Of a stretch of DNA of 64,000 nt, positions 1-64,000 are shown in pieces (position 1 is the stretch's first letter; each line of letters opens with the position of its first letter). The stretch covers positions 1-64,000 of the forward strand of contig NZ_RDSD01000009.1 in assembly GCF_003712195.1 (NCBI RefSeq). Direction: 5' to 3'. The stretch is from Proteiniphilum sp. X52 (lineage in GTDB: Bacteria; Bacteroidota; Bacteroidia; Bacteroidales; Dysgonomonadaceae). The position numbers and the translations under genes were made by a program. The notes beneath the pieces were generated by a model. That model was given only the letters and a program-made list of their open reading frames with translations, had not been told where the DNA came from and did not search any database.

Positions 1-110
1 CCGCCGCCAATCAGACAGGTTTCTTTCTTGTCATAGCAACCCGGTTTTGCAAGAAACAAGCGCCCATATATCGATAAAACACCGGTTACTCCGTCAATCG
101 CGCGACTCAA
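1..110 (-). pseudogene. Truncated GG-leader protein, first array copy (runs off window)
   Basis: This is the first copy, cut by the window edge, of the remnant seen again 1105 bp further on. On the minus strand an ATG at position 34 opens a reading frame MTRKK and then P, V and a stop. The start is that of the intact leader at 4227, but the leader core is deleted and the frame shifted. The GGG-containing frame instead stays open from a TTG at 110 to the window start. It follows the lipoprotein gene at 107-757. Decay is inferred from comparison with the intact gene at 3079-4227; the missing part cannot be seen. Confidence 0.6.
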
Positions 111-757
111 TCGATTTCCGGAAACCAGTTCGAGGGAATGAGCTTCTTGTCATTGGCAATATGGTCGCGTATGACGGTGTCTATCACATACGGGTCGAAC
201 TGCACGACGTTGCTCAAGTTCGGGTTATATGAAATATCTATGTATTGGATATTCCCATGACTAAAATTGATATACGTGATATCATTGTGCGAAACAATGA
301 TCTTTCGCAAGGAGAACCCGATGTCTATCCCGGTCAGCCGGTTGTGGGACAAATCGATCTCCCTGATTGTGGCTTTGTCGTATAATTTTCTTCTTTCCCT
401 TTCGGGCAACTGCCATTGAGGATCGATTCTAAATTCGAAAATCTTGTGGAATGAATTGTACGACAGATTGAGCGTTACGATTTCTCTCGGCAGGTAATCC
501 ACAATCACGGTGTCCAACCGGTTATTGGACAAGTCCAATGACTTAATGGTAAAGTCCGAAAGGTCTGGGAAATCGGAAATGGAGTCGTACGACAAATCGA
601 AGTAATCGATCACCGAATCACACGGCAACTGCATCAGCCGCTCCAACTTGCTTTGTTTCTCCGCTGCAACGGTATGCTCCCCCGTCTGTTTTTGGGAAGT
701 GCCGCCCGTGCAGGAAAAGAGCGGCAGGAGCATTAAGAAAATGTATATCCTGTTCAT
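107..757 (-). CDS. LRR-like lipoprotein (copy A)
   Basis: A 216-residue predicted lipoprotein. The N-terminus is a short signal peptide ending in a lipobox (LFSC, Cys about residue 16), so it should be lipid-anchored in a membrane, probably the outer membrane. The body carries about five irregular leucine-rich repeats of roughly 20 residues with cores such as LDLSNN, LNLSYN, IDLSHN and IDISYN, a fold used for protein binding. No catalytic motif is visible. It starts 14 nt after the stop of the truncated GG-leader protein, as its paralogues do, which suggests translational coupling and a functional pair. It is almost identical to 1212-1862. A role as partner or immunity protein for the exported neighbour is inference only. 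Confidence 0.85.
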   Translation of the reverse strand: MNRIYIFLMLLPLFSCTGGTSQKQTGEHTVAAEKQSKLERLMQLPCDSVIDYFDLSYDSISDFPDLSDFTIKSLDLSNNRLDTVIVDYLPREIVTLNLSYNSFHKIFEFRIDPQWQLPERERRKLYDKATIREIDLSHNRLTGIDIGFSLRKIIVSHNDITYINFSHGNIQYIDISYNPNLSNVVQFDPYVIDTVIRDHIANDKKLIPSNWFPEID

Positions 758-771
758 AACCTATAAATTTT

Positions 772-1139
772 TCAGTTTTGATGATCCCGGCGGTACTCCT
801 CCAACGCGGCATCGATTATGCCATGATTGTACCTTCTCATATAGTCGTGAAGCCGGTCGTTCCTTGTCTCCGTGGGAGAGTCAACCCAGGTTCCCGTCTG
901 ATCCTGCGTGAAGAAAATCGAAACAAACTCATCGCTGTAACCTTTATTTTTTAGATATTCGACAGCCTTTTCTCTTTTATTATTCGCGTAACGCATCGCG
1001 TCCTGATACCTGCCCCATCCATCAACGTAACCTCCGTCCCACGTTCCGTCGGCAACCATCTGGTCATACTCCTCTACCGTGTATGGGTCTTTCCGGGTCC
1101 CGTTGCCGCCGCCAATCAGACAGGTTTCTTTCTTGTCAT
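772..1139 (-). pseudogene. GG-leader peptidase-like protein, leader and catalytic domain deleted
   Basis: The open frame (from a TTG at 1215) contains LIGGGNG, then PYTVEEYDQMVADGTW and GGYVDGWG as in the intact protein at 3079-4227. It then jumps straight to RYQDAMRYAN and the conserved C-terminal tail ending ALEEYRRD. The Gly-rich linker and the HExxH domain are therefore missing. The ancestral ATG (1139) still reads MTRKK but hits a stop after two more codons. The leader core has been lost, apparently between two short GAAAC repeats, and the frame is shifted. I call it a pseudogene. A short protein from the TTG cannot be excluded, but it would lack a proper leader start. Confidence 0.7.
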
Positions 1140-1211
1140 AGCAACCCGGTTTTGCAAGAAACAAGCGCCCATATATCGATAAAACACCGGTTACTCCGTC
1201 AATCGTGCGAC

Positions 1212-1862
1212 TCAATCGATTTCCGGGAACCAGTTCGAGGGAATGAGCTTCTTGTCATTGGCAATATGGTCGCGTATGACGGTGTCTATCACATACGGGT
1301 CGAACTGCACGACGTTGCTCAAGTTCGGGTTATATGAAATATCTATGTATTGGATATTTCCATGACTAAAATTGATATACGTGATATCATTGTGCGAAAC
1401 AATGATCTTTCGCAAGGAGAACCCGATGTCTATCCCGGTCAGCCGGTTGTGGGACAAATCGATCTCCCTGATTGTGGCTTTGTCGTATAATTTTCTTCTT
1501 TCCCTTTCGGTCAACTGCCATTGGGGATCAATATCAAATTCGAAAATCTTGTGGAATGAATTGTACGACAGATTGAGCGTTACGATTTCTCTCGGCAGGT
1601 AATCCACAATCACGGTGTCCAACCGGTTATTGGACAAGTCCAATGATTTAATGGCATAGTCCGAAAGGTCTGGGAAATCGGAAATGGAGTCGTACGACAA
1701 ATCGAAGTAATCGATCACCGAATCACGCGGCAACTGCATCAGCCGCTCCAACTTGCTTTGTTTCTCCGCTGCAACGGTATGCTCCCCCGTCTGTTTTTGG
1801 GAAGTGCCGCCCGTGCAGGAAAAGAGCGGCAGGAGCATTAAGCAAATGTATATCCTGTTCAT
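1212..1862 (-). CDS. LRR-like lipoprotein (copy B)
   Basis: A 216-residue lipoprotein, nearly identical to the one at 107-757. The visible differences are few, for example IYIC for IYIF near the N-terminus, R for C in LMQLPRDS, and EFDIDPQ for EFRIDPQ. The lipobox LFSC is intact, and the LxLSxN repeats fill residues of about 65-190. It begins 14 nt after the stop of the chimeric tail gene (1877-2414), and its stop overlaps the TTG frame of the next remnant. Both duplicate copies keep an open frame while the neighbouring peptidase-like genes have decayed. That suggests selection on the lipoprotein, or a very recent duplication. Confidence 0.85.
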   Translation of the reverse strand: MNRIYICLMLLPLFSCTGGTSQKQTGEHTVAAEKQSKLERLMQLPRDSVIDYFDLSYDSISDFPDLSDYAIKSLDLSNNRLDTVIVDYLPREIVTLNLSYNSFHKIFEFDIDPQWQLTERERRKLYDKATIREIDLSHNRLTGIDIGFSLRKIIVSHNDITYINFSHGNIQYIDISYNPNLSNVVQFDPYVIDTVIRDHIANDKKLIPSNWFPEID

Positions 1863-1876
1863 AACCTATAAATTTT

Positions 1877-2414
1877 TCAGTTTTGATGATCACGGCGGTA
1901 CTCCTCCAACGCGGCATCGATTATGCCATGATTGTACCTTCTCATATAGTCGTGAAGCCGGTCGTTCCTTGTCTCCGTGGGAGAGTCAACCCAAGTTCCC
2001 GTCTGATCCTGCGTGAAGAAAATCGAGACAAACTCATCGCTGTAACCACCTTCTTTCAAAAAGTGAGTCCACTTTAAAACGTTTTCTTTCAAAATCCTGT
2101 TCATTTTTTCTCTCCACACATCCCAATTCAGTCGTGTTTCAAACTCCTGACGCAACGCAGTCCTCAATTTCATGTAACGCTCTTTGTCGCCGAATACCGA
2201 TCGTATCTTCTCCAACCTTTCGCCGATGCGGCGGGAGGCATTGAAAAGCCGTTCTTTCCCTCTCGTACCGGATGACTTACGCCACCGACGTAGGCGGCGA
2301 TACTCGGTACGCCATAGGCTGATGTTTTCCCTTGCAGGAAATCAAGACCAAAAAAATTAGTAAAACAAAAGCCCTAATTATATTCGTAATTCTATTAATT
2401 CCAGTTGTTTTCAT
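1877..2414 (-). pseudogene. Broken lipoprotein start joined to a GG-peptidase tail
   Basis: On the minus strand an ATG at 2414 opens a 45-residue frame with a clear lipoprotein signal (hydrophobic core, then LVLISC) that stops at 2277. A second frame overlaps it, open from about 2341 to 1877. It reads a basic helical stretch (ENISLWRTEYRRLRR onward) and then the same tail as the truncated copies, GGYSDEFVSIFF to ALEEYRRDHQN. A frameshift between the two would give one lipoprotein ending in the peptidase-type tail. The simplest reading is a broken gene. An alternative is a short protein from the TTG at 2215 (112 residues). The tail is identical to that of 772-1139 because it lies in the duplicated unit. 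Confidence 0.5.
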
Positions 2415-2424
2415 GATGATGTTT

Positions 2425-3066
2425 TCAATTTACCGAATCACTTATGATAATATAATCTACATGTTCAGGACCAATACTGCCAATATATATTAATTTTCTA
2501 TTATTGGCTATATTGTTATGAATTACCGTATCTATTTTGTAAGGATCAAAGCCTACCACATTACTCAGATTCGGATTATAAGAGACATCTACATACTCTA
2601 TGTTTTTATGGCTAAAAGATATGGATGTCAGCTCATTGTGTGACGCATTAATTTTTCGGATAGGTACACCTATGCTAACGGATGAGATCCGATTGTGAGA
2701 AGCATCTATCTCTTTTAAGTTATTGGACGGTGGTTTTATTTCAAGAATATAAAAGTTCCTGAGCAGGTTGTTTGATAGATTTAGCTTTTCGATACCTTTT
2801 GGTAAGAAATCCACGATAAATGTATCTATTTCATTATGTGACAAATCCAATGATTTAATGGTATAGACCGAAAGATCGGGGAACTCCCGGATACTATCGT
2901 TCGACAAATCGTAAAAATCAATTACCGTGTCAACGGGAAAGGTTAGAAGAAGTTCCAACTTGCCCGGTTCTTTCCCCGATTCCGTTTGTTGCTCGCTGAT
3001 TTTCCTGTTTTCCCTGCAGGAAATCAAAACAGCGATAGAAATTAATACAAAATATGTTTTTTTCAT
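2425..3066 (-). CDS. LRR-like lipoprotein paired with the intact peptidase
   Basis: A 213-residue lipoprotein: signal peptide MKKTYFVLISIAVLISC with the lipobox Cys at about residue 17, then a polar linker and five or six LRR-like repeats (LDLSHN, LNLSNN, IDASHN, INASHN, VDVSYN). It is a diverged paralogue of the copies at 107-757 and 1212-1862, sharing the order of repeats and the motif NPNLSNVVxFDPYxIDTVI. It starts 12 nt after the stop of the intact GG-leader metallopeptidase and is presumably co-translated. The pairing of this lipoprotein type with the peptidase tail in every copy argues that the two act together. Whether it binds, anchors or neutralises the peptidase is not shown by sequence. 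Confidence 0.85.
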   Translation of the reverse strand: MKKTYFVLISIAVLISCRENRKISEQQTESGKEPGKLELLLTFPVDTVIDFYDLSNDSIREFPDLSVYTIKSLDLSHNEIDTFIVDFLPKGIEKLNLSNNLLRNFYILEIKPPSNNLKEIDASHNRISSVSIGVPIRKINASHNELTSISFSHKNIEYVDVSYNPNLSNVVGFDPYKIDTVIHNNIANNRKLIYIGSIGPEHVDYIIISDSVN

Positions 3067-3078
3067 GAGTCAATCCAT

Positions 3079-4227
3079 TTAATATCCATAATAATCTCTT
3101 CTGTATTCTTCCAACGCGGCGTCTATTATTGGACGATTATATTTTTCCATATACTCGTGCATGTTGCTAACAATAGCATCGGCAATTTCATGCTCCCAAA
3201 TACCTTTCTCATTCTTTTCAAAGAAAATATCAACAAATTCTTCACTGTATCCTTGGGATATCAAATCTGCCGCTGCGATATGGGGCCAACCATTGGCATT
3301 TCTTAATGCCTCCTGATATCTTGCATAGTGGTTTGCATGTTGCGCCTCGTGTGCGAGTGTTATCAGCAACTTTTCCTCCATATTGCGCGCCTTTGAAAAA
3401 TCATAGCCCATATTGTCGAGACCATTGTGGGGATTGTTCCATCCGGCACTGTCGATAAAAATTGCATTAAAGTCGATATGATATGATTCGGGTGAGGGAT
3501 AAGATGTCAAGGCCAGTGTTACTGCATTGCCCTGTGCCTGGAGATTCCTCACGCCAAAAGTCATGTGCACGATGCCCTTGTCGAAATAAGCGAGTAAGTT
3601 TTTTATCACGGAGTTGGTTTCCAGGATTCTTGTCAGTTGCGAGTTAAAGGCGCTGTGTCCTGTGGTGTTAAGGGTGAAATGGTTTGAGTTGGAGATATCC
3701 ACCCCGTCTTTAAGGGGATCGATCCCGCCGCCATACCATCCTCCTCCGCCTCCTCCGCCTCCTCCGCCTCCTCCGCCGTAGCCCGGAGGCATTTGTCCAA
3801 ATATGTCTCCGCTCACTCCATACCCCCACCAATAACCGGAGTCTCCTGACGAACCGGAATCCCCTCCGGTAAAGTCATTCCAAAATCCCGAATCAATTCC
3901 TCCCCATTCGTTGGTATTGCCATCACCGGAGGAACTTCCAAAATTATCATTCGATCCGTTGTTCTCATTTCCGGAATCACTGCCTCCGCATGAACCTCCA
4001 CAACTTCCCGTGACAACCACATCTTTGAATGTGTATCCCCATCCGTCAACATAACCGCCATTCCATGTTCCGTCGGCAACCATCTGGTCAAACTCCGCAA
4101 CGGTATAAGGATTGGAAGCACTTCCGTCTCCTCCCCCGATAAAACCATGCTGAACAGTTTCACTCAGCACCGGCATTCTTTCTGCCAATTCGTTCAAACT
4201 CAATTTTGTCAGTTTCTTTCTTGTCAT
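3079..4227 (-). CDS. GG-leader protein with Gly-rich linker and HExxH metallopeptidase domain
   Basis: A 382-residue protein with three parts. Residues 1-33 form a leader (MTRKKLTKLSLNELAERM, ending in GGG at 31-33) of the type on Bacteroidales natural-product precursors, cleaved after the double Gly by peptidase-containing ABC exporters. Residues 34-70 carry PYTVAEFDQMV and GGYVDGWGY. Residues 75-165 are a low-complexity Gly/Ser/Asn/Asp linker with a run of 13 Gly at 151-163. Residues 175-382 hold HEAQH at 293-297, the HExxH zinc signature with E294 as general base. An acidic pair at 345/347 (WEHE) may provide the third ligand. I infer an exported zinc peptidase, perhaps a toxin or effector, rather than a small peptide product. 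No exporter gene is in the window. It sits in a minus-strand operon with two glycosyltransferases, a LanC-like protein and an LRR lipoprotein. Confidence 0.75.
   Translation of the reverse strand: MTRKKLTKLSLNELAERMPVLSETVQHGFIGGGDGSASNPYTVAEFDQMVADGTWNGGYVDGWGYTFKDVVVTGSCGGSCGGSDSGNENNGSNDNFGSSSGDGNTNEWGGIDSGFWNDFTGGDSGSSGDSGYWWGYGVSGDIFGQMPPGYGGGGGGGGGGGGGWYGGGIDPLKDGVDISNSNHFTLNTTGHSAFNSQLTRILETNSVIKNLLAYFDKGIVHMTFGVRNLQAQGNAVTLALTSYPSPESYHIDFNAIFIDSAGWNNPHNGLDNMGYDFSKARNMEEKLLITLAHEAQHANHYARYQEALRNANGWPHIAAADLISQGYSEEFVDIFFEKNEKGIWEHEIADAIVSNMHEYMEKYNRPIIDAALEEYRRDYYGY
3741..3777 (-). repeat. CTCCTCCGC-type 9-bp microsatellite coding for poly-Gly
   Basis: About four tandem copies of a 9-bp unit (CTCCTCCGC on the plus strand) encode the Gly run at residues 151-163 of the metallopeptidase. 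As the unit is a multiple of three, slippage would change linker length without breaking the frame. Confidence 0.85.
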
Positions 4228-4260
4228 AACAATTAAATTAAAAAAATAAATAGTTATAGA

Positions 4261-5127
4261 TCAGACTAACAAGAGTCTGTTTTTATTTGAATAAAACACT
4301 TTTTGAAACAGATCCGACACTCCTCTGACAGGAATCATTCCTTTTTCCCGAAGTTTTTCCACTGCTTCAAACATAGACATCAATTCAGGAAGGTCTTTTT
4401 TGTTTTTTTCAATCAGGTACAACAAAACCTCACGCACTATTTTTTCCGAAGTTTTCACCTGTTCTTCCCCTTTTCGGTTCGTTATTTGGTTTTCTGAAAT
4501 CCGACAATAGAGCAACGGTTGGGATTCCACATAAAACGTTCCGCCCTTCTTGGCGATTTCCGTCCACAGTTTGTAGTCTTCGGCATAAGCATAGTTTTCA
4601 TAGCTCAACTGATTTTCCTTCAAAAAGTCTTTTCGTATCATCGCAGTAGGATGACACATAAAATTCCCTTTTAGAAATTGTAACAGCGGATACTCTACCA
4701 ATCCGCTTATATTTCCGGATATCCCCCGTGGAAGTGCGCCTTTTCCAGTATGCTGCATCCATGTGCCGCAGACCGTGATGCCCGGTTCGGCTTCCATTAA
4801 GGCAAACTGAATTTTCAGTCTGTCAGGGTGCATGATGTCATCGGCATCCATACAGGCTATGTATCTGCCTCGCGCCGCATCCATCCCAAGGTTGAGCGAT
4901 GCTGTAAAATCGTGCTTATTCTCCAATAAAACCATTCGCTTATCATCGTAGGCGCGAATAATGTCGCGTGTGCCATCCGTAGAACCATCATCCACTACAA
5001 TGCACTCAAAATCGGGGAATGATTGGCAATTCACACTGTCTATTGCTTCCCTGATATACATTTCCGCATTGTAAGCCGGCATTACGATGGAGATAGCAGG
5101 TGTTTGTTTATCTTTATCTGTTGTCAT
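4261..5127 (-). CDS. Family 2 glycosyltransferase
   Basis: A 288-residue GT-A fold glycosyltransferase. The N-terminus reads ISIVMPAYNAE, followed by the nucleotide-binding VVDDGSTDGT at about 40-50 and the DxD-type MDADD at about 93-97, which binds metal and the sugar nucleotide. The rest fits a soluble cytoplasmic enzyme with no membrane segment. It lies between the GT4-type gene (13 nt gap) and the GG-leader metallopeptidase (33 nt gap) in one minus-strand operon, so a role in glycosylating the exported protein is plausible. Acceptor and donor cannot be read from sequence. Confidence 0.9.
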   Translation of the reverse strand: MTTDKDKQTPAISIVMPAYNAEMYIREAIDSVNCQSFPDFECIVVDDGSTDGTRDIIRAYDDKRMVLLENKHDFTASLNLGMDAARGRYIACMDADDIMHPDRLKIQFALMEAEPGITVCGTWMQHTGKGALPRGISGNISGLVEYPLLQFLKGNFMCHPTAMIRKDFLKENQLSYENYAYAEDYKLWTEIAKKGGTFYVESQPLLYCRISENQITNRKGEEQVKTSEKIVREVLLYLIEKNKKDLPELMSMFEAVEKLREKGMIPVRGVSDLFQKVFYSNKNRLLLV

Positions 5128-5140
5128 TTTCTCATTTATA

Positions 5141-6397
5141 TTATTGGCTCAACTCTCTGTACACTTCCAGGGTTCTGTTTATCATCAGTTCGAGATTTAA
5201 CTTCTGCTCATACAGTTGCCGTGCATTTTCACTCAGCATTTTTCTCAATTTCTCACTGTTTATTAAACGGATCAGTTGGGCAGCCATCATTTCTACATCT
5301 ACAGAAAGTCCAAAAACGGGAGAGAATCTGGTTTTTACTTTTAAGGCATTCACTCCATCGGTGAAAATTTCGTCCAAACCATCCACCGCCGTTGTTATAA
5401 TCGGCATACCGAACATGGCCATTTCTATTGCCACATAGCTTGCCTGCTCTTGCAGTGAGGCAATTATTCCTATATCACACGCTGAATACAGTTCTTTTAA
5501 TTCGTCAAAAGGAATCCGCCCTTTTACATCAACTTCCAAATCTGGAAAATCCTGCTTCAGTTGATTTCGAAATTGCGGATTGCAGGTTCCCGCAATTGTC
5601 AGCGAAACATTGTAGCCTTGTTGCCGTACCAGACGTAAGGCCTTAAGAATATACACAACCCCTTTACTCTCGCTTACTACGCCCACATAGAGACAGTGAA
5701 ATTTATCATTTTTTGTTTTCTTTCCTTGATTTTCTATGTGTAAAGCTAAATCATTTATACCGTTGGGTATCACTCGGATATTGTGGGAATAGCGGTGTAT
5801 GCATTTTTTTAGGAAGTCCACGGCACAGTTGGTTACGCACAGCAACGCATCGGGTGCGGCGTAAGATTGCAGTTCACAATTGTTGGTTGCATAAATCCCG
5901 GGGTTGGGCTTTTTGGCATTCTCCGCATTGCCGTAAGTTAATTGATAGAGTTTGTTGAAACGCTTCTTATCGCTGTTGTACAGTCCTTTCCAAGGGATAC
6001 AATGCAAGTGAGTGATTATTTTACAGTTGATTTGTTCCCGAATATATACCGCCAAATCTATTAAGTTAAGCGTATGCAGGTGGATGATGCGTTTTTCTTT
6101 TCCATCAAAAAGATGTTTGGTAAGTCTATAGACCTGTCTATTGTATTTTCGTATCCAGAAGCGTTCGGCTATGATGGTGTTATACTGCTGCGGCATCGGG
6201 ATGCTGAATTTCACGTAATGGTCAATCGTTTCTTCTTTCGGGAAAAGTAGCGTGTCATCATTTCGCAGGTGTATCCAATGCACTTGTATGTCCGCAACAT
6301 CCTGAAGTCCGCTGATCAGCGTGCTTACGTACCTGTCCACGCCGGAAGTGTTGGTGGCGTGGGACATGTCGATGAGATAGAGGTTGATGAGAGACAT
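5141..6397 (-). CDS. Family 4-type glycosyltransferase of a GG-peptide cluster
   Basis: A 418-residue GT-B fold enzyme. The N-terminal half opens with INLYLIDMSHATNTSGVDRY, as in glycosyltransferases I recall from Bacteroidales natural-product clusters (the TIGR04157-like group, recalled, not searched). The C-terminal half has the family 4 features: RVIPNGIN at about 210, CLYVGVVSESKG at about 235, and the donor-site acidic region SLQEQASYVAIEMAMFGMPI around 310-330. It is 4 nt from the LanC-like gene and 13 nt from the GT2 gene. It probably modifies the exported GG-leader product or another surface protein. The family is clear; substrates are unknown. Confidence 0.85.
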   Translation of the reverse strand: MSLINLYLIDMSHATNTSGVDRYVSTLISGLQDVADIQVHWIHLRNDDTLLFPKEETIDHYVKFSIPMPQQYNTIIAERFWIRKYNRQVYRLTKHLFDGKEKRIIHLHTLNLIDLAVYIREQINCKIITHLHCIPWKGLYNSDKKRFNKLYQLTYGNAENAKKPNPGIYATNNCELQSYAAPDALLCVTNCAVDFLKKCIHRYSHNIRVIPNGINDLALHIENQGKKTKNDKFHCLYVGVVSESKGVVYILKALRLVRQQGYNVSLTIAGTCNPQFRNQLKQDFPDLEVDVKGRIPFDELKELYSACDIGIIASLQEQASYVAIEMAMFGMPIITTAVDGLDEIFTDGVNALKVKTRFSPVFGLSVDVEMMAAQLIRLINSEKLRKMLSENARQLYEQKLNLELMINRTLEVYRELSQ

Positions 6398-6401
6398 GAT
6401 C

Positions 6402-7352
6402 TTAAAATAAAACAGTTTTCTTGTGTGTCAAATAAATCAACAGCCTGCTCACTCCTTGTTCATACCCGGCTTTAAAAACTCCGGGCGGCATAAGCTTTAA
6501 AATCGTTTTCTCTATTTCGTTTTCTTCTCCCATCAAAAGCAAGCTTAAATGCTTGTCATTTCCCAATAATTGAGATAGTTCAATGCGGTCTTTTAAACTT
6601 GCATTTTTCACATCATCTAAAGCCGAAAATCGTTTGTTATCATTGATTATATCGTTGTATTTTCCTGTTTTGTCTAATTTTTCCAAATAATACGCAACCC
6701 TGCGGGAACTCTTCACTCGCCCGCTTCTATACAAATCGGCATAATCATCTAAAACCACCCGCGAATAATTTACATATCCGCACTCGTAAACTACTTTTAG
6801 ATATTTCTCAAACTTTAATAAAACCGTAGTTTTGCTGTTGATGTAATGTATATCTTTGAAATCAAGAAACTGAATGGCCAAATAGAGTTCATTTGCCTCG
6901 AAAATGCTTTTCATTGCTTCATCTATCCGTTTATCGACAGGATTATGATATGATTCTACGGCAGCCAAAAAATAATTTAGCCGTATCGAATCCAGCAAGG
7001 TCTTAGGGTTTTCCTTTGCTTTTTCAAATCCGGACAGTATTTTTTCGTATTTCTCACCAAACAACTCATCAAAATCGGCATCGATGAAGTCGTTTTTTAT
7101 CAGATAAATCAACACATGGCCAATTCCGCTGAGCCCGTTTTCAAAGCCAATATCATCCGTTTTGCTTATCAGTGCTTCCTGCAACAGATCAAAAGCTTGG
7201 TCTTCTATATATTCGTCTTGCAGGTAGCGTGCAACTTCGAATAACGCCCAGGCAATTCCCGCCTTCCCGTTGTAAAGTCCGGAAGAGTTGATGGAGCAGG
7301 CATTGAGGAGGAGGTAGTCAACCAGTTTTCGTATGGTTACAACGTTGATCAT
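6402..7352 (-). CDS. LanC-like protein without an evident zinc site
   Basis: A 316-residue alpha-helical protein whose first third matches the LanC-like (lanthionine cyclase/GCL) toroid repeats: GLYNGKAGIAWALFE at about 25-40 and GFENGLSGIGHVLIYL at about 77-92. True LanC cyclases bind zinc with two Cys and a His. Here only isolated Cys residues occur (such as VYECGY), with no CH pair, so cyclase activity is doubtful. The end (GVFKAGYEQGVSRLLIYL) resembles a last degenerate repeat. It is the first gene of the operon, 4 nt upstream of the GT4-type gene. It may act as a scaffold for the leader protein or the glycosyltransferases. Confidence 0.7.
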   Translation of the reverse strand: MINVVTIRKLVDYLLLNACSINSSGLYNGKAGIAWALFEVARYLQDEYIEDQAFDLLQEALISKTDDIGFENGLSGIGHVLIYLIKNDFIDADFDELFGEKYEKILSGFEKAKENPKTLLDSIRLNYFLAAVESYHNPVDKRIDEAMKSIFEANELYLAIQFLDFKDIHYINSKTTVLLKFEKYLKVVYECGYVNYSRVVLDDYADLYRSGRVKSSRRVAYYLEKLDKTGKYNDIINDNKRFSALDDVKNASLKDRIELSQLLGNDKHLSLLLMGEENEIEKTILKLMPPGVFKAGYEQGVSRLLIYLTHKKTVLF

Positions 7353-7509
7353 TTTTTAACACCCGTATTTCTTGCAATTCCACATTTTCTTTGAAATCAT
7401 GCAACACCATGGTTCTTGGCGTAAAATAACTGTTCTCGGTATCTCTGATAGATTAAGAACAAAATATAGATGACATTTAGTCTCGAGAATACCCGGTTTA
7501 TTCCGGTTA

Positions 7510-7539
7510 CAAAGTTATAAAATAGTATAAATCGGCAAA
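7510..7539 (-). promoter_or_regulatory. Possible Bacteroidales promoter for the LanC-GT-peptidase operon
   Basis: On the minus strand a TTTG at 7536-7539 and TAACTTTG at 7510-7517 fit the Bacteroidales -33/-7 elements, but with an 18-nt spacer, slightly short. Transcription would start near 7503, leaving a leader of about 150 nt before the LanC-like gene. It is the only such match I found in this gap. Confidence 0.4.
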
Positions 7540-7597
7540 TTATTTCGATAGTTTTTTGTTATAAAAATACCCATGATACAGCATGTCGTTTGAGCAA

Positions 7598-7655
7598 GAG
7601 TAACCTCTGAAAAGGTATACCCCCATCCTTCTACATAAACACCGTTCCATGATAC
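7598..7655 (-). pseudogene. Remnant of another GG-leader precursor
   Basis: Read on the minus strand this stretch gives SWNGVYVEGWGYTFSEV, matching GTWNGGYVDGWGYTFKDV of the intact protein at 3079-4227 (residues 53-70). No leader or start lies upstream and no peptidase domain downstream. It is the only recognisable coding trace in the 322-bp gap between the export island and the rhamnosidase genes. It shows the family once extended further. Confidence 0.65.
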
Positions 7656-7674
7656 TAATAAGCGGAACTCTTTA

Positions 7675-9444
7675 TTATCTTATAATCTTTATCTGTTTCG
7701 GAGCATCAATCTCACTTTTTATTTTTCCGTCGGCTTGTTTCACATGTTTTACTGTCACGACACCGTAAGGTGTGGGAAATGATCCTTCCGCAAAAGCGAG
7801 AACACCCAGGTTCGGACGTATGCGGATTACCTTTGATCCGGGTTCGATCACCTGGATCCCCAACACATGGGCCGTCAACCAGGCGGTTGGTCCGGATGCC
7901 CATCCGTGACAGAGGCTGGCCCTGAGGCCGATATAGCAATGATCACCCCCGTCGGCATGAATATCGAACTTCGCCGGGTCAGGAAGTTGATCGATCGGTA
8001 AGGCATTCAATCGTTCTTCATAATTGAAATTCTCCCAGAAGGTGGTGGCGCCCAAATCGAGCATTGCTCCCCAATAATCGGAGATAATGTCCATTGCTTC
8101 CTGGTATTTGCCGTCTTTCGCCAATGCCTCCAGCATGTAATAGCCATAGAAGGTCGCGAAATCATTTGCCCCGTTTCTGAGTATAACCGGAGAAGCTTGA
8201 TTGGGAGGCAACATCCCTGCCAATGCGAGCAATGAGGCTGCCTGTTTATTGCCATGATGGGGTGGAAGGTGCTTATGTAGTGATGCAGCTGCTTTTATAC
8301 ATGCATTCTTGAGTTCCCTGTCGTTCAACCATCCGGCAATATCCTTTCCTGCTTCCATAGCCATCAGCGTCAAAGAGTGGAGTCCGGCATGGATCACGTT
8401 GGAATCTCTGGCCGTGGGCCAATCGAGAAAACGCCCTTCATCGAGATTTTCCCTGCCATCCGGCCCTATATTTGAAATGACCTGACGGATCAAAGACGAG
8501 AGATAGTCCTGCTGTTCTTTCAGATAATCCCAATCCCCATGATACAGGTAAAGATCGCGATGGGCAATTAGCCACCACAATGAATAGGAGGAGATCCCGT
8601 TCATCCATCGGGGTAGGGGGGTGGTGTCCCTTCCGAAATCGAGACTCTTTTTCACCACTTCGTGATCCCCGAACACGGCGTGTATGGTCATGATTTCCGG
8701 ATGGATGTCCCCCAACCATACCAGCCGGTCTCTTTTTATTCCGTCCCACAGGTACTCCTGCATATTCAGGTGAACGGTATAGGCTCCCGTTTCCCATATT
8801 TCGTTCAGTCGTTCGTTATCGCATTTGAATGAACCCAGGTAAGGGATATTCCTGTACCGGAAAATCGCTCTTACCGATCGTAGCGGCAGTTCCACACCTT
8901 TATCCAACAGATCTATCCGTACGAACCGGAATCCGGAATTGCCCACCTCTACGGTTCCCAACCAGGGGAGTTCGAGTGTGTAATCTCTTAAAGAATGATC
9001 ATTGGTGGCTGAACCCATGCCCGGCACACTGTTGTCAATACAATCGCTCATGGCTTCCGAAACCGACTCTCCCAAACGGATACGTACTCGCACCGGCTTT
9101 TTCTCGCCTCTTATCGCGGCGGCAATTTCTATTCCGCCGTAGAGTTCTTTTCCGAAATCGAGTAACACCGAGGCCTGTGCTTCGTCGTCCGACCGGAGGA
9201 GACACATGCCTGTTCCGCTGGTTGAGAGTTGTCCGTCGAATGGTGCCAACAGCACTTCGGCGTTCTTCACCTGTTGGTTTTTATCATCCGATTGCCAGAC
9301 TATTTTCACAGGGGTAAGATATGCCCTTGTAATTTCGTCTTTGATCAGTTGTCCCTGGAAGGTTTTTTCTGCCAAGTATTTTTGGGCCGGAACGTTTTCC
9401 GCTAAAAGAAAAAGAAAAAGAATAAAGAATAAACGAGTTTTCAT
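7675..9444 (-). CDS. Alpha-L-rhamnosidase-type glycoside hydrolase (GH78-like)
   Basis: A 589-residue exported protein. The signal peptide ends near residue 21 (LLAENVPAQ). A beta-rich part follows, then an (alpha/alpha)6 barrel typical of GH78-like enzymes: GSFKCDNERLNEIWETGAY starts it, then EYLWDGIKRDRLVWLGD, a signature with the acidic residues of the active-site region. A small C-terminal beta domain (RIRPNLGVLAFAEGSFPTP) ends it. It should release L-rhamnose from plant or bacterial polysaccharides in the periplasm or at the surface. At 589 residues it is shorter than classic GH78 and lacks extra N-terminal modules. It is the last gene of the minus-strand rhamnose block, 136 bp after the second rhamnosidase. 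Confidence 0.85.
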   Translation of the reverse strand: MKTRLFFILFLFLLAENVPAQKYLAEKTFQGQLIKDEITRAYLTPVKIVWQSDDKNQQVKNAEVLLAPFDGQLSTSGTGMCLLRSDDEAQASVLLDFGKELYGGIEIAAAIRGEKKPVRVRIRLGESVSEAMSDCIDNSVPGMGSATNDHSLRDYTLELPWLGTVEVGNSGFRFVRIDLLDKGVELPLRSVRAIFRYRNIPYLGSFKCDNERLNEIWETGAYTVHLNMQEYLWDGIKRDRLVWLGDIHPEIMTIHAVFGDHEVVKKSLDFGRDTTPLPRWMNGISSYSLWWLIAHRDLYLYHGDWDYLKEQQDYLSSLIRQVISNIGPDGRENLDEGRFLDWPTARDSNVIHAGLHSLTLMAMEAGKDIAGWLNDRELKNACIKAAASLHKHLPPHHGNKQAASLLALAGMLPPNQASPVILRNGANDFATFYGYYMLEALAKDGKYQEAMDIISDYWGAMLDLGATTFWENFNYEERLNALPIDQLPDPAKFDIHADGGDHCYIGLRASLCHGWASGPTAWLTAHVLGIQVIEPGSKVIRIRPNLGVLAFAEGSFPTPYGVVTVKHVKQADGKIKSEIDAPKQIKIIR

Positions 9445-9580
9445 ATGATTGGTGAGTTAAGAACTTAGAAGTTAGAACTGGGAGCTTAGAATTATCAATT
9501 ATCGTGCACAGTAGACTATCGCCCAGGACATTATCGCGCGCAGCGCGCTATCATTTGTAATGTCGCGAGTGATAGGGATA
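9445..9580. repeat. Intergenic gap with AAGAACTTAGAAGTTAGAACT-type repeats and a GC palindrome
   Basis: The 136-bp gap between the two rhamnosidase genes starts with degenerate copies of an AAGAACT/TTAGAACT unit (about 9455-9490), related to the array at 53.6 kb. It also contains a GC-rich palindromic stretch, GCGCGCAGCGCGC, near 9536-9550. No gene is visible. Confidence 0.5.
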
Positions 9581-11860
9581 TTACCGTTCCACAGAGAACT
9601 GCCATTTCCCTGAACCGATATTTTCAATTATTGAAAAATTTCCCTCCCGTTTATATTTTACCGGTTGACCATTGATGCGTAAAGTCTGCCTTCGGCAATA
9701 GAAAGGAAGGTGTATTTCGGCGGTAGTGTTGGCCGGAATGTCGACTTCAAGCCGGAACGATTGACCCGGATCATTGGTAAAGCTTGCCGTTATGTCGCCC
9801 CGGATGGTGGGATGTCTGATCTGGGCTGATTTCAGCGAATCAGGCTGCGGCTTGATCCGTATCTTCCGGAAACCCGGTTCCAATGGTTCTATTCCCATCA
9901 GTTTGCGTGGGATCAGGTTGGCAGGTGCCGCACCCCAGGCATGGTTCCAGTCCTGATTGGGTTTATATTTGTTGTCCCACGCTTCGAGCGTGATTGTGGA
10001 ACCGGCACGGATCATATTATACCAGCTCCTTTCTCCGGTGGAAGTGAGCAGCTGTAGCCCGTATCCGGCATCGTGGGCGTCGTAGAGGGCGTCGAGCAGG
10101 AATTGTGAACCGTACACACTACAAGCCATTCCGCGGGAACGGATAAACTCCAACACACTGTTGATCCGGTTTTCAGTGACCAATCCGAAAGCCAGCGCAA
10201 ACATATTGGCATGGAGGGATGCGTGGTCTGTGTCGATGCCATCGATATAAACACCTCTTTTTTTATCGAAAAGGTGGTTATTGAAAGATTGTTTCAACTT
10301 GGCGGCACGTTCGTTATAGAATTTCTGATCAGCTGCCTTTCCTAACGTTCCCGCAATTCGCGCCATCAATACCAGGGTTCTGTAATGGAAGGCATTGACT
10401 ACCGTGTTGATATCGGTGAAGACAAATCCGTCGGTCTCACCGCCTTCCTCCTTTTCCAACCCAAGGATACCGGTATGCGGCCAATCGACAATATCCCGTA
10501 TCTGCCCGTCGAAATGGATAGATTGAAGCACTTCCGGCGTTACCTTGCCTGTGCGGGTACTGATAAAACCTCTTTCATCGGAGAGCGCGATCAGTGTTTT
10601 TGCCTGAAGGTCTTCATAAAAGTGCGCCAACGAGAGGTCATTACCGGTGTACATATAGTCTTCCCACGCTATGAGAACGGATTGCAGATGCCATTCGGTT
10701 GGCCAGGTGGGCTTCCGTATGAGGTATTCATGCGTATGGCGTGCCATGCTGTAATCGCGGGCTACGCCGTAGTGCGATAGTTGGTTGATCAGCGCGTCCG
10801 CTTCGTAAGGAATTCTTTCGCGGTCCCCGTCAATATAAATACCGAGGAAGGATGTTGCCTTTATCGAGTATTTACTGATATCCCAAACCCGGTTGAGTAT
10901 TGTGTCGGAACTGTGGAAGTGAGAGTCGAAATCGTTGAACGGATAAAAAGCCGTCTCCCGTATCAGGTCTTTTTCCCCGAGCGGATGTTTATAATCTTCT
11001 ATTTCGCAGTAGCGGAACGGGGTCACCTCTCCGATATATTCCGGCATCAGTACAGCCTGTGGGCCGGTATTTCTTTTATCGGGACGAATGGCGACCACAT
11101 AGGTTTTCCAGCCTTTGTCAAGTCTTATTTTGTATCGGGAGTAGCGGATTGAAGCCTCCGGGGAGCGGTTAACCTCTCCGTTCATTTCTGTTTCTCCCAA
11201 ATGGACGGTCACACTATCGGTTCCGGTGTCGGAATACAGATTCACCCTTACTCTGCCGAAAGATGCTTTGCCGAAGTCGGCAAAATAACGCATCTCATCG
11301 ATCCGGTTTATTTTTACCGGATATTCGTCTTGTTTCTGAATCGGATACCGGTCTGTTGCGTAATCGACTAGATTTGGCGCTGTTTTAAAAGCCGAAATTC
11401 GGGAAAAACCCGATTCTTCTCCACCCTGATCCCATGTTTTTACTTTCCAGAAATAGACTTTTCCCGGTTCAAGATGTTTGCCGTTATACAGAATATTGAC
11501 AGAACGATTCCCTTCCACTTTTCCGGAATCCCACAGATCAGCGGAATCTTTCAACAGAAAATCCCTCTTTGACGCGACTAATAACCGATAGGCTGTTTGC
11601 CGGGTGTTTTTTTCCCGGGAAGGTATTGCCCATCCGAAAAATGGTTCGCGGGTACTTATTTCAGTAAACTGGAAATTTTCTCTTTGAGAAACCGCTTTGT
11701 CTATCGGTGTGGTTACAGGATAGCCGTTTACATATACCTGTTCGGCCTGTGATAACAGATTCACCGTTAACTGGTATGGAACGGATTGCTCCTGTGCGTT
11801 GGCAGTAATGGACAAAAATACAAATAAGATCGAGGGTGATATTATTTTTCTGAAATGCAT
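9581..11860 (-). CDS. Alpha-L-rhamnosidase, GH78
   Basis: A 759-residue secreted enzyme. The signal peptide ends near residue 22 (SITANAQ). Residues of about 70-160 form the N-terminal beta domain common in GH78 (FGWAIPSREKNTRQTAYRLL, then KVYFWKVKTWD). A second beta domain follows, then the (alpha/alpha)6 catalytic barrel from about 310 with YIDGDRERIPYEAD at 342-354. D346, E348 and E353 are the conserved acidic residues of this motif. A C-terminal beta sandwich completes it (FRLEVDIPANTTAEIHLPF). It hydrolyses terminal alpha-L-rhamnosyl bonds by inversion. The start lies 12 nt after the stop of the AraC-type gene, so regulator and enzyme are co-transcribed. Length and motifs are normal for the family. 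Confidence 0.92.
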   Translation of the reverse strand: MHFRKIISPSILFVFLSITANAQEQSVPYQLTVNLLSQAEQVYVNGYPVTTPIDKAVSQRENFQFTEISTREPFFGWAIPSREKNTRQTAYRLLVASKRDFLLKDSADLWDSGKVEGNRSVNILYNGKHLEPGKVYFWKVKTWDQGGEESGFSRISAFKTAPNLVDYATDRYPIQKQDEYPVKINRIDEMRYFADFGKASFGRVRVNLYSDTGTDSVTVHLGETEMNGEVNRSPEASIRYSRYKIRLDKGWKTYVVAIRPDKRNTGPQAVLMPEYIGEVTPFRYCEIEDYKHPLGEKDLIRETAFYPFNDFDSHFHSSDTILNRVWDISKYSIKATSFLGIYIDGDRERIPYEADALINQLSHYGVARDYSMARHTHEYLIRKPTWPTEWHLQSVLIAWEDYMYTGNDLSLAHFYEDLQAKTLIALSDERGFISTRTGKVTPEVLQSIHFDGQIRDIVDWPHTGILGLEKEEGGETDGFVFTDINTVVNAFHYRTLVLMARIAGTLGKAADQKFYNERAAKLKQSFNNHLFDKKRGVYIDGIDTDHASLHANMFALAFGLVTENRINSVLEFIRSRGMACSVYGSQFLLDALYDAHDAGYGLQLLTSTGERSWYNMIRAGSTITLEAWDNKYKPNQDWNHAWGAAPANLIPRKLMGIEPLEPGFRKIRIKPQPDSLKSAQIRHPTIRGDITASFTNDPGQSFRLEVDIPANTTAEIHLPFYCRRQTLRINGQPVKYKREGNFSIIENIGSGKWQFSVER

Positions 11861-11872
11861 GAATGCCTGAAA

Positions 11873-12781
11873 TTAGTTGCTGTTTTGTTTTATACGTCCT
11901 GAATTTCTGTATTCCATAGGGGTAACCCCGACTCTCTTTTTAAAGAAGGATAAGAAGTACTCATAGGAGCTGAAATTCAATTCGTAGGAAATCTCCTTTA
12001 TAGAATAATTGGTTTCAGCCAATAACTCCTTGGCCTTTCTTAATTTTAATTCCTGAAAATACTGTGCCGGGGCATAACCGGTGTACTCCTTAAATGCTTT
12101 CCTGAATAAAGAGTAGCTGATCCCCAAGTTGGTGGCAATCTCTTTGATATCGACGTTTTTATGGATATTTTCAATCATGATGACTTTTGCCCGTTCAATT
12201 TTCTGAGCGGATTCCTTCGACTCGAAGTTCCTGTTTTGCGCCAGCGATAAAATCGTACCCAGGATATTAAATGCAATTCCTGCCAGATTCTGCTGTGCGG
12301 CCGTTTTATCTTCTTTAGCCACTTTAATGGCTGTGGAAAACAGGTTTACAAGATCTTCGTTCACCCCTACACTGAGAATCTGATTCTCCGGAGATATGAA
12401 CCCGTTTGCCACGATATCATCAATGATCTTTCCGTCAAAGCCGATGTAATATTCATTCCATCCGATTTCTTTGAGTGGGCAGTAGGTATGCCATTGCCCG
12501 GGAAAAAGAAAAATAACCTGTCCTTTGGTAATATTTGTCCTTTTTGTGGAATCGGAAGAAAAAACTCCTTTTCCTTTACTGATATAAACGATTTGATATT
12601 CCGATAAAATACGTCCGTTATTTGGGGTGAAGTAGTAACTTTTGGGATGTTCCTTGGACGGATACGCCGTATTGGGTGCGATGGGCTGAAAACCAACGGT
12701 GTTGACCGTTAGCCCGAATTTTTTATCTTTTTCGTTTACTAACAGGTATTTAAAATCGATTCCTAAGTCGTTAAATCTCAT
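11873..12781 (-). CDS. AraC-family transcriptional regulator of the rhamnose genes
   Basis: A 302-residue regulator with an N-terminal cupin-like sugar-sensing domain (GKGVFSSDSTKRTNITKGQV) and a C-terminal double helix-turn-helix from about 195 to 295. The first HTH is DIKEIATNLGISYSLFRKAF, the second SIKEISYELNFSSYEYFLSF, ending in the family signature KKRVGVTPMEYR. Its place between rhaT and the rhamnosidases, all on one strand, argues that it is the L-rhamnose-responsive activator, like RhaR in Bacteroides thetaiotaomicron. The ligand is inferred from context. Target sites might include the region upstream of rhaB and the 53-bp repeats at 12895-12993. Confidence 0.88.
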   Translation of the reverse strand: MRFNDLGIDFKYLLVNEKDKKFGLTVNTVGFQPIAPNTAYPSKEHPKSYYFTPNNGRILSEYQIVYISKGKGVFSSDSTKRTNITKGQVIFLFPGQWHTYCPLKEIGWNEYYIGFDGKIIDDIVANGFISPENQILSVGVNEDLVNLFSTAIKVAKEDKTAAQQNLAGIAFNILGTILSLAQNRNFESKESAQKIERAKVIMIENIHKNVDIKEIATNLGISYSLFRKAFKEYTGYAPAQYFQELKLRKAKELLAETNYSIKEISYELNFSSYEYFLSFFKKRVGVTPMEYRNSGRIKQNSN

Positions 12782-12894
12782 GTTTTGTCTGTTTAGATTT
12801 GCATGTTTTATTTTGGGTGTAAATAGTTGTTTTCCTTCCCATTTAGCTTGACGAAAACGCTATTTCGGTTGTAAATTTACATAAATAAACCGAA

Positions 12895-12993
12895 TTCAAT
12901 GGCTTCCTGTTACACTTTCCGTGGGAAGTCAGCGATTTTCGCTTTGCTTCAATGGCTTCCTGTTACACTTTCAGTGGGAAGTCAGCGATTTTC
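12895..12993. repeat. Two direct 45-bp repeats, period 53 bp, between rhaT and the regulator
   Basis: The sequence TTCAATGGCTTCCTGTTACA and its continuation to GCGATTTTC occurs at 12895-12940 and again at 12948-12993, with one changed dinucleotide and an 8-bp spacer. Each copy holds a short inverted repeat (CTTCC and GGAAG). The 295-bp gap (12782-13076) has no gene. The repeats lie upstream of the AraC-type gene and may be regulator or RNA-fold sites. Only two copies exist, so this is not a CRISPR array. Confidence 0.85.
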
Positions 12994-13076
12994 AATTCCC
13001 GCCGCGCTCATCACTCTGTGTTGCGGCATATTGCAAATATTGTCAGGTCAGTACATGATTCATAAAACCGATAGGA

Positions 13077-14105
13077 TTAAAACAGATTGGGTATTACCAA
13101 AGAAAATATCAAAACCGCCATGCCGATAGCCAGGAAAATGACGGCCTTTTTTCCCGCGCCTTTCCACTCTTTGAGGATAATGCCCCACACGTTGCTGAAA
13201 ACCACGTTTAGAGACATCAGTATGCTCCATGAAAAAGCCATCATCACACTGCCGGGTTCGAAAAAGCTTTGTCCCATGCCCAACCCGAAAAATTGAGAAT
13301 ACCAGAGAAGCCCTGCCAGTGCACAAAACAGAAGATTATTTACCAAAACGGCTTTTGAGGAGCGTTTTATCTCACCGCTCGTTTTATTTTTCCGGTTCAT
13401 ATAGAGACAATACACGAGATTGGTGACAAATCCGCCAAGGGTGACCAATAGTGTGACCGGATTCTGTGCGAACAGCTCCTTTGCTCCGGCAGCGATGGCC
13501 GCTTCTTTTACCGGTATCCCGGCGCTTAATCCCAGACTGAAACAGGCACTCATTACGCCTGCAAACAACGCGATAAGAAGTCCCTTTTTCAGGGCAAAAT
13601 CTTTGATCGCTTTTTTCCTCTCCTCTTCGGACATATTCTTTGAACGGAGGCTGCCGGCATACCCTACTAATGCAATACCTGCCAGTGTAACGGCAACAGC
13701 CAGCAACAAAACCAATCCTTTCGGGGAGAAAAGATCCGTGCCGGCAAGCATTGCCGGGATAAGTGTCCCGAAAGCGGCGCAGGTTCCCAGCGCCACTGAT
13801 TGCCCGAGGGCGATACCCAGAAAACGCATGCTTAATCCGAAAGTCAATCCCCCGATTCCCCAAAGCACCCCGTACCCAATGGCTTTCCATGAGGCAGCCG
13901 CGTGGGAGGTATAGATTGCGATCAAGTCCGATGGCGTACTGGCCATGAATGCCCCCAGAAGAGGAAAGATCAGCCATGCGAAAATTCCCTGCATCAGCCA
14001 GAAGTTTTCCCATGACCACTCTTTTATCTTATTGATGGGGACGTATGAGCTTGATTGGCCCATACTTCCCACAGCAATAATAATTAAACCCAGAATTGTA
14101 TTCAT
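13077..14105 (-). CDS. rhaT: L-rhamnose-proton symporter
   Basis: A 342-residue inner-membrane protein with about ten hydrophobic segments, nearly the length of E. coli RhaT (344). The N-terminus reads ILGLIIIAVGSMGQSSSYVP and is followed by the EWSWENFWLMQGIFAW loop; both are characteristic of the family. It imports L-rhamnose with a proton. It lies 3 nt after rhaA in the minus-strand order rhaB-rhaA-rhaT, so it is translated with the catabolic enzymes. The start ATG at 14105 precedes the first membrane segment directly. Confidence 0.93.
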   Translation of the reverse strand: MNTILGLIIIAVGSMGQSSSYVPINKIKEWSWENFWLMQGIFAWLIFPLLGAFMASTPSDLIAIYTSHAAASWKAIGYGVLWGIGGLTFGLSMRFLGIALGQSVALGTCAAFGTLIPAMLAGTDLFSPKGLVLLLAVAVTLAGIALVGYAGSLRSKNMSEEERKKAIKDFALKKGLLIALFAGVMSACFSLGLSAGIPVKEAAIAAGAKELFAQNPVTLLVTLGGFVTNLVYCLYMNRKNKTSGEIKRSSKAVLVNNLLFCALAGLLWYSQFFGLGMGQSFFEPGSVMMAFSWSILMSLNVVFSNVWGIILKEWKGAGKKAVIFLAIGMAVLIFSLVIPNLF

Positions 14106-14108
14106 TGT

Positions 14109-15401
14109 TTAGACTCGTTTAGAGGTTACCTGATCTTCATACTCCTGGACCTCCTGTACATACGCATCGCCCACAGGTACGTTCTGCTGCCGGCAATAGT
14201 AATTATATACCGCGTTCCAAGGCATCGATTTCAATTCTTCCAGATAGGCCAGCCGTTGGAAATTTTTATCCTGCCGTTCAAATTCCCTTAATTGCGGGGT
14301 CGGCTCGAGCAGCGCTTGCAACATCGCTTTCTGGGTAGCGCGGATTCCCACTATGTAAGCTCCCAGGCGATTGATCGATGCATCGAAATAATCGAGCCCG
14401 ACATGTACACGATCGGCGTGACCGGAACGGACAATCTCCTGAGTTAAAGCCAACAACTCGTCGCTTAAGATCACTACGTGATCGCTATCCCAACGTTCCG
14501 GACGACTTACATGCAGATTAAGTTCAGGCACAAAAAGGAGCATCGAAGAGATTTTGTCGGCGATCGATTCGGTCGGATGGAAATGCCCGGCATCCAGTGT
14601 CAGCATCATATTGTTTTTTACCGCATAACCCATATAAAATTCATGCGATCCCACCACATAACTTTCGCTGCCGATACCAAACAATTTACATTCCACACAA
14701 TCTTTCAGGTAATCCGTACTGATCTTTTCGGTGAAAACATCGTCGAGCGCCTCTTTCATCAGTAGTCTGTGGGCAAAGCGTGAAACGGTTTTGTCCTTTT
14801 CTCCGTCGGGAAACCAGATATTGTGGATACAGGGATCGCCTTGCTGCCGACCGATTTCAGCCGCGATACGACGACAACGGCGCAGGTGCTCTTTCCAGAA
14901 CTCCCTGATCTCAGGATCAAAATGAGAGATCGTGTATCCGCTCTCACCTTTGGGGTGCGAGAAAAGGGTGCAGTTGAAATCGAGTTTTACGCCGACTTTC
15001 TTCGCCCAGTCGATCCATGATTGAAAATGTTTTGGTTCGATCTGGTCACGATCGACGAATTGACCGCCAAAATCGCCATAGATGGCATGCAAGCTGATCC
15101 TGTGTGTTCCGGGGATCAACGTGAGCACTTTCTCGAAATCACTCCGTAGCTCCTCTATCGTCCTGGCTTTTCCAGGATAGTTCCCGGTAGCCTGGATGCC
15201 ACCTGTCAACTCCCCGTCTGGATTTTCAAATCCCGACACATCGTCTGCCTGCCAGCAGTGAATGGATATGGAGAGATTATTCAGTTTCTCAATAGCCTGG
15301 TCAACATCCACTCCCATCGACGCGTATTGTACCTTTGCCTCTTCATACGCTTTTTTAAGTTGTTCTTCTTTCATACCTTTAAATTTAGATTCAAGATTCA
15401 A
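14109..15401 (-). CDS. rhaA: L-rhamnose isomerase
   Basis: A 430-residue cytoplasmic enzyme converting L-rhamnose to L-rhamnulose, a TIM-barrel aldose-ketose isomerase with two metal ions (E. coli RhaA has 419 residues). Family landmarks include ISIHCWQADDVSGFE near 47-61, ATGNYPGKART, HAIYGDFGGQFVDRDQIEPK, FNCTLFSHPKGESGYT, and the metal-site motif LTLDAGHFHPTES with Asp and His ligands. It lies between rhaB (86 nt away) and rhaT (3 nt). The N-terminal segment (MNLESKFKGMKEEQLKKAYEEAK) is slightly longer than in E. coli. Confidence 0.96.
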   Translation of the reverse strand: MNLESKFKGMKEEQLKKAYEEAKVQYASMGVDVDQAIEKLNNLSISIHCWQADDVSGFENPDGELTGGIQATGNYPGKARTIEELRSDFEKVLTLIPGTHRISLHAIYGDFGGQFVDRDQIEPKHFQSWIDWAKKVGVKLDFNCTLFSHPKGESGYTISHFDPEIREFWKEHLRRCRRIAAEIGRQQGDPCIHNIWFPDGEKDKTVSRFAHRLLMKEALDDVFTEKISTDYLKDCVECKLFGIGSESYVVGSHEFYMGYAVKNNMMLTLDAGHFHPTESIADKISSMLLFVPELNLHVSRPERWDSDHVVILSDELLALTQEIVRSGHADRVHVGLDYFDASINRLGAYIVGIRATQKAMLQALLEPTPQLREFERQDKNFQRLAYLEELKSMPWNAVYNYYCRQQNVPVGDAYVQEVQEYEDQVTSKRV

Positions 15402-15480
15402 GAACCAAGAATCAAGATTGTTATTTACTTTTATTGTTATTTTTCATCATCACATCATCACATCATCACATCATCACACC
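15388..15480. repeat. rhaB-rhaA gap with CAAGAACCAAGA element and CATCATCA microsatellite
   Basis: Positions 15388-15420 read GATTCAAGATTCAAGAACC and AAGAATCAAGATTG, a copy of the dispersed repeat that also flanks the four-helix-bundle gene at 59.7 kb. It is followed by four copies of a 9- to 10-bp ATCATCACATC-type unit up to 15480. It overlaps the start codon region of rhaA (start at 15401) on its left edge. Confidence 0.7.
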
Positions 15481-15487
15481 GATTATG

Positions 15488-16972
15488 CTATATGTTCCTG
15501 TAAACATTCAGGTAATCAATGTAGTGGCTCTCCCATAGAGCGGTCTCTTCCGGCTCGAATGTATCGAGGTCAATGGAGTTTCTCACGATTTGACGGATTT
15601 CTTGTTTGTCATTGACTATACCGGCAGCTTTTGCCTGTAATAAAATATTTCCCATTGCCGTAGCTTCTGACGGGCCGGCAACGACCGGCTTGCCGATGGC
15701 GTTGGCAGCAAAGGTATTGAGCAATTTGTTTTGGGCTCCCCCGCCGATAATATGCAGGACTTGGATGGGAAATGTGGCAAGTTGCTGAAGATCAGCCAAT
15801 ACCTGCTTGTATCGGAAAGCAAGACTTTCGTAAATGCAACGGGCCAATTCTCCCATTGTTCGAGGGATATATTGATTTGTTTCTTTGCAATAAGACTGAA
15901 TAGCCGTGGTCATGGATCCCGGGGCAGCGAAGCATGGTGAATCGGGATTGATAAAACATTTGAAAGGGACCGACTGTTTTGCAGCGGCTACTATATCTTC
16001 ATAACTGACCGGTTGATAACTCTCCCATTCTTTTTTGCATTGTTCAATCAACCACATTCCACAGATATTTTTCAGCAGGCGGATAGATCCGTCGGCACCT
16101 CCTTCGTTGGTAAAGTTGAGTCGAAAGGTTTCGTCATTGATTACAGGCGTTTCCGACTCGATGCCCATTAATGACCATGTCCCCGAACTCAGATATGCGA
16201 AGTTTCCATCTTTCGCAGGCGTAGCCAAAACGGCCGAAGCCGTGTCGTGACCCGCAACGGCTATGACGGACAGATCCTTTATGCCAGTCAGGCGCTGGAC
16301 AGATGGGGATATATTGGCTATCTTATGTCCCGGATATACCAGCATACCGAAGTGATTGTCATCCAGTTGCAGTGCTTGAAGGAGCGACCTGTCGAAATTT
16401 CGTGTGTAAGCATCGAGCATTTGTGAAGTGGAGGAGATGGTGTATTCTGTCACCGCCGTCCCCGTCAGCAGATAGGATAGGGCATCGGGCATAAACAGTA
16501 TCTTGTGGATGACCGGATAGATCGACGAATTTTCATGCAGGAGGGTGTCGAGTTGGAAGAGAGTGTTAAAGTTCATGTTCTGGATTCCCGTTTTTCGATA
16601 TACCTCTTCTTTCGGAATTTTGGAGAAAAAACGCTCCGGCGCGTCGAATGTACGGGGATCCCTGTAACTGTAAGGCATACGCAATGGTTCACCATCCTTT
16701 CCGAAACAGACAAAGTCTACCCCCCATGTGTCAATACCCAGGGAGGTGACGCGCGGCCTGTGAGATTTGACTTCCCGTACTGATGTTATAATCTGGTCAT
16801 ACAAATAGAAGAGATCCCAATAGAAACGATTGTTCACTTCGATGATAGGATTAGGGAAACGACTGATTTCCTTTAACTCCAATTGATCATTTTGGATAGT
16901 TCCCAGCATTGCTCTTCCGCTACTGGCACCCAAATCGATTGCTAAGAATGACATTAAATTATCCACACTCAT
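15488..16972 (-). CDS. rhaB: Rhamnulokinase
   Basis: A 494-residue FGGY-family sugar kinase phosphorylating L-rhamnulose to L-rhamnulose 1-phosphate (E. coli RhaB has 489). The phosphate-1 loop is FLAIDLGASSGRAMLG at 9-24. The motifs LGIDTWGVDFVCFGKDGEPL, VAGHDTASAV, YLSSGTWSLMGIE and IIGGGAQNKLLNTFAANAIG are standard for RhaB. It is the first gene of the rhaBAT block, with a good promoter 40-70 nt upstream on the minus strand. Two ATG codons are possible (16972 or 16954); MSFLAID at the second is the typical beginning, so residues 1-6 may not be translated. Confidence 0.95.
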   Translation of the reverse strand: MSVDNLMSFLAIDLGASSGRAMLGTIQNDQLELKEISRFPNPIIEVNNRFYWDLFYLYDQIITSVREVKSHRPRVTSLGIDTWGVDFVCFGKDGEPLRMPYSYRDPRTFDAPERFFSKIPKEEVYRKTGIQNMNFNTLFQLDTLLHENSSIYPVIHKILFMPDALSYLLTGTAVTEYTISSTSQMLDAYTRNFDRSLLQALQLDDNHFGMLVYPGHKIANISPSVQRLTGIKDLSVIAVAGHDTASAVLATPAKDGNFAYLSSGTWSLMGIESETPVINDETFRLNFTNEGGADGSIRLLKNICGMWLIEQCKKEWESYQPVSYEDIVAAAKQSVPFKCFINPDSPCFAAPGSMTTAIQSYCKETNQYIPRTMGELARCIYESLAFRYKQVLADLQQLATFPIQVLHIIGGGAQNKLLNTFAANAIGKPVVAGPSEATAMGNILLQAKAAGIVNDKQEIRQIVRNSIDLDTFEPEETALWESHYIDYLNVYRNI

Positions 16973-17009
16973 GATGAGGTTAAATTCAAATTTTTTTTAA
17001 GATTGTCCG

Positions 17010-17041
17010 CAAACTTACAGGATAAATTGAATATATGCAAT
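17010..17041 (-). promoter_or_regulatory. Promoter of the rhaBAT operon
   Basis: Minus strand: ATTG at 17038-17041, 20-nt spacer, TAAGTTTG at 17010-17017. This matches the Bacteroidales -33/-7 pattern (TTTG, TAnnTTTG) except for one base. A start near 17003 would leave a short leader before rhaB. Confidence 0.65.
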
Positions 17042-17121
17042 GAAATAAATGATTTTATGACTGTGTTTTTTGATAATGTTATTCTTGATTCCTTGTGGCC
17101 TTGATTATTATTTTCATGCGC

Positions 17122-17152
17122 TTGGAAATACTTGGATTTTCATGTACTTTTG
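17122..17152 (+). promoter_or_regulatory. Promoter for the gene at 17263
   Basis: Plus strand: TTGG at 17122-17125, 19-nt spacer, TACTTTTG at 17145-17152, a full match to the -7 consensus. Transcription from about 17159 would run into the 543-residue gene. With the rhaB promoter this makes the 16973-17262 gap a divergent promoter region; no other gene was seen in it. Confidence 0.6.
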
Positions 17153-17262
17153 TAAAGTAATTAAAAACTGAAAGTTATGTTACAGGGACAGATAGTAAAA
17201 CATAAGTTTTGTCAAGCATAAAAATATCGCACCTGTTTAAGTAAATCCCGACCAGTAATAGG

Positions 17263-18894
17263 ATGAAGATGAAAATGAAAATGAAAAAAAGGATATATAT
17301 CAATGACTGGTTACTGTTTAAGCCCTATGAGCATCCCGTCAAAACGGATATGTATTATTTAAGGATATGCAACGATGTGAAGCGCGTTCTTTGTGCCGAT
17401 AATAATTTCTTTACATTGGCAAACCGTTTTGATGAGAAAGAGATCAACAGTCTGGCATGTTTTCTGACGTCGTATTTTGAAGACATTATTTCCGGGACAA
17501 ATATCTGGAAGAGCTTTGTAAGGGTGCACATGCGCTTATATAATAAACAGTTGCCTTTCTATGATCTGCAGGAGTATTATGAGGGAGAAATAAATACGCA
17601 GGAGGTGTGCTTTTTAACCTGGTATTTTTTCAATACTATTCAGGACGAAATCTTTTTCAATCCTTTCAATCCTTTTTTCCTCGAGGCAGCCGGAGCGGTA
17701 ATGTCGGTTTTTGACGATGCATGGGATCATGCACCGGAGAACGATGATCTTTCCTCCTTTTATCGCATGAATGATACAGAGCGTGATTTTTATGCTGCAA
17801 GGCAGTTTGTTGAGACCGTTTTGTTCAGGACTTACCTTTTTGGTATCGATAGCATCCCGGTGCTTGAAGAGAAAAACGACGAAATAATCACAAAATACAG
17901 GAATGATGAAAAGCTGATGTTTTTTCTCAATGAGAACACCGATGCGCTCATTCACCATCACCGGACCCGGTTGCTCGCATTTACCGGCAAGGAATGGGCG
18001 GCCGAAATAATAGGGGAAAGTCATCCGCTAAAGTCGGATTTTCTGGAAATGTCTCCTAAAATACAGGGCTATTTCCTTTATAAGGGACAGGATCAAACGG
18101 ATGTGTTTATCGAACACATTGCCTCGGGAAAACGCTTTCATCTGACAAAAAAATCATTCGATCATGCTGATAAATTAAAGGTGATAGACACTATTATTTT
18201 TATCGGGATCGTGAAATGGAAGGGAGAATGGTGGTTTTCAGGAACGTATTTTCAGGCACCGTTCAACAAGGAACTGGTGGCGTATGAAAAAAGTTCCATA
18301 CAAAGCCGGGCACAGGTGAATTTTTTGGATCATCAATCGAATGATGTGGATGAGATGCTGAAGCAACAGGAGAAAGCTTTTCTGGATTTCAATCATGGTT
18401 CTCCGATAGCGTTCTTGCCGGTCGGTGAGACAGAGGGGTTTATGAAAGCCTATATGGAGTTCTTCAATAAATCACTGAATCTTTCCGAAAAAGAAATCAA
18501 AGAGTCGGAAGAGAGAATTCGGAAAGAAGGGATGAAGAAGCCGGATGATCAATCGTTTGATTTTCCTGAAGATTTTGAAACGGGTTTGGTGTTTTTCAAT
18601 CCGAAGAGCGGCTGTGAAATGGTTTTTGAAGTCAATTCTGCTTTCCCCTTGCCGGACAACCCCTATTTCAGGCCCGAATTAAGCGAAGAGCATATTCAGT
18701 GCTTATTGATGGACGAAAGCATTTCTTCTGAGTTGGTAATGTTTTGCATAGATAATTGCAGGGAGGAGTTGCCTTTTTTCAATGCCGGTCCCGGGCAACT
18801 ATATCTGGAAGATATCGACTTTTTACTGCGTTTCTGGAAGAGGGATAATTATTATACGCTTCCTGCCGTCACGTTGATAGGGCAGAAAGAGTAA
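17263..18894 (+). CDS. Uncharacterised 543-residue protein (possibly DUF3843-like)
   Basis: A long single-gene transcription unit between rhaB and the LacI regulator. The start is in a run of ATGAAA repeats (MKMKMKMKKR), so the exact first codon is uncertain. There is no signal peptide or membrane segment. It is rich in aromatic and acidic residues, with landmarks such as IYINDWLLFKPYEHP, FNPFNPFFLEAAGAVMSVFD, GYFLYKGQDQTDVFIEHI and KWKGEWWFSGTYFQ. The opening resembles the Bacteroidales DUF3843 family as I remember it; I could not check. The C-terminal third has a charged helical region (LSEKEIKESEERIRKEGMKK). Function unknown. It has its own promoter and a strong hairpin right after the stop, so it stands apart from its neighbours. 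Confidence 0.8.
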   Translation: MKMKMKMKKRIYINDWLLFKPYEHPVKTDMYYLRICNDVKRVLCADNNFFTLANRFDEKEINSLACFLTSYFEDIISGTNIWKSFVRVHMRLYNKQLPFYDLQEYYEGEINTQEVCFLTWYFFNTIQDEIFFNPFNPFFLEAAGAVMSVFDDAWDHAPENDDLSSFYRMNDTERDFYAARQFVETVLFRTYLFGIDSIPVLEEKNDEIITKYRNDEKLMFFLNENTDALIHHHRTRLLAFTGKEWAAEIIGESHPLKSDFLEMSPKIQGYFLYKGQDQTDVFIEHIASGKRFHLTKKSFDHADKLKVIDTIIFIGIVKWKGEWWFSGTYFQAPFNKELVAYEKSSIQSRAQVNFLDHQSNDVDEMLKQQEKAFLDFNHGSPIAFLPVGETEGFMKAYMEFFNKSLNLSEKEIKESEERIRKEGMKKPDDQSFDFPEDFETGLVFFNPKSGCEMVFEVNSAFPLPDNPYFRPELSEEHIQCLLMDESISSELVMFCIDNCREELPFFNAGPGQLYLEDIDFLLRFWKRDNYYTLPAVTLIGQKE

Positions 18895-18897
18895 TCC

Positions 18898-18935
18898 CTA
18901 TTCCCATATTCGCCTTGTGGCGAGTATGGGAATAG
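18898..18935 (+). terminator. Strong hairpin after the 543-residue gene
   Basis: CTATTCCCATATTCGCC at 18898-18914 pairs with GGCGAGTATGGGAATAG at 18919-18935, a 17-bp stem with one T-G wobble and a TTGT loop, starting 4 nt after the stop codon. There is no long U run after it, so it may terminate poorly or protect the 3' end. Confidence 0.6.
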
Positions 18936-19045
18936 ATAAACAGCAAATTTTATATTGGAAAACTATAAAGATGAAGAAAGGCCGGTCACTTTCTAATTGA
19001 TTAAATGAAAAAGCTGTATCTTTACCAATAGAAAAAACAAGTGTT

Positions 19046-19219
19046 ATGGCAAAGACTGTAAATAGCATAGAGGAAGCAAGCGTAAAAGAATCCGTCTTGG
19101 AGAAAATAAAGTCGGTAAAACCCAATCTTGCCATGTACGGTATCAGGGGTATCGTCACAAAAAACGGGCTAAGCCCTTATATCGGTCCCCAGATATTAGA
19201 AGAAGTGCAATATGCCTAA
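19046..19219 (+). CDS. Possible small 57-residue protein
   Basis: An ATG at 19046 opens a 57-codon frame (MAKTVNSIEEASVKESVLEK, then PNLAMYGIRGIVTKNG, ending EEVQYA) in the 628-bp gap before the LacI gene. Composition is protein-like, with an amphipathic helix then a Gly-rich turn. I recognise no family, and no membrane segment or cysteines are seen. A short helical protein or the remains of a longer gene are both possible. The rest of the gap (19220-19420) shows nothing except the promoter described below. Confidence 0.35.
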   Translation: MAKTVNSIEEASVKESVLEKIKSVKPNLAMYGIRGIVTKNGLSPYIGPQILEEVQYA

Positions 19220-19424
19220 AGAACCGATTCAATACCTCCTGCATAATACCCAAACTATATAGGCAGATTATGGAAGTGATAGGAAAAGAATAAAACGACT
19301 TGAAATCATTTGTAAGATGAAAACCAGGGCTAAGGTCGTATCGAATTATTCTCCTGCTCATTTCATCTTTTTTGAGGTATTCTGTTGTAAGATAAGTGTA
19401 AAATATATAAAAAATGCTAAAATA

Positions 19425-19457
19425 TTTGACGGGTAAGAAAAATTACCTTTATATTTG
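19425..19457 (+). promoter_or_regulatory. Promoter of the LacI-type gene
   Basis: TTTG at 19425-19428, 21-nt spacer, TATATTTG at 19450-19457: a full match to the Bacteroidales consensus. The start would be near 19464, placing the operator at 19492 in the leader, as expected for autorepression. Confidence 0.75.
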
Positions 19458-19491
19458 CGATATAAAATGTCATTTATTTTTATATAGATTC

Positions 19492-19507
19492 AGTTAACCG
19501 GTTTAGC
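19492..19507. promoter_or_regulatory. LacI-type operator, copy 1
   Basis: AGTTAACCGGTTTAGC, a near-palindrome around CCGG, lies 15 nt before the LacI-type start codon. The same 16 bases occur at 20563-20578 before susC. A central CG-containing palindrome is typical of LacI-family operators, and the regulator is encoded between the two sites. Confidence 0.8.
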
Positions 19508-19522
19508 AGCCGTGTAAAGAAG

Positions 19523-20521
19523 ATGGAAAAAGTCTCTATGCAGGATATCGCAGATAAGTTAGGCCTTTCAAAAGGAACAGTCTCGCTTGTGTTGAGCGGC
19601 AAGGCAAGAGGGAGCCGTGTGAGCGAGGAGACGTGCAGGAAGGTCAGGCAAACGGCAGAAGAGATGAACTATCAACCGAATGAGATAGCCCGTAGCCTGA
19701 GTACAGGCAAGAGCATGTCTATCGGAGTGATTGTGACTGATATTTCGAACGAATTTTTCGGAAACCTTACCTTCCATATACAGGAACAGGCAAAGAAATA
19801 TGGCTATACGGTAATCACCACAAATACAAATGAATCATTAGAAGAATTTAACGACGCTGTTACTAATTTATTGAACAAACAAATAGACGGCATCATATTT
19901 GTGCCTGTAGTCGGAGGAGAGAAGGTCGCCGAAAAAATCATAAAAAGACATCTTCCGGTAGTGCAGGTCGACCGTTATTTTCCGGATATGAAAGCCAGTT
20001 ACATTATCGTGGATAATTACAAAGTATCTGCAGAGATAACTGAGTTACTTATCAAAAAGGGAAACAGGAGGATTGCAGTTGTTTGTTATGACATCGATCT
20101 GAATGCATTGAGGGAAAGAAGGCAGGGTTATATCGATACGATGAACCGTTATGGACTGTTAGACACTACACTTATAAAAGATATCAATTATGAAGACCAG
20201 GAAGAACAGATAAAGCAAGCCATCATCGACTTGAAAAACAATCCCGACAAAGTGGATGCTATATTCTTTTGCTCCCGGAGAGTATTCATTACCGGAGTAA
20301 AGCATATGCATAGAGAGGGTATAAAAATACCGGAAGACATGGAAGTGTTATGTTTCGATAAGATCGATTCTTTTTCTATTGCGAACATTCCTATTCATTA
20401 CATTGAGCAACCTATCGGGGAAATGGGAAAAAAAGCGGTCGATATTCTTATAGAACAGATCAACGGAGCGAATGATATAAAACAATATGTATTGGATGCG
20501 GAAATCAAACATTCTATCTGA
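19523..20521 (+). CDS. LacI-family transcriptional regulator of the PUL
   Basis: A 332-residue regulator. The N-terminal HTH is SMQDIADKLGLSKGTVSLVL, followed by the hinge helix region NYQPNEIARSLSTG, with which LacI proteins read the central CG of the operator. Residues of about 62-330 form a periplasmic-binding-protein-like effector domain (SIGVIVTDISNEFFGNLTFH, then DGIIFVPVVGGEKVAEKI, then MEVLCFDKIDSFSIANIP). It sits directly upstream of susC, and both share an identical operator, so it should control itself and the PUL. The effector is unknown; a mannose-related sugar or phosphorylated sugar would suit the locus. LacI regulation of a Bacteroidales PUL is less usual than hybrid two-component or ECF control. 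Confidence 0.93.
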   Translation: MEKVSMQDIADKLGLSKGTVSLVLSGKARGSRVSEETCRKVRQTAEEMNYQPNEIARSLSTGKSMSIGVIVTDISNEFFGNLTFHIQEQAKKYGYTVITTNTNESLEEFNDAVTNLLNKQIDGIIFVPVVGGEKVAEKIIKRHLPVVQVDRYFPDMKASYIIVDNYKVSAEITELLIKKGNRRIAVVCYDIDLNALRERRQGYIDTMNRYGLLDTTLIKDINYEDQEEQIKQAIIDLKNNPDKVDAIFFCSRRVFITGVKHMHREGIKIPEDMEVLCFDKIDSFSIANIPIHYIEQPIGEMGKKAVDILIEQINGANDIKQYVLDAEIKHSI

Positions 20522-20562
20522 AATTTTATTAGCCAAGATGATACGATTTTTTATAAATGATT

Positions 20563-20578
20563 AGTTAACCGGTTTAGC
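20563..20578. promoter_or_regulatory. LacI-type operator, copy 2 (susC)
   Basis: AGTTAACCGGTTTAGC, identical to the site at 19492-19507, lies 133 nt before the susC start. A weak -7-like TAATTTG is seen at 20599, so the operator may overlap the -33 region. The rest of the 189-bp gap shows no gene. Confidence 0.8.
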
Positions 20579-20710
20579 TATTGAATAGAAGGCGAAATAA
20601 TTTGATTCTTAGGATTTATATTCAAATAAGGTTGGGCGGTGGATAGAAAAAGAGGATTATAATTCTAAAAAGAGTAAATACTTTTTTTAATCTAAACAAA
20701 TGAAAATGAA

Positions 20711-23700
20711 ATGCAAAAAAGAAATTTAAATCTAGTGAAAGGAATCTTGTTCACTATAACGTGGATATTTTCCCTGTATTTATCAGCTCAAAACCTGACT
20801 GTAACAGGTACGGTTACTGATACTAAAGGCGAATCATTGATTGGAGTAACTGTTCAAATAGAAGGAACAAGTACAGGGACAGTTACCGATATTGATGGTG
20901 GTTTCATATTGTCTAATGTGCCTTCAAATGCCATATTAGAGGTCTCTTATGTAGGTATGGTAACGCAGACAATATTGGTAAATGGGAGAAGTTCCATCCA
21001 TATTGTCTTGGTGGAGGATCCCAAAACATTGGAAGAGGTGGTCGTCGTAGGTTATGGGACCCAAAAAAAAGGAAATCTCACCGCTGCGATTAGTACCATT
21101 AAAAATGAGGAAATACTAACTACGACACATACAAGTTTAGCGCAAAGGTTGCAAGGTAAGATCCCCGGCTTACAGATCCGGCAAAACACGGGAGCACCGG
21201 GGGATTATGACGCGATGATTAATATTCGTGGGTTTGGTTCCCCCTTATTTATAATTGATGGTACAACCCGTGTAAGCGGGGCCGAATTTCAACGGATAAA
21301 TCCGGATGATATTGAAAATGTTACCATACTCAAAGATGGAGCTGCTGCCATTTACGGTATGAATGCGGCAAACGGGGTTATTCTGGTAACCACAAAACGT
21401 GGAACACGAGGTAAAGCTAAATTTCAATATAATGGGGCAATTAGTTTTAGTACTCCTACGGAAATGCCGGAGATGGCAAATGCTTACCAATGGATTGTGA
21501 TGAGAAATGATGCGGCAGTCAATATGGGATTGGCTCCTATTTATTCAGAAGAAGAAGTCGAAAAATGGCGTCAGGGAGGGGAAGGCTATGAAAGTGTTGA
21601 TTGGTATAATCAAACAATGAAAAAATCTGCCATGCAGCAGCAACATACCTTTTCAGTACAGGGAGGTACAGAGATGGTTAGCTATTATGCCAGTTTCGGC
21701 TATACAAAAGACCCCGGATTATTAAAGTCAAATGCCATTAATTATGAAAAATATTCCATTCGTTCGAATGTGACAGCAAGGTTAAGTAAGTACCTGACGT
21801 CAGAAATAGACCTATCCGGATGGTATGATGAAAAAGATGGTTCAAGGTGGAGTTTCTTTGATATTATCAGAGGTACGATTTCAGAATTACCCATCCATAC
21901 ACCGTATGCAAATAACAACCCTGAATATCCTGCTTATGTGTATGACGGACAGGCCTATAACCCGGTCGTTACCTCTGACCCCGATTTGGTCGGTTATACA
22001 AAGGGTGTCAATAAGTCTTTTAAATCATCTGTTTCATTAATCTATGACGTCCCTTTCGTTGAAGGGATGCAACTTAAAGGTGTCGCCTATTACGAACATG
22101 GCAACAGTTATTCCAAATCGTTGAATAAGAGTTTTACCATGTATACTTATGATCAGACAAATGATACCTATGTCCCATTTCTTTATGGTCATCCGACAAC
22201 ACTCCATAATGGCTGGTCAGATGGAAACGGCATTACCCTACAGGCTCATCTGAACTATAAGAAAACAATTGCAGATAAACATAATATCGGGGTCACCGGC
22301 GTATATGAAGAGCGTAATGGCTGGTCGCGTTCGGCCGGACTACAAAGAGAATTCCAGTTTTACACAATTGACCAGATCGATATGGGAGATGACAATAACC
22401 AACGAACCAGTGGAATGGAAGACATGTCCGGATTTCGTTCGCTTTTAGGACGATTGACTTATGATTATATGGGCAAGTATCTGGTTGAATTAGCGGCACG
22501 GTATGACGGATCATATCGGTATCATCCGGATAGAAGATGGGGATTTTTCCCTGTTCTTTCGGGAGGATGGCGGATATCAGAAGAGCCGTTTTTTAAAGAA
22601 AATATTTCGTTTGTATCCAATTTGAAATTACGGGGATCGTACGGACTGGTAGGTGAGGATGCCGGAAGTCCTTTTCAGCATGTAGGGGGATTTTCTTTAA
22701 ACTCCGGAGGGTATGAATTTGTAAACGGATCATGGACGAGTGGTGCTTCTGCTCCTGGAGTAGTAAATGAAGCACTCACATGGTATAAATCAAATATCAA
22801 AGATGTCGGCTTTGATTTAGGGCTTTTTGATAATCAGGTAAAAGTTGAATTTGACGTTTATCAACGTGATCGAAGCGGTTTGTTGGCTTACCGCAATGCA
22901 ACATTACCCAATACATTTGGGGCCAGTCTTCCGCAGGAAAATTTGAACAAAGACCGTGTCAGGGGAATTGAATTTGCCGTGGGTTATGGTAAACAGGTGA
23001 CTAGGGATTTTAATTTCAATGTCAGTGCAAACTTTAATTTCGCCCGTACGATGGTAGTCTACGCCGAACGAGGACCATTTGTAAACAGTATGGATCGTTG
23101 GAGGAACGGACAAAACGGACGATGGAGCGATGTGGTATGGATGTATGATTATATCGGACAATTTCAGTCTGAAGAAGATATCATCAATGCTCCAATTCAA
23201 AACGGAACTTTGGGAAACAGCCTTGAATTACCCGGAGACTTTCAATACAGGGATGTGAATAATGATGGTGTGATAGATGGCAATGATGTTATTCCTTTGG
23301 CTTGGGGTGGAAATCCTAAAATGTATTATGGATTGACTTTCAGTGCAAAATGGAAGGATTTTGATTTTAATATGCTCTGGCAGGGTTCAGGAAAGTATTC
23401 CGTCAGGTTTACGCACAATTATGCGACCATGCTATGGAATGACGGTAATATGCCGGCATACTTCTATGACAGATGGCATTTATCGGATCCTTATGATCCG
23501 AACAGCGAATGGGTTGCCGGAGAGTGGCCGGCAATAAGACGTCAACCGGATGTGGGAGCTATGTACAATGAAAGTTCGGTATGGAGAAAAGATGCGTCAT
23601 ATGTCCGATTGAAATCATTGGAAATAGGATACAGTCTTCCTTCTACTTATCTCGATCCGTTAGGAGTCCAGAACCTCCGTATCTACTTAAACGGATATAA

Positions 23701-23827
23701 CTTATTGACCCTATGCGACCCATTTGTCAAACCTTTTGATCCGGAACGAATAGAAGGTTCACTGAATACAGGGTGGGTATATCCTTTGAACAAGAGTTTT
23801 AATATAGGAATTAATCTTACATTTTAA
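20711..23827 (+). CDS. SusC/RagA-type TonB-linked outer-membrane transporter
   Basis: A 1038-residue outer-membrane protein importing oligosaccharides with TonB energy. A signal peptide is followed at about 30-110 by a carboxypeptidase-like beta domain (GTVTDTKGESLIGVTVQIEG). The TonB box is EEVVVVGYG at about 113-121. The plug comes next (GLQIRQNTGAPGDYDAMINI, then NVTILKDGAAAIYG), then the 22-strand barrel ending with IGINLTF, a normal terminal aromatic. There is no N-terminal STN/anti-sigma interaction domain, consistent with LacI rather than ECF control. It forms the import complex with the SusD-like lipoprotein 107 nt downstream. Confidence 0.95.
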   Translation: MQKRNLNLVKGILFTITWIFSLYLSAQNLTVTGTVTDTKGESLIGVTVQIEGTSTGTVTDIDGGFILSNVPSNAILEVSYVGMVTQTILVNGRSSIHIVLVEDPKTLEEVVVVGYGTQKKGNLTAAISTIKNEEILTTTHTSLAQRLQGKIPGLQIRQNTGAPGDYDAMINIRGFGSPLFIIDGTTRVSGAEFQRINPDDIENVTILKDGAAAIYGMNAANGVILVTTKRGTRGKAKFQYNGAISFSTPTEMPEMANAYQWIVMRNDAAVNMGLAPIYSEEEVEKWRQGGEGYESVDWYNQTMKKSAMQQQHTFSVQGGTEMVSYYASFGYTKDPGLLKSNAINYEKYSIRSNVTARLSKYLTSEIDLSGWYDEKDGSRWSFFDIIRGTISELPIHTPYANNNPEYPAYVYDGQAYNPVVTSDPDLVGYTKGVNKSFKSSVSLIYDVPFVEGMQLKGVAYYEHGNSYSKSLNKSFTMYTYDQTNDTYVPFLYGHPTTLHNGWSDGNGITLQAHLNYKKTIADKHNIGVTGVYEERNGWSRSAGLQREFQFYTIDQIDMGDDNNQRTSGMEDMSGFRSLLGRLTYDYMGKYLVELAARYDGSYRYHPDRRWGFFPVLSGGWRISEEPFFKENISFVSNLKLRGSYGLVGEDAGSPFQHVGGFSLNSGGYEFVNGSWTSGASAPGVVNEALTWYKSNIKDVGFDLGLFDNQVKVEFDVYQRDRSGLLAYRNATLPNTFGASLPQENLNKDRVRGIEFAVGYGKQVTRDFNFNVSANFNFARTMVVYAERGPFVNSMDRWRNGQNGRWSDVVWMYDYIGQFQSEEDIINAPIQNGTLGNSLELPGDFQYRDVNNDGVIDGNDVIPLAWGGNPKMYYGLTFSAKWKDFDFNMLWQGSGKYSVRFTHNYATMLWNDGNMPAYFYDRWHLSDPYDPNSEWVAGEWPAIRRQPDVGAMYNESSVWRKDASYVRLKSLEIGYSLPSTYLDPLGVQNLRIYLNGYNLLTLCDPFVKPFDPERIEGSLNTGWVYPLNKSFNIGINLTF

Positions 23828-23933
23828 TATTATGGAACGAAATACAGAAAGGTGTATTTTGGGGCTGCACCATAAGAAATTGGAATTATCCTGTTTAAAT
23901 CCCATGTTAATTCAAATAGAAATTTATAATCGT

Positions 23934-25847
23934 ATGAGAAAAACAAATATACTATTGTTGATTATATCAGTTACTCTGTTATTGTTTACATCTTGTCGTA
24001 ACGATATAATGGATCTTCAACCTTTAAACAAGGTAAGTTCGGAAGTGTTACTTGCTAATGAAGACGGTATCCGTGTTTATTTGGCTAATTTATATTATCA
24101 GGCTCCTTTTGAGGATTTTACCTATAACCGGGTAGGATTCCACACGGGTTTGGTGAATACGGTGGGTATTCATCCGGATGCCCAGGCAGGAAATGCCGTT
24201 AATTCGGAATTCAACCATCTGGTAGATGGTGAAAACTTCCCATGGTGGGATGCCGGCTATAAGTTTAACAGGGACGTTAATCTGTTGATAAGGGAAATAC
24301 CCAACATTGCATCTCTCAACGAAGAGAAGAAAAACGAATTACTCAGTGAAGCACATTTTTTGAGGGCTTTTGGTTATTATGCCCTGGCCAAACGGTATGG
24401 AGGAGTACCTATTATTGCAGAATATCAGGAATACACATCGGACATAGAATCGCTGAAAGTACCCCGAAGTACTGAAAGGGATACATGGGATTTTGTAATG
24501 TCGGAATGTGACGAAGCCATAAAGTATTTACCTTCAACCCGTAGTGGAAGTGACTCAAGAAGAGCCACAAAATGGGCTGCTTATGCATTAAAATCCAGGG
24601 CCGCTCTGCATGCGGCATCGGTTGCTAAGTATTGGAACAAAGCGGCGCTTTCCGGGGAAGCTGTTTCACAAGGCTTGGTGGGTATGGATCCCTCGCTTGC
24701 AGATCATTATTATAAACTTTGTATAGAAGCATCCAAAGCCATAATGGATGGAGGAGTACACGCCCTTTATAAAGCGAATCCCGCATCAGTAGATGAAGCA
24801 ATTGATAACTTGTTGAAGCTTTTTCAGGATCCGAATGTGGCACCGGAAGAGGCAATCTTGGTTTACGGATATGGAAAACCGGGAAGCGGCCATAGTATGG
24901 ATTTCTGGTATAATCCGAATCAGACTGCAGACGGGGCTCCCCATCCGGGAAGAATGAATCCGACATTGGAACTGGTCGACATGTATGAAAGCTATTCAAA
25001 TCCCGGTTATGATGCTCCGATTGTCACTACGGTAGACGGAAACATCAATGACTACAACGGGTATAGTAAAGATAAATCATATTTATATTTTGATACGCCG
25101 TATGATATCTTTAAAGATAAAGATGCCCGTTTATGGTCAACGGTTGTGTTGCCCGGAACTGAATGGAAAGGTGTAACGATTAATATTCAGGCTGGATACA
25201 TACAACCCGACGGTACGCCTGTTATTGAAGCGGATAAGGCATCTATTGTCGTGAATGGCGTTACCTATCACACTTTTGGTGCAGATGCATGGAAAGAATA
25301 TTCGGGTTTCGACCAGCAACACCTGGCGGAAATGACCCGTACCGGATTTAGTTTCAAAAAGTTTTTGTCTCCAACTCCGGTCGATGGAAATAAGGATCTG
25401 GGTTATTCTACGAGTGACTGGATGGAGTTCCGTTATGCGGAAATTCTGCTTAATTATGCGGAAGCCGTTGTTGAAAGCGGCTATACCGATAACAATGCCC
25501 AGTCTACAGCCAAAGAAGCATTGAATGCTACAAGAAAAAGAGCCGGTCACACTACCGATATTCCTTTGACATTAGAGAATATTTTACGTGAAAGACGGGT
25601 AGAGCTTGCTTTTGAAAATAAACGTTGGTGGGACCTGATCCGGAGAAGAGAATTCCATGAAGTATTTAACAATACAATTCAGAAAGCTTTATGTCCGGTA
25701 TTAGACCTACAGGTCAGCCCTCCGAAATATATTTTTGTCAGGAAATATATTATTCGGGCGATACCACTCTCTTTTGACCGAAGGATGTATTATGGACCTA
25801 TACCGGGAATCGGCTCTAATGATTTAATTCAAAATCCTCAGTATTAA
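23934..25847 (+). CDS. SusD/RagB-type glycan-binding lipoprotein
   Basis: The protein is 637 residues from the ATG at 23934. A longer frame opens at 23832, but the signal peptide MRKTNILLLIISVTLLLFTSC with the lipobox Cys begins at 23934, so that start is chosen. It has the RagB/SusD helical repeats (NRDVNLLIREIPNIASLNEE, then EAHFLRAFGYYALAKRYGGV) and the family C-terminal region (ENILRERRVELAFENKRWWD). It binds glycan at the outer surface and forms the lid of the SusC barrel. It is larger than a typical SusD (about 550), with extra loops in the middle that may shape substrate choice. Confidence 0.95.
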   Translation: MRKTNILLLIISVTLLLFTSCRNDIMDLQPLNKVSSEVLLANEDGIRVYLANLYYQAPFEDFTYNRVGFHTGLVNTVGIHPDAQAGNAVNSEFNHLVDGENFPWWDAGYKFNRDVNLLIREIPNIASLNEEKKNELLSEAHFLRAFGYYALAKRYGGVPIIAEYQEYTSDIESLKVPRSTERDTWDFVMSECDEAIKYLPSTRSGSDSRRATKWAAYALKSRAALHAASVAKYWNKAALSGEAVSQGLVGMDPSLADHYYKLCIEASKAIMDGGVHALYKANPASVDEAIDNLLKLFQDPNVAPEEAILVYGYGKPGSGHSMDFWYNPNQTADGAPHPGRMNPTLELVDMYESYSNPGYDAPIVTTVDGNINDYNGYSKDKSYLYFDTPYDIFKDKDARLWSTVVLPGTEWKGVTINIQAGYIQPDGTPVIEADKASIVVNGVTYHTFGADAWKEYSGFDQQHLAEMTRTGFSFKKFLSPTPVDGNKDLGYSTSDWMEFRYAEILLNYAEAVVESGYTDNNAQSTAKEALNATRKRAGHTTDIPLTLENILRERRVELAFENKRWWDLIRRREFHEVFNNTIQKALCPVLDLQVSPPKYIFVRKYIIRAIPLSFDRRMYYGPIPGIGSNDLIQNPQY

Positions 25848-25864
25848 TTAGCTAAAAAAATATT

Positions 25865-27064
25865 ATGAAACGAATAAGATTATATTTTCTGCCTTTCTTT
25901 TTGGGGCTGTTCGTATTCTATTCCTGTGAACTGGATAATTATGATTATCCTGATGCAGCGCTAACTGGCAGTATTATTGATTCCGAAACGAATGAACTTA
26001 TCGAGTCCGACATAATCAATGGAACCACCATCAAGCTTATTGAACATGGTTATGATCCTGTCTCGCCACAATACCTGAGGGTGAAAAATGATGGTACATA
26101 TGCCAATACGCTTTTATTTTCAAATACGTATACGGTACAACCCGACCAGCGTAATTTTTTACAAATAGATGAACAGGAGGTTAAAATCGGAAAAGATACG
26201 CAACTCGATTTCAGGGTAACACCGTATATCCGGGTAAAAGATGCAAAGATTGTGAAAGAAGGGAACAATATTATAGCCACCTTCCGACTTCAGCAGACGA
26301 CCCCTGATGCTGTTGCTAAAATTGGGCTGTATGCCCACAGCCAGTCAATTGTAGGGGAGCCCGTATACTTAATAGCCGCGGAAATAGCACTGAACCGGCA
26401 GGTTACCGGAGAGGAGACTTTCAAGGTCGCTATCAATGTGGCAAGAAATACCGCGTTGTTGAAACCTAATCAATCGTATTATTTCAGGATAGGAGCCGTA
26501 AGCAGCATTGCCGGTGCCAAGTTCAATTATGCATCGGCCCAACTGATCAATGTAGGGGAAATTAGTCCGGAGATCGAACCGGAAGGTACTTCTTTTGATA
26601 AATGTGAATCAACAGAAGGATGGGCCGGTGGTGATGGCGATCCGACTTTGGATTCCGACAACCCGCAAGAAGGAAACCATTCCGTCAGGTTCCAGTCCGG
26701 AGGTGGATTTATTATTCAGAAAAACTTTGGACAACCTGTAAATGCAAATGTAGGGCTGGAATACGGCGTCTTGCAGTTTCATTTATATATCTCGGATGTT
26801 TCCGTTATTAATTGGGACTGGCCGGGACAAATTGAGATAACAAGTTCCGGTAATCCTGACTCCCAGGAATTACACTGGAATTTTATGAGTCAACTTCGTC
26901 TTAGAAACGGATGGAACAAAGTTGTGCTGAAACTTTCGGAAGCCGAAGTAAGCGGCGGCAATATAGATCTTGCAGCGATTAATTTCTTCAGAATTTATCA
27001 TCTTGATGTGCAAGGTCCTGTTGAGATCAAAATTGACAATATGAAATTCTACGAAGAATATTGA
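25865..27064 (+). CDS. SusE-position lipoprotein, DUF3823 domain plus carbohydrate-binding-like domain
   Basis: A 399-residue lipoprotein with lipobox FVFYSC at about 20. Residues 22-230 resemble DUF3823 proteins that follow SusD in many loci (LTGSIIDSETNELIESD, then NGTTIKLIEHGYDPV, then DFRVTPYIRV). The last 150 residues look like a jelly-roll carbohydrate-binding module (FDKCESTEGWAGGDGDPT, then FRIYHLDVQGPVEIKIDN). It starts 17 nt after susD and is followed by an intercistronic hairpin. It is probably a surface glycan-binding protein that helps SusCD; the ligand is unknown. Confidence 0.85.
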   Translation: MKRIRLYFLPFFLGLFVFYSCELDNYDYPDAALTGSIIDSETNELIESDIINGTTIKLIEHGYDPVSPQYLRVKNDGTYANTLLFSNTYTVQPDQRNFLQIDEQEVKIGKDTQLDFRVTPYIRVKDAKIVKEGNNIIATFRLQQTTPDAVAKIGLYAHSQSIVGEPVYLIAAEIALNRQVTGEETFKVAINVARNTALLKPNQSYYFRIGAVSSIAGAKFNYASAQLINVGEISPEIEPEGTSFDKCESTEGWAGGDGDPTLDSDNPQEGNHSVRFQSGGGFIIQKNFGQPVNANVGLEYGVLQFHLYISDVSVINWDWPGQIEITSSGNPDSQELHWNFMSQLRLRNGWNKVVLKLSEAEVSGGNIDLAAINFFRIYHLDVQGPVEIKIDNMKFYEEY

Positions 27065-27074
27065 ACAGAATCGG

Positions 27075-27115
27075 GCAGGTTTTAATTATCGTACAAAATA
27101 ATAATTAGAACCTGC
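27075..27115 (+). terminator. Intercistronic hairpin after the SusCD-DUF3823 genes
   Basis: GCAGGTTTTAATTAT at 27075-27089 pairs with ATAATTAGAACCTGC at 27101-27115 (15 bp with one wobble) around an 11-nt loop. It sits between the binding/import genes and the enzyme genes, where a partial terminator or mRNA-end stabiliser would make susCD messages more abundant. Confidence 0.5.
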
Positions 27116-27148
27116 TCCTCTCTGAAATATTCATAAAATCCATTTATT

Positions 27149-28921
27149 ATGAATTTTTTTACAGGTTCCATTGCTTTTCTACTTTCAGGGATACTCCTGT
27201 CCGTTTCCGGATGCGATAAAAAAGGCAGTTTACCGTCATCGTCAATGCAGGAAAAACCGGAAAACGCCATGTATGTATACACATTAAAAGGCTCTTCTAC
27301 GGTGTCATCATATGATGAGGCTATGGCGGTTGCTTGTATCCAGGGCATTTTAAACAGAGACGGAATCCATTTATACGTTTTATCCAACACATTGAATAAA
27401 CCATCTTATTGGCTTGATAAATTTATGGCAAGAGGCTGGTTGGCCGGAAAAGAACAGGTGCCTGTTTCTTCTTTTGAACAATTGTTGGAGTTAACAAAAA
27501 CGAAATTGAAAGGAGTCATCATCTGGGATACGGAAGTGCCTGCTACAATGAATGTGGCAACTACTTTAGCCGGACTCGAAGATGCTCTGGTATTAAGTCC
27601 CGATATGGCGAATACATATTTAGAAAAACTGGGACTGCCTGTTATAAAGGATTTCAGGGGCGTTTTTACGGGTGTGGAAACAGGCAGTAAGAAAAATGAT
27701 GCTTATCGCTGGGCTATCAGGGAATTCCTGGAAACAGGCCGCTGTAATCCGCACTGGTTATATCTGTATGAAGATTCTTACATGACACGCCATAAAGGAA
27801 ATGTGGGATATGTGGTTACCCGTGATTGGGCGGTTTATAACCGTGGTTTTGTTTACGACCTGTCGCCCTGGGGAGACGAAACCCCGTTAGATGATCCGGG
27901 ACAGGCTCTTGGAACGGATTTGCAGACCTATAAGTTGATGTTGGAAGCTGTATTAAAGCTGACCAAAGGTCAACAGATGACTGAAGTAGCAGGTTTTTTT
28001 TCTTTCCCTAAATACAGTAATATAGAAGGTTATCCCAGCAAGCATGATCCGGTGCCCACCGAATGGGAAACTGTTTACCAAATCTCTCCCTATAACTGCT
28101 ATCAAAATACGGTGGCTCATAATTGTTTCAATCAATCCATCCATTCACAGGCACCCCAAAAGCAGATGAAACAAGGGCGTCCGCAGTTGCGTGCCCCGGA
28201 AAACGGGAAAACTTATATCAGCATTCTTATGGCCGACTATGATTCCGCAACTCCTCTATATGAATTTATGCCTACACATTGGGAAGATAAGGCAAGAGGC
28301 TCCATGCCTTTCCTATGGGGTATTAATCCGAACCTGTCTGAATCTTATCCCGATATCATGCAGTATTTATATGAAACAAAAACCGACAATGACTTTTTTG
28401 CTGCAGATGCAAGCGCAGCAGGTTATATGAATCCCAATCGCATCGATCCCGCGTATCTGCCATTATTTATCCGTCATAACAAGAAATTTTACGAACAATG
28501 GGATATGTCTTTGTCCCCGATGGTACTCGATACCGATGAACCCTCACCGGCAGTAAAAGATGCTTTTGTTGAATTCTCGCCTGACGGATTTGCTACTATT
28601 GTCATTGATTTTCAAAATGCCGGCGGAAAATTGCCCGAACCACATATCTGGAAGGGAATGCCGGTAATTGAATTAATTAATAATGCCGGTAATTTTTATA
28701 ATGCGGAGCAAACAGCCCGGGAAATGTCCGTTTCAATACCTGCTTCGAAAGATGAAATCCCCCAATATTATTTTTTCAGAATCATATGGACGAGTCCGAA
28801 TCAGGTAATTTCGGCCATAAACAGATTGAAAGAAATAAGGCCCGAATTGGATATTGAAGTGATTGATGCGTACAACTTTTTTCACTTTTTCAAAACTACA
28901 CACCAGGAAAACAATAAATAA
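27149..28921 (+). CDS. GxGYxYP-family putative glycoside hydrolase (first paralogue)
   Basis: A 590-residue lipoprotein (lipobox SVSGC at about 22). It matches the GxGYxYP family of predicted carbohydrate-active proteins: MYVYTLKGSSTVSSYDEAMA near the start, then GVIIWDTEVPATMNVATTLA, DLSPWGDETPLDDPGQALGT, and a late AAGYMNP in the place of the family signature. The signature is thus degenerate here (A for the first Gly, N for Tyr). The product has a clear relative at 38250-40202 in the same locus. Biochemical function of this family is poorly known to me; a glycosidase role comes from the family name and the context. Its stop overlaps the next start by one base (TAATG). Confidence 0.8.
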   Translation: MNFFTGSIAFLLSGILLSVSGCDKKGSLPSSSMQEKPENAMYVYTLKGSSTVSSYDEAMAVACIQGILNRDGIHLYVLSNTLNKPSYWLDKFMARGWLAGKEQVPVSSFEQLLELTKTKLKGVIIWDTEVPATMNVATTLAGLEDALVLSPDMANTYLEKLGLPVIKDFRGVFTGVETGSKKNDAYRWAIREFLETGRCNPHWLYLYEDSYMTRHKGNVGYVVTRDWAVYNRGFVYDLSPWGDETPLDDPGQALGTDLQTYKLMLEAVLKLTKGQQMTEVAGFFSFPKYSNIEGYPSKHDPVPTEWETVYQISPYNCYQNTVAHNCFNQSIHSQAPQKQMKQGRPQLRAPENGKTYISILMADYDSATPLYEFMPTHWEDKARGSMPFLWGINPNLSESYPDIMQYLYETKTDNDFFAADASAAGYMNPNRIDPAYLPLFIRHNKKFYEQWDMSLSPMVLDTDEPSPAVKDAFVEFSPDGFATIVIDFQNAGGKLPEPHIWKGMPVIELINNAGNFYNAEQTAREMSVSIPASKDEIPQYYFFRIIWTSPNQVISAINRLKEIRPELDIEVIDAYNFFHFFKTTHQENNK

Positions 28922-30276
28922 TGAAAAGAAGAGATTTTTTATCTAATACAGCATTGATAGGTGCGGGTATCCCCTTGGGAATCTCGCCTGTCGCATTGTC
29001 TTCGTGTAGCGGCCAACCTACTGCCAAATTTTATACGCCCGAAGAATTGGGGATGTTTTCTTTTGAAAAAGTAGCACCTGAAGGTAAGCCATTGAAGGCT
29101 GCTTTAATAGGTTGTGGAAGCCGTGGAACGGGAGCTGCACTGCAGTTTCTCGCAGCGGGAAAAGAGTTGTCAATTATTGCGTTGGGTGATGTTTTTGCTG
29201 ACAGGTTGGATAGCTGTAGGAAAATGCTGAAAGAACATCAAAACAATGAGGTGCCTGATGCTAATTGTTTTATAGGATTTGACGCATTCAAGAAAATACT
29301 TGATATGAATGAGGTTGAACTTGTGTTGCTCTGTACGCCTACATTCTTTCGTCCGGAACATTTCAAAGCAGCGGTGGATGCAGGAAAGCATGTTTTTATG
29401 GAAAAACCATGTGCTGTTGATCCGATTGGCATACGGACCGTTATCGCTGCCTCGAAATCTGCTACGGCAAAGGGGCTGACCGTTGTTACAGGTACGCATA
29501 AACGGCATCGCAGGGATTATTGGGAGGCTTTTCTGAAAGTCCGGAACGGGCTTATCGGCGATCTTGTATATGCTACAGCACACGGACATCAAGGAGCTAT
29601 GTGGTTTAAAAACAGACGTCCTGAATGGAATGATATGGAATATTGCATACGTAACTGGTTCAATATCTACTGGCTTAGTGGCGGACTTTTTATAGACCAG
29701 ACAATTCATAATATTGACGTAGCGACATGGTTTTTAGGGCGGACACCGGCAAAGGCAGTCGGATTCGGCGGACGGGCGCAAAGGAAGATTGGTGATACTT
29801 ATGACTTCATGGCTGTAGACTATCATTATGATAACGGTACCCGAATGTTGGCTACAGGTCGTCAGATCGACGGATGTGACGGTAATTTTTCAGAGCAGAT
29901 ATACGGATCAGAGGGTGTTGCTTTACTGACGGATAGTAGCGAAAATGTGATGATTAAGGACTATGAAGGGAACATTTTGTGGCAGTACGATTATAAGGCT
30001 ATGCCCGTAAAGAACCCTTATGAGCAGGAACATGTTCATCTTGTTGAATCAATACGTCTGAATAAGAAGATCAATCAGGCCGAAGCACTTGCATACTCAT
30101 GCCAGATAGCTATATTGGGTTGTGAAGCCGCGTTTTCGGGAAAGGTTTTAACATGGGAAGAGATGATGTCTTCTTCTTTAAAGTATGGCCCTGAAAAGGC
30201 TGAGTTTGGCGCTCTTCCTGACTATCACGAAGGAATAGTTCCTATTCCTGGAAGCGTTCCTAAAGCAACCGAATAG
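28921..30276 (+). CDS. Gfo/Idh/MocA-family oxidoreductase with Tat-type signal
   Basis: The 451-residue protein starts MKRRDFLSNTALIGAGIPLG, a twin-arginine-type signal, so it should work outside the cytoplasm with its nucleotide cofactor bound. The Rossmann part reads KAALIGCGSRGTGAALQFLA near 58-77. GKHVFMEKPCAVDPIG carries the family EKP motif, and a C-terminal substrate domain follows (SGGLFIDQTIHNIDVATWFL, with the conserved His). Related proteins either hydrolyse glycosides through an NAD redox step (GH109-like) or oxidise sugars at C3. The DUF1080 gene next door favours the second. It is translationally coupled to the GxGYxYP gene. Confidence 0.88.
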   Translation: MKRRDFLSNTALIGAGIPLGISPVALSSCSGQPTAKFYTPEELGMFSFEKVAPEGKPLKAALIGCGSRGTGAALQFLAAGKELSIIALGDVFADRLDSCRKMLKEHQNNEVPDANCFIGFDAFKKILDMNEVELVLLCTPTFFRPEHFKAAVDAGKHVFMEKPCAVDPIGIRTVIAASKSATAKGLTVVTGTHKRHRRDYWEAFLKVRNGLIGDLVYATAHGHQGAMWFKNRRPEWNDMEYCIRNWFNIYWLSGGLFIDQTIHNIDVATWFLGRTPAKAVGFGGRAQRKIGDTYDFMAVDYHYDNGTRMLATGRQIDGCDGNFSEQIYGSEGVALLTDSSENVMIKDYEGNILWQYDYKAMPVKNPYEQEHVHLVESIRLNKKINQAEALAYSCQIAILGCEAAFSGKVLTWEEMMSSSLKYGPEKAEFGALPDYHEGIVPIPGSVPKATE

Positions 30277-30298
30277 TCAAGCAATAATAGTAACAAAA

Positions 30299-30973
30299 AT
30301 GACTAAGAATATAGCAGTAATCTCTTTTACGGCATTGTTTGTAACGTTAGTGTCGGTATCGGCTTTTGCCGAAGGAAAGGACGGATGGAAACCTTTATTC
30401 GGAGTGGATCTGTCGGATGCAATGTACGATAAGAATGTATGGACCCTTTCGGATGGTGTTCTGACGGCATCGCAGGATCAGGCTATATGGTCAGCAAGAG
30501 AGTATGAGAACTTCATTTTGGAACTGGAATTTAAAAACGAACATGAAACGAATTCCGGTGTAATAGTTTATTGCTCGGACAGAGATAATTGGGTTGCTAA
30601 TGCGGTGGAGGTTCAGATCACAGATGATTATTGCGAAAAATGGAGTACCTCCCCTTTAAGTTGGCAATGCGGAGCTATTTTCGGGCATCTCGCAGCAAAA
30701 AAACAGAAAGTGGTTCGCAAACCAGGGGAATGGAATTCAATGAAAATAACCTGTAAAGGTAAAATGATTACTGTGATACTCAACGAGAAAAAGGTCACGC
30801 GGATGGATATGAGCAAATGGACCTCAAGTGAGGTGAATCCCGACGGCACAAAAGTATTGGAAATTCACCCGATACCATTTGCAGAATTGCCCGTGAAAGG
30901 ATATATCGGCTTTCAGGGTAAACACGGCGATGCTACGATATGGTTTAGGAATATTAGGATAAAAGAATTATAA
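30299..30973 (+). CDS. DUF1080 protein (3-keto-glycoside hydrolase-like)
   Basis: A 224-residue secreted protein (signal ends about VSAFA, residue 24) with a single jelly-roll DUF1080 domain: DGWKPLFGVDLSDAMYDKNV, then NFILELEFKNEHETNSGVIV, then PVKGYIGFQGKHGDATIWFR near the end. Members of this family cleave glycosides whose sugar has been oxidised at C3 by a partner dehydrogenase. The partner here would be the Gfo/Idh/MocA protein 22 nt upstream. This gives the locus an oxidation-elimination route besides normal hydrolases. Activity is inferred from family and neighbours. Confidence 0.85.
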   Translation: MTKNIAVISFTALFVTLVSVSAFAEGKDGWKPLFGVDLSDAMYDKNVWTLSDGVLTASQDQAIWSAREYENFILELEFKNEHETNSGVIVYCSDRDNWVANAVEVQITDDYCEKWSTSPLSWQCGAIFGHLAAKKQKVVRKPGEWNSMKITCKGKMITVILNEKKVTRMDMSKWTSSEVNPDGTKVLEIHPIPFAELPVKGYIGFQGKHGDATIWFRNIRIKEL

Positions 30974-30991
30974 ACGGAAAATATTATAGAG

Positions 30992-33055
30992 ATGATTATC
31001 AGAATAAAACAGTTCATGATGGTATTGGTGGCGCTTTTGATAGTGGCTGGAAGTGTTTTTGGACAAGAACCCCTGTTAAATAAAAACGCATCGTCTTTGG
31101 ATTGGCGCTTATGGTGCTACAGGCCCAATGTATGGAGAATGAACTTTAATTTTGAACAGCTTTCCGGAAGTTGGGCCGAACATTCCGATTTACCGATGAC
31201 AGTGCCCGGATCGGTTCAGAATGCATTGAAAAAAGCAGATGTGATAGACGATTGGAATGTGGGAGTGAATAGTAGAAATGCCGAGTGGATAGAAAATCGT
31301 GAATGGCTTGTCGTGGCAAAACTTCCGGACAATATCAAAGCCAAAGAAGGTGAGAAAATATTTGTAAGATGCAAGGGGTTGGATTACAGGGGTATATTGA
31401 TGGTTAACGGACATGAAGCCGGCCGATTTGACAATGCTTTTATACCCTATAGTTTTTTGATCAGCCCATACCTTAAAGAGAGTAATAATAACATTGTTTT
31501 TATATTTGAGTGCCCGCCTAAGAATCTAGCCCAGATCGGCTGGACTTCACGTATTACCGATTGGAAACCCAGATTTAACTACGGTTGGGACTGGATGCCG
31601 AGAATTGTACAGATAGGTATATGGGACGATATTTTTATCGAGACGGTAAAAGAGGACCAGATGGGATTCGATGGGTTGAAGGTATTTGCTTCAGCCGACC
31701 GTGCAAAGGATACTGGATCATTATCGGTTTCAGCCCGATTCAATAATTTTGCCGGATCGGGGCAGGTAAATATTACTCTTTCCGATGGGTCGGGAAAGAA
31801 ACTTATCAATGAAAACCTATCGGTAAGGCAGATCGAAGAGAAAAAAGAGTGGAATAACCTGAAAATAAAACACTGGTGGCCTAACGGACTTGGGCAGCAA
31901 CCATTATACCTCTTGACGATAACACTCAAAGATACCCAAGGCAATGAAATACAGCAGGAAACCAAACGGATCGGTTTCCGTACAATCGACTGGCTTCCAG
32001 CCAAAGGAGCACCTGCCGGAGCAGATCCCTGGATCTGCAGTGTGAACAATACTCCGGTATTTTTGCAAGGAATAAACTGGACGCCCATACGCCCTAACTT
32101 TGCAGACCTCACAGCGGAAGATTACAGGCAGAGACTACAGATGTATAAAGATATGGGTATAAATACTATCCGTATCTGGGGTGGAGGTTTCCCCGAGAAA
32201 ACGTGGTTGTATGATTTATGCGATGAGATGGGCATCCTTGTCTGGCAGGATTTTCCGCTCAGTTCCTCCGGATTGGATAACTACCCCCCCGAAGGATCTC
32301 AGGAAGTTTACGTGATCTCACAAATCGCTACGCAGTATGTGAAGAGATTGCATCACCATGCCAGCTTATTGCTGTGGTGCGGAGGGAATGAACTGTATGA
32401 AAAAGGTGATGTGGCCCCTATAACCGACCAACATGCGATGATCAAAGCGATAAAAGAGACCGTTTTTTTGCTTGATCCTGCAAGACGGTTTGTTGAAGCC
32501 AGCCCTTCCGGCCCCAGTATTTATGGCGATCACAGTACGTTTGGAACCGGCCGGAACTGGGATGTACACGGTCCGTGGGACTTGCCATATACGGAACACG
32601 ATAAAACCATGAATGCTGTTGAAGATTTCTGGAGTAAAGACGACGCCATGTTCCGTTCTGAAGTCGGGGTACCGGGGGCTATGTCGGTCGAGATGATGAA
32701 TAAATACAAAGGAGAGTTCCGTTTACTTCCGGCAAGTATGGATAACCCGCTGTGGCGGAGTGTTTGCTGGTGGCTGCAGTGGGAAGAATATAAACAAACC
32801 GGAAAAAGTACCGGCGACATCCATGAATATGTAGACTGGAGTCAGGACCGACAAACCAAAGGACTTGCCCTTGCATTGAAAAAAAGCAAGGACAGATTTC
32901 CGGCTTGCGGCGGATTTATTATCTGGATGGGACACGATAGCTATCCTTGTATGATCAATACGTCACTTATTGATTTTGATGGTAATCCGAAACCTGTAGC
33001 GGCTGAGTTAAGTAAAATATGGAAAGACAATTCATATCTGACACCCGGGCTTTGA
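30992..33055 (+). CDS. GH2 beta-mannosidase
   Basis: A 687-residue exported enzyme (signal ends about GSVFGQ). Domain order: sugar-binding jelly roll (RMNFNFEQLSGSWAEHS, NREWLVVAKLP), immunoglobulin-like domain, TIM barrel from about 330. The region FNYGWDWMPRIVQIGIWDDI is typical of beta-mannosidases. The acid/base is E467 in WCGGNELYEKG and the nucleophile E557 in FRSEVGVPG. It would release terminal beta-linked mannose. It ends shortly after the barrel and lacks the extra C-terminal beta domains of longer family members (about 850). It lies 18 nt after DUF1080. Confidence 0.9.
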   Translation: MIIRIKQFMMVLVALLIVAGSVFGQEPLLNKNASSLDWRLWCYRPNVWRMNFNFEQLSGSWAEHSDLPMTVPGSVQNALKKADVIDDWNVGVNSRNAEWIENREWLVVAKLPDNIKAKEGEKIFVRCKGLDYRGILMVNGHEAGRFDNAFIPYSFLISPYLKESNNNIVFIFECPPKNLAQIGWTSRITDWKPRFNYGWDWMPRIVQIGIWDDIFIETVKEDQMGFDGLKVFASADRAKDTGSLSVSARFNNFAGSGQVNITLSDGSGKKLINENLSVRQIEEKKEWNNLKIKHWWPNGLGQQPLYLLTITLKDTQGNEIQQETKRIGFRTIDWLPAKGAPAGADPWICSVNNTPVFLQGINWTPIRPNFADLTAEDYRQRLQMYKDMGINTIRIWGGGFPEKTWLYDLCDEMGILVWQDFPLSSSGLDNYPPEGSQEVYVISQIATQYVKRLHHHASLLLWCGGNELYEKGDVAPITDQHAMIKAIKETVFLLDPARRFVEASPSGPSIYGDHSTFGTGRNWDVHGPWDLPYTEHDKTMNAVEDFWSKDDAMFRSEVGVPGAMSVEMMNKYKGEFRLLPASMDNPLWRSVCWWLQWEEYKQTGKSTGDIHEYVDWSQDRQTKGLALALKKSKDRFPACGGFIIWMGHDSYPCMINTSLIDFDGNPKPVAAELSKIWKDNSYLTPGL

Positions 33056-33138
33056 CTGAATGTCCTTATTTGACATTCCTGGGAATGTCGTTTAAACTTA
33101 CAAACAAAACCATATCAATTTAAATATAACTTTGACTT

Positions 33139-34530
33139 ATGAGTTTTCAAAAACCAATCATCCTGTTCATTGCTTTGTTTTATGTTTCCTTTGGTGCATG
33201 TAATGATAAAGATGCTATAGACAAGCCCGAAGAGTTGACAAAAGCAGACTATCCGAATCCAGTTATTAATCCAGACCCGATAGTAGATTACAACCTTTGG
33301 AAAATAGAAAACGGGAAATTCTATTTAGACGGAGAATGGGTGTTTCTTAAGATTGCCAAACCGTTAATTGATTTTTCTGATGCGGAGCAAGTTGAAAGGC
33401 TTATTTCCAATCTGAATACTTTTCGAAATAAATATTTCAATACGATTGAGTTGAATTGTTATTGGCATCATTTTGACACTGATGGGGATGGTATTCCGGA
33501 CAAGTCGCTCGCTCCTCTCGCTAAATTGGTCGATGCCATCTATGCAAAAGGTATGTATCCCTGTCTTTCGGTTGAAACCTATGCTGTCGGCGGAGGCACA
33601 ATTCCCGAAGATTTCTGGGATTTATATCCGGATGCCTTTGCCATCAATGAAAAAGGTGAAAAAGTTACCGATACCGAATATGGATTCGGGTCAAAAGTGG
33701 TTTCGATTTTTCATCCCGGATACAGGACGACAGCTCATACATTCATCAAAAGTCTGGCAAAAGGAATTGATACCCGGAAAATATTGTATTTCGAAACTAC
33801 GGTAGAACCTCAATATATGGGAGCCATAGCCCTCTGTTACAGCGAAGCCGCCCGGGATGAATATCGTAAGTGGAGAGATATAAATCAACTGACCGGTCCC
33901 GATTCGGAAATGCCTTCAACCTTTCCTGTTCCCGCTTCATTTATTACGAATGCGACGTGGAACAAGTTCAGGGCCCAGTTCCTTGCCAGATGGGTCAATG
34001 AGGATGCGGCTGCATACCGGGAAATAGCCGGGGAGAAAGCATATGTTGCAGTGGATTATTTGGATGCAAATGAAAATGAACAACAATTAAGGATGGGAGA
34101 TCCGGTTGAGTTTTTATCGCATCTTACAGCCGCCAATATCATCCAGGTAAACTGGACATGGTATTTTCCGGATAATAAACCCAATCAAAAAGCGTACGAC
34201 CGGGTATGGCAGGTAAGAAAAGCGACGGGAAAAGACTGGGCAATTGCGGAACACATGACATTTAACGGAAGTGATTTTGTCCATTTCAAAGAGAGTGAAC
34301 TGGAGTCAATTCTGGAAAATACATTGACTCAAGGTACCCGGTTTGGATGGGAATTTGTAAGTGTGACGAACGATTCGAATGGAAGCTTCAGTTTGTATAA
34401 CAGTGATTGGTCCCCAAAAAGAGTAATGAAATTTGTAGACCAGTATTGGGGGTATTGGTTGCATAGGATAAAAGTTATTGATAAAAACGAAAATGTTTAT
34501 ACCATAACCAAACAAAATAAACCAAAATGA
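33139..34530 (+). CDS. Unassigned barrel-type glycoside hydrolase-like lipoprotein
   Basis: A 463-residue lipoprotein with lipobox SFGAC (Cys about residue 20). The rest reads like a TIM-barrel glycosidase: FFLDGEWVFLKIAKP-type opening (actual YLDGEWVFLKIAK), FNTIELNCYWHHFDTDGDG, then GMYPCLSVETYAVGGGT. Two well-placed acids are E223 in FETTVEPQY and E371 in IAEHMTFNGSD. They are spaced like the acid/base and nucleophile of clan GH-A retaining enzymes on strands 4 and 7. I do not recognise the family. It overlaps the GH38 start by 4 nt (ATGA), so it is tightly coupled to an alpha-mannosidase, and a mannoside or mannosyl-conjugate substrate is likely. Confidence 0.75.
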   Translation: MSFQKPIILFIALFYVSFGACNDKDAIDKPEELTKADYPNPVINPDPIVDYNLWKIENGKFYLDGEWVFLKIAKPLIDFSDAEQVERLISNLNTFRNKYFNTIELNCYWHHFDTDGDGIPDKSLAPLAKLVDAIYAKGMYPCLSVETYAVGGGTIPEDFWDLYPDAFAINEKGEKVTDTEYGFGSKVVSIFHPGYRTTAHTFIKSLAKGIDTRKILYFETTVEPQYMGAIALCYSEAARDEYRKWRDINQLTGPDSEMPSTFPVPASFITNATWNKFRAQFLARWVNEDAAAYREIAGEKAYVAVDYLDANENEQQLRMGDPVEFLSHLTAANIIQVNWTWYFPDNKPNQKAYDRVWQVRKATGKDWAIAEHMTFNGSDFVHFKESELESILENTLTQGTRFGWEFVSVTNDSNGSFSLYNSDWSPKRVMKFVDQYWGYWLHRIKVIDKNENVYTITKQNKPK

Positions 34531-37172
34531 AGAGAAATGTACTGTTGTTACTGATTGCAGGTTATACTTGTATAAACCTGTATGCTGGTACTCCCAGAAA
34601 AAAGGTTGCCGGGACGGACATTCCCACGAAACAAGACACCATTATGCTTATCGGGCATGCCCATCAGGATATGAACTGGCTGTGGAAAACCGCCGAAACG
34701 CAAAAGATGGCGGTGGATAACTTGCGGCAGGCAGTAGCCTTTATGAAGGAGTTTCCCGACTACACTATGCTGCAAAGTCAGGCTGCTGTTTACCATTTTG
34801 TGGAATTGAACGACCCACGTACTTTTGAGTTGATTAAGAAGTATATAACCGAAGGGAGGCTTGAACCTGTCGGTGGTATGTGGACGGAAGGTGATACTAA
34901 CCTCTCGTCGGGTGAGGCGCTGTGCCGCTCGTTCTTGCAGGCACAACGCTACTTTCAGCAGCACTTCGGACGCACTGCCCGTGTTGGCTGGCTTCCCGAC
35001 AACTTCGGACACGTAGCACAACTGCCGCAACTGCTCCGACTCGCTGGAATGAACTATTTCTACCACATGCGCTGTAGCCCCACAAACGGACCATATTGGT
35101 GGATAGGACCCGATTCGACCCGCATTCTCGCATACACTAATGAGGATTATAATGGAACGGTACACGAAGGTCTTAAAGATCAGCTGGATGTGTTTGCTCC
35201 TGGAAAACGCCTTATATTCCAGCCTGTTGGAGAGGGAGACCACGGCGGTGGCCCAACACGTAACGACATCAACAAGGCGCACGAGTTTGACAAAGACCCG
35301 TCTAAGCCCGCTTATGTCTTTGCTACTGCCGAACAGTACTTCCGCACGATGGAGCCGAAGATGGACGGTCGTCCCACGCACCGTGGCGAGATGCAGTTCA
35401 TCTTTGAGGGCTGCTACACCACCGTTGCCGACACCAAAGAGGGCAACCGCAACTGCGAAAACCTGCTCTATAGCTCCGAACTGTTGAGCACGCTGCGCTG
35501 GCTCGACGGCGCCAAATACCCCGCCGACGAGTTGCGCGAGATGTGGCGCACTGTAACCTTCAATCAGTTCCATGACATTCTGCCCGGATCGGCTATCTAT
35601 GAGGCTAACAAAGAGGCGCACGCCAAGTATATGGACGTGCAATGGAAAGCCGAAGCCCTGCGTAACAAAGCCTTTTATGGCATCACTGATGATATAAAGT
35701 TCAAAACAGACAAGGGACAGCCTGTTGTGGCGTTCAACCAGCAACCGGTTGGAGGCAAAAAAATAGTCGAAGCGACGGTCTATTCCTACGACCTGCCCGT
35801 AAGTATTCAGGGCAACCCTTGGGGTGATTATTATGGCGCCGCCAACATCCGCCTTGCCGACAAATCTCCGGTTGCGACCGTACTCGTGAGCGATGGTACA
35901 GGTAAAACCTATCCAGCGCAGATAGTTTACAGTAAACGTACCCCACCGCTGTGGGAGAGCAAAGTGCGCTTCATCGTTGATGATATGCCCGCAGGCGGTT
36001 ACCGCACCTTCTACGTTGACGTTACCAAAACCGGCGACTACAACAAGCCTATCCCCTTTGCCGACAATACCTTTGAAACAGACTATTACAAGGTGAAAAT
36101 CAATATGCAAAACGGAAACATTATCAGCCTTTTCGACAAACGGACCGGTACCGAATATGTGCGTCCTGGCTGGGAGATGAATCGTCTGCAGATATACCTT
36201 GAAGATCGACGCGGCGAGATGAAAGCATGGTGGCTCAACAAGGTTCAGGCTGAAGATGAGGTTACCGACGTCAAAAGCGTTCGCATAGCTGAGAACGGAC
36301 CTGTGCGCGCTACCATAGAGGCCGTCAAGATGTGGGGTAAATCTAAATTTATCATCCGCACCATTATTTACAAGTCGCATCCACGTATAGAATATGAAGT
36401 TGAAGCACATTGGCTCGAAACTAATAGCCCATACAACGACACACCAATGTTGAGGGCAATTTTCCCAATAGCAATGAAAAATCCTAAATTTATGTGCCAC
36501 ACACCTTTTTATGCTTCGGATCGTACAACTACCCATTCTTTCGGCGAACATAACGGCAGCGCTGAACATGGACGCACCCTTAACGACGGTCAGGAAGTGC
36601 CTGCTCAAAAATGGGTTGATCTGAGTCTCGACAAAGCCGGTATAGCTCTGCTTAATGCTTCCAAGTACGGACACTCGTTTAAAGATGGCAACCTACGCCT
36701 CTCACTATTCCGCTCGGCAGGAGAACCAGACATCTATCCTAATATAGGAAAGTTTAAAGTACGTTACGCATTACTGCCCCATGAAGGTGGACTCTCACCT
36801 GAAATATGGAATGAAGGTGATGATTTCAATGTCCCGGTCTATGCTATTGAACCACTTTCACGCTCAACAGGCGTTTCCAAAAATGCCAATCGTCCTGAGG
36901 AGATGTCATTTTTATCACTTGCGCCTGCCAATGTGATGCTGTCAGGTGTCAAGCAGTCGGAAGACGGCACAATGCTTGTCGTAAGGATTTATGAAACAGA
37001 AGGAAAAGCAACCGATGCCACACTGCAACTGCCTGTAAAAGCTGGTAAGGCAACCGTGCTTGACCTGCTCGAAAACCCGCTGAAAGGCGCCAAAACGCCC
37101 GTGCTGAGTAACGGCTCGCTGAGAGTTTCGCTGAAACCGTATGAAATCATTACAATAGGAATAAAAAGATGA
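34527..37172 (+). CDS. GH38 alpha-mannosidase
   Basis: An 881-residue exported enzyme (signal ends about NLYAGTP). The catalytic zinc site begins IGHAHQDMNWLW, with H44, H46 and D48. The nucleophile is D158 in WLPDNFGH. The helical middle domain and large C-terminal beta region (RPGWEMNRLQIYLEDRRGEM, then RIEYEVEAHWLETNSPYNDT) complete the fold. It cleaves alpha-mannosyl bonds with retention. The central 1.8 kb is richer in G+C and in CGC/GCC codons than the genes before and after it, so part or all may come from another lineage. It overlaps the neighbours on both sides by 4 nt, so it is well integrated in the operon. Confidence 0.92.
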   Translation: MKRNVLLLLIAGYTCINLYAGTPRKKVAGTDIPTKQDTIMLIGHAHQDMNWLWKTAETQKMAVDNLRQAVAFMKEFPDYTMLQSQAAVYHFVELNDPRTFELIKKYITEGRLEPVGGMWTEGDTNLSSGEALCRSFLQAQRYFQQHFGRTARVGWLPDNFGHVAQLPQLLRLAGMNYFYHMRCSPTNGPYWWIGPDSTRILAYTNEDYNGTVHEGLKDQLDVFAPGKRLIFQPVGEGDHGGGPTRNDINKAHEFDKDPSKPAYVFATAEQYFRTMEPKMDGRPTHRGEMQFIFEGCYTTVADTKEGNRNCENLLYSSELLSTLRWLDGAKYPADELREMWRTVTFNQFHDILPGSAIYEANKEAHAKYMDVQWKAEALRNKAFYGITDDIKFKTDKGQPVVAFNQQPVGGKKIVEATVYSYDLPVSIQGNPWGDYYGAANIRLADKSPVATVLVSDGTGKTYPAQIVYSKRTPPLWESKVRFIVDDMPAGGYRTFYVDVTKTGDYNKPIPFADNTFETDYYKVKINMQNGNIISLFDKRTGTEYVRPGWEMNRLQIYLEDRRGEMKAWWLNKVQAEDEVTDVKSVRIAENGPVRATIEAVKMWGKSKFIIRTIIYKSHPRIEYEVEAHWLETNSPYNDTPMLRAIFPIAMKNPKFMCHTPFYASDRTTTHSFGEHNGSAEHGRTLNDGQEVPAQKWVDLSLDKAGIALLNASKYGHSFKDGNLRLSLFRSAGEPDIYPNIGKFKVRYALLPHEGGLSPEIWNEGDDFNVPVYAIEPLSRSTGVSKNANRPEEMSFLSLAPANVMLSGVKQSEDGTMLVVRIYETEGKATDATLQLPVKAGKATVLDLLENPLKGAKTPVLSNGSLRVSLKPYEIITIGIKR

Positions 37173-38209
37173 CTAAGCGTGAATTATTAAGATATGTAGG
37201 CGACTACAGACAACTCTTTGGTATTAAACATTATATGCTAACTAACGGGCGTGATAACGGTGTCCGTGCTTTTGACATCCGTAGTGGCAGCGGTTTGGAA
37301 TTTACTATACTTCAAGACCGTTGCTTAGATCTCGCCGCACTGTCGTTCAGGGGTATCAATTGCAGTTATCTAAGTAAGACTGGAATTGTATCGCCATTTT
37401 ATTACGAAAGGGATGGTAATGGTTTTCTCCGAAATTTTTATTCTGGTATGTTGACCACTTGTGGATTGAGAAATGTAGGACCATCTAGTGCCGATGGTGA
37501 GGATTTTTTCACACAACACGGGCGGATCTCTAATATAGCCGCCGAAGACGTAAGTGCAGTAGTTGAAAATGACAACGAAAGTCCGGTAATAAGAATAAGA
37601 GGAACGATGCGAGAAGCCTGCGTGTTCGGTGAAAACCTTTTGTTGCACAGGGAAATAATTTGTCGATACGGTGAAAACAAGATAGAAATTCGTAATACGG
37701 TACGGAATGAAGGTTTCCGCAGGGAAGCACTGATGTTGCTCTTTCATTTTAATGTGGGTTATCCGTTACTTGACGAAAATGCTTATCTTATCGTCCCTTC
37801 AGTCCATGTCACGCCCCGCGACGGCGATGCCAAAGCAGGTATCGAATTTTGGGATCGTTGTCAGAAACCGACCCGTAATTATAGGGAACAAGTATTCTAC
37901 CACGATTTGAAGGCTGATAGTGACGGAAATACAGCGGTATCTTTGGTAAACGAAAAATTGGGACTGGGGCTTGTTATCCGATTTAACAAGAACCAACTGT
38001 TTAATTTTATCCAATGGAAGCAGATGGGGGAAGGCGAATACGTGATGGGGCTTGAACCTTGTAATTGTTTTGTTGACGGGCGGACAGCCTTACGAAACGC
38101 CAACGTTATCGATTATATGGAACCGGGAGAAGTGCGTCGTTTTGACCTTACGATCGAAATATTGGCCGGAGTTGAAGAAATACAGCATTTTTCAAAAGCA
38201 ATTAAATGA
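37169..38209 (+). CDS. DUF4432 protein, aldose 1-epimerase-like
   Basis: A 346-residue protein without a signal peptide. It belongs to the galactose-mutarotase-like beta-supersandwich group under DUF4432: VGDYRQLFGIKHYMLTNGRD at the start, then ILQDRCLDLAALSFRGINC, HGRISNIAAED, HFNVGYPLLDENAYL and GLEPCNCFVDGR. Conserved His and Glu residues in those motifs fit a mutarotase-type active site. Start overlaps GH38 by 4 nt. It presumably acts in the cytoplasm on a sugar imported by this locus. The exact reaction is unknown. Confidence 0.85.
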   Translation: MTKRELLRYVGDYRQLFGIKHYMLTNGRDNGVRAFDIRSGSGLEFTILQDRCLDLAALSFRGINCSYLSKTGIVSPFYYERDGNGFLRNFYSGMLTTCGLRNVGPSSADGEDFFTQHGRISNIAAEDVSAVVENDNESPVIRIRGTMREACVFGENLLLHREIICRYGENKIEIRNTVRNEGFRREALMLLFHFNVGYPLLDENAYLIVPSVHVTPRDGDAKAGIEFWDRCQKPTRNYREQVFYHDLKADSDGNTAVSLVNEKLGLGLVIRFNKNQLFNFIQWKQMGEGEYVMGLEPCNCFVDGRTALRNANVIDYMEPGEVRRFDLTIEILAGVEEIQHFSKAIK

Positions 38210-38249
38210 AAACTCTGGCTTTCGCCGGATAATAGTGACAATAATTGAA

Positions 38250-40202
38250 ATGAATAATTACAAATTTTTTACTTTAAGTAAGCACACATATTCAGGTTTA
38301 TATGTAGTGAATCAGAAAATATTCTGGATACTAATTGTATTGTTCTCCATTGTTTCCTGCAAAAAAGAGGGTGCTGGCGGGATCGGCATGTTCGACCTGA
38401 AATATACGCTTACTTATGACCTCAAAGACAAAGGTCAAGTGCTTTCCCTTTGGGACGACATACATACTATATCTACACTTCAGGGAGTTGTCAACCGCGA
38501 AGAACCCCGACTGTTTGTCAATTATGTTGTGGAATCGGGGATTGAGATCGACAGTTACTGGTGGAATAAATACAGACAGCAGGGCGAGTGGCTGCACGGA
38601 AAAGATACGATCGTGTACAATGATATCGTCACATTGATCGAGGCCTATCAAAACGATTTTGACGGAGTGGTCGTCTACGATTCGGATATAGCGGCCACCA
38701 GCAATGTCGCTTCGGCCGTTGCCGGAATTGAGAATCTGATCGCGATTCGTTACGATAAATCTCCGGGCAGTCTGTACGACCGTTTAGTCGCTAAAGGTCC
38801 GAAACTACCTGTGAAAGTATGGTTAATCCATGAAGACGGCACACCCTTGTTTAGCGGGCAGGGCGATATTCCCGGTACAAACAGGAAATCAACCGGTTCC
38901 ATTAAAAACGATCCCTATATCTGGTTTATCGAAAATTACATGAAAACGAACCGGTGCAATGGGAAATTTGGAGCCTATTATATCGATCAGAAATGGAGGG
39001 AGAACCCACAGGCGACTGTCGTTAATCACCATACACTGACAAACCATGATTTCTTTGTCAGTAAACGGGCATTTTTCTTTGACCTTTCACCTTGGGGGGA
39101 TGAACCCGCAACGGATGACCCGGAACAAGCTGTTGGAACAGATTTAGCCACTCTTAAAGAATTTCTTTCTGAAGCTTACAGGTTGAATAAAGGCGAAAAA
39201 ATGTGCCATATCGGGGGATTTCCTGCATGGGCGTTTAAATATACCACGCATGCAGGAGGTAGTCATGACGATGTGCCTACCGAATGGGAGTTCAGCCGTA
39301 TCATTAGCGCGTATAATGCATTCAAAGATGCCGATGCCATCGGTTACGGTGCATTGGCAAACGCTTCGTTCTGGCAACATTTTCCATTGGAAGAGAAATA
39401 CGCGCAAAAATGGGTGACACAGGATGAATTGAAAAAACGTGGTTACCTCACGGAAGACGGAAAAGTAGATTGTGAAAACCGGGAATTTATGATATTCTAT
39501 GTGGGTGATTACGATGCTTCGTCATGGATCACACAGCGTACACCGACAATATGGGATCATCCGGACAGGGGAAAACTACCCTTGATGTGGTCGATAAGTC
39601 CTGTGCTGGAACGACGTGCCCCTATGGTTATGCACAATTTCCGTAAAACCGCTACCCGGAATGATTATTTTGCAGCAGCCGATAATGGCGCCGGATATTT
39701 AATGCCGGGGATGTTACAAGAACCCCGGGATATTTCAGGATTACCATGCGGACTGGATGCCTGGGCGGAACATTGTAAGAAGTATTATGATAAATGGGGA
39801 TTGAGCATAACCGGTTTTGTGATTGATGGATATGCTCCGGGTCTATCTTCAAAAGGGTTGGATTGCTATGCCTCGTTCAGTCCGAACGGCATTGTCCCGC
39901 AAAAAGTGCCGTTAACGCTATTGCATGGCAACATGCCTGTATTGCGTTCGGATGAAGACATCCAGCAAGAGCCAAAGGAAGCTGCACAACGGATTGCACA
40001 ACGGGTCGCAGACCGTCCGATACCGTTTCACTGGTTCCGGAACATTTTGAAAACCCCCGGATGGTACGTAGAAGTAATGGATGAATTGGATAAGATCAAT
40101 CCGAATATTGAACTGTTGGATGCCCCGACCTTTTTTGAATTATACCGTATCTGGTTGAAACAAAATCCGGATGCGGCAAATGGAGGTATTCCCGTACAAT
40201 AA
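38250..40202 (+). CDS. GxGYxYP-family putative glycoside hydrolase (second paralogue)
   Basis: The frame is open from 38052, but the ATG at 38250 begins MNNYKFFTLSKHTY, followed by a membrane/signal segment with lipobox LFSIVSC. That gives 650 residues and removes the overlap with DUF4432. It aligns with the first paralogue through KDKGQVLSLWDDIHTISTLQ, GVVVYDSDIAATSNVASAVA, DLSPWGDEPATDDPEQAVGT and the signature GAGYLMPGM, here closer to GxGYxYP. Both copies share the DLSPWGDE block with conserved acids. The role is predicted as a surface or periplasmic glycosidase; two diverged copies in one locus suggest two linkages or sugars. Confidence 0.82.
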   Translation: MNNYKFFTLSKHTYSGLYVVNQKIFWILIVLFSIVSCKKEGAGGIGMFDLKYTLTYDLKDKGQVLSLWDDIHTISTLQGVVNREEPRLFVNYVVESGIEIDSYWWNKYRQQGEWLHGKDTIVYNDIVTLIEAYQNDFDGVVVYDSDIAATSNVASAVAGIENLIAIRYDKSPGSLYDRLVAKGPKLPVKVWLIHEDGTPLFSGQGDIPGTNRKSTGSIKNDPYIWFIENYMKTNRCNGKFGAYYIDQKWRENPQATVVNHHTLTNHDFFVSKRAFFFDLSPWGDEPATDDPEQAVGTDLATLKEFLSEAYRLNKGEKMCHIGGFPAWAFKYTTHAGGSHDDVPTEWEFSRIISAYNAFKDADAIGYGALANASFWQHFPLEEKYAQKWVTQDELKKRGYLTEDGKVDCENREFMIFYVGDYDASSWITQRTPTIWDHPDRGKLPLMWSISPVLERRAPMVMHNFRKTATRNDYFAAADNGAGYLMPGMLQEPRDISGLPCGLDAWAEHCKKYYDKWGLSITGFVIDGYAPGLSSKGLDCYASFSPNGIVPQKVPLTLLHGNMPVLRSDEDIQQEPKEAAQRIAQRVADRPIPFHWFRNILKTPGWYVEVMDELDKINPNIELLDAPTFFELYRIWLKQNPDAANGGIPVQ

Positions 40203-40256
40203 CGCCAACAATTCCATACACCTTAGTGTCGAAAAATAGAAAAATAGAATAATCGT

Positions 40257-41561
40257 ATGAACAAATACCGAATGGTTACGTGTAAATATTTTTTAACTAC
40301 TGTTTTACCTGTTTGCCTGATGTTGTTTGTCGGTTGCCAGAACAGAGAATTAAGTAAGCAGATAGCAGATGACAAACGCTTGGAAACAGTTGTAAGTAAA
40401 GCCGAAGGATTGGTCGCTACCGGATTGAATGCCGGCGGGCATTATAATGAGATTTGGATCAGGGACCTTAATACTTTCCTAGAATTGGCTTGTGACATGG
40501 GCCGTGCCCAGGAAATAAGAGAAGCCTTGTTGATGTTTTTTCATTTCCAGAAAGAAGACGGCGATATCCCGGACGGATATGTCCCTGCAGAGAAAGCGCA
40601 CGAGTCTTATGACTACCGGTATTCCGACAGCGCTCCCGGTTTTATGGCCCACAAGAACACAGTTGAAACCGATCAGGAAACATCACTGGTACAAGCTGTG
40701 GCGAAATATATCAGCGCTAGCGGCGATACGACAATCCTCCAGGAAAAAGTGAACGGTGTATCCGTAGTATCACGGATGGAAAACGCAATGTATTATCTTT
40801 TAAATCATCGTTATTCCGACAAATATGGTTTGTTGTGGGGAGCTACCACAATTGATTGGGGCGATGTGCAACCGGGACATGAATGGGGCGTTTTTTTAGA
40901 CAGCACGTCACATCTCTGTGTGGATATTTATGACAATGCGATGTTTATCATTGCGATAAGGGATTTTATGTCTATAACCACCCACAATAAAGAATTCTGG
41001 TCAGAAACATGCAATACCATATCCACAAATGTAAGGACACATTTATGGGACGGGAAACACCAGAAATTCATTCCCCATCTCTATCTGGATGAATCGCCCT
41101 TCCCCGGTGAATTGAATGAATCGGAGATTTATTATCACGGAGGTACGGCGGTTGCAATAGAAGCGGGATTGTTATCAAAGAAGGAAGTTCTCCGTGCATA
41201 TGAAAAGATGAAAGAGAATGTTCAAAAAGCAGGAGCCCAATCGATAGGCTTAACGATATATCCCTTCTATCCCGTCGGATATTTTAAGAACCCAATTTTA
41301 TACGAATGTGGCGATTATGGCTATCAGAACGGGGGTGATTGGACATGGTTCGGGGCACGAATGGTTAAACAGCTTGCCCGCAACGGTTTTTATGCGGAAG
41401 CGTATGAAGCCATATCCCCCATGCTTGACAGGACAATTGCACATGATGGTTTTTACGAATGGTGGTCGCATGCCGGTGAGCCTAGCGGTTCGGGAGCATA
41501 TCGCGGCACAGCCGGAGTATTATGGTCGGCCATAAAAGCTATTAAAGAATACAATCAATGA
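40257..41561 (+). CDS. Six-hairpin (alpha/alpha)6 glycosidase-like lipoprotein
   Basis: A 434-residue lipoprotein (lipobox LFVGC, Cys about 25). The whole body is helical with motifs of (alpha/alpha)6 glycosidases: GGHYNEIWIRDLNTFLELAC, NTVETDQETSLVQAVAKY, GATTIDWGDVQPGHEWGV, YDNAMFIIAIRDF and NGGDWTWFGARMVKQLA. Acidic residues in RDLN, DWGD and GDWTW could form the catalytic pair. I cannot assign a numbered GH family. It lies between GxGYxYP and GH92 genes, so it should remove a sugar from the same glycan. Confidence 0.75.
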   Translation: MNKYRMVTCKYFLTTVLPVCLMLFVGCQNRELSKQIADDKRLETVVSKAEGLVATGLNAGGHYNEIWIRDLNTFLELACDMGRAQEIREALLMFFHFQKEDGDIPDGYVPAEKAHESYDYRYSDSAPGFMAHKNTVETDQETSLVQAVAKYISASGDTTILQEKVNGVSVVSRMENAMYYLLNHRYSDKYGLLWGATTIDWGDVQPGHEWGVFLDSTSHLCVDIYDNAMFIIAIRDFMSITTHNKEFWSETCNTISTNVRTHLWDGKHQKFIPHLYLDESPFPGELNESEIYYHGGTAVAIEAGLLSKKEVLRAYEKMKENVQKAGAQSIGLTIYPFYPVGYFKNPILYECGDYGYQNGGDWTWFGARMVKQLARNGFYAEAYEAISPMLDRTIAHDGFYEWWSHAGEPSGSGAYRGTAGVLWSAIKAIKEYNQ

Positions 41562-41577
41562 TTAATATTTTAAGGTT

Positions 41578-43776
41578 ATGTTTAGAATTTATATTTTAAT
41601 AGGACTGTTTCTTATTTCTCCTATAGTTTTTGCGCGACCGAACCTGTCGTATGTAGACCCGACGATCGGTGGGGTAGGACTTATACTTGAACCTACACGA
41701 CCTACCGTGCAGTTGCCGAATTGCATGCTAAGATCTTATCCGATGAAGAAGGACCAGTTGGATGACCAGGTCCGCTACTTCCCTTTGAATGTGACTTCCC
41801 ACCGGATTGCTTATGTTTTTCAGTTTCTGCCCGTAAGCGGTAAATCCGATCTATGGGACAAGGGGTTTACCATAGAAACGGAACAGACCACCCCCTATTA
41901 TTACCAGGTAACATCGGAAGTGAAAAATGATCTGATTGAATTTACCACTGCGGCACGAAGTGCGATCTTTCAGATGACTTTTGGGGAGAATGATCATAAT
42001 TTTTTTCGTTTGGGCATTCTCAACGGTGAAGGAGAATTGCAGGTAGGCAAAAGGGTGATTACCGGGACCGATCATTTTCAGGGGATGAAAGCATACTTAT
42101 ATGCTGAAACGGATGTGGATATCGAAGATATCCGGTACAAAGACGATGAAAAGAAACAGGCATTATTGAAAATCGGTCAAAACGCGAAGACCGTACGCTT
42201 CAAATACGGTATTTCTTATATCAGCGTAGAACAGGCAAAACAAAATTTATACAATGAAATTCCGGACTGGAATTTTGATGAGGTCAAACAGGCTGCTTAT
42301 AATGCCTGGGGCAAGGTTTTGTCGCAAGTCAATGTGGAAGGGGGAACGGAAGCACAAAAAAGGGTCTTTTATACTGCTTTGTACCGTAGCTATGAACGTA
42401 TGGTCGATATCAATGAATATGGAGAGTATTATAGTGCTTTCGATCACAAAGTACATCAATCCGACAAACCATTTTATGTGGATAATTGGCTGTGGGATAA
42501 TTATATCTCCTTAGAACCGTTATCCATGATCCTTAATCCGGAAATGGCACAGGAAAGGATCCGTTCGTATGTAACCATGTATGAACAAAGCGGATGGATG
42601 CCTTCTTTTGCGGTCGTTTTCGGTGATTGGCCGGCAATGACCGGTAACAACGCGGCTATATGGATGACGGATGCTTGGGCGAAAGGATTGCGGGATTTTG
42701 ATTTTGAAAAAGCGTATGAGGGTATTAAAAAAGGCTCCCTGGAGGCGACCCTTTTGCCCTGGAATAATGGACCCGCAACATCGCTCGATTCTTTTTATAA
42801 TGAGAAAGGATATATGCCCGGACTGTGGCCCGGTGAGGAAGAAACCGTAAAAGAAGTAGATCCGGATTGGGAAAAACGACAAAGTGTATCCGTTACTATT
42901 GACAACAGTTATAGCGATTGGTGTATCGCACAGATGGCCGGTTATGCAGGTTATGAAAAAGACCGTGAATTGTTTTTAAACCGCTCATTGAATTATCGAA
43001 ATGTATTTCGTGTCGAAAAAGGTTTTGTCTGGCCCAAAGATAAAAATGGTGAATGGATTGAACCTTTCGATCCCCGTTTTGCTGGTCGGGAATATTTTAC
43101 CGAAAATAATGCATACATATTTAATTGGGCAGCCAAGCACGATCTGCATGGGTTATTTAACCTTATGGGAGGACGGAAACAGGCTGAAGAAAAACTTGAT
43201 CAATTGTTTCGTGAAGAACTGGGTCTTCCTAAATTCAGGTTTTGGTACACACAACCGGACGCATCGGGTTTGGTAGGACAGTTTGCCATGGGAAATGAAC
43301 CGGGATTACATATTCCTTACCTGTATAATTATCTGGGTGCTCCATGGAAAACCCAAAAACGCATCCGTATGTTGTTGGACACCTGGTTCACGGATAACCT
43401 GTTCGGCATTCCAGGAGATGAAGACGGAGGAGGAATGTCTTCCTTTATTGTGTTTGCAATGATGGGTTTTTTCCCTGTCACGGCGGGTATTCCGGTTTAT
43501 AACATAGGGAGTCCCGTATTTGAAAAGATAACCATCGATCTACCCAATGGGAAACAATTCATCATCAACGCCCATAATAGTTCAGGCGAAAACAAATATA
43601 TACAAAGAGCCAGTCTCAACGGTAGCAACCTGTCCAAATGCTGGTTTACCCATGAAGATCTGGCAAAAGGCGGTATCATGGAATTGCAAATGGGCGACAA
43701 GCCCAATCTGGAATGGGGAAGTAAAGAAAGTGATACCCCGCCATCTTCCAACGATTATCAATCAATAACCAAATAA
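41578..43776 (+). CDS. GH92-type alpha-mannosidase (divergent)
   Basis: A 732-residue exported protein (signal ends about IVFA). GH92 landmarks are YVDPTIGGVG near the start, TENNAYIFNW (matching the catalytic acid region EGNxW of the family), GNEPGLHIPYLYNYLGAPWK and GDEDGGGMSSFIVFAMMGFF with the acidic base region. Family members are calcium-dependent inverting exo-alpha-mannosidases. The N-terminal half is less like classical GH92 than the second copy (47972-50257): HPxP-like and GHRDCMVGNNS-type motifs are altered here (GDWPAMTGNNAA). It may use another substrate. It lies 16 nt after the six-hairpin gene. Confidence 0.85.
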   Translation: MFRIYILIGLFLISPIVFARPNLSYVDPTIGGVGLILEPTRPTVQLPNCMLRSYPMKKDQLDDQVRYFPLNVTSHRIAYVFQFLPVSGKSDLWDKGFTIETEQTTPYYYQVTSEVKNDLIEFTTAARSAIFQMTFGENDHNFFRLGILNGEGELQVGKRVITGTDHFQGMKAYLYAETDVDIEDIRYKDDEKKQALLKIGQNAKTVRFKYGISYISVEQAKQNLYNEIPDWNFDEVKQAAYNAWGKVLSQVNVEGGTEAQKRVFYTALYRSYERMVDINEYGEYYSAFDHKVHQSDKPFYVDNWLWDNYISLEPLSMILNPEMAQERIRSYVTMYEQSGWMPSFAVVFGDWPAMTGNNAAIWMTDAWAKGLRDFDFEKAYEGIKKGSLEATLLPWNNGPATSLDSFYNEKGYMPGLWPGEEETVKEVDPDWEKRQSVSVTIDNSYSDWCIAQMAGYAGYEKDRELFLNRSLNYRNVFRVEKGFVWPKDKNGEWIEPFDPRFAGREYFTENNAYIFNWAAKHDLHGLFNLMGGRKQAEEKLDQLFREELGLPKFRFWYTQPDASGLVGQFAMGNEPGLHIPYLYNYLGAPWKTQKRIRMLLDTWFTDNLFGIPGDEDGGGMSSFIVFAMMGFFPVTAGIPVYNIGSPVFEKITIDLPNGKQFIINAHNSSGENKYIQRASLNGSNLSKCWFTHEDLAKGGIMELQMGDKPNLEWGSKESDTPPSSNDYQSITK

Positions 43777-43795
43777 AGTATTAAAAAACGGGAAT

Positions 43796-44797
43796 ATGCA
43801 ACGTAATGGAATCATTTCAGCAGGGAATTGGATTATCGATCATATTAAAATGATAGATGTCTGGCCCGAAAGGGGAAATTTAGCTAATATCAAATTTGTT
43901 GCCGAGAGAGCTTTAGGTGGGTGTTCGCACAATGTGCTTATCAATCTGGCCCGGTTGCAAACTGATATGCCTTTATGGGCAGGAGGAATAGTAGGTAATG
44001 ACGACGATGGCAAATACATCATGGATGAAATCGCCAAATACAACATCGACAGCCGATACATGTCGATACGCTACGGCCTTACAACATCTTTTACCGACGT
44101 GATGTCGGAAATACCGACCGGGGTACGCACTTTTTTTCATTATCGGGGATCAAACGCACTGTTAGATTATCCCGATCTTGAAAAAATGGAATCGCCTGCA
44201 AAGATTTTTCATCTGGGCTATTTATTGTTGTTGGATAAATTGGATTCGTTCGATGAGGAGTACGGCACTGTGGCGGCAAAGGTCTTGCATATGCTCAAAT
44301 CAAAAGGATACGAAATATCCATTGACGTGGTGTCGGAACAAGGCGAACGATTTCGGAGTGTGGTCATACCAAGTTTAAAATACGTAGATTATCTTATCTG
44401 TAATGAGATAGAAGCCGGTGCCTGTACGGATATAGTACTTCGGAAAAAGGATACGCTTTACCGGGAAAACCTGCCTAAAGCTGCTGGAGATCTTTTCAAC
44501 CAGGGAGTAAATAAGATGGTCGTGATCCATTTTCCGGAAGGGGGGTACGCCATGCAAAAGGATGGACAAGAACTATTTGTCCCGGCGTTTAAAGTTTCCC
44601 AATCCGAGATAAAGAGTACGGTAGGTGCCGGTGATGCTTTTTGTGCCGGAGCTTTGTTTGCCATTCATGAAGGTTTTTCATTGCATGATATTCTTCGATT
44701 GGCCAATGCGAATGCGAGGTTTAACCTGCTGAGCGAAAACAGTACAGGAGGAGCGGTTCCGCTGACCGAATTACAGGAATACATAAAAATATATTGA
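43796..44797 (+). CDS. PfkB-family sugar kinase
   Basis: A 333-residue cytoplasmic ribokinase-like enzyme. The sugar-binding part has GGCSHNVLINLARLQTDMPL near 40-60, and the ATP part STVGAGDAFCAGALFAIHEG near 262-281 with the catalytic Asp of GAGD. The related dinucleotide motif GNEIEAG-like (CNEIEAGACTD) is also typical. It likely phosphorylates a ketose or hexose made by the isomerase immediately downstream, for example fructose from mannose. Substrate is inferred from context only. Confidence 0.9.
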   Translation: MQRNGIISAGNWIIDHIKMIDVWPERGNLANIKFVAERALGGCSHNVLINLARLQTDMPLWAGGIVGNDDDGKYIMDEIAKYNIDSRYMSIRYGLTTSFTDVMSEIPTGVRTFFHYRGSNALLDYPDLEKMESPAKIFHLGYLLLLDKLDSFDEEYGTVAAKVLHMLKSKGYEISIDVVSEQGERFRSVVIPSLKYVDYLICNEIEAGACTDIVLRKKDTLYRENLPKAAGDLFNQGVNKMVVIHFPEGGYAMQKDGQELFVPAFKVSQSEIKSTVGAGDAFCAGALFAIHEGFSLHDILRLANANARFNLLSENSTGGAVPLTELQEYIKIY

Positions 44798-44815
44798 TTA
44801 TTAAACAGATTGATT

Positions 44816-45484
44816 ATGAGACGAAGTGAAATTAACAATGCCATTGACTTTGCGATTGAATTTTTTAAACAGCATTCATTCAAATTGCCTTCCTGGGCAT
44901 ACCTTACTCCGGAAGAGTGGAAAACCAAAGGTGAAGGGTATGAAGAGATACGGCTGGCCCAATTGGGCTGGGATATTACCGATTTCGGTAAAGGAAGGTT
45001 CACCGAAGAAGGACTGACCTTATTTACCGTTCGTAACGGGTATCCTTCACGTGTCCCCTACAAGACATACTGTGAAAAAATCATGATTGCCGGAGAAAAG
45101 CAGGTTACCCCGATGCACTTTCACTGGAAGAAGATGGAAGACATCATTAACCGGGGTAGGGGAGATCTTTGCATTCAACTATGGAAAGCCGATAAGCAAA
45201 CGGAAGAAAAAACCAATGAGCGATTTTCTTTATTAATAGACGGCGTGAGGAAAACATTTAATGCGGGTGATATCGTTCGCCTGAAACCGGGTGAGAGTAT
45301 CTGTTTTGAACCGTATGTGTATCACGCTTTCTGGGCGGAAGGTGGACCCGCACTGGTCGGCGAAGTGTCGACTGTAAACGATGATAACAATGATAATCGT
45401 TTCTATGAGTCATTGGGGCGCTATCCGGAAATCATAGAGGATGAACCCGCACGTTTCTGCCTGTGTAATGAGTACGGAAGATAA
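44816..45484 (+). CDS. D-lyxose/D-mannose isomerase-type cupin
   Basis: A 222-residue protein from the ATG at 44816 (a TTG two codons upstream is less likely). It matches D-lyxose isomerase, a manganese-dependent cupin: YCEKIMIAGEKQVTPMHFHW gives the His ligands, KKMEDIINRGRGDL follows, then GESICFEPYVYHAFWAEGG with another His. Family enzymes interconvert D-lyxose and D-xylulose, and D-mannose and D-fructose. Beside mannosidases and a PfkB kinase, mannose to fructose is the most sensible role. It has a 4-nt gap to the next gene. Confidence 0.88.
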   Translation: MRRSEINNAIDFAIEFFKQHSFKLPSWAYLTPEEWKTKGEGYEEIRLAQLGWDITDFGKGRFTEEGLTLFTVRNGYPSRVPYKTYCEKIMIAGEKQVTPMHFHWKKMEDIINRGRGDLCIQLWKADKQTEEKTNERFSLLIDGVRKTFNAGDIVRLKPGESICFEPYVYHAFWAEGGPALVGEVSTVNDDNNDNRFYESLGRYPEIIEDEPARFCLCNEYGR

Positions 45485-45487
45485 ACG

Positions 45488-46678
45488 ATGACAGCGAAGC
45501 CCAAAAAATTAGTTTTATTCGGTGCCGGGAAAATCGGGCGCTCATTTATCGGACAACTCTTCAGTCGTTCCGGATATGAAGTCGTTTTTATTGATATCGA
45601 CCAACAGGTTGTCGACGCTTTAAATCAGAAGCATTCTTATAAGGTCTTTATCTGTGACACGAATCCGGAGACCATTGTTGTCGAAAATGTACGGGGCGTA
45701 CAGGGTAAGGACATGGAAAAGGTTATCTGTGAGATTATCTCCGCCGATATCCTTGCCGTTTCCATCGGGAAGAACGGACTGAAACATATCGTTCCCACAC
45801 TATCCCGTGCATTGCTGGAACGTGAAAAAGTATATCCGGGACGAAAGATCGATATCATACTGGCGGAAAACATGCGTAACGCAGATCGGTTTCTTCATGA
45901 TGCATTGACGGATGTCCTCACGGAAAGTTATCCTTTAGACCAACGTGTGGGACTTGTGGAAACAAGTATCGGAAAAATGGTGCCTTTCACTGTCAATCAT
46001 CAGGATAATGATATCCTTTCCGTTTATGCAGAGGCTTACAACACACTTATCGTAAATAAGGAAGCATTTAAAAATCCCATCCCCGTTATCTCCGGAATGC
46101 AAGCGAAAGAGAACATGAAAGCCTGGGTGGATCGTAAATTGTTTATTCACAATTTCGGGCATGCTGCGGCTGCCTATCTCGGATATACACATCATCCCGA
46201 GCGTACTTTTTTATGGGAGGTGCTTGAAAATGAATCCATAAGGACCTTTGTGCGTGAAGCAATGCAGCAGAGTGCCGCCGCACTGCAACATGAACATCCG
46301 GGTGTTTTTTCCTCCGTACATTTGCAGGAGCATATCAATGACCTGATCGAACGTTTTTCGAATCGTAATCTGGGAGATACTATATTCCGGGTCGGGTGCG
46401 ATTTGCCCCGAAAATTGGCATTCGATGACAGGATCATTATCCCGTTGATGTCGGCGTATAAGAACGGGCTACCGTATAATAACATAACGAAGGTTCTGGC
46501 ATCGGCATTACGCTTCAAGGCAACCGATATCAACGGTAAGATGTATCCCCCGGATATTGAATTCCACGAGAGATTAAAAGAGTCCGGGGCTTTGCATACC
46601 CTTGAAGAAATAAGCGGATTGACAGAATCCGAAGCAATGCAGTTTTTGAACCAAATCAATGAAACAAACGAATTATGA
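45488..46678 (+). CDS. Mannitol-1-phosphate 5-dehydrogenase-like protein
   Basis: A 396-residue NAD-dependent dehydrogenase of the long-chain mannitol family. The Rossmann start is KLVLFGAGKIGRSFIGQLFS at 7-26. The middle has DIILAENMRNADRFLH and GLVETSIGKMVP. The catalytic domain has VDRKLFIHNFGHAAAAYLGY with the conserved Lys and His (KxxxxNxxH pattern), and the C-terminal helix bundle ends it. It interconverts mannitol 1-phosphate and fructose 6-phosphate, linking a polyol to the fructose-6-phosphate made by the isomerase and kinase. It overlaps the transporter by 4 nt. Confidence 0.85.
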   Translation: MTAKPKKLVLFGAGKIGRSFIGQLFSRSGYEVVFIDIDQQVVDALNQKHSYKVFICDTNPETIVVENVRGVQGKDMEKVICEIISADILAVSIGKNGLKHIVPTLSRALLEREKVYPGRKIDIILAENMRNADRFLHDALTDVLTESYPLDQRVGLVETSIGKMVPFTVNHQDNDILSVYAEAYNTLIVNKEAFKNPIPVISGMQAKENMKAWVDRKLFIHNFGHAAAAYLGYTHHPERTFLWEVLENESIRTFVREAMQQSAAALQHEHPGVFSSVHLQEHINDLIERFSNRNLGDTIFRVGCDLPRKLAFDDRIIIPLMSAYKNGLPYNNITKVLASALRFKATDINGKMYPPDIEFHERLKESGALHTLEEISGLTESEAMQFLNQINETNEL

Positions 46679-47823
46679 GTAAGAAAAATTCAATTCAGAA
46701 AGCACTCCCTGTTTTTTTTACCTTTTATGTGATGGGGTTCGTCGATATTGTAGGCGTAGCGACCGGTTATATCAAGCTGGAATTTCAATTGAGTGACACC
46801 CTGACCCAGATGCTGACCATGATGATATTTGTCTGGTTTGCCGTACTGTCTATTCCCGTAGGCGTTTTTCAGGATAAGAAGGGAAAGAAAAACACCGTTA
46901 ACCTGGGAATCATCCTTACCGGAATAGGTATGCTTATTCCGTTGGTCTGGTATTCATATTACGGTATGCTCTGCTCATTCATTTTTCTGGGAATAGGGAA
47001 TACCATTATACAGGTCTCTGCCAACCCCTTAATGCAGGATGTGTCGTCGGCAGATAAACTTTCCCGTAATCTCACCTTGTCACAATTTGTCAAGGCTATA
47101 GCCGGTATGCTCGGGCCTGTTATCGCTGCATTTTGTGCGGTTCGATTCGGCAATTGGACCTATATTTACTGGGTATATCTGGCGATTTCTATTGTGTCTG
47201 TATTGTGGCTTTCTTCAACAAAAATAGAGGAAACAAAAGATACCAAAAGGGCGAGTATATCGGGCGCTTTGAAATTGTTGGCCGATAAAAGGGTTGCTTT
47301 ACTGGTTTTGGGGACTTTCCTGATGGTCGGGTTCGATGTGGGAATGAATACTAACATAGTCAACTATATGAAAACTCAGTTCGCCGTTTCCCAGGAAGAA
47401 GCGAGCATCGGTATCAGTGTTTACTTTGCCGCACTCATGATCGGGCGTTTTCTCAGTGCCATTGTCCTTAACTGGATTTCCAGCAATAAAATGTTTATTT
47501 ATTGTACTGTTCTATCTGTTACCTCTCTTGTGCTGTTGTTTTTCATGTCTTCTCCGGTAACGGGGCAAATAGCCATTTTCTGTATAGGGTTGTTCAGCGC
47601 ATCGCTGTTCCCCCTGATTTTCGCAACCGGTCTGCGTTATCTCCCCCAAAGGGCCAATGAGGTATCGGGATTGATGATCATGAGCGTATGCGGTGGGGCG
47701 ATTATACCTCCTGTGATAGGCATCCTTAACGATACATTTGGGCTGATGACCGGGATGATCCTGCTCTTGGCATGTTTAATCTATGTTGTCTGTTTGTCTT
47801 TGTATGCTTATTCCCGTTATTAA
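46675..47823 (+). CDS. MFS sugar transporter (FucP-like)
   Basis: A 382-residue inner-membrane protein with about 12 hydrophobic segments. It matches the sugar:proton symporter group of Bacteroidales (FYVMGFVDIVGVATGYIKLE near the start, the loop FQDKKGKKNTVNLG after TM2, GNTIIQVSANPLMQDV in the fourth segment, and LPQRANEVSGLMIMSVCGGA near the end). It probably imports the monosaccharide or small product released by the locus. Its coupling to the isomerase-kinase-dehydrogenase genes suggests it brings in their substrate. Confidence 0.88.
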   Translation: MSKKNSIQKALPVFFTFYVMGFVDIVGVATGYIKLEFQLSDTLTQMLTMMIFVWFAVLSIPVGVFQDKKGKKNTVNLGIILTGIGMLIPLVWYSYYGMLCSFIFLGIGNTIIQVSANPLMQDVSSADKLSRNLTLSQFVKAIAGMLGPVIAAFCAVRFGNWTYIYWVYLAISIVSVLWLSSTKIEETKDTKRASISGALKLLADKRVALLVLGTFLMVGFDVGMNTNIVNYMKTQFAVSQEEASIGISVYFAALMIGRFLSAIVLNWISSNKMFIYCTVLSVTSLVLLFFMSSPVTGQIAIFCIGLFSASLFPLIFATGLRYLPQRANEVSGLMIMSVCGGAIIPPVIGILNDTFGLMTGMILLLACLIYVVCLSLYAYSRY

Positions 47824-47870
47824 ATATTGTACGGATGAAACGAGCATATAAGTCGATTTAATGATGTGAT

Positions 47871-47913
47871 GATTTATCGATTTGATAATTATTAGTCAAC
47901 AAATCGATAAATC
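47871..47913. repeat. Perfect 14-bp inverted repeat between MFS and GH92 genes
   Basis: GATTTATCGATTTG at 47871-47884 pairs exactly with CAAATCGATAAATC at 47900-47913 around a 15-nt loop. The stem is AT-rich with no U run. It may be a weak terminator, a regulator site or part of the AT-rich dispersed repeats; a similar AAATCGATAAA lies before the E1 gene near 53770. Confidence 0.7.
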
Positions 47914-47971
47914 GTTAAATTAACAAATTGTTCAGGTTCCATACACTGAAAAGAGAAAATAATATAATCGT

Positions 47972-50257
47972 ATGAAAGTTAAATCATTATTATTAATCCC
48001 TCTGTTTTGTCTGAGCTTTTTGGCAAAGGCGGAAAATTCAAATGATCCGGAAGAATTGGTCAATCCTTTAATGGGGACACAGTCGAAACATTCATTATCC
48101 AACGGTAACGTATATCCGGCCATTGCCGTTCCCTGGGGCATGAATTTCTGGACAGCACAAACCGGAAAAATGGGTGACGGATGGGTATATACCTACGATG
48201 CCGATAAGATCAACGGCTTTAAACAAATCCATCAACCCAGTCCTTGGATAGGTGATTACGGACAATTCGTGATCATGCCGGTTACCGGAAAGCCTTCTTA
48301 TAGAGAAGAGGAACGGGCGAGTTGGTTTTCGCATAAATCCGAAACGGTTAAACCTTATTATTACAGCGTATACCTGGCAGAACATGATGTGGTTACGGAA
48401 ATAACACCGACCGAACGTGCGGCGATGTTTCGTTTTACTTTTCCTGAAAACGATAACTCTTATGTTGTGATCGATGCCCTGGATAATAACTCCTATGTGA
48501 AGATAATTCCTTCGGAGGGAAAAATCGTGGGTTATTCCACAAAAAACAGTGGAGGGGTGCCGGATAATTTTAAAAATTATTTTGTGATAATTTTCGATAA
48601 ACCATTCAGTTATCATGCTGTTTTTGATGAACAAGATCTGAAAACAGGTCAATTGGAGAAAAAGAGTGATCATACGGGTGCCGTAATTGGTTTTAATACC
48701 AGGAGAGGCGAAAAAGTGCATGCACGGGTTGCATCTTCTTTCATTAGCCACGAACAGGCTGATATTAATTTGAAAGAGCTGGATAGTGACAGTTTCGATG
48801 CTGTTAAGGACAGAGCCAAAGCAGCATGGAATGAGGTCCTGAGTACTATTATCGTGGAAGGAGGAACCGCGGATCAAACACGCACTTTTTATTCGTGCCT
48901 CTATCGTTCCTTACTTTTCCCTCGTAAATTTTACGAAGTGGATGCGCAGGGTAACATATTGCATTACAGTCCATACAAAGGGGAAGTGCTTCCGGGATAT
49001 ATGTTTACCGATACCGGATTTTGGGATACTTTCCGCTCTTTGTTCCCTTTCCTGAATATGGTATTTCCCTCAATGAACAGCAAGATGCAGGAAGGCTTAG
49101 TGAATACTTATCTTGAGAGTAATTTCCTGCCCGAATGGGCGAGTCCGGGTCACCGGGATTGCATGGTGGGCAATAACTCTGCTTCGGTAGTGGCCGATGC
49201 TTACCTGAAAGGAATTACCGGATATGATATTGATACACTCTGGAAGGCGGTAGTATATGGAGCCAATACCGTGCATTCTACCGTGCGTTCCACTGGGCGC
49301 TTAGGACATGAATACTATAATGAGTTGGGTTATATTCCCTATGATGTGGGGATTAATGAGAATGCGGCCCGTACATTGGAGTACGCTTATAACGACTGGT
49401 GTATCTATCAGTTGGGAAAGAAACTCAACCGTCCCGCTTCGGAAATAGGTGTCTTCGCGAAACGGAGCCGGAATTACAAGAACTTGTTTGATAAGGAAAC
49501 GAAACTGATGCGCGGCCGGAATAAAGACGGTACTTTCCAGTCTCCGTTCAACCCGTTGAAATGGGGTGACGCTTTTACGGAAGGGAATAGTTGGCATTAT
49601 ACCTGGTCTGTGTTTCACGATGTGCAAGGATTGATCGACCTGATGGGAGGTGAGAAAGAGTTTAACAATATGCTCGACTCTGTATTCAATGTCCCACCGT
49701 TGTTCGACGAAAGCTATTACGGGTTTGTTATCCACGAGATCCGGGAAATGCAGATCATGAATATGGGAAATTATGCTCATGGTAATCAACCCGTTCAGCA
49801 CATGCTCTATCTCTACAACTATTCCGGTGAGCCATGGAAAGCCCAATCTCGAATTCGTGAAGTGATGAACCGCTTTTATCTGCCTGCCCCCGATGGCTAC
49901 TGTGGTGATGAAGACAACGGGCAAACATCGGCCTGGTATGTGTTCAGCGCACTGGGTTTTTATCCGGTATGTCCGGGTAGCGATGAATATGTGTTGGGCG
50001 CACCTTTGTTCAAAAAAGCGACTATCCGTCTCGAAAATGGGAATAAGGTAGTAATTAATGCGCCTGAAAACAGTGATGAAAATTGCTATATCAGGAGTAT
50101 GAAGTTAAACGGAGTGCCTTATTCAAAAAACTATCTGAAACATAGTGGATTAATGAAAGGTGCGACCCTCGATTTTGAAATGTCTGCTACACCCGATAAA
50201 GAGAGGGGTACTGATAAAACAGATTTCCCCTATTCATTTTCTGTAGAAAAGGATTAA
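47972..50257 (+). CDS. GH92 alpha-mannosidase
   Basis: A 761-residue exported enzyme (signal ends about FLAKA). It carries the classical GH92 marks: LVNPLMGTQSKHSLSNGNVYP, HQPSPWIGDYGQF, EWASPGHRDCMVGNNSASVV, EGNSWHYTWSVFHDVQGL (catalytic acid Glu), HGNQPVQHMLYLYNYSGEPW and YCGDEDNGQTSAWYVFSALG (acidic base region). It removes alpha-mannose residues with inversion, using calcium. It is the last gene of the PUL, separated by a 148-bp AT-rich gap with an inverted repeat. It may be a surface or periplasmic enzyme working with the GH38. Confidence 0.95.
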   Translation: MKVKSLLLIPLFCLSFLAKAENSNDPEELVNPLMGTQSKHSLSNGNVYPAIAVPWGMNFWTAQTGKMGDGWVYTYDADKINGFKQIHQPSPWIGDYGQFVIMPVTGKPSYREEERASWFSHKSETVKPYYYSVYLAEHDVVTEITPTERAAMFRFTFPENDNSYVVIDALDNNSYVKIIPSEGKIVGYSTKNSGGVPDNFKNYFVIIFDKPFSYHAVFDEQDLKTGQLEKKSDHTGAVIGFNTRRGEKVHARVASSFISHEQADINLKELDSDSFDAVKDRAKAAWNEVLSTIIVEGGTADQTRTFYSCLYRSLLFPRKFYEVDAQGNILHYSPYKGEVLPGYMFTDTGFWDTFRSLFPFLNMVFPSMNSKMQEGLVNTYLESNFLPEWASPGHRDCMVGNNSASVVADAYLKGITGYDIDTLWKAVVYGANTVHSTVRSTGRLGHEYYNELGYIPYDVGINENAARTLEYAYNDWCIYQLGKKLNRPASEIGVFAKRSRNYKNLFDKETKLMRGRNKDGTFQSPFNPLKWGDAFTEGNSWHYTWSVFHDVQGLIDLMGGEKEFNNMLDSVFNVPPLFDESYYGFVIHEIREMQIMNMGNYAHGNQPVQHMLYLYNYSGEPWKAQSRIREVMNRFYLPAPDGYCGDEDNGQTSAWYVFSALGFYPVCPGSDEYVLGAPLFKKATIRLENGNKVVINAPENSDENCYIRSMKLNGVPYSKNYLKHSGLMKGATLDFEMSATPDKERGTDKTDFPYSFSVEKD

Positions 50258-50510
50258 AATTTTTTATAACTGAAATGCTATTTACAGCCACCGGCAAAAT
50301 AGAGATGGGATAATTATTTATCTGATGAGTTTTGTTTTTAAAATAAAGCATTGTATCAAAAAGAACATATGAAAGATCATTTATTGAATTGGCGGCGAAA
50401 GCAAATTCTATATATTTGTCGATGCTTTCTGTGTGGCTCAATTCATTGTAATGAATAGAATGATCTTTACATATCCGAAAATATCGGCTATTAATTTAAC
50501 GGCATCTATC

Positions 50511-50542
50511 TTTGGATTCCACCCCGGATGATGTTATCTTTG
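50511..50542 (+). promoter_or_regulatory. Promoter 1 of the 2-oxoacid dehydrogenase genes
   Basis: TTTG at 50511-50514, 20-nt spacer, TATCTTTG at 50535-50542: exact match to the Bacteroidales consensus. The start would be near 50549, about 130 nt before the E2 gene. Nothing gene-like was seen in 50258-50510. Confidence 0.75.
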
Positions 50543-50611
50543 TGTCAGCATAGTTCAGCACAGTTGGCGGTAGTCAAATTATGTATATTGATAGAATATA
50601 AGATACGCCTC

Positions 50612-50659
50612 GGATAAGTTCTACGCATTAGACTTATCCCCCGGTTTTCATTATATTTG
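50612..50659 (+). promoter_or_regulatory. Inverted repeat and second -7 element before E2
   Basis: GGATAAGT at 50612-50619 pairs with ACTTATCC at 50632-50639. A -7-like TATATTTG follows at 50652-50659, 20 nt before the ATG. The repeat covers the place of a -33 element, which is not recognisable, so an activator or repressor may bind here. Confidence 0.5.
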
Positions 50660-50679
50660 CATACTTAAATCATGTATAA

Positions 50680-52029
50680 ATGGCAGTTGTAGTAATCATG
50701 CCCAAACAGGGGCAATCAGTGGAAAGTTGTATCATTACCGAACTGAAGAAGAAAAAAGGTGATACCGTGCAAAAAGGAGATATACTATTTTCTTATGAGA
50801 CGGATAAGGCTTCGTTTGAAGAAGAAGCCCCCGCGGGGGGAGTCGTTCTCGAATGTTTTTACAGCGAAGGCGATGAAGTGCCCGTATTGGAAAATATGAT
50901 GGTGATCGGAGAACCCGGAGAAGATATTTCCTCATTGTTGGTCGGGCGTGAATCGCCGGCTGAGGGGAATAAAGGTGTGTCAATGGAATCCCGACCCGTG
51001 GACTCTTTGACAAGTGAAAAACAAGAACAAAAAGAGAGTCCGACCCCCATTACCGCCCAATCGGGAAGAAGCCCTGTTTCCCCGCGTGCCAGAAAATTGG
51101 CGGAGAAAAACGCCGTGGATACTTCCCGCCTTTCAGGGAGCGGTCCTAAGGGACGTATTATGGAAAAGGATGTACAGGCGGTCTTGCATGATCGGCCGAA
51201 GATGACACCGCTGGCAAAAAAACTGGCTGCGGAACAAGGTATGCTGCCGCAGTCGTCCGGAACGGGGCTTGCAGGTACGGCCCGGGCTTCCGATCTGATC
51301 GTTCCTGTGAACAATGTTTACTGCAAGGATTTCGAAGAACGGAAGATATCTAATATGCGCAAGATCATCGCCCGTTCCATGCACGCTTCCCTGCAAAATT
51401 CGGCGCAGCTAACCCACCATTTGGGTGCGGATGCCAGAAGAATATTGGCGCTTAGAAAAAAAGCAAAAGCAATGCTTCAAGAGGGAAGCCTTGACATCAA
51501 TATCACCTTGAACGACATGGTCTGCTTCTCGGTCATCAGGGCGTTGAAGAAGTTTCCCAATGTAAACACCCATTTTCTGGGTGACAGTATCCGCTATTTC
51601 AGTAAAATACATCTTGGCTTGGCGGTAGACACCGAAAGAGGATTGATGGTGCCGGTCATACGTAACGCCGATGATCTGTCCATTACCGGTTTGGCCCGAC
51701 AGTTCAAGGAGATTGCTGCCGCTTGCAGAAACGGAAGCGTGAATCCCGACATACTTTCCCCGGAAGCGGGTTCATTTACCGTCTCGAACCTGGGAAACTA
51801 TGGCGTGGAGATGTTCACGCCGGTCATTAACCTGCCTCAATCGGCTATCCTAGGCGTGAATGCCATCGTACCCCGTCCAAAAGATATTGGTGACGATGTA
51901 TACGCTTTTGTCCCTTTTATCGGACTGAGTCTTACTTACGATCATCGTTCATTGGACGGAGGAGAAGCCACACGCTTCCTGAAGCAAATCGCCATAGAAA
52001 TAGAAAATCTGGAATTGGATATTTTCTAA
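50680..52029 (+). CDS. Dihydrolipoamide acyltransferase (E2) of a 2-oxoacid dehydrogenase
   Basis: A 449-residue E2 subunit transferring the acyl group from the lipoyl arm to CoA. Domains: lipoyl domain 1-80 with lipoylated K43 in YETDKASFE; a Pro/Ser/Gln-rich linker; a peripheral-subunit-binding domain at about 133-168 (SPRARKLAEKNAVD, SGSGPKGRIMEKDV); and a second, similar module at about 174-207 (TPLAKKLAAEQGM, GTGLAGTARASDL). The catalytic domain from about 220 ends with TYDHRSLDGGEATRF, with H422 as catalytic base. Two tandem binding modules are unusual. The next genes are E3 and fused E1, so the operon encodes a whole complex. Confidence 0.93.
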   Translation: MAVVVIMPKQGQSVESCIITELKKKKGDTVQKGDILFSYETDKASFEEEAPAGGVVLECFYSEGDEVPVLENMMVIGEPGEDISSLLVGRESPAEGNKGVSMESRPVDSLTSEKQEQKESPTPITAQSGRSPVSPRARKLAEKNAVDTSRLSGSGPKGRIMEKDVQAVLHDRPKMTPLAKKLAAEQGMLPQSSGTGLAGTARASDLIVPVNNVYCKDFEERKISNMRKIIARSMHASLQNSAQLTHHLGADARRILALRKKAKAMLQEGSLDINITLNDMVCFSVIRALKKFPNVNTHFLGDSIRYFSKIHLGLAVDTERGLMVPVIRNADDLSITGLARQFKEIAAACRNGSVNPDILSPEAGSFTVSNLGNYGVEMFTPVINLPQSAILGVNAIVPRPKDIGDDVYAFVPFIGLSLTYDHRSLDGGEATRFLKQIAIEIENLELDIF

Positions 52030-52085
52030 TGTGCCAATAAGGCAAACAACGTTCAACGGGGCACAGCGTGGTTCAATACGCCACT

Positions 52086-52164
52086 CCCGATAAATCGGGA
52101 CAAGTATTGCCAATTAAATAGAAACGGAAAGAATTGAGCTGAAGATCCCGGTTCATCGGGAGCG
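52086..52164. repeat. Short CCCGAT palindromes in the E2-E3 gap
   Basis: CCCGATAAATCGGG at 52086-52099 is a perfect palindrome apart from two central bases. TCCCGGTTCATCGGGA near 52148-52163 is a second, imperfect one. The 226-bp gap has no gene. They look like dispersed intergenic palindromes of Bacteroidales rather than regulator sites. Confidence 0.5.
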
Positions 52165-52255
52165 AATAAAATGTATAACAATTGATGGGAAAATATGCTT
52201 CTATAGGTTTCATGAGCTTATCGGCACATTTCCACATTGGCAAATTTTAGATATT

Positions 52256-53608
52256 ATGTACGATTTATTGATTATCGGTGGAGGTCCCGCCGGGTATGTT
52301 GCGGCGGAACGGGCCGGACATAAAGGATTGAATGTGATACTGTTTGAAAAAAAAGCGATGGGTGGGGTATGTCTGAATGAAGGTTGTATTCCCACCAAAA
52401 CACTGCTTTATAGTGCCAAGACCTATGAAAACGCCTTGCACGGGGATCTCTATGGTGTTTTTGGAGATAATATCCGTTTTGATTATGGGAAAATGATCTC
52501 CCGCAAAAAGAAAGTGGTGCGTAAACTTGTACTCGGTGTGGAAAGCAAGATGAAATCCAACAAAGTGACGGTGATAAAGGGAGAAGCCGTTATCAACGGA
52601 CGCTCATCGGAGGGGATTGAGATAACCAGTAATGGTGAAAAATATATTGGAAAGAATCTCCTGGTCTGTACAGGATCGGAAGCCTCCGTGCCTCCCATAC
52701 CAGGGCTGCGGGAAGCGGGAGAAATCATCGTTACCAACCGCGAGATACTGGAACTGGCCGAACGGCCCGAATCTCTTGTCGTTATTGGCGGAGGGGTGAT
52801 TGGTATGGAGTTTGCCAGTTTCTACAACAGTCTGGGAAGCCGGGTTACTGTAGTGGAAATGCTTCCGGAAATTCTTGGCGGACTCGATCTGGAGATTTCC
52901 TCCATGCTTCGGGAAATCTATGCAAAGAAAGGAATTACGTTCCATCTGAACGCAAAGGTGACACAGGTAGATGGTCACAAGGTCGTGTTTGAGAAAGACG
53001 GAAAAACCGAAACAATAGAAGGTGAAAAGATATTGCTGAGTGTGGGTCGTCGTCCCGTCACGCAAGGATTCGGATTGGAAAACCTGGGAGTAGAGTTGTT
53101 GCGTGGCGGTATCAAGGTGGATGAAAAGATGCGTACCAATGTCCCGGGTGTTTTTGCTGCCGGCGATGTGACCGGTTTTTCGTTGCTGGCTCATACGGCA
53201 AGTCGCGAAGGAGAGGTGGTGGTGAATAACCTCACCGACAGAAGCGATATCATGCGTTACAATGCCATTCCGGGTGTGGTCTATACCAATCCCGAAGTGG
53301 CCGGAGTAGGGGAGACCGAAGAATCGGCCAAGGCGAAAAATATTGCCTATAAGGTAGCTAAGTTACCCATGGCTTATGCCGGACGTTTTGTCGCTGAAAA
53401 CGAGGGCGGAAGCGGACTGTGCAAAGTGCTGGTCGGTGAAAGACATGGCGAGGTGATCGGGGTGCATATGCTGGGTAATCCCGCCAGCGAGATCATTTAC
53501 GGAGCCTGTATCGCTATTGAACAGGAAATGACGCTGAAAGAGATGCAAGAAGTGGTCTTTCCGCATCCTACCGTGAGCGAGATTATTAAGGAAACTGTCT
53601 TTTTATAG
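52256..53608 (+). CDS. Dihydrolipoyl dehydrogenase (E3)
   Basis: A 450-residue flavoprotein that reoxidises the lipoyl arm of E2 with NAD. It has the FAD-binding start YDLLIIGGGPAGYVAAERAG, the redox disulfide C39/C44 in GGVCLNEGCIPTKTLL, the NAD site VVIGGGVIGMEFASFYNSLG, and the C-terminal HPTVSEIIKE with the catalytic H437/E442 pair. Length and motifs are normal. It lies between the E2 gene and the fused E1 gene, so it serves this complex, although E3 may be shared with others. Confidence 0.95.
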   Translation: MYDLLIIGGGPAGYVAAERAGHKGLNVILFEKKAMGGVCLNEGCIPTKTLLYSAKTYENALHGDLYGVFGDNIRFDYGKMISRKKKVVRKLVLGVESKMKSNKVTVIKGEAVINGRSSEGIEITSNGEKYIGKNLLVCTGSEASVPPIPGLREAGEIIVTNREILELAERPESLVVIGGGVIGMEFASFYNSLGSRVTVVEMLPEILGGLDLEISSMLREIYAKKGITFHLNAKVTQVDGHKVVFEKDGKTETIEGEKILLSVGRRPVTQGFGLENLGVELLRGGIKVDEKMRTNVPGVFAAGDVTGFSLLAHTASREGEVVVNNLTDRSDIMRYNAIPGVVYTNPEVAGVGETEESAKAKNIAYKVAKLPMAYAGRFVAENEGGSGLCKVLVGERHGEVIGVHMLGNPASEIIYGACIAIEQEMTLKEMQEVVFPHPTVSEIIKETVFL

Positions 53609-53695
53609 AATTAAGAATTAAGAACTAAGAACTAAGAACTGAGAACTGAGAACTTGGAACTGAGAACTTGGAACTTGGAACTAAAACTTCTGAAT
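53609..53695. repeat. Degenerate AAGAACTGAGAACTTGGAACT tandem repeat
   Basis: About nine imperfect copies of a 9- to 10-bp unit (AAGAACTAAGAACTGAG, then AACTTGGAACT) fill the start of the E3-E1 gap. Related copies lie near 9455-9490. The rest of the gap to 53778 is AT-rich and without a gene. Confidence 0.8.
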
Positions 53696-53778
53696 TTTCT
53701 ATTTTCTATACCTTTTGACTTCTGAGTGTGGTATAATCTTCAAATCAATAAATTAGTAAATCAACAAATCGATAAACA

Positions 53779-56238
53779 ATGCCCAAAGTACAACTTATAG
53801 ATCCTATCGAAGCACGCAAACCCGGCTTCGTGGAGTTTCAACCGATACCTGTCAACCAGTACCAGAAAACGGTACAAGATGAAAAAGAGAATTTCACCAG
53901 GGAGGAATTCAAGGCGATTTACCATGATATGGTATTGATCCGTGAATTTGAAACCATGCTGAATCTGATCAAGACGCAGGGAGAATACAACGGTACTCCC
54001 TATAATCATCCCGGTCCCGCACATTTGTCTATCGGACAGGAATCGTCGGCAGTGGGTATGGCCTGGACGCTGACGGTGGACGATTTTATTTTCGGGAGCC
54101 ACCGTTCGCATGGCGAAATCCTGGCCAAAGGAATGTCTGCCATCCATCAACTGGATGACCATCAGCTGATGGATATCATGGAGAATTTTTTTGATGGTAT
54201 GATCTATGAGATCGTGAAAAAAGATTTTGAAGGATCGGTCAAAGAGCTGGCAAAAAGATTTCTGGTATATGGCACATTGGCCGAGATCTTTGCCCGTAAA
54301 ACCGGTTTCAATAAAGGGTTGGGCGGCTCCATGCATGCCTTCTTCACTCCGTTCGGCGTCTATCCCAACAATGCCATCGTGGGCGGATCGGGCGATATAG
54401 CCGTCGGCGCTGCTTTATACAAAAAGGTGAACCGCAAGCCGGGATTGGTCGTGGCAAATATCGGGGATGCTTCCATGGCATGTGGCCCGGTGTGGGAGGG
54501 AATCACCTTTGCGGCAATGGACCAATTCAAAGAACTTTGGGAAGGTGATATGAAAGGCGGTCTTCCGGTAATCATCAACATCATGAATAACCAGTATGGT
54601 ATGGGAGGGCAGACCTGTGGTGAAACCATGGGCTATGGTATCGCTGCCCGTATCGGTGCCGGAGTCAACCCGGAACAAATGCACGCTGAGCGGGTGGACG
54701 GATATAACCCGTTGGCTGTTATCGATGCTTACAAGCGTAAACGTAAAGTGATCGAAGAAAAGAGAGGCCCTGTCCTGTTGGATGTCCTCACCTACCGTTA
54801 TAGCGGACACTCGCCCTCCGATGCTTCGTCGTACCGCTCCAAAGAAGAGGTGGAAGCATGGGAATCGCAGGACTGTATCCGCAGCTACGGTGAACAGTTG
54901 CTGGAAGCGGGAGTGGCTACTCAGGCCGAACTCGACTCTATCTCCGACAATATACGGGCTCTGGTATACGAAATGTTCCTCAAATCGATCGATGATGAGA
55001 TATCACCCAAGATGGAGAATCCCGATGTTATCGGCGACATGATGTTTTCTGAAGGTTCGGTGGACAGTTTCTCCAACGAAAAGCCGGAGGTGCTGATTCC
55101 GATGGAGGAAAACCCACGGGTGAAGAAGATCGCGAACAAAGAACGCTTTGCATTCGATGCCGAAGGGAAGCCGTTCAGTAAGATGAAACAGTTCCAATTG
55201 CGCGATGCTCTTTTCGAGGCGATTATCGATCGTTTCTATAAGGATGCATCCCTGATCGCTTATGGTGAGGAAAACCGTGACTGGGGTGGCGCGTTTGCCG
55301 TTTACGGAGGACTGACCGAGTCATTGCCCTACCACCGCCTGTTCAATTCGCCAATCTCGGAGGCATCCATCGTGGGAACGGCTATCGGTTACGCCATGTG
55401 CGGCGGGCGCGTGATTCCCGAGATCATGTATTGCGATTTCATCGGCCGGGCCGGCGATGAGATTTTCAACCAGTTGCCCAAATGGCAGTCCATGAGCGGG
55501 AATGTGCTGAAAATGCCGGTGGTTGTCCGTGTCTCGGTGGGATCGAAATATGGTGCGCAGCACTCGCAGGACTGGACGTCGCTCGTGGCCCATATCCCGG
55601 GTTTGAAAGTATGCTTCCCGGTGACGCCTTATGATGCCAAAGGATTGATGAATGCCGCGTTGCAGGGTACCGATCCGGTGATTTTCTTTGAAAGCCAACG
55701 TATATACGATATAGGCGAGCAGTTCCATGAAGGAGGTGTTCCTGCCGGTTACTATGAGATCCCTATTGGTGAGCCGGATGTGAAGAAAGAGGGTAGGGAT
55801 ATTACGTTCCTGACCATTGGCCATACCCTCTATCCGGCATTAAAAGCCGCGAAAGAACTGGAAGACAAATACGGGATGAGCGCGGAAGTGATAGATGCCC
55901 GCTCGTTGGTGCCTTTCAACTATGAAAAGGTGTTGGAGTCGGTAAAGAAAACCGGAAAAATCATCGTTGCCGGTGACGCCACCGCACGTGGATCATTCCT
56001 TAATGACCTCGCGGCCAATATCGGTCAACTCGCATTCGATTGGCTCGATGCGCCCGTATGTGTGTTGGGTTCACGCAACTGGATCACGCCCGCCCATGAG
56101 CTGGAAGAATCCTTCTTCCCCCAGCCAAGTTGGTTCCTGGATATGATCAATGAACGGATCCAACCGCTTAAAGATTATATCCCCGTACAGAACTTTACCG
56201 ATGGGGAGCTGATCAGAAGAGCGAAGAAAGGTGTTTAG
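53779..56238 (+). CDS. Fused alpha-beta E1 subunit of a 2-oxoacid dehydrogenase
   Basis: An 819-residue thiamine-diphosphate enzyme. The alpha half (1-430) has FGSHRSHGEILAKG near 105-119 and the ThDP/metal motif from GDA (229-231) to NNQ (270-272). The beta half (from about 465) has AYGEENRDWGGAFAVYGGLT and PISEASIVGTAIGYAMCGGR with the catalytic Glu region, then VGSKYGAQHSQDW and the transketolase C-terminal domain (EVIDARSLVPFNYEKVLESV). It decarboxylates a 2-oxoacid and charges the E2 lipoyl arm. Pyruvate, branched-chain acids or acetoin are all possible from sequence; the sugar-catabolic setting favours pyruvate. The alpha domain carries an extra helical stretch around 120-160 (HQLDDHQLMDIMENFF). 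Confidence 0.9.
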   Translation: MPKVQLIDPIEARKPGFVEFQPIPVNQYQKTVQDEKENFTREEFKAIYHDMVLIREFETMLNLIKTQGEYNGTPYNHPGPAHLSIGQESSAVGMAWTLTVDDFIFGSHRSHGEILAKGMSAIHQLDDHQLMDIMENFFDGMIYEIVKKDFEGSVKELAKRFLVYGTLAEIFARKTGFNKGLGGSMHAFFTPFGVYPNNAIVGGSGDIAVGAALYKKVNRKPGLVVANIGDASMACGPVWEGITFAAMDQFKELWEGDMKGGLPVIINIMNNQYGMGGQTCGETMGYGIAARIGAGVNPEQMHAERVDGYNPLAVIDAYKRKRKVIEEKRGPVLLDVLTYRYSGHSPSDASSYRSKEEVEAWESQDCIRSYGEQLLEAGVATQAELDSISDNIRALVYEMFLKSIDDEISPKMENPDVIGDMMFSEGSVDSFSNEKPEVLIPMEENPRVKKIANKERFAFDAEGKPFSKMKQFQLRDALFEAIIDRFYKDASLIAYGEENRDWGGAFAVYGGLTESLPYHRLFNSPISEASIVGTAIGYAMCGGRVIPEIMYCDFIGRAGDEIFNQLPKWQSMSGNVLKMPVVVRVSVGSKYGAQHSQDWTSLVAHIPGLKVCFPVTPYDAKGLMNAALQGTDPVIFFESQRIYDIGEQFHEGGVPAGYYEIPIGEPDVKKEGRDITFLTIGHTLYPALKAAKELEDKYGMSAEVIDARSLVPFNYEKVLESVKKTGKIIVAGDATARGSFLNDLAANIGQLAFDWLDAPVCVLGSRNWITPAHELEESFFPQPSWFLDMINERIQPLKDYIPVQNFTDGELIRRAKKGV

Positions 56239-56239
56239 G

Positions 56240-56335
56240 TTGATGTGACAATTCGATGATGTGACAATTCGATGATGTGAGGATTTGAGGATTTGATGAT
56301 TTGAGGATTTGATGATCTGAGGATCTGAGGATCAA
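56240..56335. repeat. GATGATGTGACAATTCGATGATGTGA / GAGGATTTGATGATTT simple repeat
   Basis: The gap between the E1 and PHP genes consists of two copies of a GTGACAATTCGATGAT unit, then about seven copies of GAGGATTTGAT-type 8- to 10-mers. No gene. It resembles the GATGATGG run at 62810-62840 and the AT-rich gap at 47850. Confidence 0.75.
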
Positions 56336-56381
56336 TCATCCGGTAATCGGAATAGCACTAAATATTCTAATTAATTATTCG

Positions 56382-57557
56382 ATGAAGAGCCAATTGAACA
56401 AGCCGGCTGTTGTGAAAGTAAACGCTCACCTGCACACACCATACTCTTTCAGCGCCTTTGCCGATGTCAATGATGCATTGGACAGGGCGGTGGCCGAGGA
56501 GGTGAAAGTGGTGGGAATCAACGATTTTTATACTACAGAAGGATATCAGGAGTGGGCCGATGGTTGTAATAAGCGAGGTCTCTACCCCCTTTTCGGTATC
56601 GAATTCATCAGCCTGAATGAGGAGGATCAGAAAGCCGGACTGCGTGTGAATGATCCTGCAAATCCGGGGCGTACCTACCTGAGCGGAAAAGGATTGTCAT
56701 ATCCTTTCCGCTTGGAGGAGCCCTATGCAACAATGTTATCCCATGTCCGGGATGAGGCCAACCGACAAGTAGAAGCAATGTGCGACAAACTGAACGGCCT
56801 GCTTCGACGGAAAGAATGTGGTTTCACACTTGATTTCAAACGGATAACCGGCGAATTGACCAAAGGACAAATTCGTGAGCGCCATTTGGCAAAAGCGTTG
56901 CGCATACATGTCTATGAAGTGTGTGGTAATGACGAGTCGAAAATAAAGGAATTGTTGGAGATGCTCTTTGAGGGAAAGATCCTCAAATCGGCGGTGGAAA
57001 ACCTTGCCGGCGTGGAAAATGAGATCCGGGGCAACCTGCTGAAAGCGGGTGGGGCAGCGTTCGTTCCTGAGGAACCCACCGCTTTCCTGCCGATGGAAAC
57101 CGTGCAGGAAATCATTATTGCCGCCGGTGGTATTCCTACTTATCCCTTTTTAGCGGATGATGCAAATGGAAATTATACCGATTTTGAGAGAGATCCGGAA
57201 CGGGTAGCCCAACAGCTCACACAACGGGGATTGCATTCGGTTGAGTTTATCACAACCCGCAACGATGTCCGGCTTCTGGAAAAATATGCCGCCTATCTTT
57301 ATGAACAGGGTTTTGTGGTGACTTTCGGCAGTGAACATAATACGCCTGCAATGGAACCCATTGAACTTTTTGCCCGGGGAGGCGCACCTTTGACCGAAAA
57401 GCTTATGGAGATGAATTACAAAGGGGCTTGCCTCATTGCGGCACATCAACATTTAGTAAAACAGGGATTGAACGGATATATAGATCAGAACGGTCATGCA
57501 GCCCGTTCTCAACGGCATGAGCTGGAAGCTTTGGGTGATCAGCTCATCTCGAACTGA
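56382..57557 (+). CDS. PHP-domain metal-dependent phosphoesterase-like protein
   Basis: A 391-residue cytoplasmic protein. The PHP metal-binding motifs are VNAHLHTPYSFSAF (residues 14-27, the HxH site), KVVGINDFYTTEGYQEWAD, YPLFGIEFISL and, late, VTFGSEHNTPAMEP. A helical insertion of about 130 residues (RDEANRQVEAMCDKLNGLLR onward) lies between the second and third metal motifs. Such proteins hydrolyse phosphate esters; the substrate here is unknown. It is followed 84 nt later by the aldolase/dehydrogenase fusion and may act on a phosphorylated intermediate. Confidence 0.82.
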   Translation: MKSQLNKPAVVKVNAHLHTPYSFSAFADVNDALDRAVAEEVKVVGINDFYTTEGYQEWADGCNKRGLYPLFGIEFISLNEEDQKAGLRVNDPANPGRTYLSGKGLSYPFRLEEPYATMLSHVRDEANRQVEAMCDKLNGLLRRKECGFTLDFKRITGELTKGQIRERHLAKALRIHVYEVCGNDESKIKELLEMLFEGKILKSAVENLAGVENEIRGNLLKAGGAAFVPEEPTAFLPMETVQEIIIAAGGIPTYPFLADDANGNYTDFERDPERVAQQLTQRGLHSVEFITTRNDVRLLEKYAAYLYEQGFVVTFGSEHNTPAMEPIELFARGGAPLTEKLMEMNYKGACLIAAHQHLVKQGLNGYIDQNGHAARSQRHELEALGDQLISN

Positions 57558-57641
57558 AGATCCCCAAAAAATATCTGAATGACTCCGCTTTGGTTCCCAT
57601 CCAATGGCTAACGAAACTGAACACATATAAAAAAGATAAAG

Positions 57642-59642
57642 ATGGAACAGCATTCTCAAACCTTTCTACCTGAAAACGACATTTTCGGAATACGGGATTT
57701 AATATATATATCACGGTTCTACGGACAAGACAGTCGTTTTGTGATAGCTGGTGGCGGTAATACATCCTACAAGAATAAAGAGAAGATATGGGTAAAGGCC
57801 AGTGGCGCGGCATTGGCAACGATTACCGAAGAAGGTTTCGCCGTGCTTGACAGGAGCAAACTCGCAATCATGTCGGAGAAAATGTACAGTCCGCATTCTA
57901 CGGAGCGGGAAGAACAGGTGAAGAACGATCTGGCCGAAGCCACCCTTACCAAAGGGAAGCGCCCTTCGGTGGAGACATCGATGCACAATGTGATTGACTA
58001 TCCTTTTGTGGTACATCTGCATCCGACGGCGGTGAACGGATTGATGTGCGCTCAAAATGCGGAGTCGGAACTGAAACGGCTTTTCGGTGAAAAGGCATTG
58101 TATGTGGAGTATACTGATCCGGGTTATGTGCTATTCAAAAAGGTGTATGACCGGATTAAAGCGTATCGCGCGGCATACGCCGAGGAGCCCCAGGTGATAT
58201 GGTTGCAGAACCACGGTGTTTTTGTCGCTGCTCCTACCATCGCGGAGGTGCAGTCGATCTATTCACAGATACTTCATACACTGGAGCAGGCTGTTTCTAC
58301 GCCGTTACCCACCGGCGAAAGAGATACCTGCCGTTGTACAGGAGAAATCTTGCCGGCTCTTCGGATGATGCTGTCCGGCAGCGGATTGAAAACGCTGAAG
58401 GTAAGGAAAAACGCACTGATCAAATATTTTTACGATAATCCCGGCAAACAGCAGGATATTGCCCGGCCATTTACTCCCGATGCCATTGTTTATTGCAAAT
58501 CGGAAATTATTTTCCTGAACGATGAGACACCCGAAGCCGTGTTGGAAGAAGCCCGGAAGGCGATCCCTTCGTTTACGGCGAAACTGGGTTATCAACCTAA
58601 AGTGATACTGATAAAAGGAATTGGATTGGTCGCTGCAGGTGATAATGCCCAACAGTGCGATATCATTCTGGATGTGTTTGAAGACGCGATGAAAGTAGCC
58701 TATCTTTCACATTCATTCGGCGGGCCGCACCCAATGACGCGGCGGCAGATAGATTTTATCGACAACTGGGAGGTGGAGAATTATCGTCGCAGCGTGTCGG
58801 CTGGGATATCCCGGGGACGCGCGGAAAATAAAACCATTGTGATTACCGGTGCTGCCCAGGGTTTCGGAGAGGGGATCGGCCGATGCCTGTTACAGGAGGG
58901 AGCCAATATCGTGATTGCCGACCTGAATGAGGAGGCAGGCCGCGCGACAGCCGAAGAATTCAACCGTATTGCGAAAAGCAACAAGGCCTATTTTGTGAAA
59001 ACGAACGTAGCCGAGACGGCAAGCCTGGAGAATCTTATCCACGAGACGGTGTGTCACTTTGGAGCAATCGATTGTTTTATCAGTAACGCCGGCGTGCTTC
59101 GGGCCGGTGGCCTGGATGATATGACACCCGAGAATTTTGATTTTGTCACCAGAATAAATTACAACGCCTATTTCTATTGCGCGAAAATGGTCAGCAAGGT
59201 CATGAAGTTGCAGACAAAGTATGCTTTGGGCGATTATTATGCCGATATCATCCAGATCAATTCCAAGTCCGGCTTGCAAGGGAGTAAGGCCAATTTCGCT
59301 TATGCGGGAGGGAAATTCGGGGGTATCGGGCTTACCCAGTCTTTCGCATTGGAGTTGGCGCCACACCGTGTCAAAGTCAATGCCATTTGTCCGGGAAACT
59401 TCTATGAAGGCCCCCTCTGGAGTGATCCCGAAAACGGGCTTTTCATGCAGTACCTTAGAGCCGGGAAAGTGCCGGGAGCTAAAACGATAGAGGATGTGAA
59501 AGCGTTCTATTTATCTAAAGTCCCTATGGGAAAAGGTTGCACGCCCGAAGATGTAACCAAGGGAGTACTTTACCTGATGGAGCAGTGCGGTGAGACAGGA
59601 CAGGCTTTGCCGATCACCGGGGGGCAGGTGATGCTTTCTTAG
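57642..59642 (+). CDS. Class II aldolase fused to a short-chain dehydrogenase
   Basis: A 666-residue two-domain enzyme. The N-terminal class II aldolase part (about 15-390) has FVIAGGGNTSYKNKEKIWVK and the zinc-type sites VVHLHPTAVNG and WLQNHGVFVAAPT. The C-terminal SDR (about 395-666) has NKTIVITGAAQGFGEGIGRC for NAD(P), then SNAGVLRAGG, and the catalytic Ser-Tyr-Lys region (INSKSG, then YAGGKFGG). The layout matches rhamnulose-1-phosphate aldolase/alcohol dehydrogenase fusions, which split rhamnulose 1-phosphate and process lactaldehyde. Since rhaBAT in this window has no aldolase, this may be the missing step. The alternative is a polyol or ketose phosphate of the SorE-type pathway next door. 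Confidence 0.85.
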   Translation: MEQHSQTFLPENDIFGIRDLIYISRFYGQDSRFVIAGGGNTSYKNKEKIWVKASGAALATITEEGFAVLDRSKLAIMSEKMYSPHSTEREEQVKNDLAEATLTKGKRPSVETSMHNVIDYPFVVHLHPTAVNGLMCAQNAESELKRLFGEKALYVEYTDPGYVLFKKVYDRIKAYRAAYAEEPQVIWLQNHGVFVAAPTIAEVQSIYSQILHTLEQAVSTPLPTGERDTCRCTGEILPALRMMLSGSGLKTLKVRKNALIKYFYDNPGKQQDIARPFTPDAIVYCKSEIIFLNDETPEAVLEEARKAIPSFTAKLGYQPKVILIKGIGLVAAGDNAQQCDIILDVFEDAMKVAYLSHSFGGPHPMTRRQIDFIDNWEVENYRRSVSAGISRGRAENKTIVITGAAQGFGEGIGRCLLQEGANIVIADLNEEAGRATAEEFNRIAKSNKAYFVKTNVAETASLENLIHETVCHFGAIDCFISNAGVLRAGGLDDMTPENFDFVTRINYNAYFYCAKMVSKVMKLQTKYALGDYYADIIQINSKSGLQGSKANFAYAGGKFGGIGLTQSFALELAPHRVKVNAICPGNFYEGPLWSDPENGLFMQYLRAGKVPGAKTIEDVKAFYLSKVPMGKGCTPEDVTKGVLYLMEQCGETGQALPITGGQVMLS

Positions 59643-59652
59643 ACAAAAGAAT

Positions 59653-60104
59653 CAAGAACCAAGATTCAAGACAAAGGACAAGTTGAGATGCATAATTTTA
59701 AAAAATTAGATATTTGGAATAAATCAGTGGAATTTGTTGCTGATGTATACCGGCTAGTCAATAGGTTTCCTCAAATTGAACGTTTCGGATTGGTTACTCA
59801 AATGCAAAGAGCAGCGGTTTCCATACCTACTAATATTGCCGAAGGCTCAGCAAAGTCAAGTAATAAAGATTTTGCACGTTTTCTTGAAATATCACTTGGA
59901 TCCGCTTATGAATTAGAGACAGAGTTACTGGTATCTTTTAAATTATCATATATTGAAACTGAAACATATGAACAATTCCAACAAAAACTATCAGAATTGC
60001 AGCGTATGATAAATGGTTTCAAGGACACTTTATAGTATAAAATTGTCATAGAACCGTCCTAAATCATGACTCTCATGTCTTGATTCTTGGATCTTGGTTC
60101 TTGG
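59653..60104. repeat. Imperfect inverted repeats around the four-helix-bundle gene
   Basis: CAAGAACCAAGATTCAAGA at 59653-59671 has its inverse in TCTTGATTCTTGG and ATCTTGGTTCTTGG at 60078-60104, with one 7-bp extra unit. The pair brackets the small gene at 59688-60035. The same sequence occurs in the rhaB-rhaA gap, so it is a dispersed element. Confidence 0.75.
59688..60035 (+). CDS. Four-helix-bundle protein (23S rRNA intervening-sequence type)
   Basis: A 115-residue protein of the four-helix-bundle family whose founding members are encoded in intervening sequences of 23S rRNA genes. The signature is FKKLDIWNKSVEFVADVYRL at 4-23, then TQMQRAAVSIPTNIAEGSAK and FARFLEISLGSAYELETELL. Family members form a pentameric basic bundle related to diversity-generating-retroelement accessory proteins. 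In this window it interrupts a sugar-catabolic operon and is enclosed by inverted repeats, so it may be an orphan insertion. Function unknown; composition is more AT-rich than the neighbours. Confidence 0.9.
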   Translation: MHNFKKLDIWNKSVEFVADVYRLVNRFPQIERFGLVTQMQRAAVSIPTNIAEGSAKSSNKDFARFLEISLGSAYELETELLVSFKLSYIETETYEQFQQKLSELQRMINGFKDTL

Positions 60105-60120
60105 CTCTAACAATAATTAT

Positions 60121-61389
60121 ATGAAAACGAGAGCAGTGAGATTGTACGGCAAAAAGGACTTGCGCCTGGAGGAATTTGATTTGCCGCCCATCAAAGAAAA
60201 TGAAATCCTGGCCAAAGTGGTGACCGATTCATTGTGCATGTCATCCTATAAAGCTTCTTCACAGGGAACCGACCATAAACGTATTCCCGATGATGTGGCG
60301 GAGAATCCCATCATCATCGGCCATGAATTCGCCGGTGAATTGTTGGAAGTGGGTTCCAAATGGGCTCATAAATTTAAGGCAGGGGATAAGTTCTCCATTC
60401 AACCGGCGCTCTACTACGAGAATGGCCCCGTGGGCATCCTGAGCGCTCCCGGCTATAGTTACAAATATGTCGGCGGAGATGCCACCTATGTGGTTATTCC
60501 TGACGAAGTGATGGAGCGGGACTGCTTGTTGAAATTCAGGGGTGAGGGGTATTATCCTGCGTCGCTGGCCGAGCCGCTCTCCTGTGTGATCGGTGCGATG
60601 CATGCCAACTACCATACTACACCCGGCAGTTATAAGCACAAGATGGAGATTGTGGATGGAGGAAAGATGGCTATTCTTGCGGGTGTCGGGCCAATGGGGC
60701 TTGCGGCGATCAATTATGTGCTCCATCGTGAAGACCGTAAACCATCGCTGTTGGTGGTGACCGATGTGGACCAGGCCCGCTTAGACAGGGCTGCCTCGAT
60801 CTATACGGTTGAATTTGCCGAATCCAGGGGAATTGATCTCCACTATATCAATACCGGCGCGATGGAAGACCCGGTGAAAGAACTGAAAACCCTGACGGGT
60901 GATTCCGGTTATGATGATGTCTTTGTCTTCGCACCCGTCAGACCGGTGGTAGAGCAGGGGGATGCCATACTGGGGTTCGACGGTTGCCTCAATTTCTTTG
61001 CCGGACCCAGTGACCCCAATTTCAGCGCCATGTTCAACTTCTACAATGTGCATTATGCCTATACACATATTGTCGGCACCAGCGGAGGCAATAACGACGA
61101 TATGGTGGAAGCACTCGATATTATGAGTAAAGGACTTGATCCAGCAGGACTGATCACCCATATTGGCGGATTGAATGCGGTAGCCGACGCGACCAACAAC
61201 CTGCCCCATATCCCGGGTGGAAAGAAGCTGATCTATACACATATTGATATGCCGCTCACTCCGATATCCGACTTTGAAAAGCTTGGTGAGACCAACGAAC
61301 TTTTTAGAGAACTGGCTGTTATCTGTAGTCGCCACAAGGGATTGTGGAGCGTGGAGGCGGAAGCTTATTTGCTGGCTAACAGCAAATGA
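60121..61389 (+). CDS. Zinc-dependent dehydrogenase resembling L-sorbose-1-phosphate reductase (SorE)
   Basis: The protein is 422 residues from the ATG at 60121; an upstream TTG frame lies within a repeat. It is a medium-chain dehydrogenase: KDLRLEEFDLPPIKENEILA starts the catalytic domain, DSLCMSSYKA holds the zinc Cys, NPIIIGHEFAGELLEVGS is the standard GHE motif, and KMAILAGVGPMGLAAINYVL is the NAD loop. The combination DSLCMSxYKA, DHKRIPDD and NPIIIGHEF fits SorE-type ketose-1-phosphate reductases as I remember them. It would interconvert a ketose 1-phosphate and a polyol phosphate, in line with the aldolases on both sides. Confidence 0.82.
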   Translation: MKTRAVRLYGKKDLRLEEFDLPPIKENEILAKVVTDSLCMSSYKASSQGTDHKRIPDDVAENPIIIGHEFAGELLEVGSKWAHKFKAGDKFSIQPALYYENGPVGILSAPGYSYKYVGGDATYVVIPDEVMERDCLLKFRGEGYYPASLAEPLSCVIGAMHANYHTTPGSYKHKMEIVDGGKMAILAGVGPMGLAAINYVLHREDRKPSLLVVTDVDQARLDRAASIYTVEFAESRGIDLHYINTGAMEDPVKELKTLTGDSGYDDVFVFAPVRPVVEQGDAILGFDGCLNFFAGPSDPNFSAMFNFYNVHYAYTHIVGTSGGNNDDMVEALDIMSKGLDPAGLITHIGGLNAVADATNNLPHIPGGKKLIYTHIDMPLTPISDFEKLGETNELFRELAVICSRHKGLWSVEAEAYLLANSK

Positions 61390-61502
61390 GGGTCTGATAG
61401 TTACTGACCTGATGATGAGTTGATTAGTGTTTCTAATCTGCTGATCGGCAGATGGATGAATCTGCTAATCGATTTTAGTCTTTACTCTTTAGTCAATAAA
61501 AA

Positions 61503-62801
61503 ATGAAACAATTAGATGTGAATTTAATGCATCCGGTGGAACAGATCAATGTGATCATCGGAAGAATATACAGTCGTGGGATGACCACTACTTCGGGAGG
61601 GAATATCTCCATCAGGGATAAGAATGGTGATATCTGGATTACCCCTTCGGGAGTGGACAAAGGATCGCTTACCCCAAAAGATATCATGCAGGTGAAAAGG
61701 GATGGGACCATTATCGGGGTGCATAAACCCTCTTCGGAGCTCCCTTTCCATAAGGCGATTTATGAAGCAAGACCCGAAATAACCGCGATCATCCACGCCC
61801 ATCCGCCCGCACTGGTCGCTTTTAGCATCGCGGGTATTGTTCCCGACACCAAGATCGTTCCGCAGGCACACAACATTTGCGGGGATATAGGATTCGCCCC
61901 TTATGGAACTCCCGGTAGCGAGGATCTGGGCGAGAAGATCGCTTTTGAGTTCAAGGATACCCGTTATAAGGCGGTAATCATGGAAAATCACGGAGTGGTA
62001 TTGGGCGGTACCGATATGATGGATGCCTATCAGCGATTCGAAACGCTGGAGTTCTGCTGCCGCACCATCGTGAATGCCAAAAGACTGGGACAGGTGAATT
62101 ATCTGACCGACGAACAAGTGGCACAGTATGTGAATCACTTGCCGAGAAACATCTCTCATTTTATGGATATTGAGCATCCTTCCGATGAACGGGCAATCCG
62201 CACGGAGATGGTGAATATCATCCGTCGGGCCTGTAATCTGGGGATGATGATATCGACCTATGGTACGGTGTCTGTACGTTGGAGAGGCAATGATTTTCTG
62301 ATTACACCGAGCAATGTGGCGCGATGGGATATTGTGCCGGGTGATATCGTCCAGATAAAGAATGGCATGGCCGAAGCGGGAAAAACACCCAGCAGGTCGG
62401 TAGCCCTGCATCAACGTATTTACCAGTTGAACCCGCATATCAATTCCATCATCTGCACACAATCGGTGAACCTGATGGCGCATGCGGTGAGCGGCTCAAA
62501 ATTTGATGTGCGCACAATCCCCGAAAGTTGGATCTTCCTCCAGGATGTCCCCTCCATTCCTTTCGGGCTGATCTATAATGATGTGGATAGTGTGGCGAAA
62601 ATGTTTAACCACAATCGGGTTATTCTGGTAGAAAACGACAGTGTTTTTGTCACGGGTGATAAATTGTTGAATACGTTCGATTATCTGGAAGTAGCTGAAT
62701 TTTCAGCTAACTCGCTGGTGATGGCCTCTTCGATCGGCTCCCTGCAACCCATGGGGGACAAGGAGATCGACGAACTGCGCATCGCGTTTAATGTAAAATG
62801 A
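61503..62801 (+). CDS. Tandem class II aldolase/adducin protein with degenerate second domain
   Basis: A 432-residue protein of two class II aldolase domains. Domain 1 (about 1-215) is complete: TTSGGNISIRD, SSELPFHKAIYE, IIHAHPPALVAF with the HxH zinc ligands, and MENHGVVLGG with the third His. Domain 2 (about 220-432) keeps the fold (STYGTVSVRWRGNDFLITPS, then SRSVALHQRIYQL) but has IICTQSVNLMAH where the HxH should be and VENDSVFVTG instead of ENHG, so zinc binding is lost. I infer one active and one structural domain. It likely splits a sugar phosphate into two pieces that enter glycolysis through transaldolase and related steps. Confidence 0.85.
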   Translation: MKQLDVNLMHPVEQINVIIGRIYSRGMTTTSGGNISIRDKNGDIWITPSGVDKGSLTPKDIMQVKRDGTIIGVHKPSSELPFHKAIYEARPEITAIIHAHPPALVAFSIAGIVPDTKIVPQAHNICGDIGFAPYGTPGSEDLGEKIAFEFKDTRYKAVIMENHGVVLGGTDMMDAYQRFETLEFCCRTIVNAKRLGQVNYLTDEQVAQYVNHLPRNISHFMDIEHPSDERAIRTEMVNIIRRACNLGMMISTYGTVSVRWRGNDFLITPSNVARWDIVPGDIVQIKNGMAEAGKTPSRSVALHQRIYQLNPHINSIICTQSVNLMAHAVSGSKFDVRTIPESWIFLQDVPSIPFGLIYNDVDSVAKMFNHNRVILVENDSVFVTGDKLLNTFDYLEVAEFSANSLVMASSIGSLQPMGDKEIDELRIAFNVK

Positions 62802-62855
62802 CAATAATGCATTTTCGATGATGGTTGATGATGGTTTGTTAAATATCAATGCCTT

Positions 62856-63812
62856 ATGAATTTATTAGCGCAATTGAAGCTGTATACCAAAGTAGTGGCT
62901 GATACGGGCGATTTTGGTTCTATTGAAGCATACAACCCGGTCGATGCGACCACGAATCCCTCTTTGATTTATACTGCGTCGCAAGACCCGAAGTATGCTT
63001 CGCTGGTAGATGATGCGGTCGCCTATGGTAAAACGCAGCTAACCGGCAAATCCGGGCAATTGGCAAAAGCCATGGATAAGTTGGCCGTGAATTTCGGTTT
63101 AAAGATTTTGGAAATTGTTCCGGGAAGGGTTTCTACTGAAGTGGATGCCCGATTATCGTTTGACACGGAAGCGTCGGTGATCAAAGCCCGGGAATTGATC
63201 GCTCTGTATGAGACATCGGGGATTTCGCGGGAACGGATATTGATAAAACTCGCATCCACCTGGGAAGGCATAAAAGCCGCGGAAATACTTGAGAAAGAAG
63301 GGATTCATTGTAACCTGACCCTTCTCTTCTCTTTTGCACAGGCAGTTGCCTGTGCCGAAGCGGGTGTCCGTCTGATATCTCCCTTTGTGGGCCGGATTCT
63401 GGATTGGTATAAAAAAGAACGGGGTGTCGCGGAGATTCCCGCCCATGAAGATCCGGGAGTGCTTTCCGTGAAAAAGATTTTCAATTATTACAAGAAGTTT
63501 GGTTATAAGACTCAGGTAATGGGAGCCAGCTTTCGTAATATCGGTGAAATAGTGGAACTCGCCGGATGTGAATTGTTGACCATTGCCCCGAAGTTCCTCA
63601 AGGAGCTGGAGAAGACCGAGGGTGTCTTGGTCCGGAAATTGAGCGAGGAGGCTGCCCGACAATCCGAGATTGAAAAAATCACTATCGATGAGAAAACATT
63701 TCGGTGGATGATCAACGAAGATGCCATGGCCACAGAAAAACTGGCGGAAGGAATCAGAAACTTTACCAAAGACTTGGAGAAACTCGAAGAACAGATGGCG
63801 AAAAGGTTATAA
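62856..63812 (+). CDS. tal: Transaldolase
   Basis: A 318-residue enzyme of the TalB type (E. coli TalB has 317). It transfers the dihydroxyacetone unit from sedoheptulose 7-phosphate to glyceraldehyde 3-phosphate. Visible landmarks are [13 protein letters not shown] near 25-37, [14 protein letters not shown], the Schiff-base lysine in [14 protein letters not shown] (about residue 131), [33 protein letters not shown] and [12 protein letters not shown]. It closes the plus-strand block, 54 nt after the tandem aldolase. Sulfoquinovose-type transaldolases are another possibility, but nothing here points to them. Confidence 0.95.
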
Positions 63813-63833
63813 GGGGCAGGCGAAGAGATGCGT

Positions 63834-64000
63834 TTAGTACCTTTCCATAATCAATATCCAGTCATTGTTTTTTCCTGATGACGGCGGAGTTGCCTCGAAA
63901 GAGCCTTTGGCTGCTTTGGTACCTATCCCGGTTTTTTTACCTGTACGGGGATTAAACCAGTGAAGTTTTATTTTTTTTGTTCCGGAAATTTTTTCCAGAG
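63834..64000 (-). CDS. 3' end of a glycosidase-type gene (C-terminal beta domain)
   Basis: The minus strand reads 55 codons into the window edge and stops at 63834. The peptide LHWFNPRTGKKTGIG, then SFEATPPSSG and DWILIMERY, is the small C-terminal beta domain (putative collagen-binding, the FDPRTG...DWVL pattern) at the end of DUF4038/GH140-like barrel proteins. The catalytic part is outside. It converges on transaldolase with a 21-bp gap and no evident terminator. A GH140-like apiosidase would fit the rhamnose-containing pectin theme, but this is inference from the tail only. Confidence 0.7.
   Translation of the reverse strand, partial: LEKISGTKKIKLHWFNPRTGKKTGIGTKAAKGSFEATPPSSGKNNDWILIMERY

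What the first reader, a model, noticed from the sequence alone, without database searches (positions are those of the whole stretch)
1..7352. Candidate undescribed system: GG-leader metallopeptidase with a dedicated LRR lipoprotein, LanC-like protein and two glycosyltransferases
Seen: an intact ORF joins a GG-type leader (residues 1-33) to a Gly-rich linker and an HEAQH domain, and is followed 12 nt later by an LRR-like lipoprotein. The same tail/lipoprotein pairing recurs twice. Known: GG leaders of this type normally precede small peptides handled by modifying enzymes and a peptidase-containing ABC exporter. Inference: a protein-sized effector uses a peptide-export route, may be glycosylated by the two glycosyltransferases, and is bound or neutralised by the lipoprotein.
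Basis: partly seen in the sequence, partly recalled or inferred. Interest (0 to 1): 0.75.

Follow-up and report, generated by a model that had tools for sequence, protein, structure and literature searches.

The report
Glycine-leader bacterial toxins with immunity lipoproteins
A bacterium of the Bacteroides order appears to carry a modular protein weapon that leaves the cell by a route normally used for small peptides, beside a row of lipoprotein genes that look like its antidotes, most of whose matching weapon genes have decayed.

Summary
Window 3079-4227(-) belongs to a family of Bacteroidales proteins that share a double-glycine leader, usually a short module (NPYTxxEFDxMxxxGxWxGGYVxGWGY), and differ in the C-terminal domain. 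Of 22 GG effectors scanned, 4 pass Pfam cut-offs for toxin-type enzymes (Tox-MPTase2 twice, YkuD, C39-like). The next gene looks secreted in 35 of 38 cases, background 120 of 253. Its family follows the C-terminal family: 29 of 35 similar-warhead pairs have similar partners, shuffled mean 3.6. The window's HEAQH domain is followed by an LRR-protein gene in 6 of 6 genomes where the domain was found; in three of these only decayed toxin copies were seen. The window holds one intact pair plus two LRR lipoproteins behind truncated toxins; a fourth sits on contig C33, which overlaps position 1 by 77 identical bases. Three full-length C39 exporter genes are in the genome, one 4.7 kb from a sister effector. 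Best reading: a polymorphic toxin system using a peptide-type (PCAT, type I) exporter and a LanC-like/glycosyltransferase kit, with an orphan-immunity array. Toxicity, glycosylation, zinc binding and export are inferred; the HEAQH fold was not confirmed.

The parts
3079..4227 (-). GG-leader effector, 382 aa: leader (1-33), shared module (34-67), Gly/Ser linker (68-168), HEAQH warhead (169-382)
4129..4227 (-). double-glycine leader of the effector
   Evidence: aligned with 13 other effector N-termini; TIGR04149 11.3 bits, below its cut-off of 25
4027..4128 (-). shared module DGSASNPYTVAEFDQMVADGTWNGGYVDGWGYTF
3082..3723 (-). C-terminal HEAQH domain, predicted metallopeptidase warhead
   Evidence: conservation; fold not confirmed
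3337..3351 (-). HEAQH motif codons
2425..3066 (-). LRR lipoprotein, predicted cognate immunity, type A
2277..2414 (-). truncated lipoprotein start (46 codons including the stop)
1877..2215 (-). remnant: GT4 C-terminal fragment fused to toxin tail
1212..1862 (-). LRR lipoprotein, orphan immunity, type B
772..1139 (-). remnant toxin: frame-broken leader, module, tail; the HEAQH region is missing
107..757 (-). LRR lipoprotein, orphan immunity, type B
1..77 (.). 77-base exact overlap with the end of contig C33, which carries a fourth LRR gene
4261..5127 (-). GT2 glycosyltransferase
5141..6397 (-). GT4 glycosyltransferase, TIGR04157-like (below cut-off)
6402..7352 (-). LanC-like protein without the zinc triad

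Best explanation
The locus is a polymorphic toxin and immunity system that uses a peptide-type exporter. The effector is made with a double-glycine leader. The LanC-like protein and glycosyltransferases modify it, most likely on the Gly/Ser/Tyr-rich linker (inferred). A C39-peptidase ABC exporter (PCAT) with HlyD and a TolC-type channel removes the leader after GG and secretes the toxin (inferred; an exporter of the type found beside related effectors is on contig C18). The C-terminal domain, here an HEAQH putative protease, attacks a target in the envelope of related bacteria (inferred), and the LRR lipoprotein held in the producer's envelope binds that domain and blocks it (inferred). The tandem copies with truncated toxins but full-length lipoproteins are an orphan-immunity array against sister toxin variants (inferred). 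Shown by sequence: the shared leader and module with changing C-termini, the matched secreted-looking partner, the conserved warhead-LRR pair, the exporter genes, and decayed toxins beside full-length LRR genes.
For: Four further ORFs in the same genome share the leader but not this C-terminus (C23, C55, C18, C13). The leader/module profile hits 14 of 101 genomes of the own family, 25 of 349 of family f59 and 6 of 393 drawn across the order (in the last two only the best 15-17 candidates per genome were scored). Of 22 GG effectors scanned with Pfam, 4 pass a cut-off: Tox-MPTase2 (own C55 25.7/25; L047 29.2/25), YkuD (L076 28.9/23.4), Peptidase_C39_2 (L059 24.5/24); CHAP is just below (L044 25.8/26). 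Of 10 f59 proteins scanned, 1 passes, a GG-less one: NlpC/P60 (L114 30.5/23). Downstream ORF secreted-looking in 35 of 38, background 120 of 253. Warhead-partner concordance 29 of 35, shuffled mean 3.57, maximum 12 in 2000. HEAQH domain followed by an LRR gene in 6 of 6 genomes. Tail type tracks LRR type inside the array: the two A tails agree in 17 of the last 18 residues, their LRRs are 93% alike; the two B tails are identical over 55, their LRRs 97% alike; between types 48% (tails) and 51-52% (LRRs). PCAT or HlyD in 15, a glycosyltransferase in 16, a LanC-like gene or piece in 13 of 32 neighbourhoods; at least one of these in 25 of 32 (counted by hand).
Confidence: 0.78

Rival explanations
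1. A modified-peptide (RiPP) cluster: the long C-terminus is a core peptide that the LanC-like protein and glycosyltransferases turn into a natural product.
For: GG leader, TIGR04157-like GT4 and a LanC-like gene sit together. Some Bacteroidales clusters have been annotated as RiPP clusters with 'long core' precursors and LanC-like proteins without zinc motifs (PMC10352776, passages seen).
Against: Some C-termini are recognised enzyme domains, they vary between groups, and partners co-vary with them. Two checks found no radical SAM gene in 32 neighbourhoods, and the window's LanC-like protein lacks the zinc triad.
Confidence: 0.1
2. The HEAQH protein is a processing protease for other GG peptides or a nutrient protease, and the LRR lipoprotein is its surface adaptor.
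For: HExxH motif and a lipoprotein partner.
Against: Decayed toxins beside tandem full-length LRR genes in G000, G887 and G1025, and the same leader on other C-termini with other partners.
Confidence: 0.07
3. The truncated copies are a silent store of C-terminal cassettes for recombination rather than orphan immunity.
For: The remnants keep tail sequence homologous to the intact gene, which could guide recombination.
Against: They lack the HEAQH region, so they cannot supply that warhead; the full-length part of each unit is the LRR gene.
Confidence: 0.15

Closest known systems
Polymorphic toxin systems (Zhang et al. 2012, PMC3482391; passages seen)
   Same: constant N-terminal trafficking part, variable C-terminal warhead, adjacent immunity gene, polyimmunity loci; Tox-MPTase2 and Imm-LRR are named there
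   Different: trafficking here is by GG leader and a C39 exporter; the table row seen gives Tox-MPTase2 with TcdB/TcaC and RHS, and 'type I secretion', 'double-glycine' and 'GG motif' were not found in the held text (300,000 of 357,715 characters); C39 exporters are mentioned there only as relatives of a toxin peptidase
TIGR04148/04149/04150 rSAM peptide cassettes of Bacteroides (PMC4573289, passages seen)
   Same: GG-type leader; C39-type exporter and HlyD in some clusters
   Different: no radical SAM gene seen here; protein-sized C-termini; dedicated secreted partners
Microcins and bacteroidetocins (PMC10233263, PMC6671954; search listing only)
   Same: GG leader and C39 ABC export, as recalled
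   Different: small peptides, not modular enzymes (recalled)
Glycocins such as enterocin F4-9 (PMC8620827; search listing only)
   Same: a glycosylated exported bacteriocin
   Different: here glycosylation is only inferred and the product is protein-sized

Membership tests
Polymorphic toxin system | constant N-terminus with exchangeable C-terminal domains | tested here: met
   36 effector-partner pairs fall into 13 C-terminal groups by BLAST single linkage behind one leader/module family
Polymorphic toxin system | known toxin-type catalytic domains | tested here: met
   4 of 22 GG effectors over Pfam cut-off: Tox-MPTase2 twice, YkuD, C39_2; the window's own domain matches no family
Polymorphic toxin system | adjacent specific immunity gene | tested here: met
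   partner family tracks warhead family, 29 of 35 vs 3.57 shuffled; protection itself not tested
Polymorphic toxin system | toxicity to related bacteria | not testable with these tools
   no experiment
C39 (PCAT) secretion substrate | double-glycine leader | tested here: met
   leader ending in GG, aligned with 13 other effectors
C39 (PCAT) secretion substrate | C39 exporter in the genome | tested here: met
   six PF03412 matches, three in frames of 732, 736 and 744 aa; the C18 one 4.7 kb downstream of a sister effector
C39 (PCAT) secretion substrate | cleavage and export by that exporter | not testable with these tools
   no experiment
TIGR04149 rSAM-modified RiPP | model score over cut-off | tested here: not met
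   11.3 bits vs 25
TIGR04149 rSAM-modified RiPP | neighbouring radical SAM enzyme | tested here: not met
   no BLAST hit to two own-genome proteins taken as rSAM by eye, and no CxxxCxxC in ORFs of 250 aa or more, 32 neighbourhoods; no rSAM profile was run
Zincin metallopeptidase | HExxH motif | tested here: met
   HEAxH kept in all 4 rows of A5
Zincin metallopeptidase | zincin fold and third ligand | tested here: inconclusive
   pLDDT 67.5, motif falls in helix 115-142 of the model; no credible PDB match
LanC cyclase | C..CH zinc triad | tested here: not met
   no CH dipeptide in the window protein; of five LanC-like proteins looked at, two (L050, L079) do have CH

The most novel reading that the evidence does not exclude
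Bacteroidales have a whole class of modular protein toxins that borrow peptide-bacteriocin machinery: GG leader, C39 exporter and a glycosylation kit acting on a shared module and linker. They carry peptidoglycan- and protein-cutting warheads, each with a secreted or lipid-anchored immunity protein, and lose toxins while keeping arrays of immunity genes. This would be a trafficking mode missing from the polymorphic-toxin catalogue consulted.
Probability: 0.6. Interest if true: 0.8.

Novelty: new variant of a known kind. Interest (0 to 1): 0.68.

Why it matters
It would link two fields kept apart, peptide bacteriocins and polymorphic protein toxins, and would explain why LanC-like and glycosyltransferase genes without radical SAM partners sit beside GG-leader genes in Bacteroidales. 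It also gives ready toxin-immunity pairs to test, including an LRR lipoprotein as a predicted envelope immunity protein.

Tried and rejected
Viral contigs (A2, A3, A4: no relatives), plasmids (DNA; HEAQH domain) and phages (HEAQH domain): no match. PADLOC on five window proteins: one chance-level hit. Solved structures with the HEAQH profile: two chance-like hits, a designed barrel (E 0.0028) and a carrageenase (E 0.33). Foldseek and VIA listed no zincin and no other credible fold. Lanthipeptide and rSAM-peptide readings set aside because the window's LanC-like protein lacks the zinc triad and two checks saw no rSAM gene. A draw across the class (395 genomes) found the HEAQH domain only in the own genome.

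Literature: ten searches of the held open-access library listed no paper whose title or abstract start describes GG-leader polymorphic toxins with glycosyltransferases in Bacteroidales; subscription papers and preprints are not held, so absence from print is not shown. Nearest in passages read: an archaeal C39 island with many GG-leader proteins suggested as toxin or signalling (PMC6393860) and 'long core' precursors in Bacteroidales (PMC10352776). PMC4349605 passages concern Prevotella bacteriocin annotations; PMC8939145 passages seen.

Rows dropped or counted oddly: one search covers 32 neighbourhoods, several from one genome (G000 five, G100 three, G016, G375 and G433 two each), and L055 has no intact effector ORF; one search uses the other 31. 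In one search, 4 of 42 effector ORFs had no downstream ORF; the background of 253 includes the partner genes themselves and the whole 64-kb window. In one search, 2 of the 38 pairs were dropped (a frameshifted first half in L078, a far neighbour in L094) and for L046 the second downstream ORF was used. Six warhead-similar pairs had dissimilar partners, and 34 partner-similar pairs had dissimilar warheads, 32 of them among the roughly 600-aa erythromycin-esterase-like partners. The GSY count is inflated because the shared module itself contains GGY.
Full report
What is there. The window is the start of contig C96 (141 kb) of a 4.43-Mb, 96-contig genome. A relative reported as the same genus (G051) has the contig length of the Proteiniphilum acetatigenes DSM 18083 record, so the genome is probably Proteiniphilum or close kin; this is an inference. 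On the minus strand the order is LanC-like, GT4, GT2, GG effector, LRR lipoprotein, then a truncated lipoprotein start, a GT4-fragment/toxin-tail fusion, an LRR lipoprotein, a toxin remnant with a frame-broken leader, and another LRR lipoprotein. The end of contig C33 overlaps window bases 1-77 exactly and carries a third toxin remnant and a fourth LRR gene. An exact overlap of that length is what an assembler can leave at a repeat, so the array probably continues there; long reads would be needed to prove it.

A family with exchangeable ends. In the same genome, four further ORFs share the leader (C23 260 aa, C55 196 aa, C18 166 aa, C13 85 aa) but not the window's C-terminus. A profile of leader plus module (alignment A1, 14 rows) hits 14 of 101 genomes of the own family, 25 of 349 of family f59 and 6 of 393 drawn across the order; only the best 15-17 candidates per genome were scored. 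Of 22 GG effectors scanned, 4 pass a Pfam cut-off: Tox-MPTase2 in two, YkuD in one and Peptidase_C39_2 in one, with CHAP just below (25.8 against 26); the other 18 pass none. Of 10 module proteins from f59 scanned, one GG-less protein passes NlpC/P60. Zhang et al. 2012 list Tox-MPTase2 as a polymorphic toxin domain of Bacteroidetes delivered with TcdB/TcaC and RHS (PMC3482391, passages). YkuD, NlpC/P60 and CHAP enzymes usually act on peptidoglycan (family knowledge), so an envelope target is likely; this is an inference.

Matched partners. Of 42 effector ORFs in the surveyed loci, 38 have a same-strand downstream ORF; 35 of the 38 look secreted by a crude N-terminal rule, against 120 of 253 non-GG ORFs of 120 aa or more in the same loci, a background that includes these partners. 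Among 36 usable pairs, 35 combinations have similar C-termini and 29 of these also have similar partners; shuffling partners gives a mean of 3.57 and a maximum of 12 in 2000 trials. Relatedness inflates this. But sister effectors in one locus differ accordingly: L047 has four, in three C-terminal groups with three partner groups. The reverse is weaker: 34 partner-similar combinations have dissimilar C-termini, 32 of them among the erythromycin-esterase-like partners.

The HEAQH domain and the LRR protein. The domain was found in six genomes: G000; G045 (record JAAYFB010000054, N-terminus cut by the contig end); G040 (a tail fragment); Bacteroides faecichinchillae JCM 17102; G887; and G1025. 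In all six the next gene is an LRR-protein gene. In G040 only its conserved start is left, recognised by eye. In G887 and G1025 the toxin is a remnant followed by two tandem LRR-type genes that are 25-33% identical to the window's (Pfam was not run on them). The domain was not found in the other 394 genomes of the class draw. In the window array, toxin tail type follows LRR type: the intact tail and the C33 tail agree in 17 of the last 18 residues and pair with LRRs 93% alike; the other two tails are identical over 55 residues and pair with LRRs 97% alike; between types the tails are 48% and the LRRs 51-52% alike. Decayed toxins beside full-length LRR genes suggest that immunity is what is kept; the two type B LRR genes differ by 6 non-synonymous and 5 synonymous codons, too few to test selection.

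Export and modification. The genome has six C39 matches, three in full-length exporter frames. The C18 exporter (HlyD 4110-5474, PCAT 5508-7694) lies on the same contig as a sister GG effector (340-840) and a LanC-like fragment. Counting by hand, 15 of 32 neighbourhoods hold PCAT or HlyD, 13 a LanC-like gene or piece, 16 a glycosyltransferase similar to those used as queries, and 25 at least one of these. Runs of GT4, GT2, effector, partner, GT4, HlyD and PCAT are seen in L071 and L072, and the fused GT4 fragment in the window suggests that such an arrangement once existed here. G/S-G/S/N-Y/W triplets occur at 14.6 per 1000 aa in effectors and 1.4 in other ORFs (partly due to GGY in the module itself), so the linker is a candidate acceptor; that sugars go there is a guess. 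In f59, of 9 neighbouring ORFs scanned, two are sugar-nucleotide epimerase-type, two core-2 branching enzymes and one a GT2. The window's LanC-like protein has no CH and thus no zinc triad, though two of five LanC-like proteins looked at have a CH; no radical SAM gene was seen by two simple checks. A published survey reports LanC-like proteins without these motifs in Bacteroidales clusters (PMC10352776, passages).

What failed. The HEAQH domain matches no Pfam or NCBIfam family. A model from four sequences reached pLDDT 67.5 and pTM 0.67, with the motif inside a long helix (115-142), but neither Foldseek nor VIA listed a zincin or any credible match. Metallopeptidase activity therefore rests on the conserved HEAxH and on analogy with sister effectors. 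The LRR model could not be run.

Verdict. The finding is real. It is best described as a polymorphic toxin and immunity system with a peptide-type exporter and a glycosylation kit, including an orphan-immunity array. I call it a new variant of a known kind: architecture, warheads and partner logic are those of polymorphic toxins, while the export leader and associated enzymes are those of bacteriocin peptides. Ten searches of the held library showed no description of this combination (listed in Tried and rejected), which does not prove that there is none.

Noticed in passing
L108, L109, L110, L114, L115 (family f59): Proteins with the same NPYT...GGYVxGxGY module, mostly with a Gly/Ser-rich linker, but an N-terminus without a GG leader; their export route is unclear. 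L115 has a sugar-epimerase gene and L109 a methyltransferase gene nearby.
   Followed up: partly
L098 1044-2927, L050, L051, L052, L077, L078, L079: Small effectors are repeatedly followed by a 574-627-aa secreted-looking erythromycin-esterase-like protein (PF05139, E 9e-16 for the C18 copy; grouped by BLAST); it may be their immunity protein or a second effector.
   Followed up: partly
L042 4628-5389: A chimeric ORF joins the start of an LRR lipoprotein to the second half of a LanC-like protein, a sign of recombination in these arrays.
   Followed up: no
G000 contig C32 (L040): Apparently a separate peptide system: two proteins that look like radical SAM enzymes by eye, a small GG-type peptide and a C39 exporter.
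   Followed up: no
window 2277-2414: A 46-codon truncated lipoprotein start between the type A LRR gene and the first remnant, another decayed gene in the array.
   Followed up: partly
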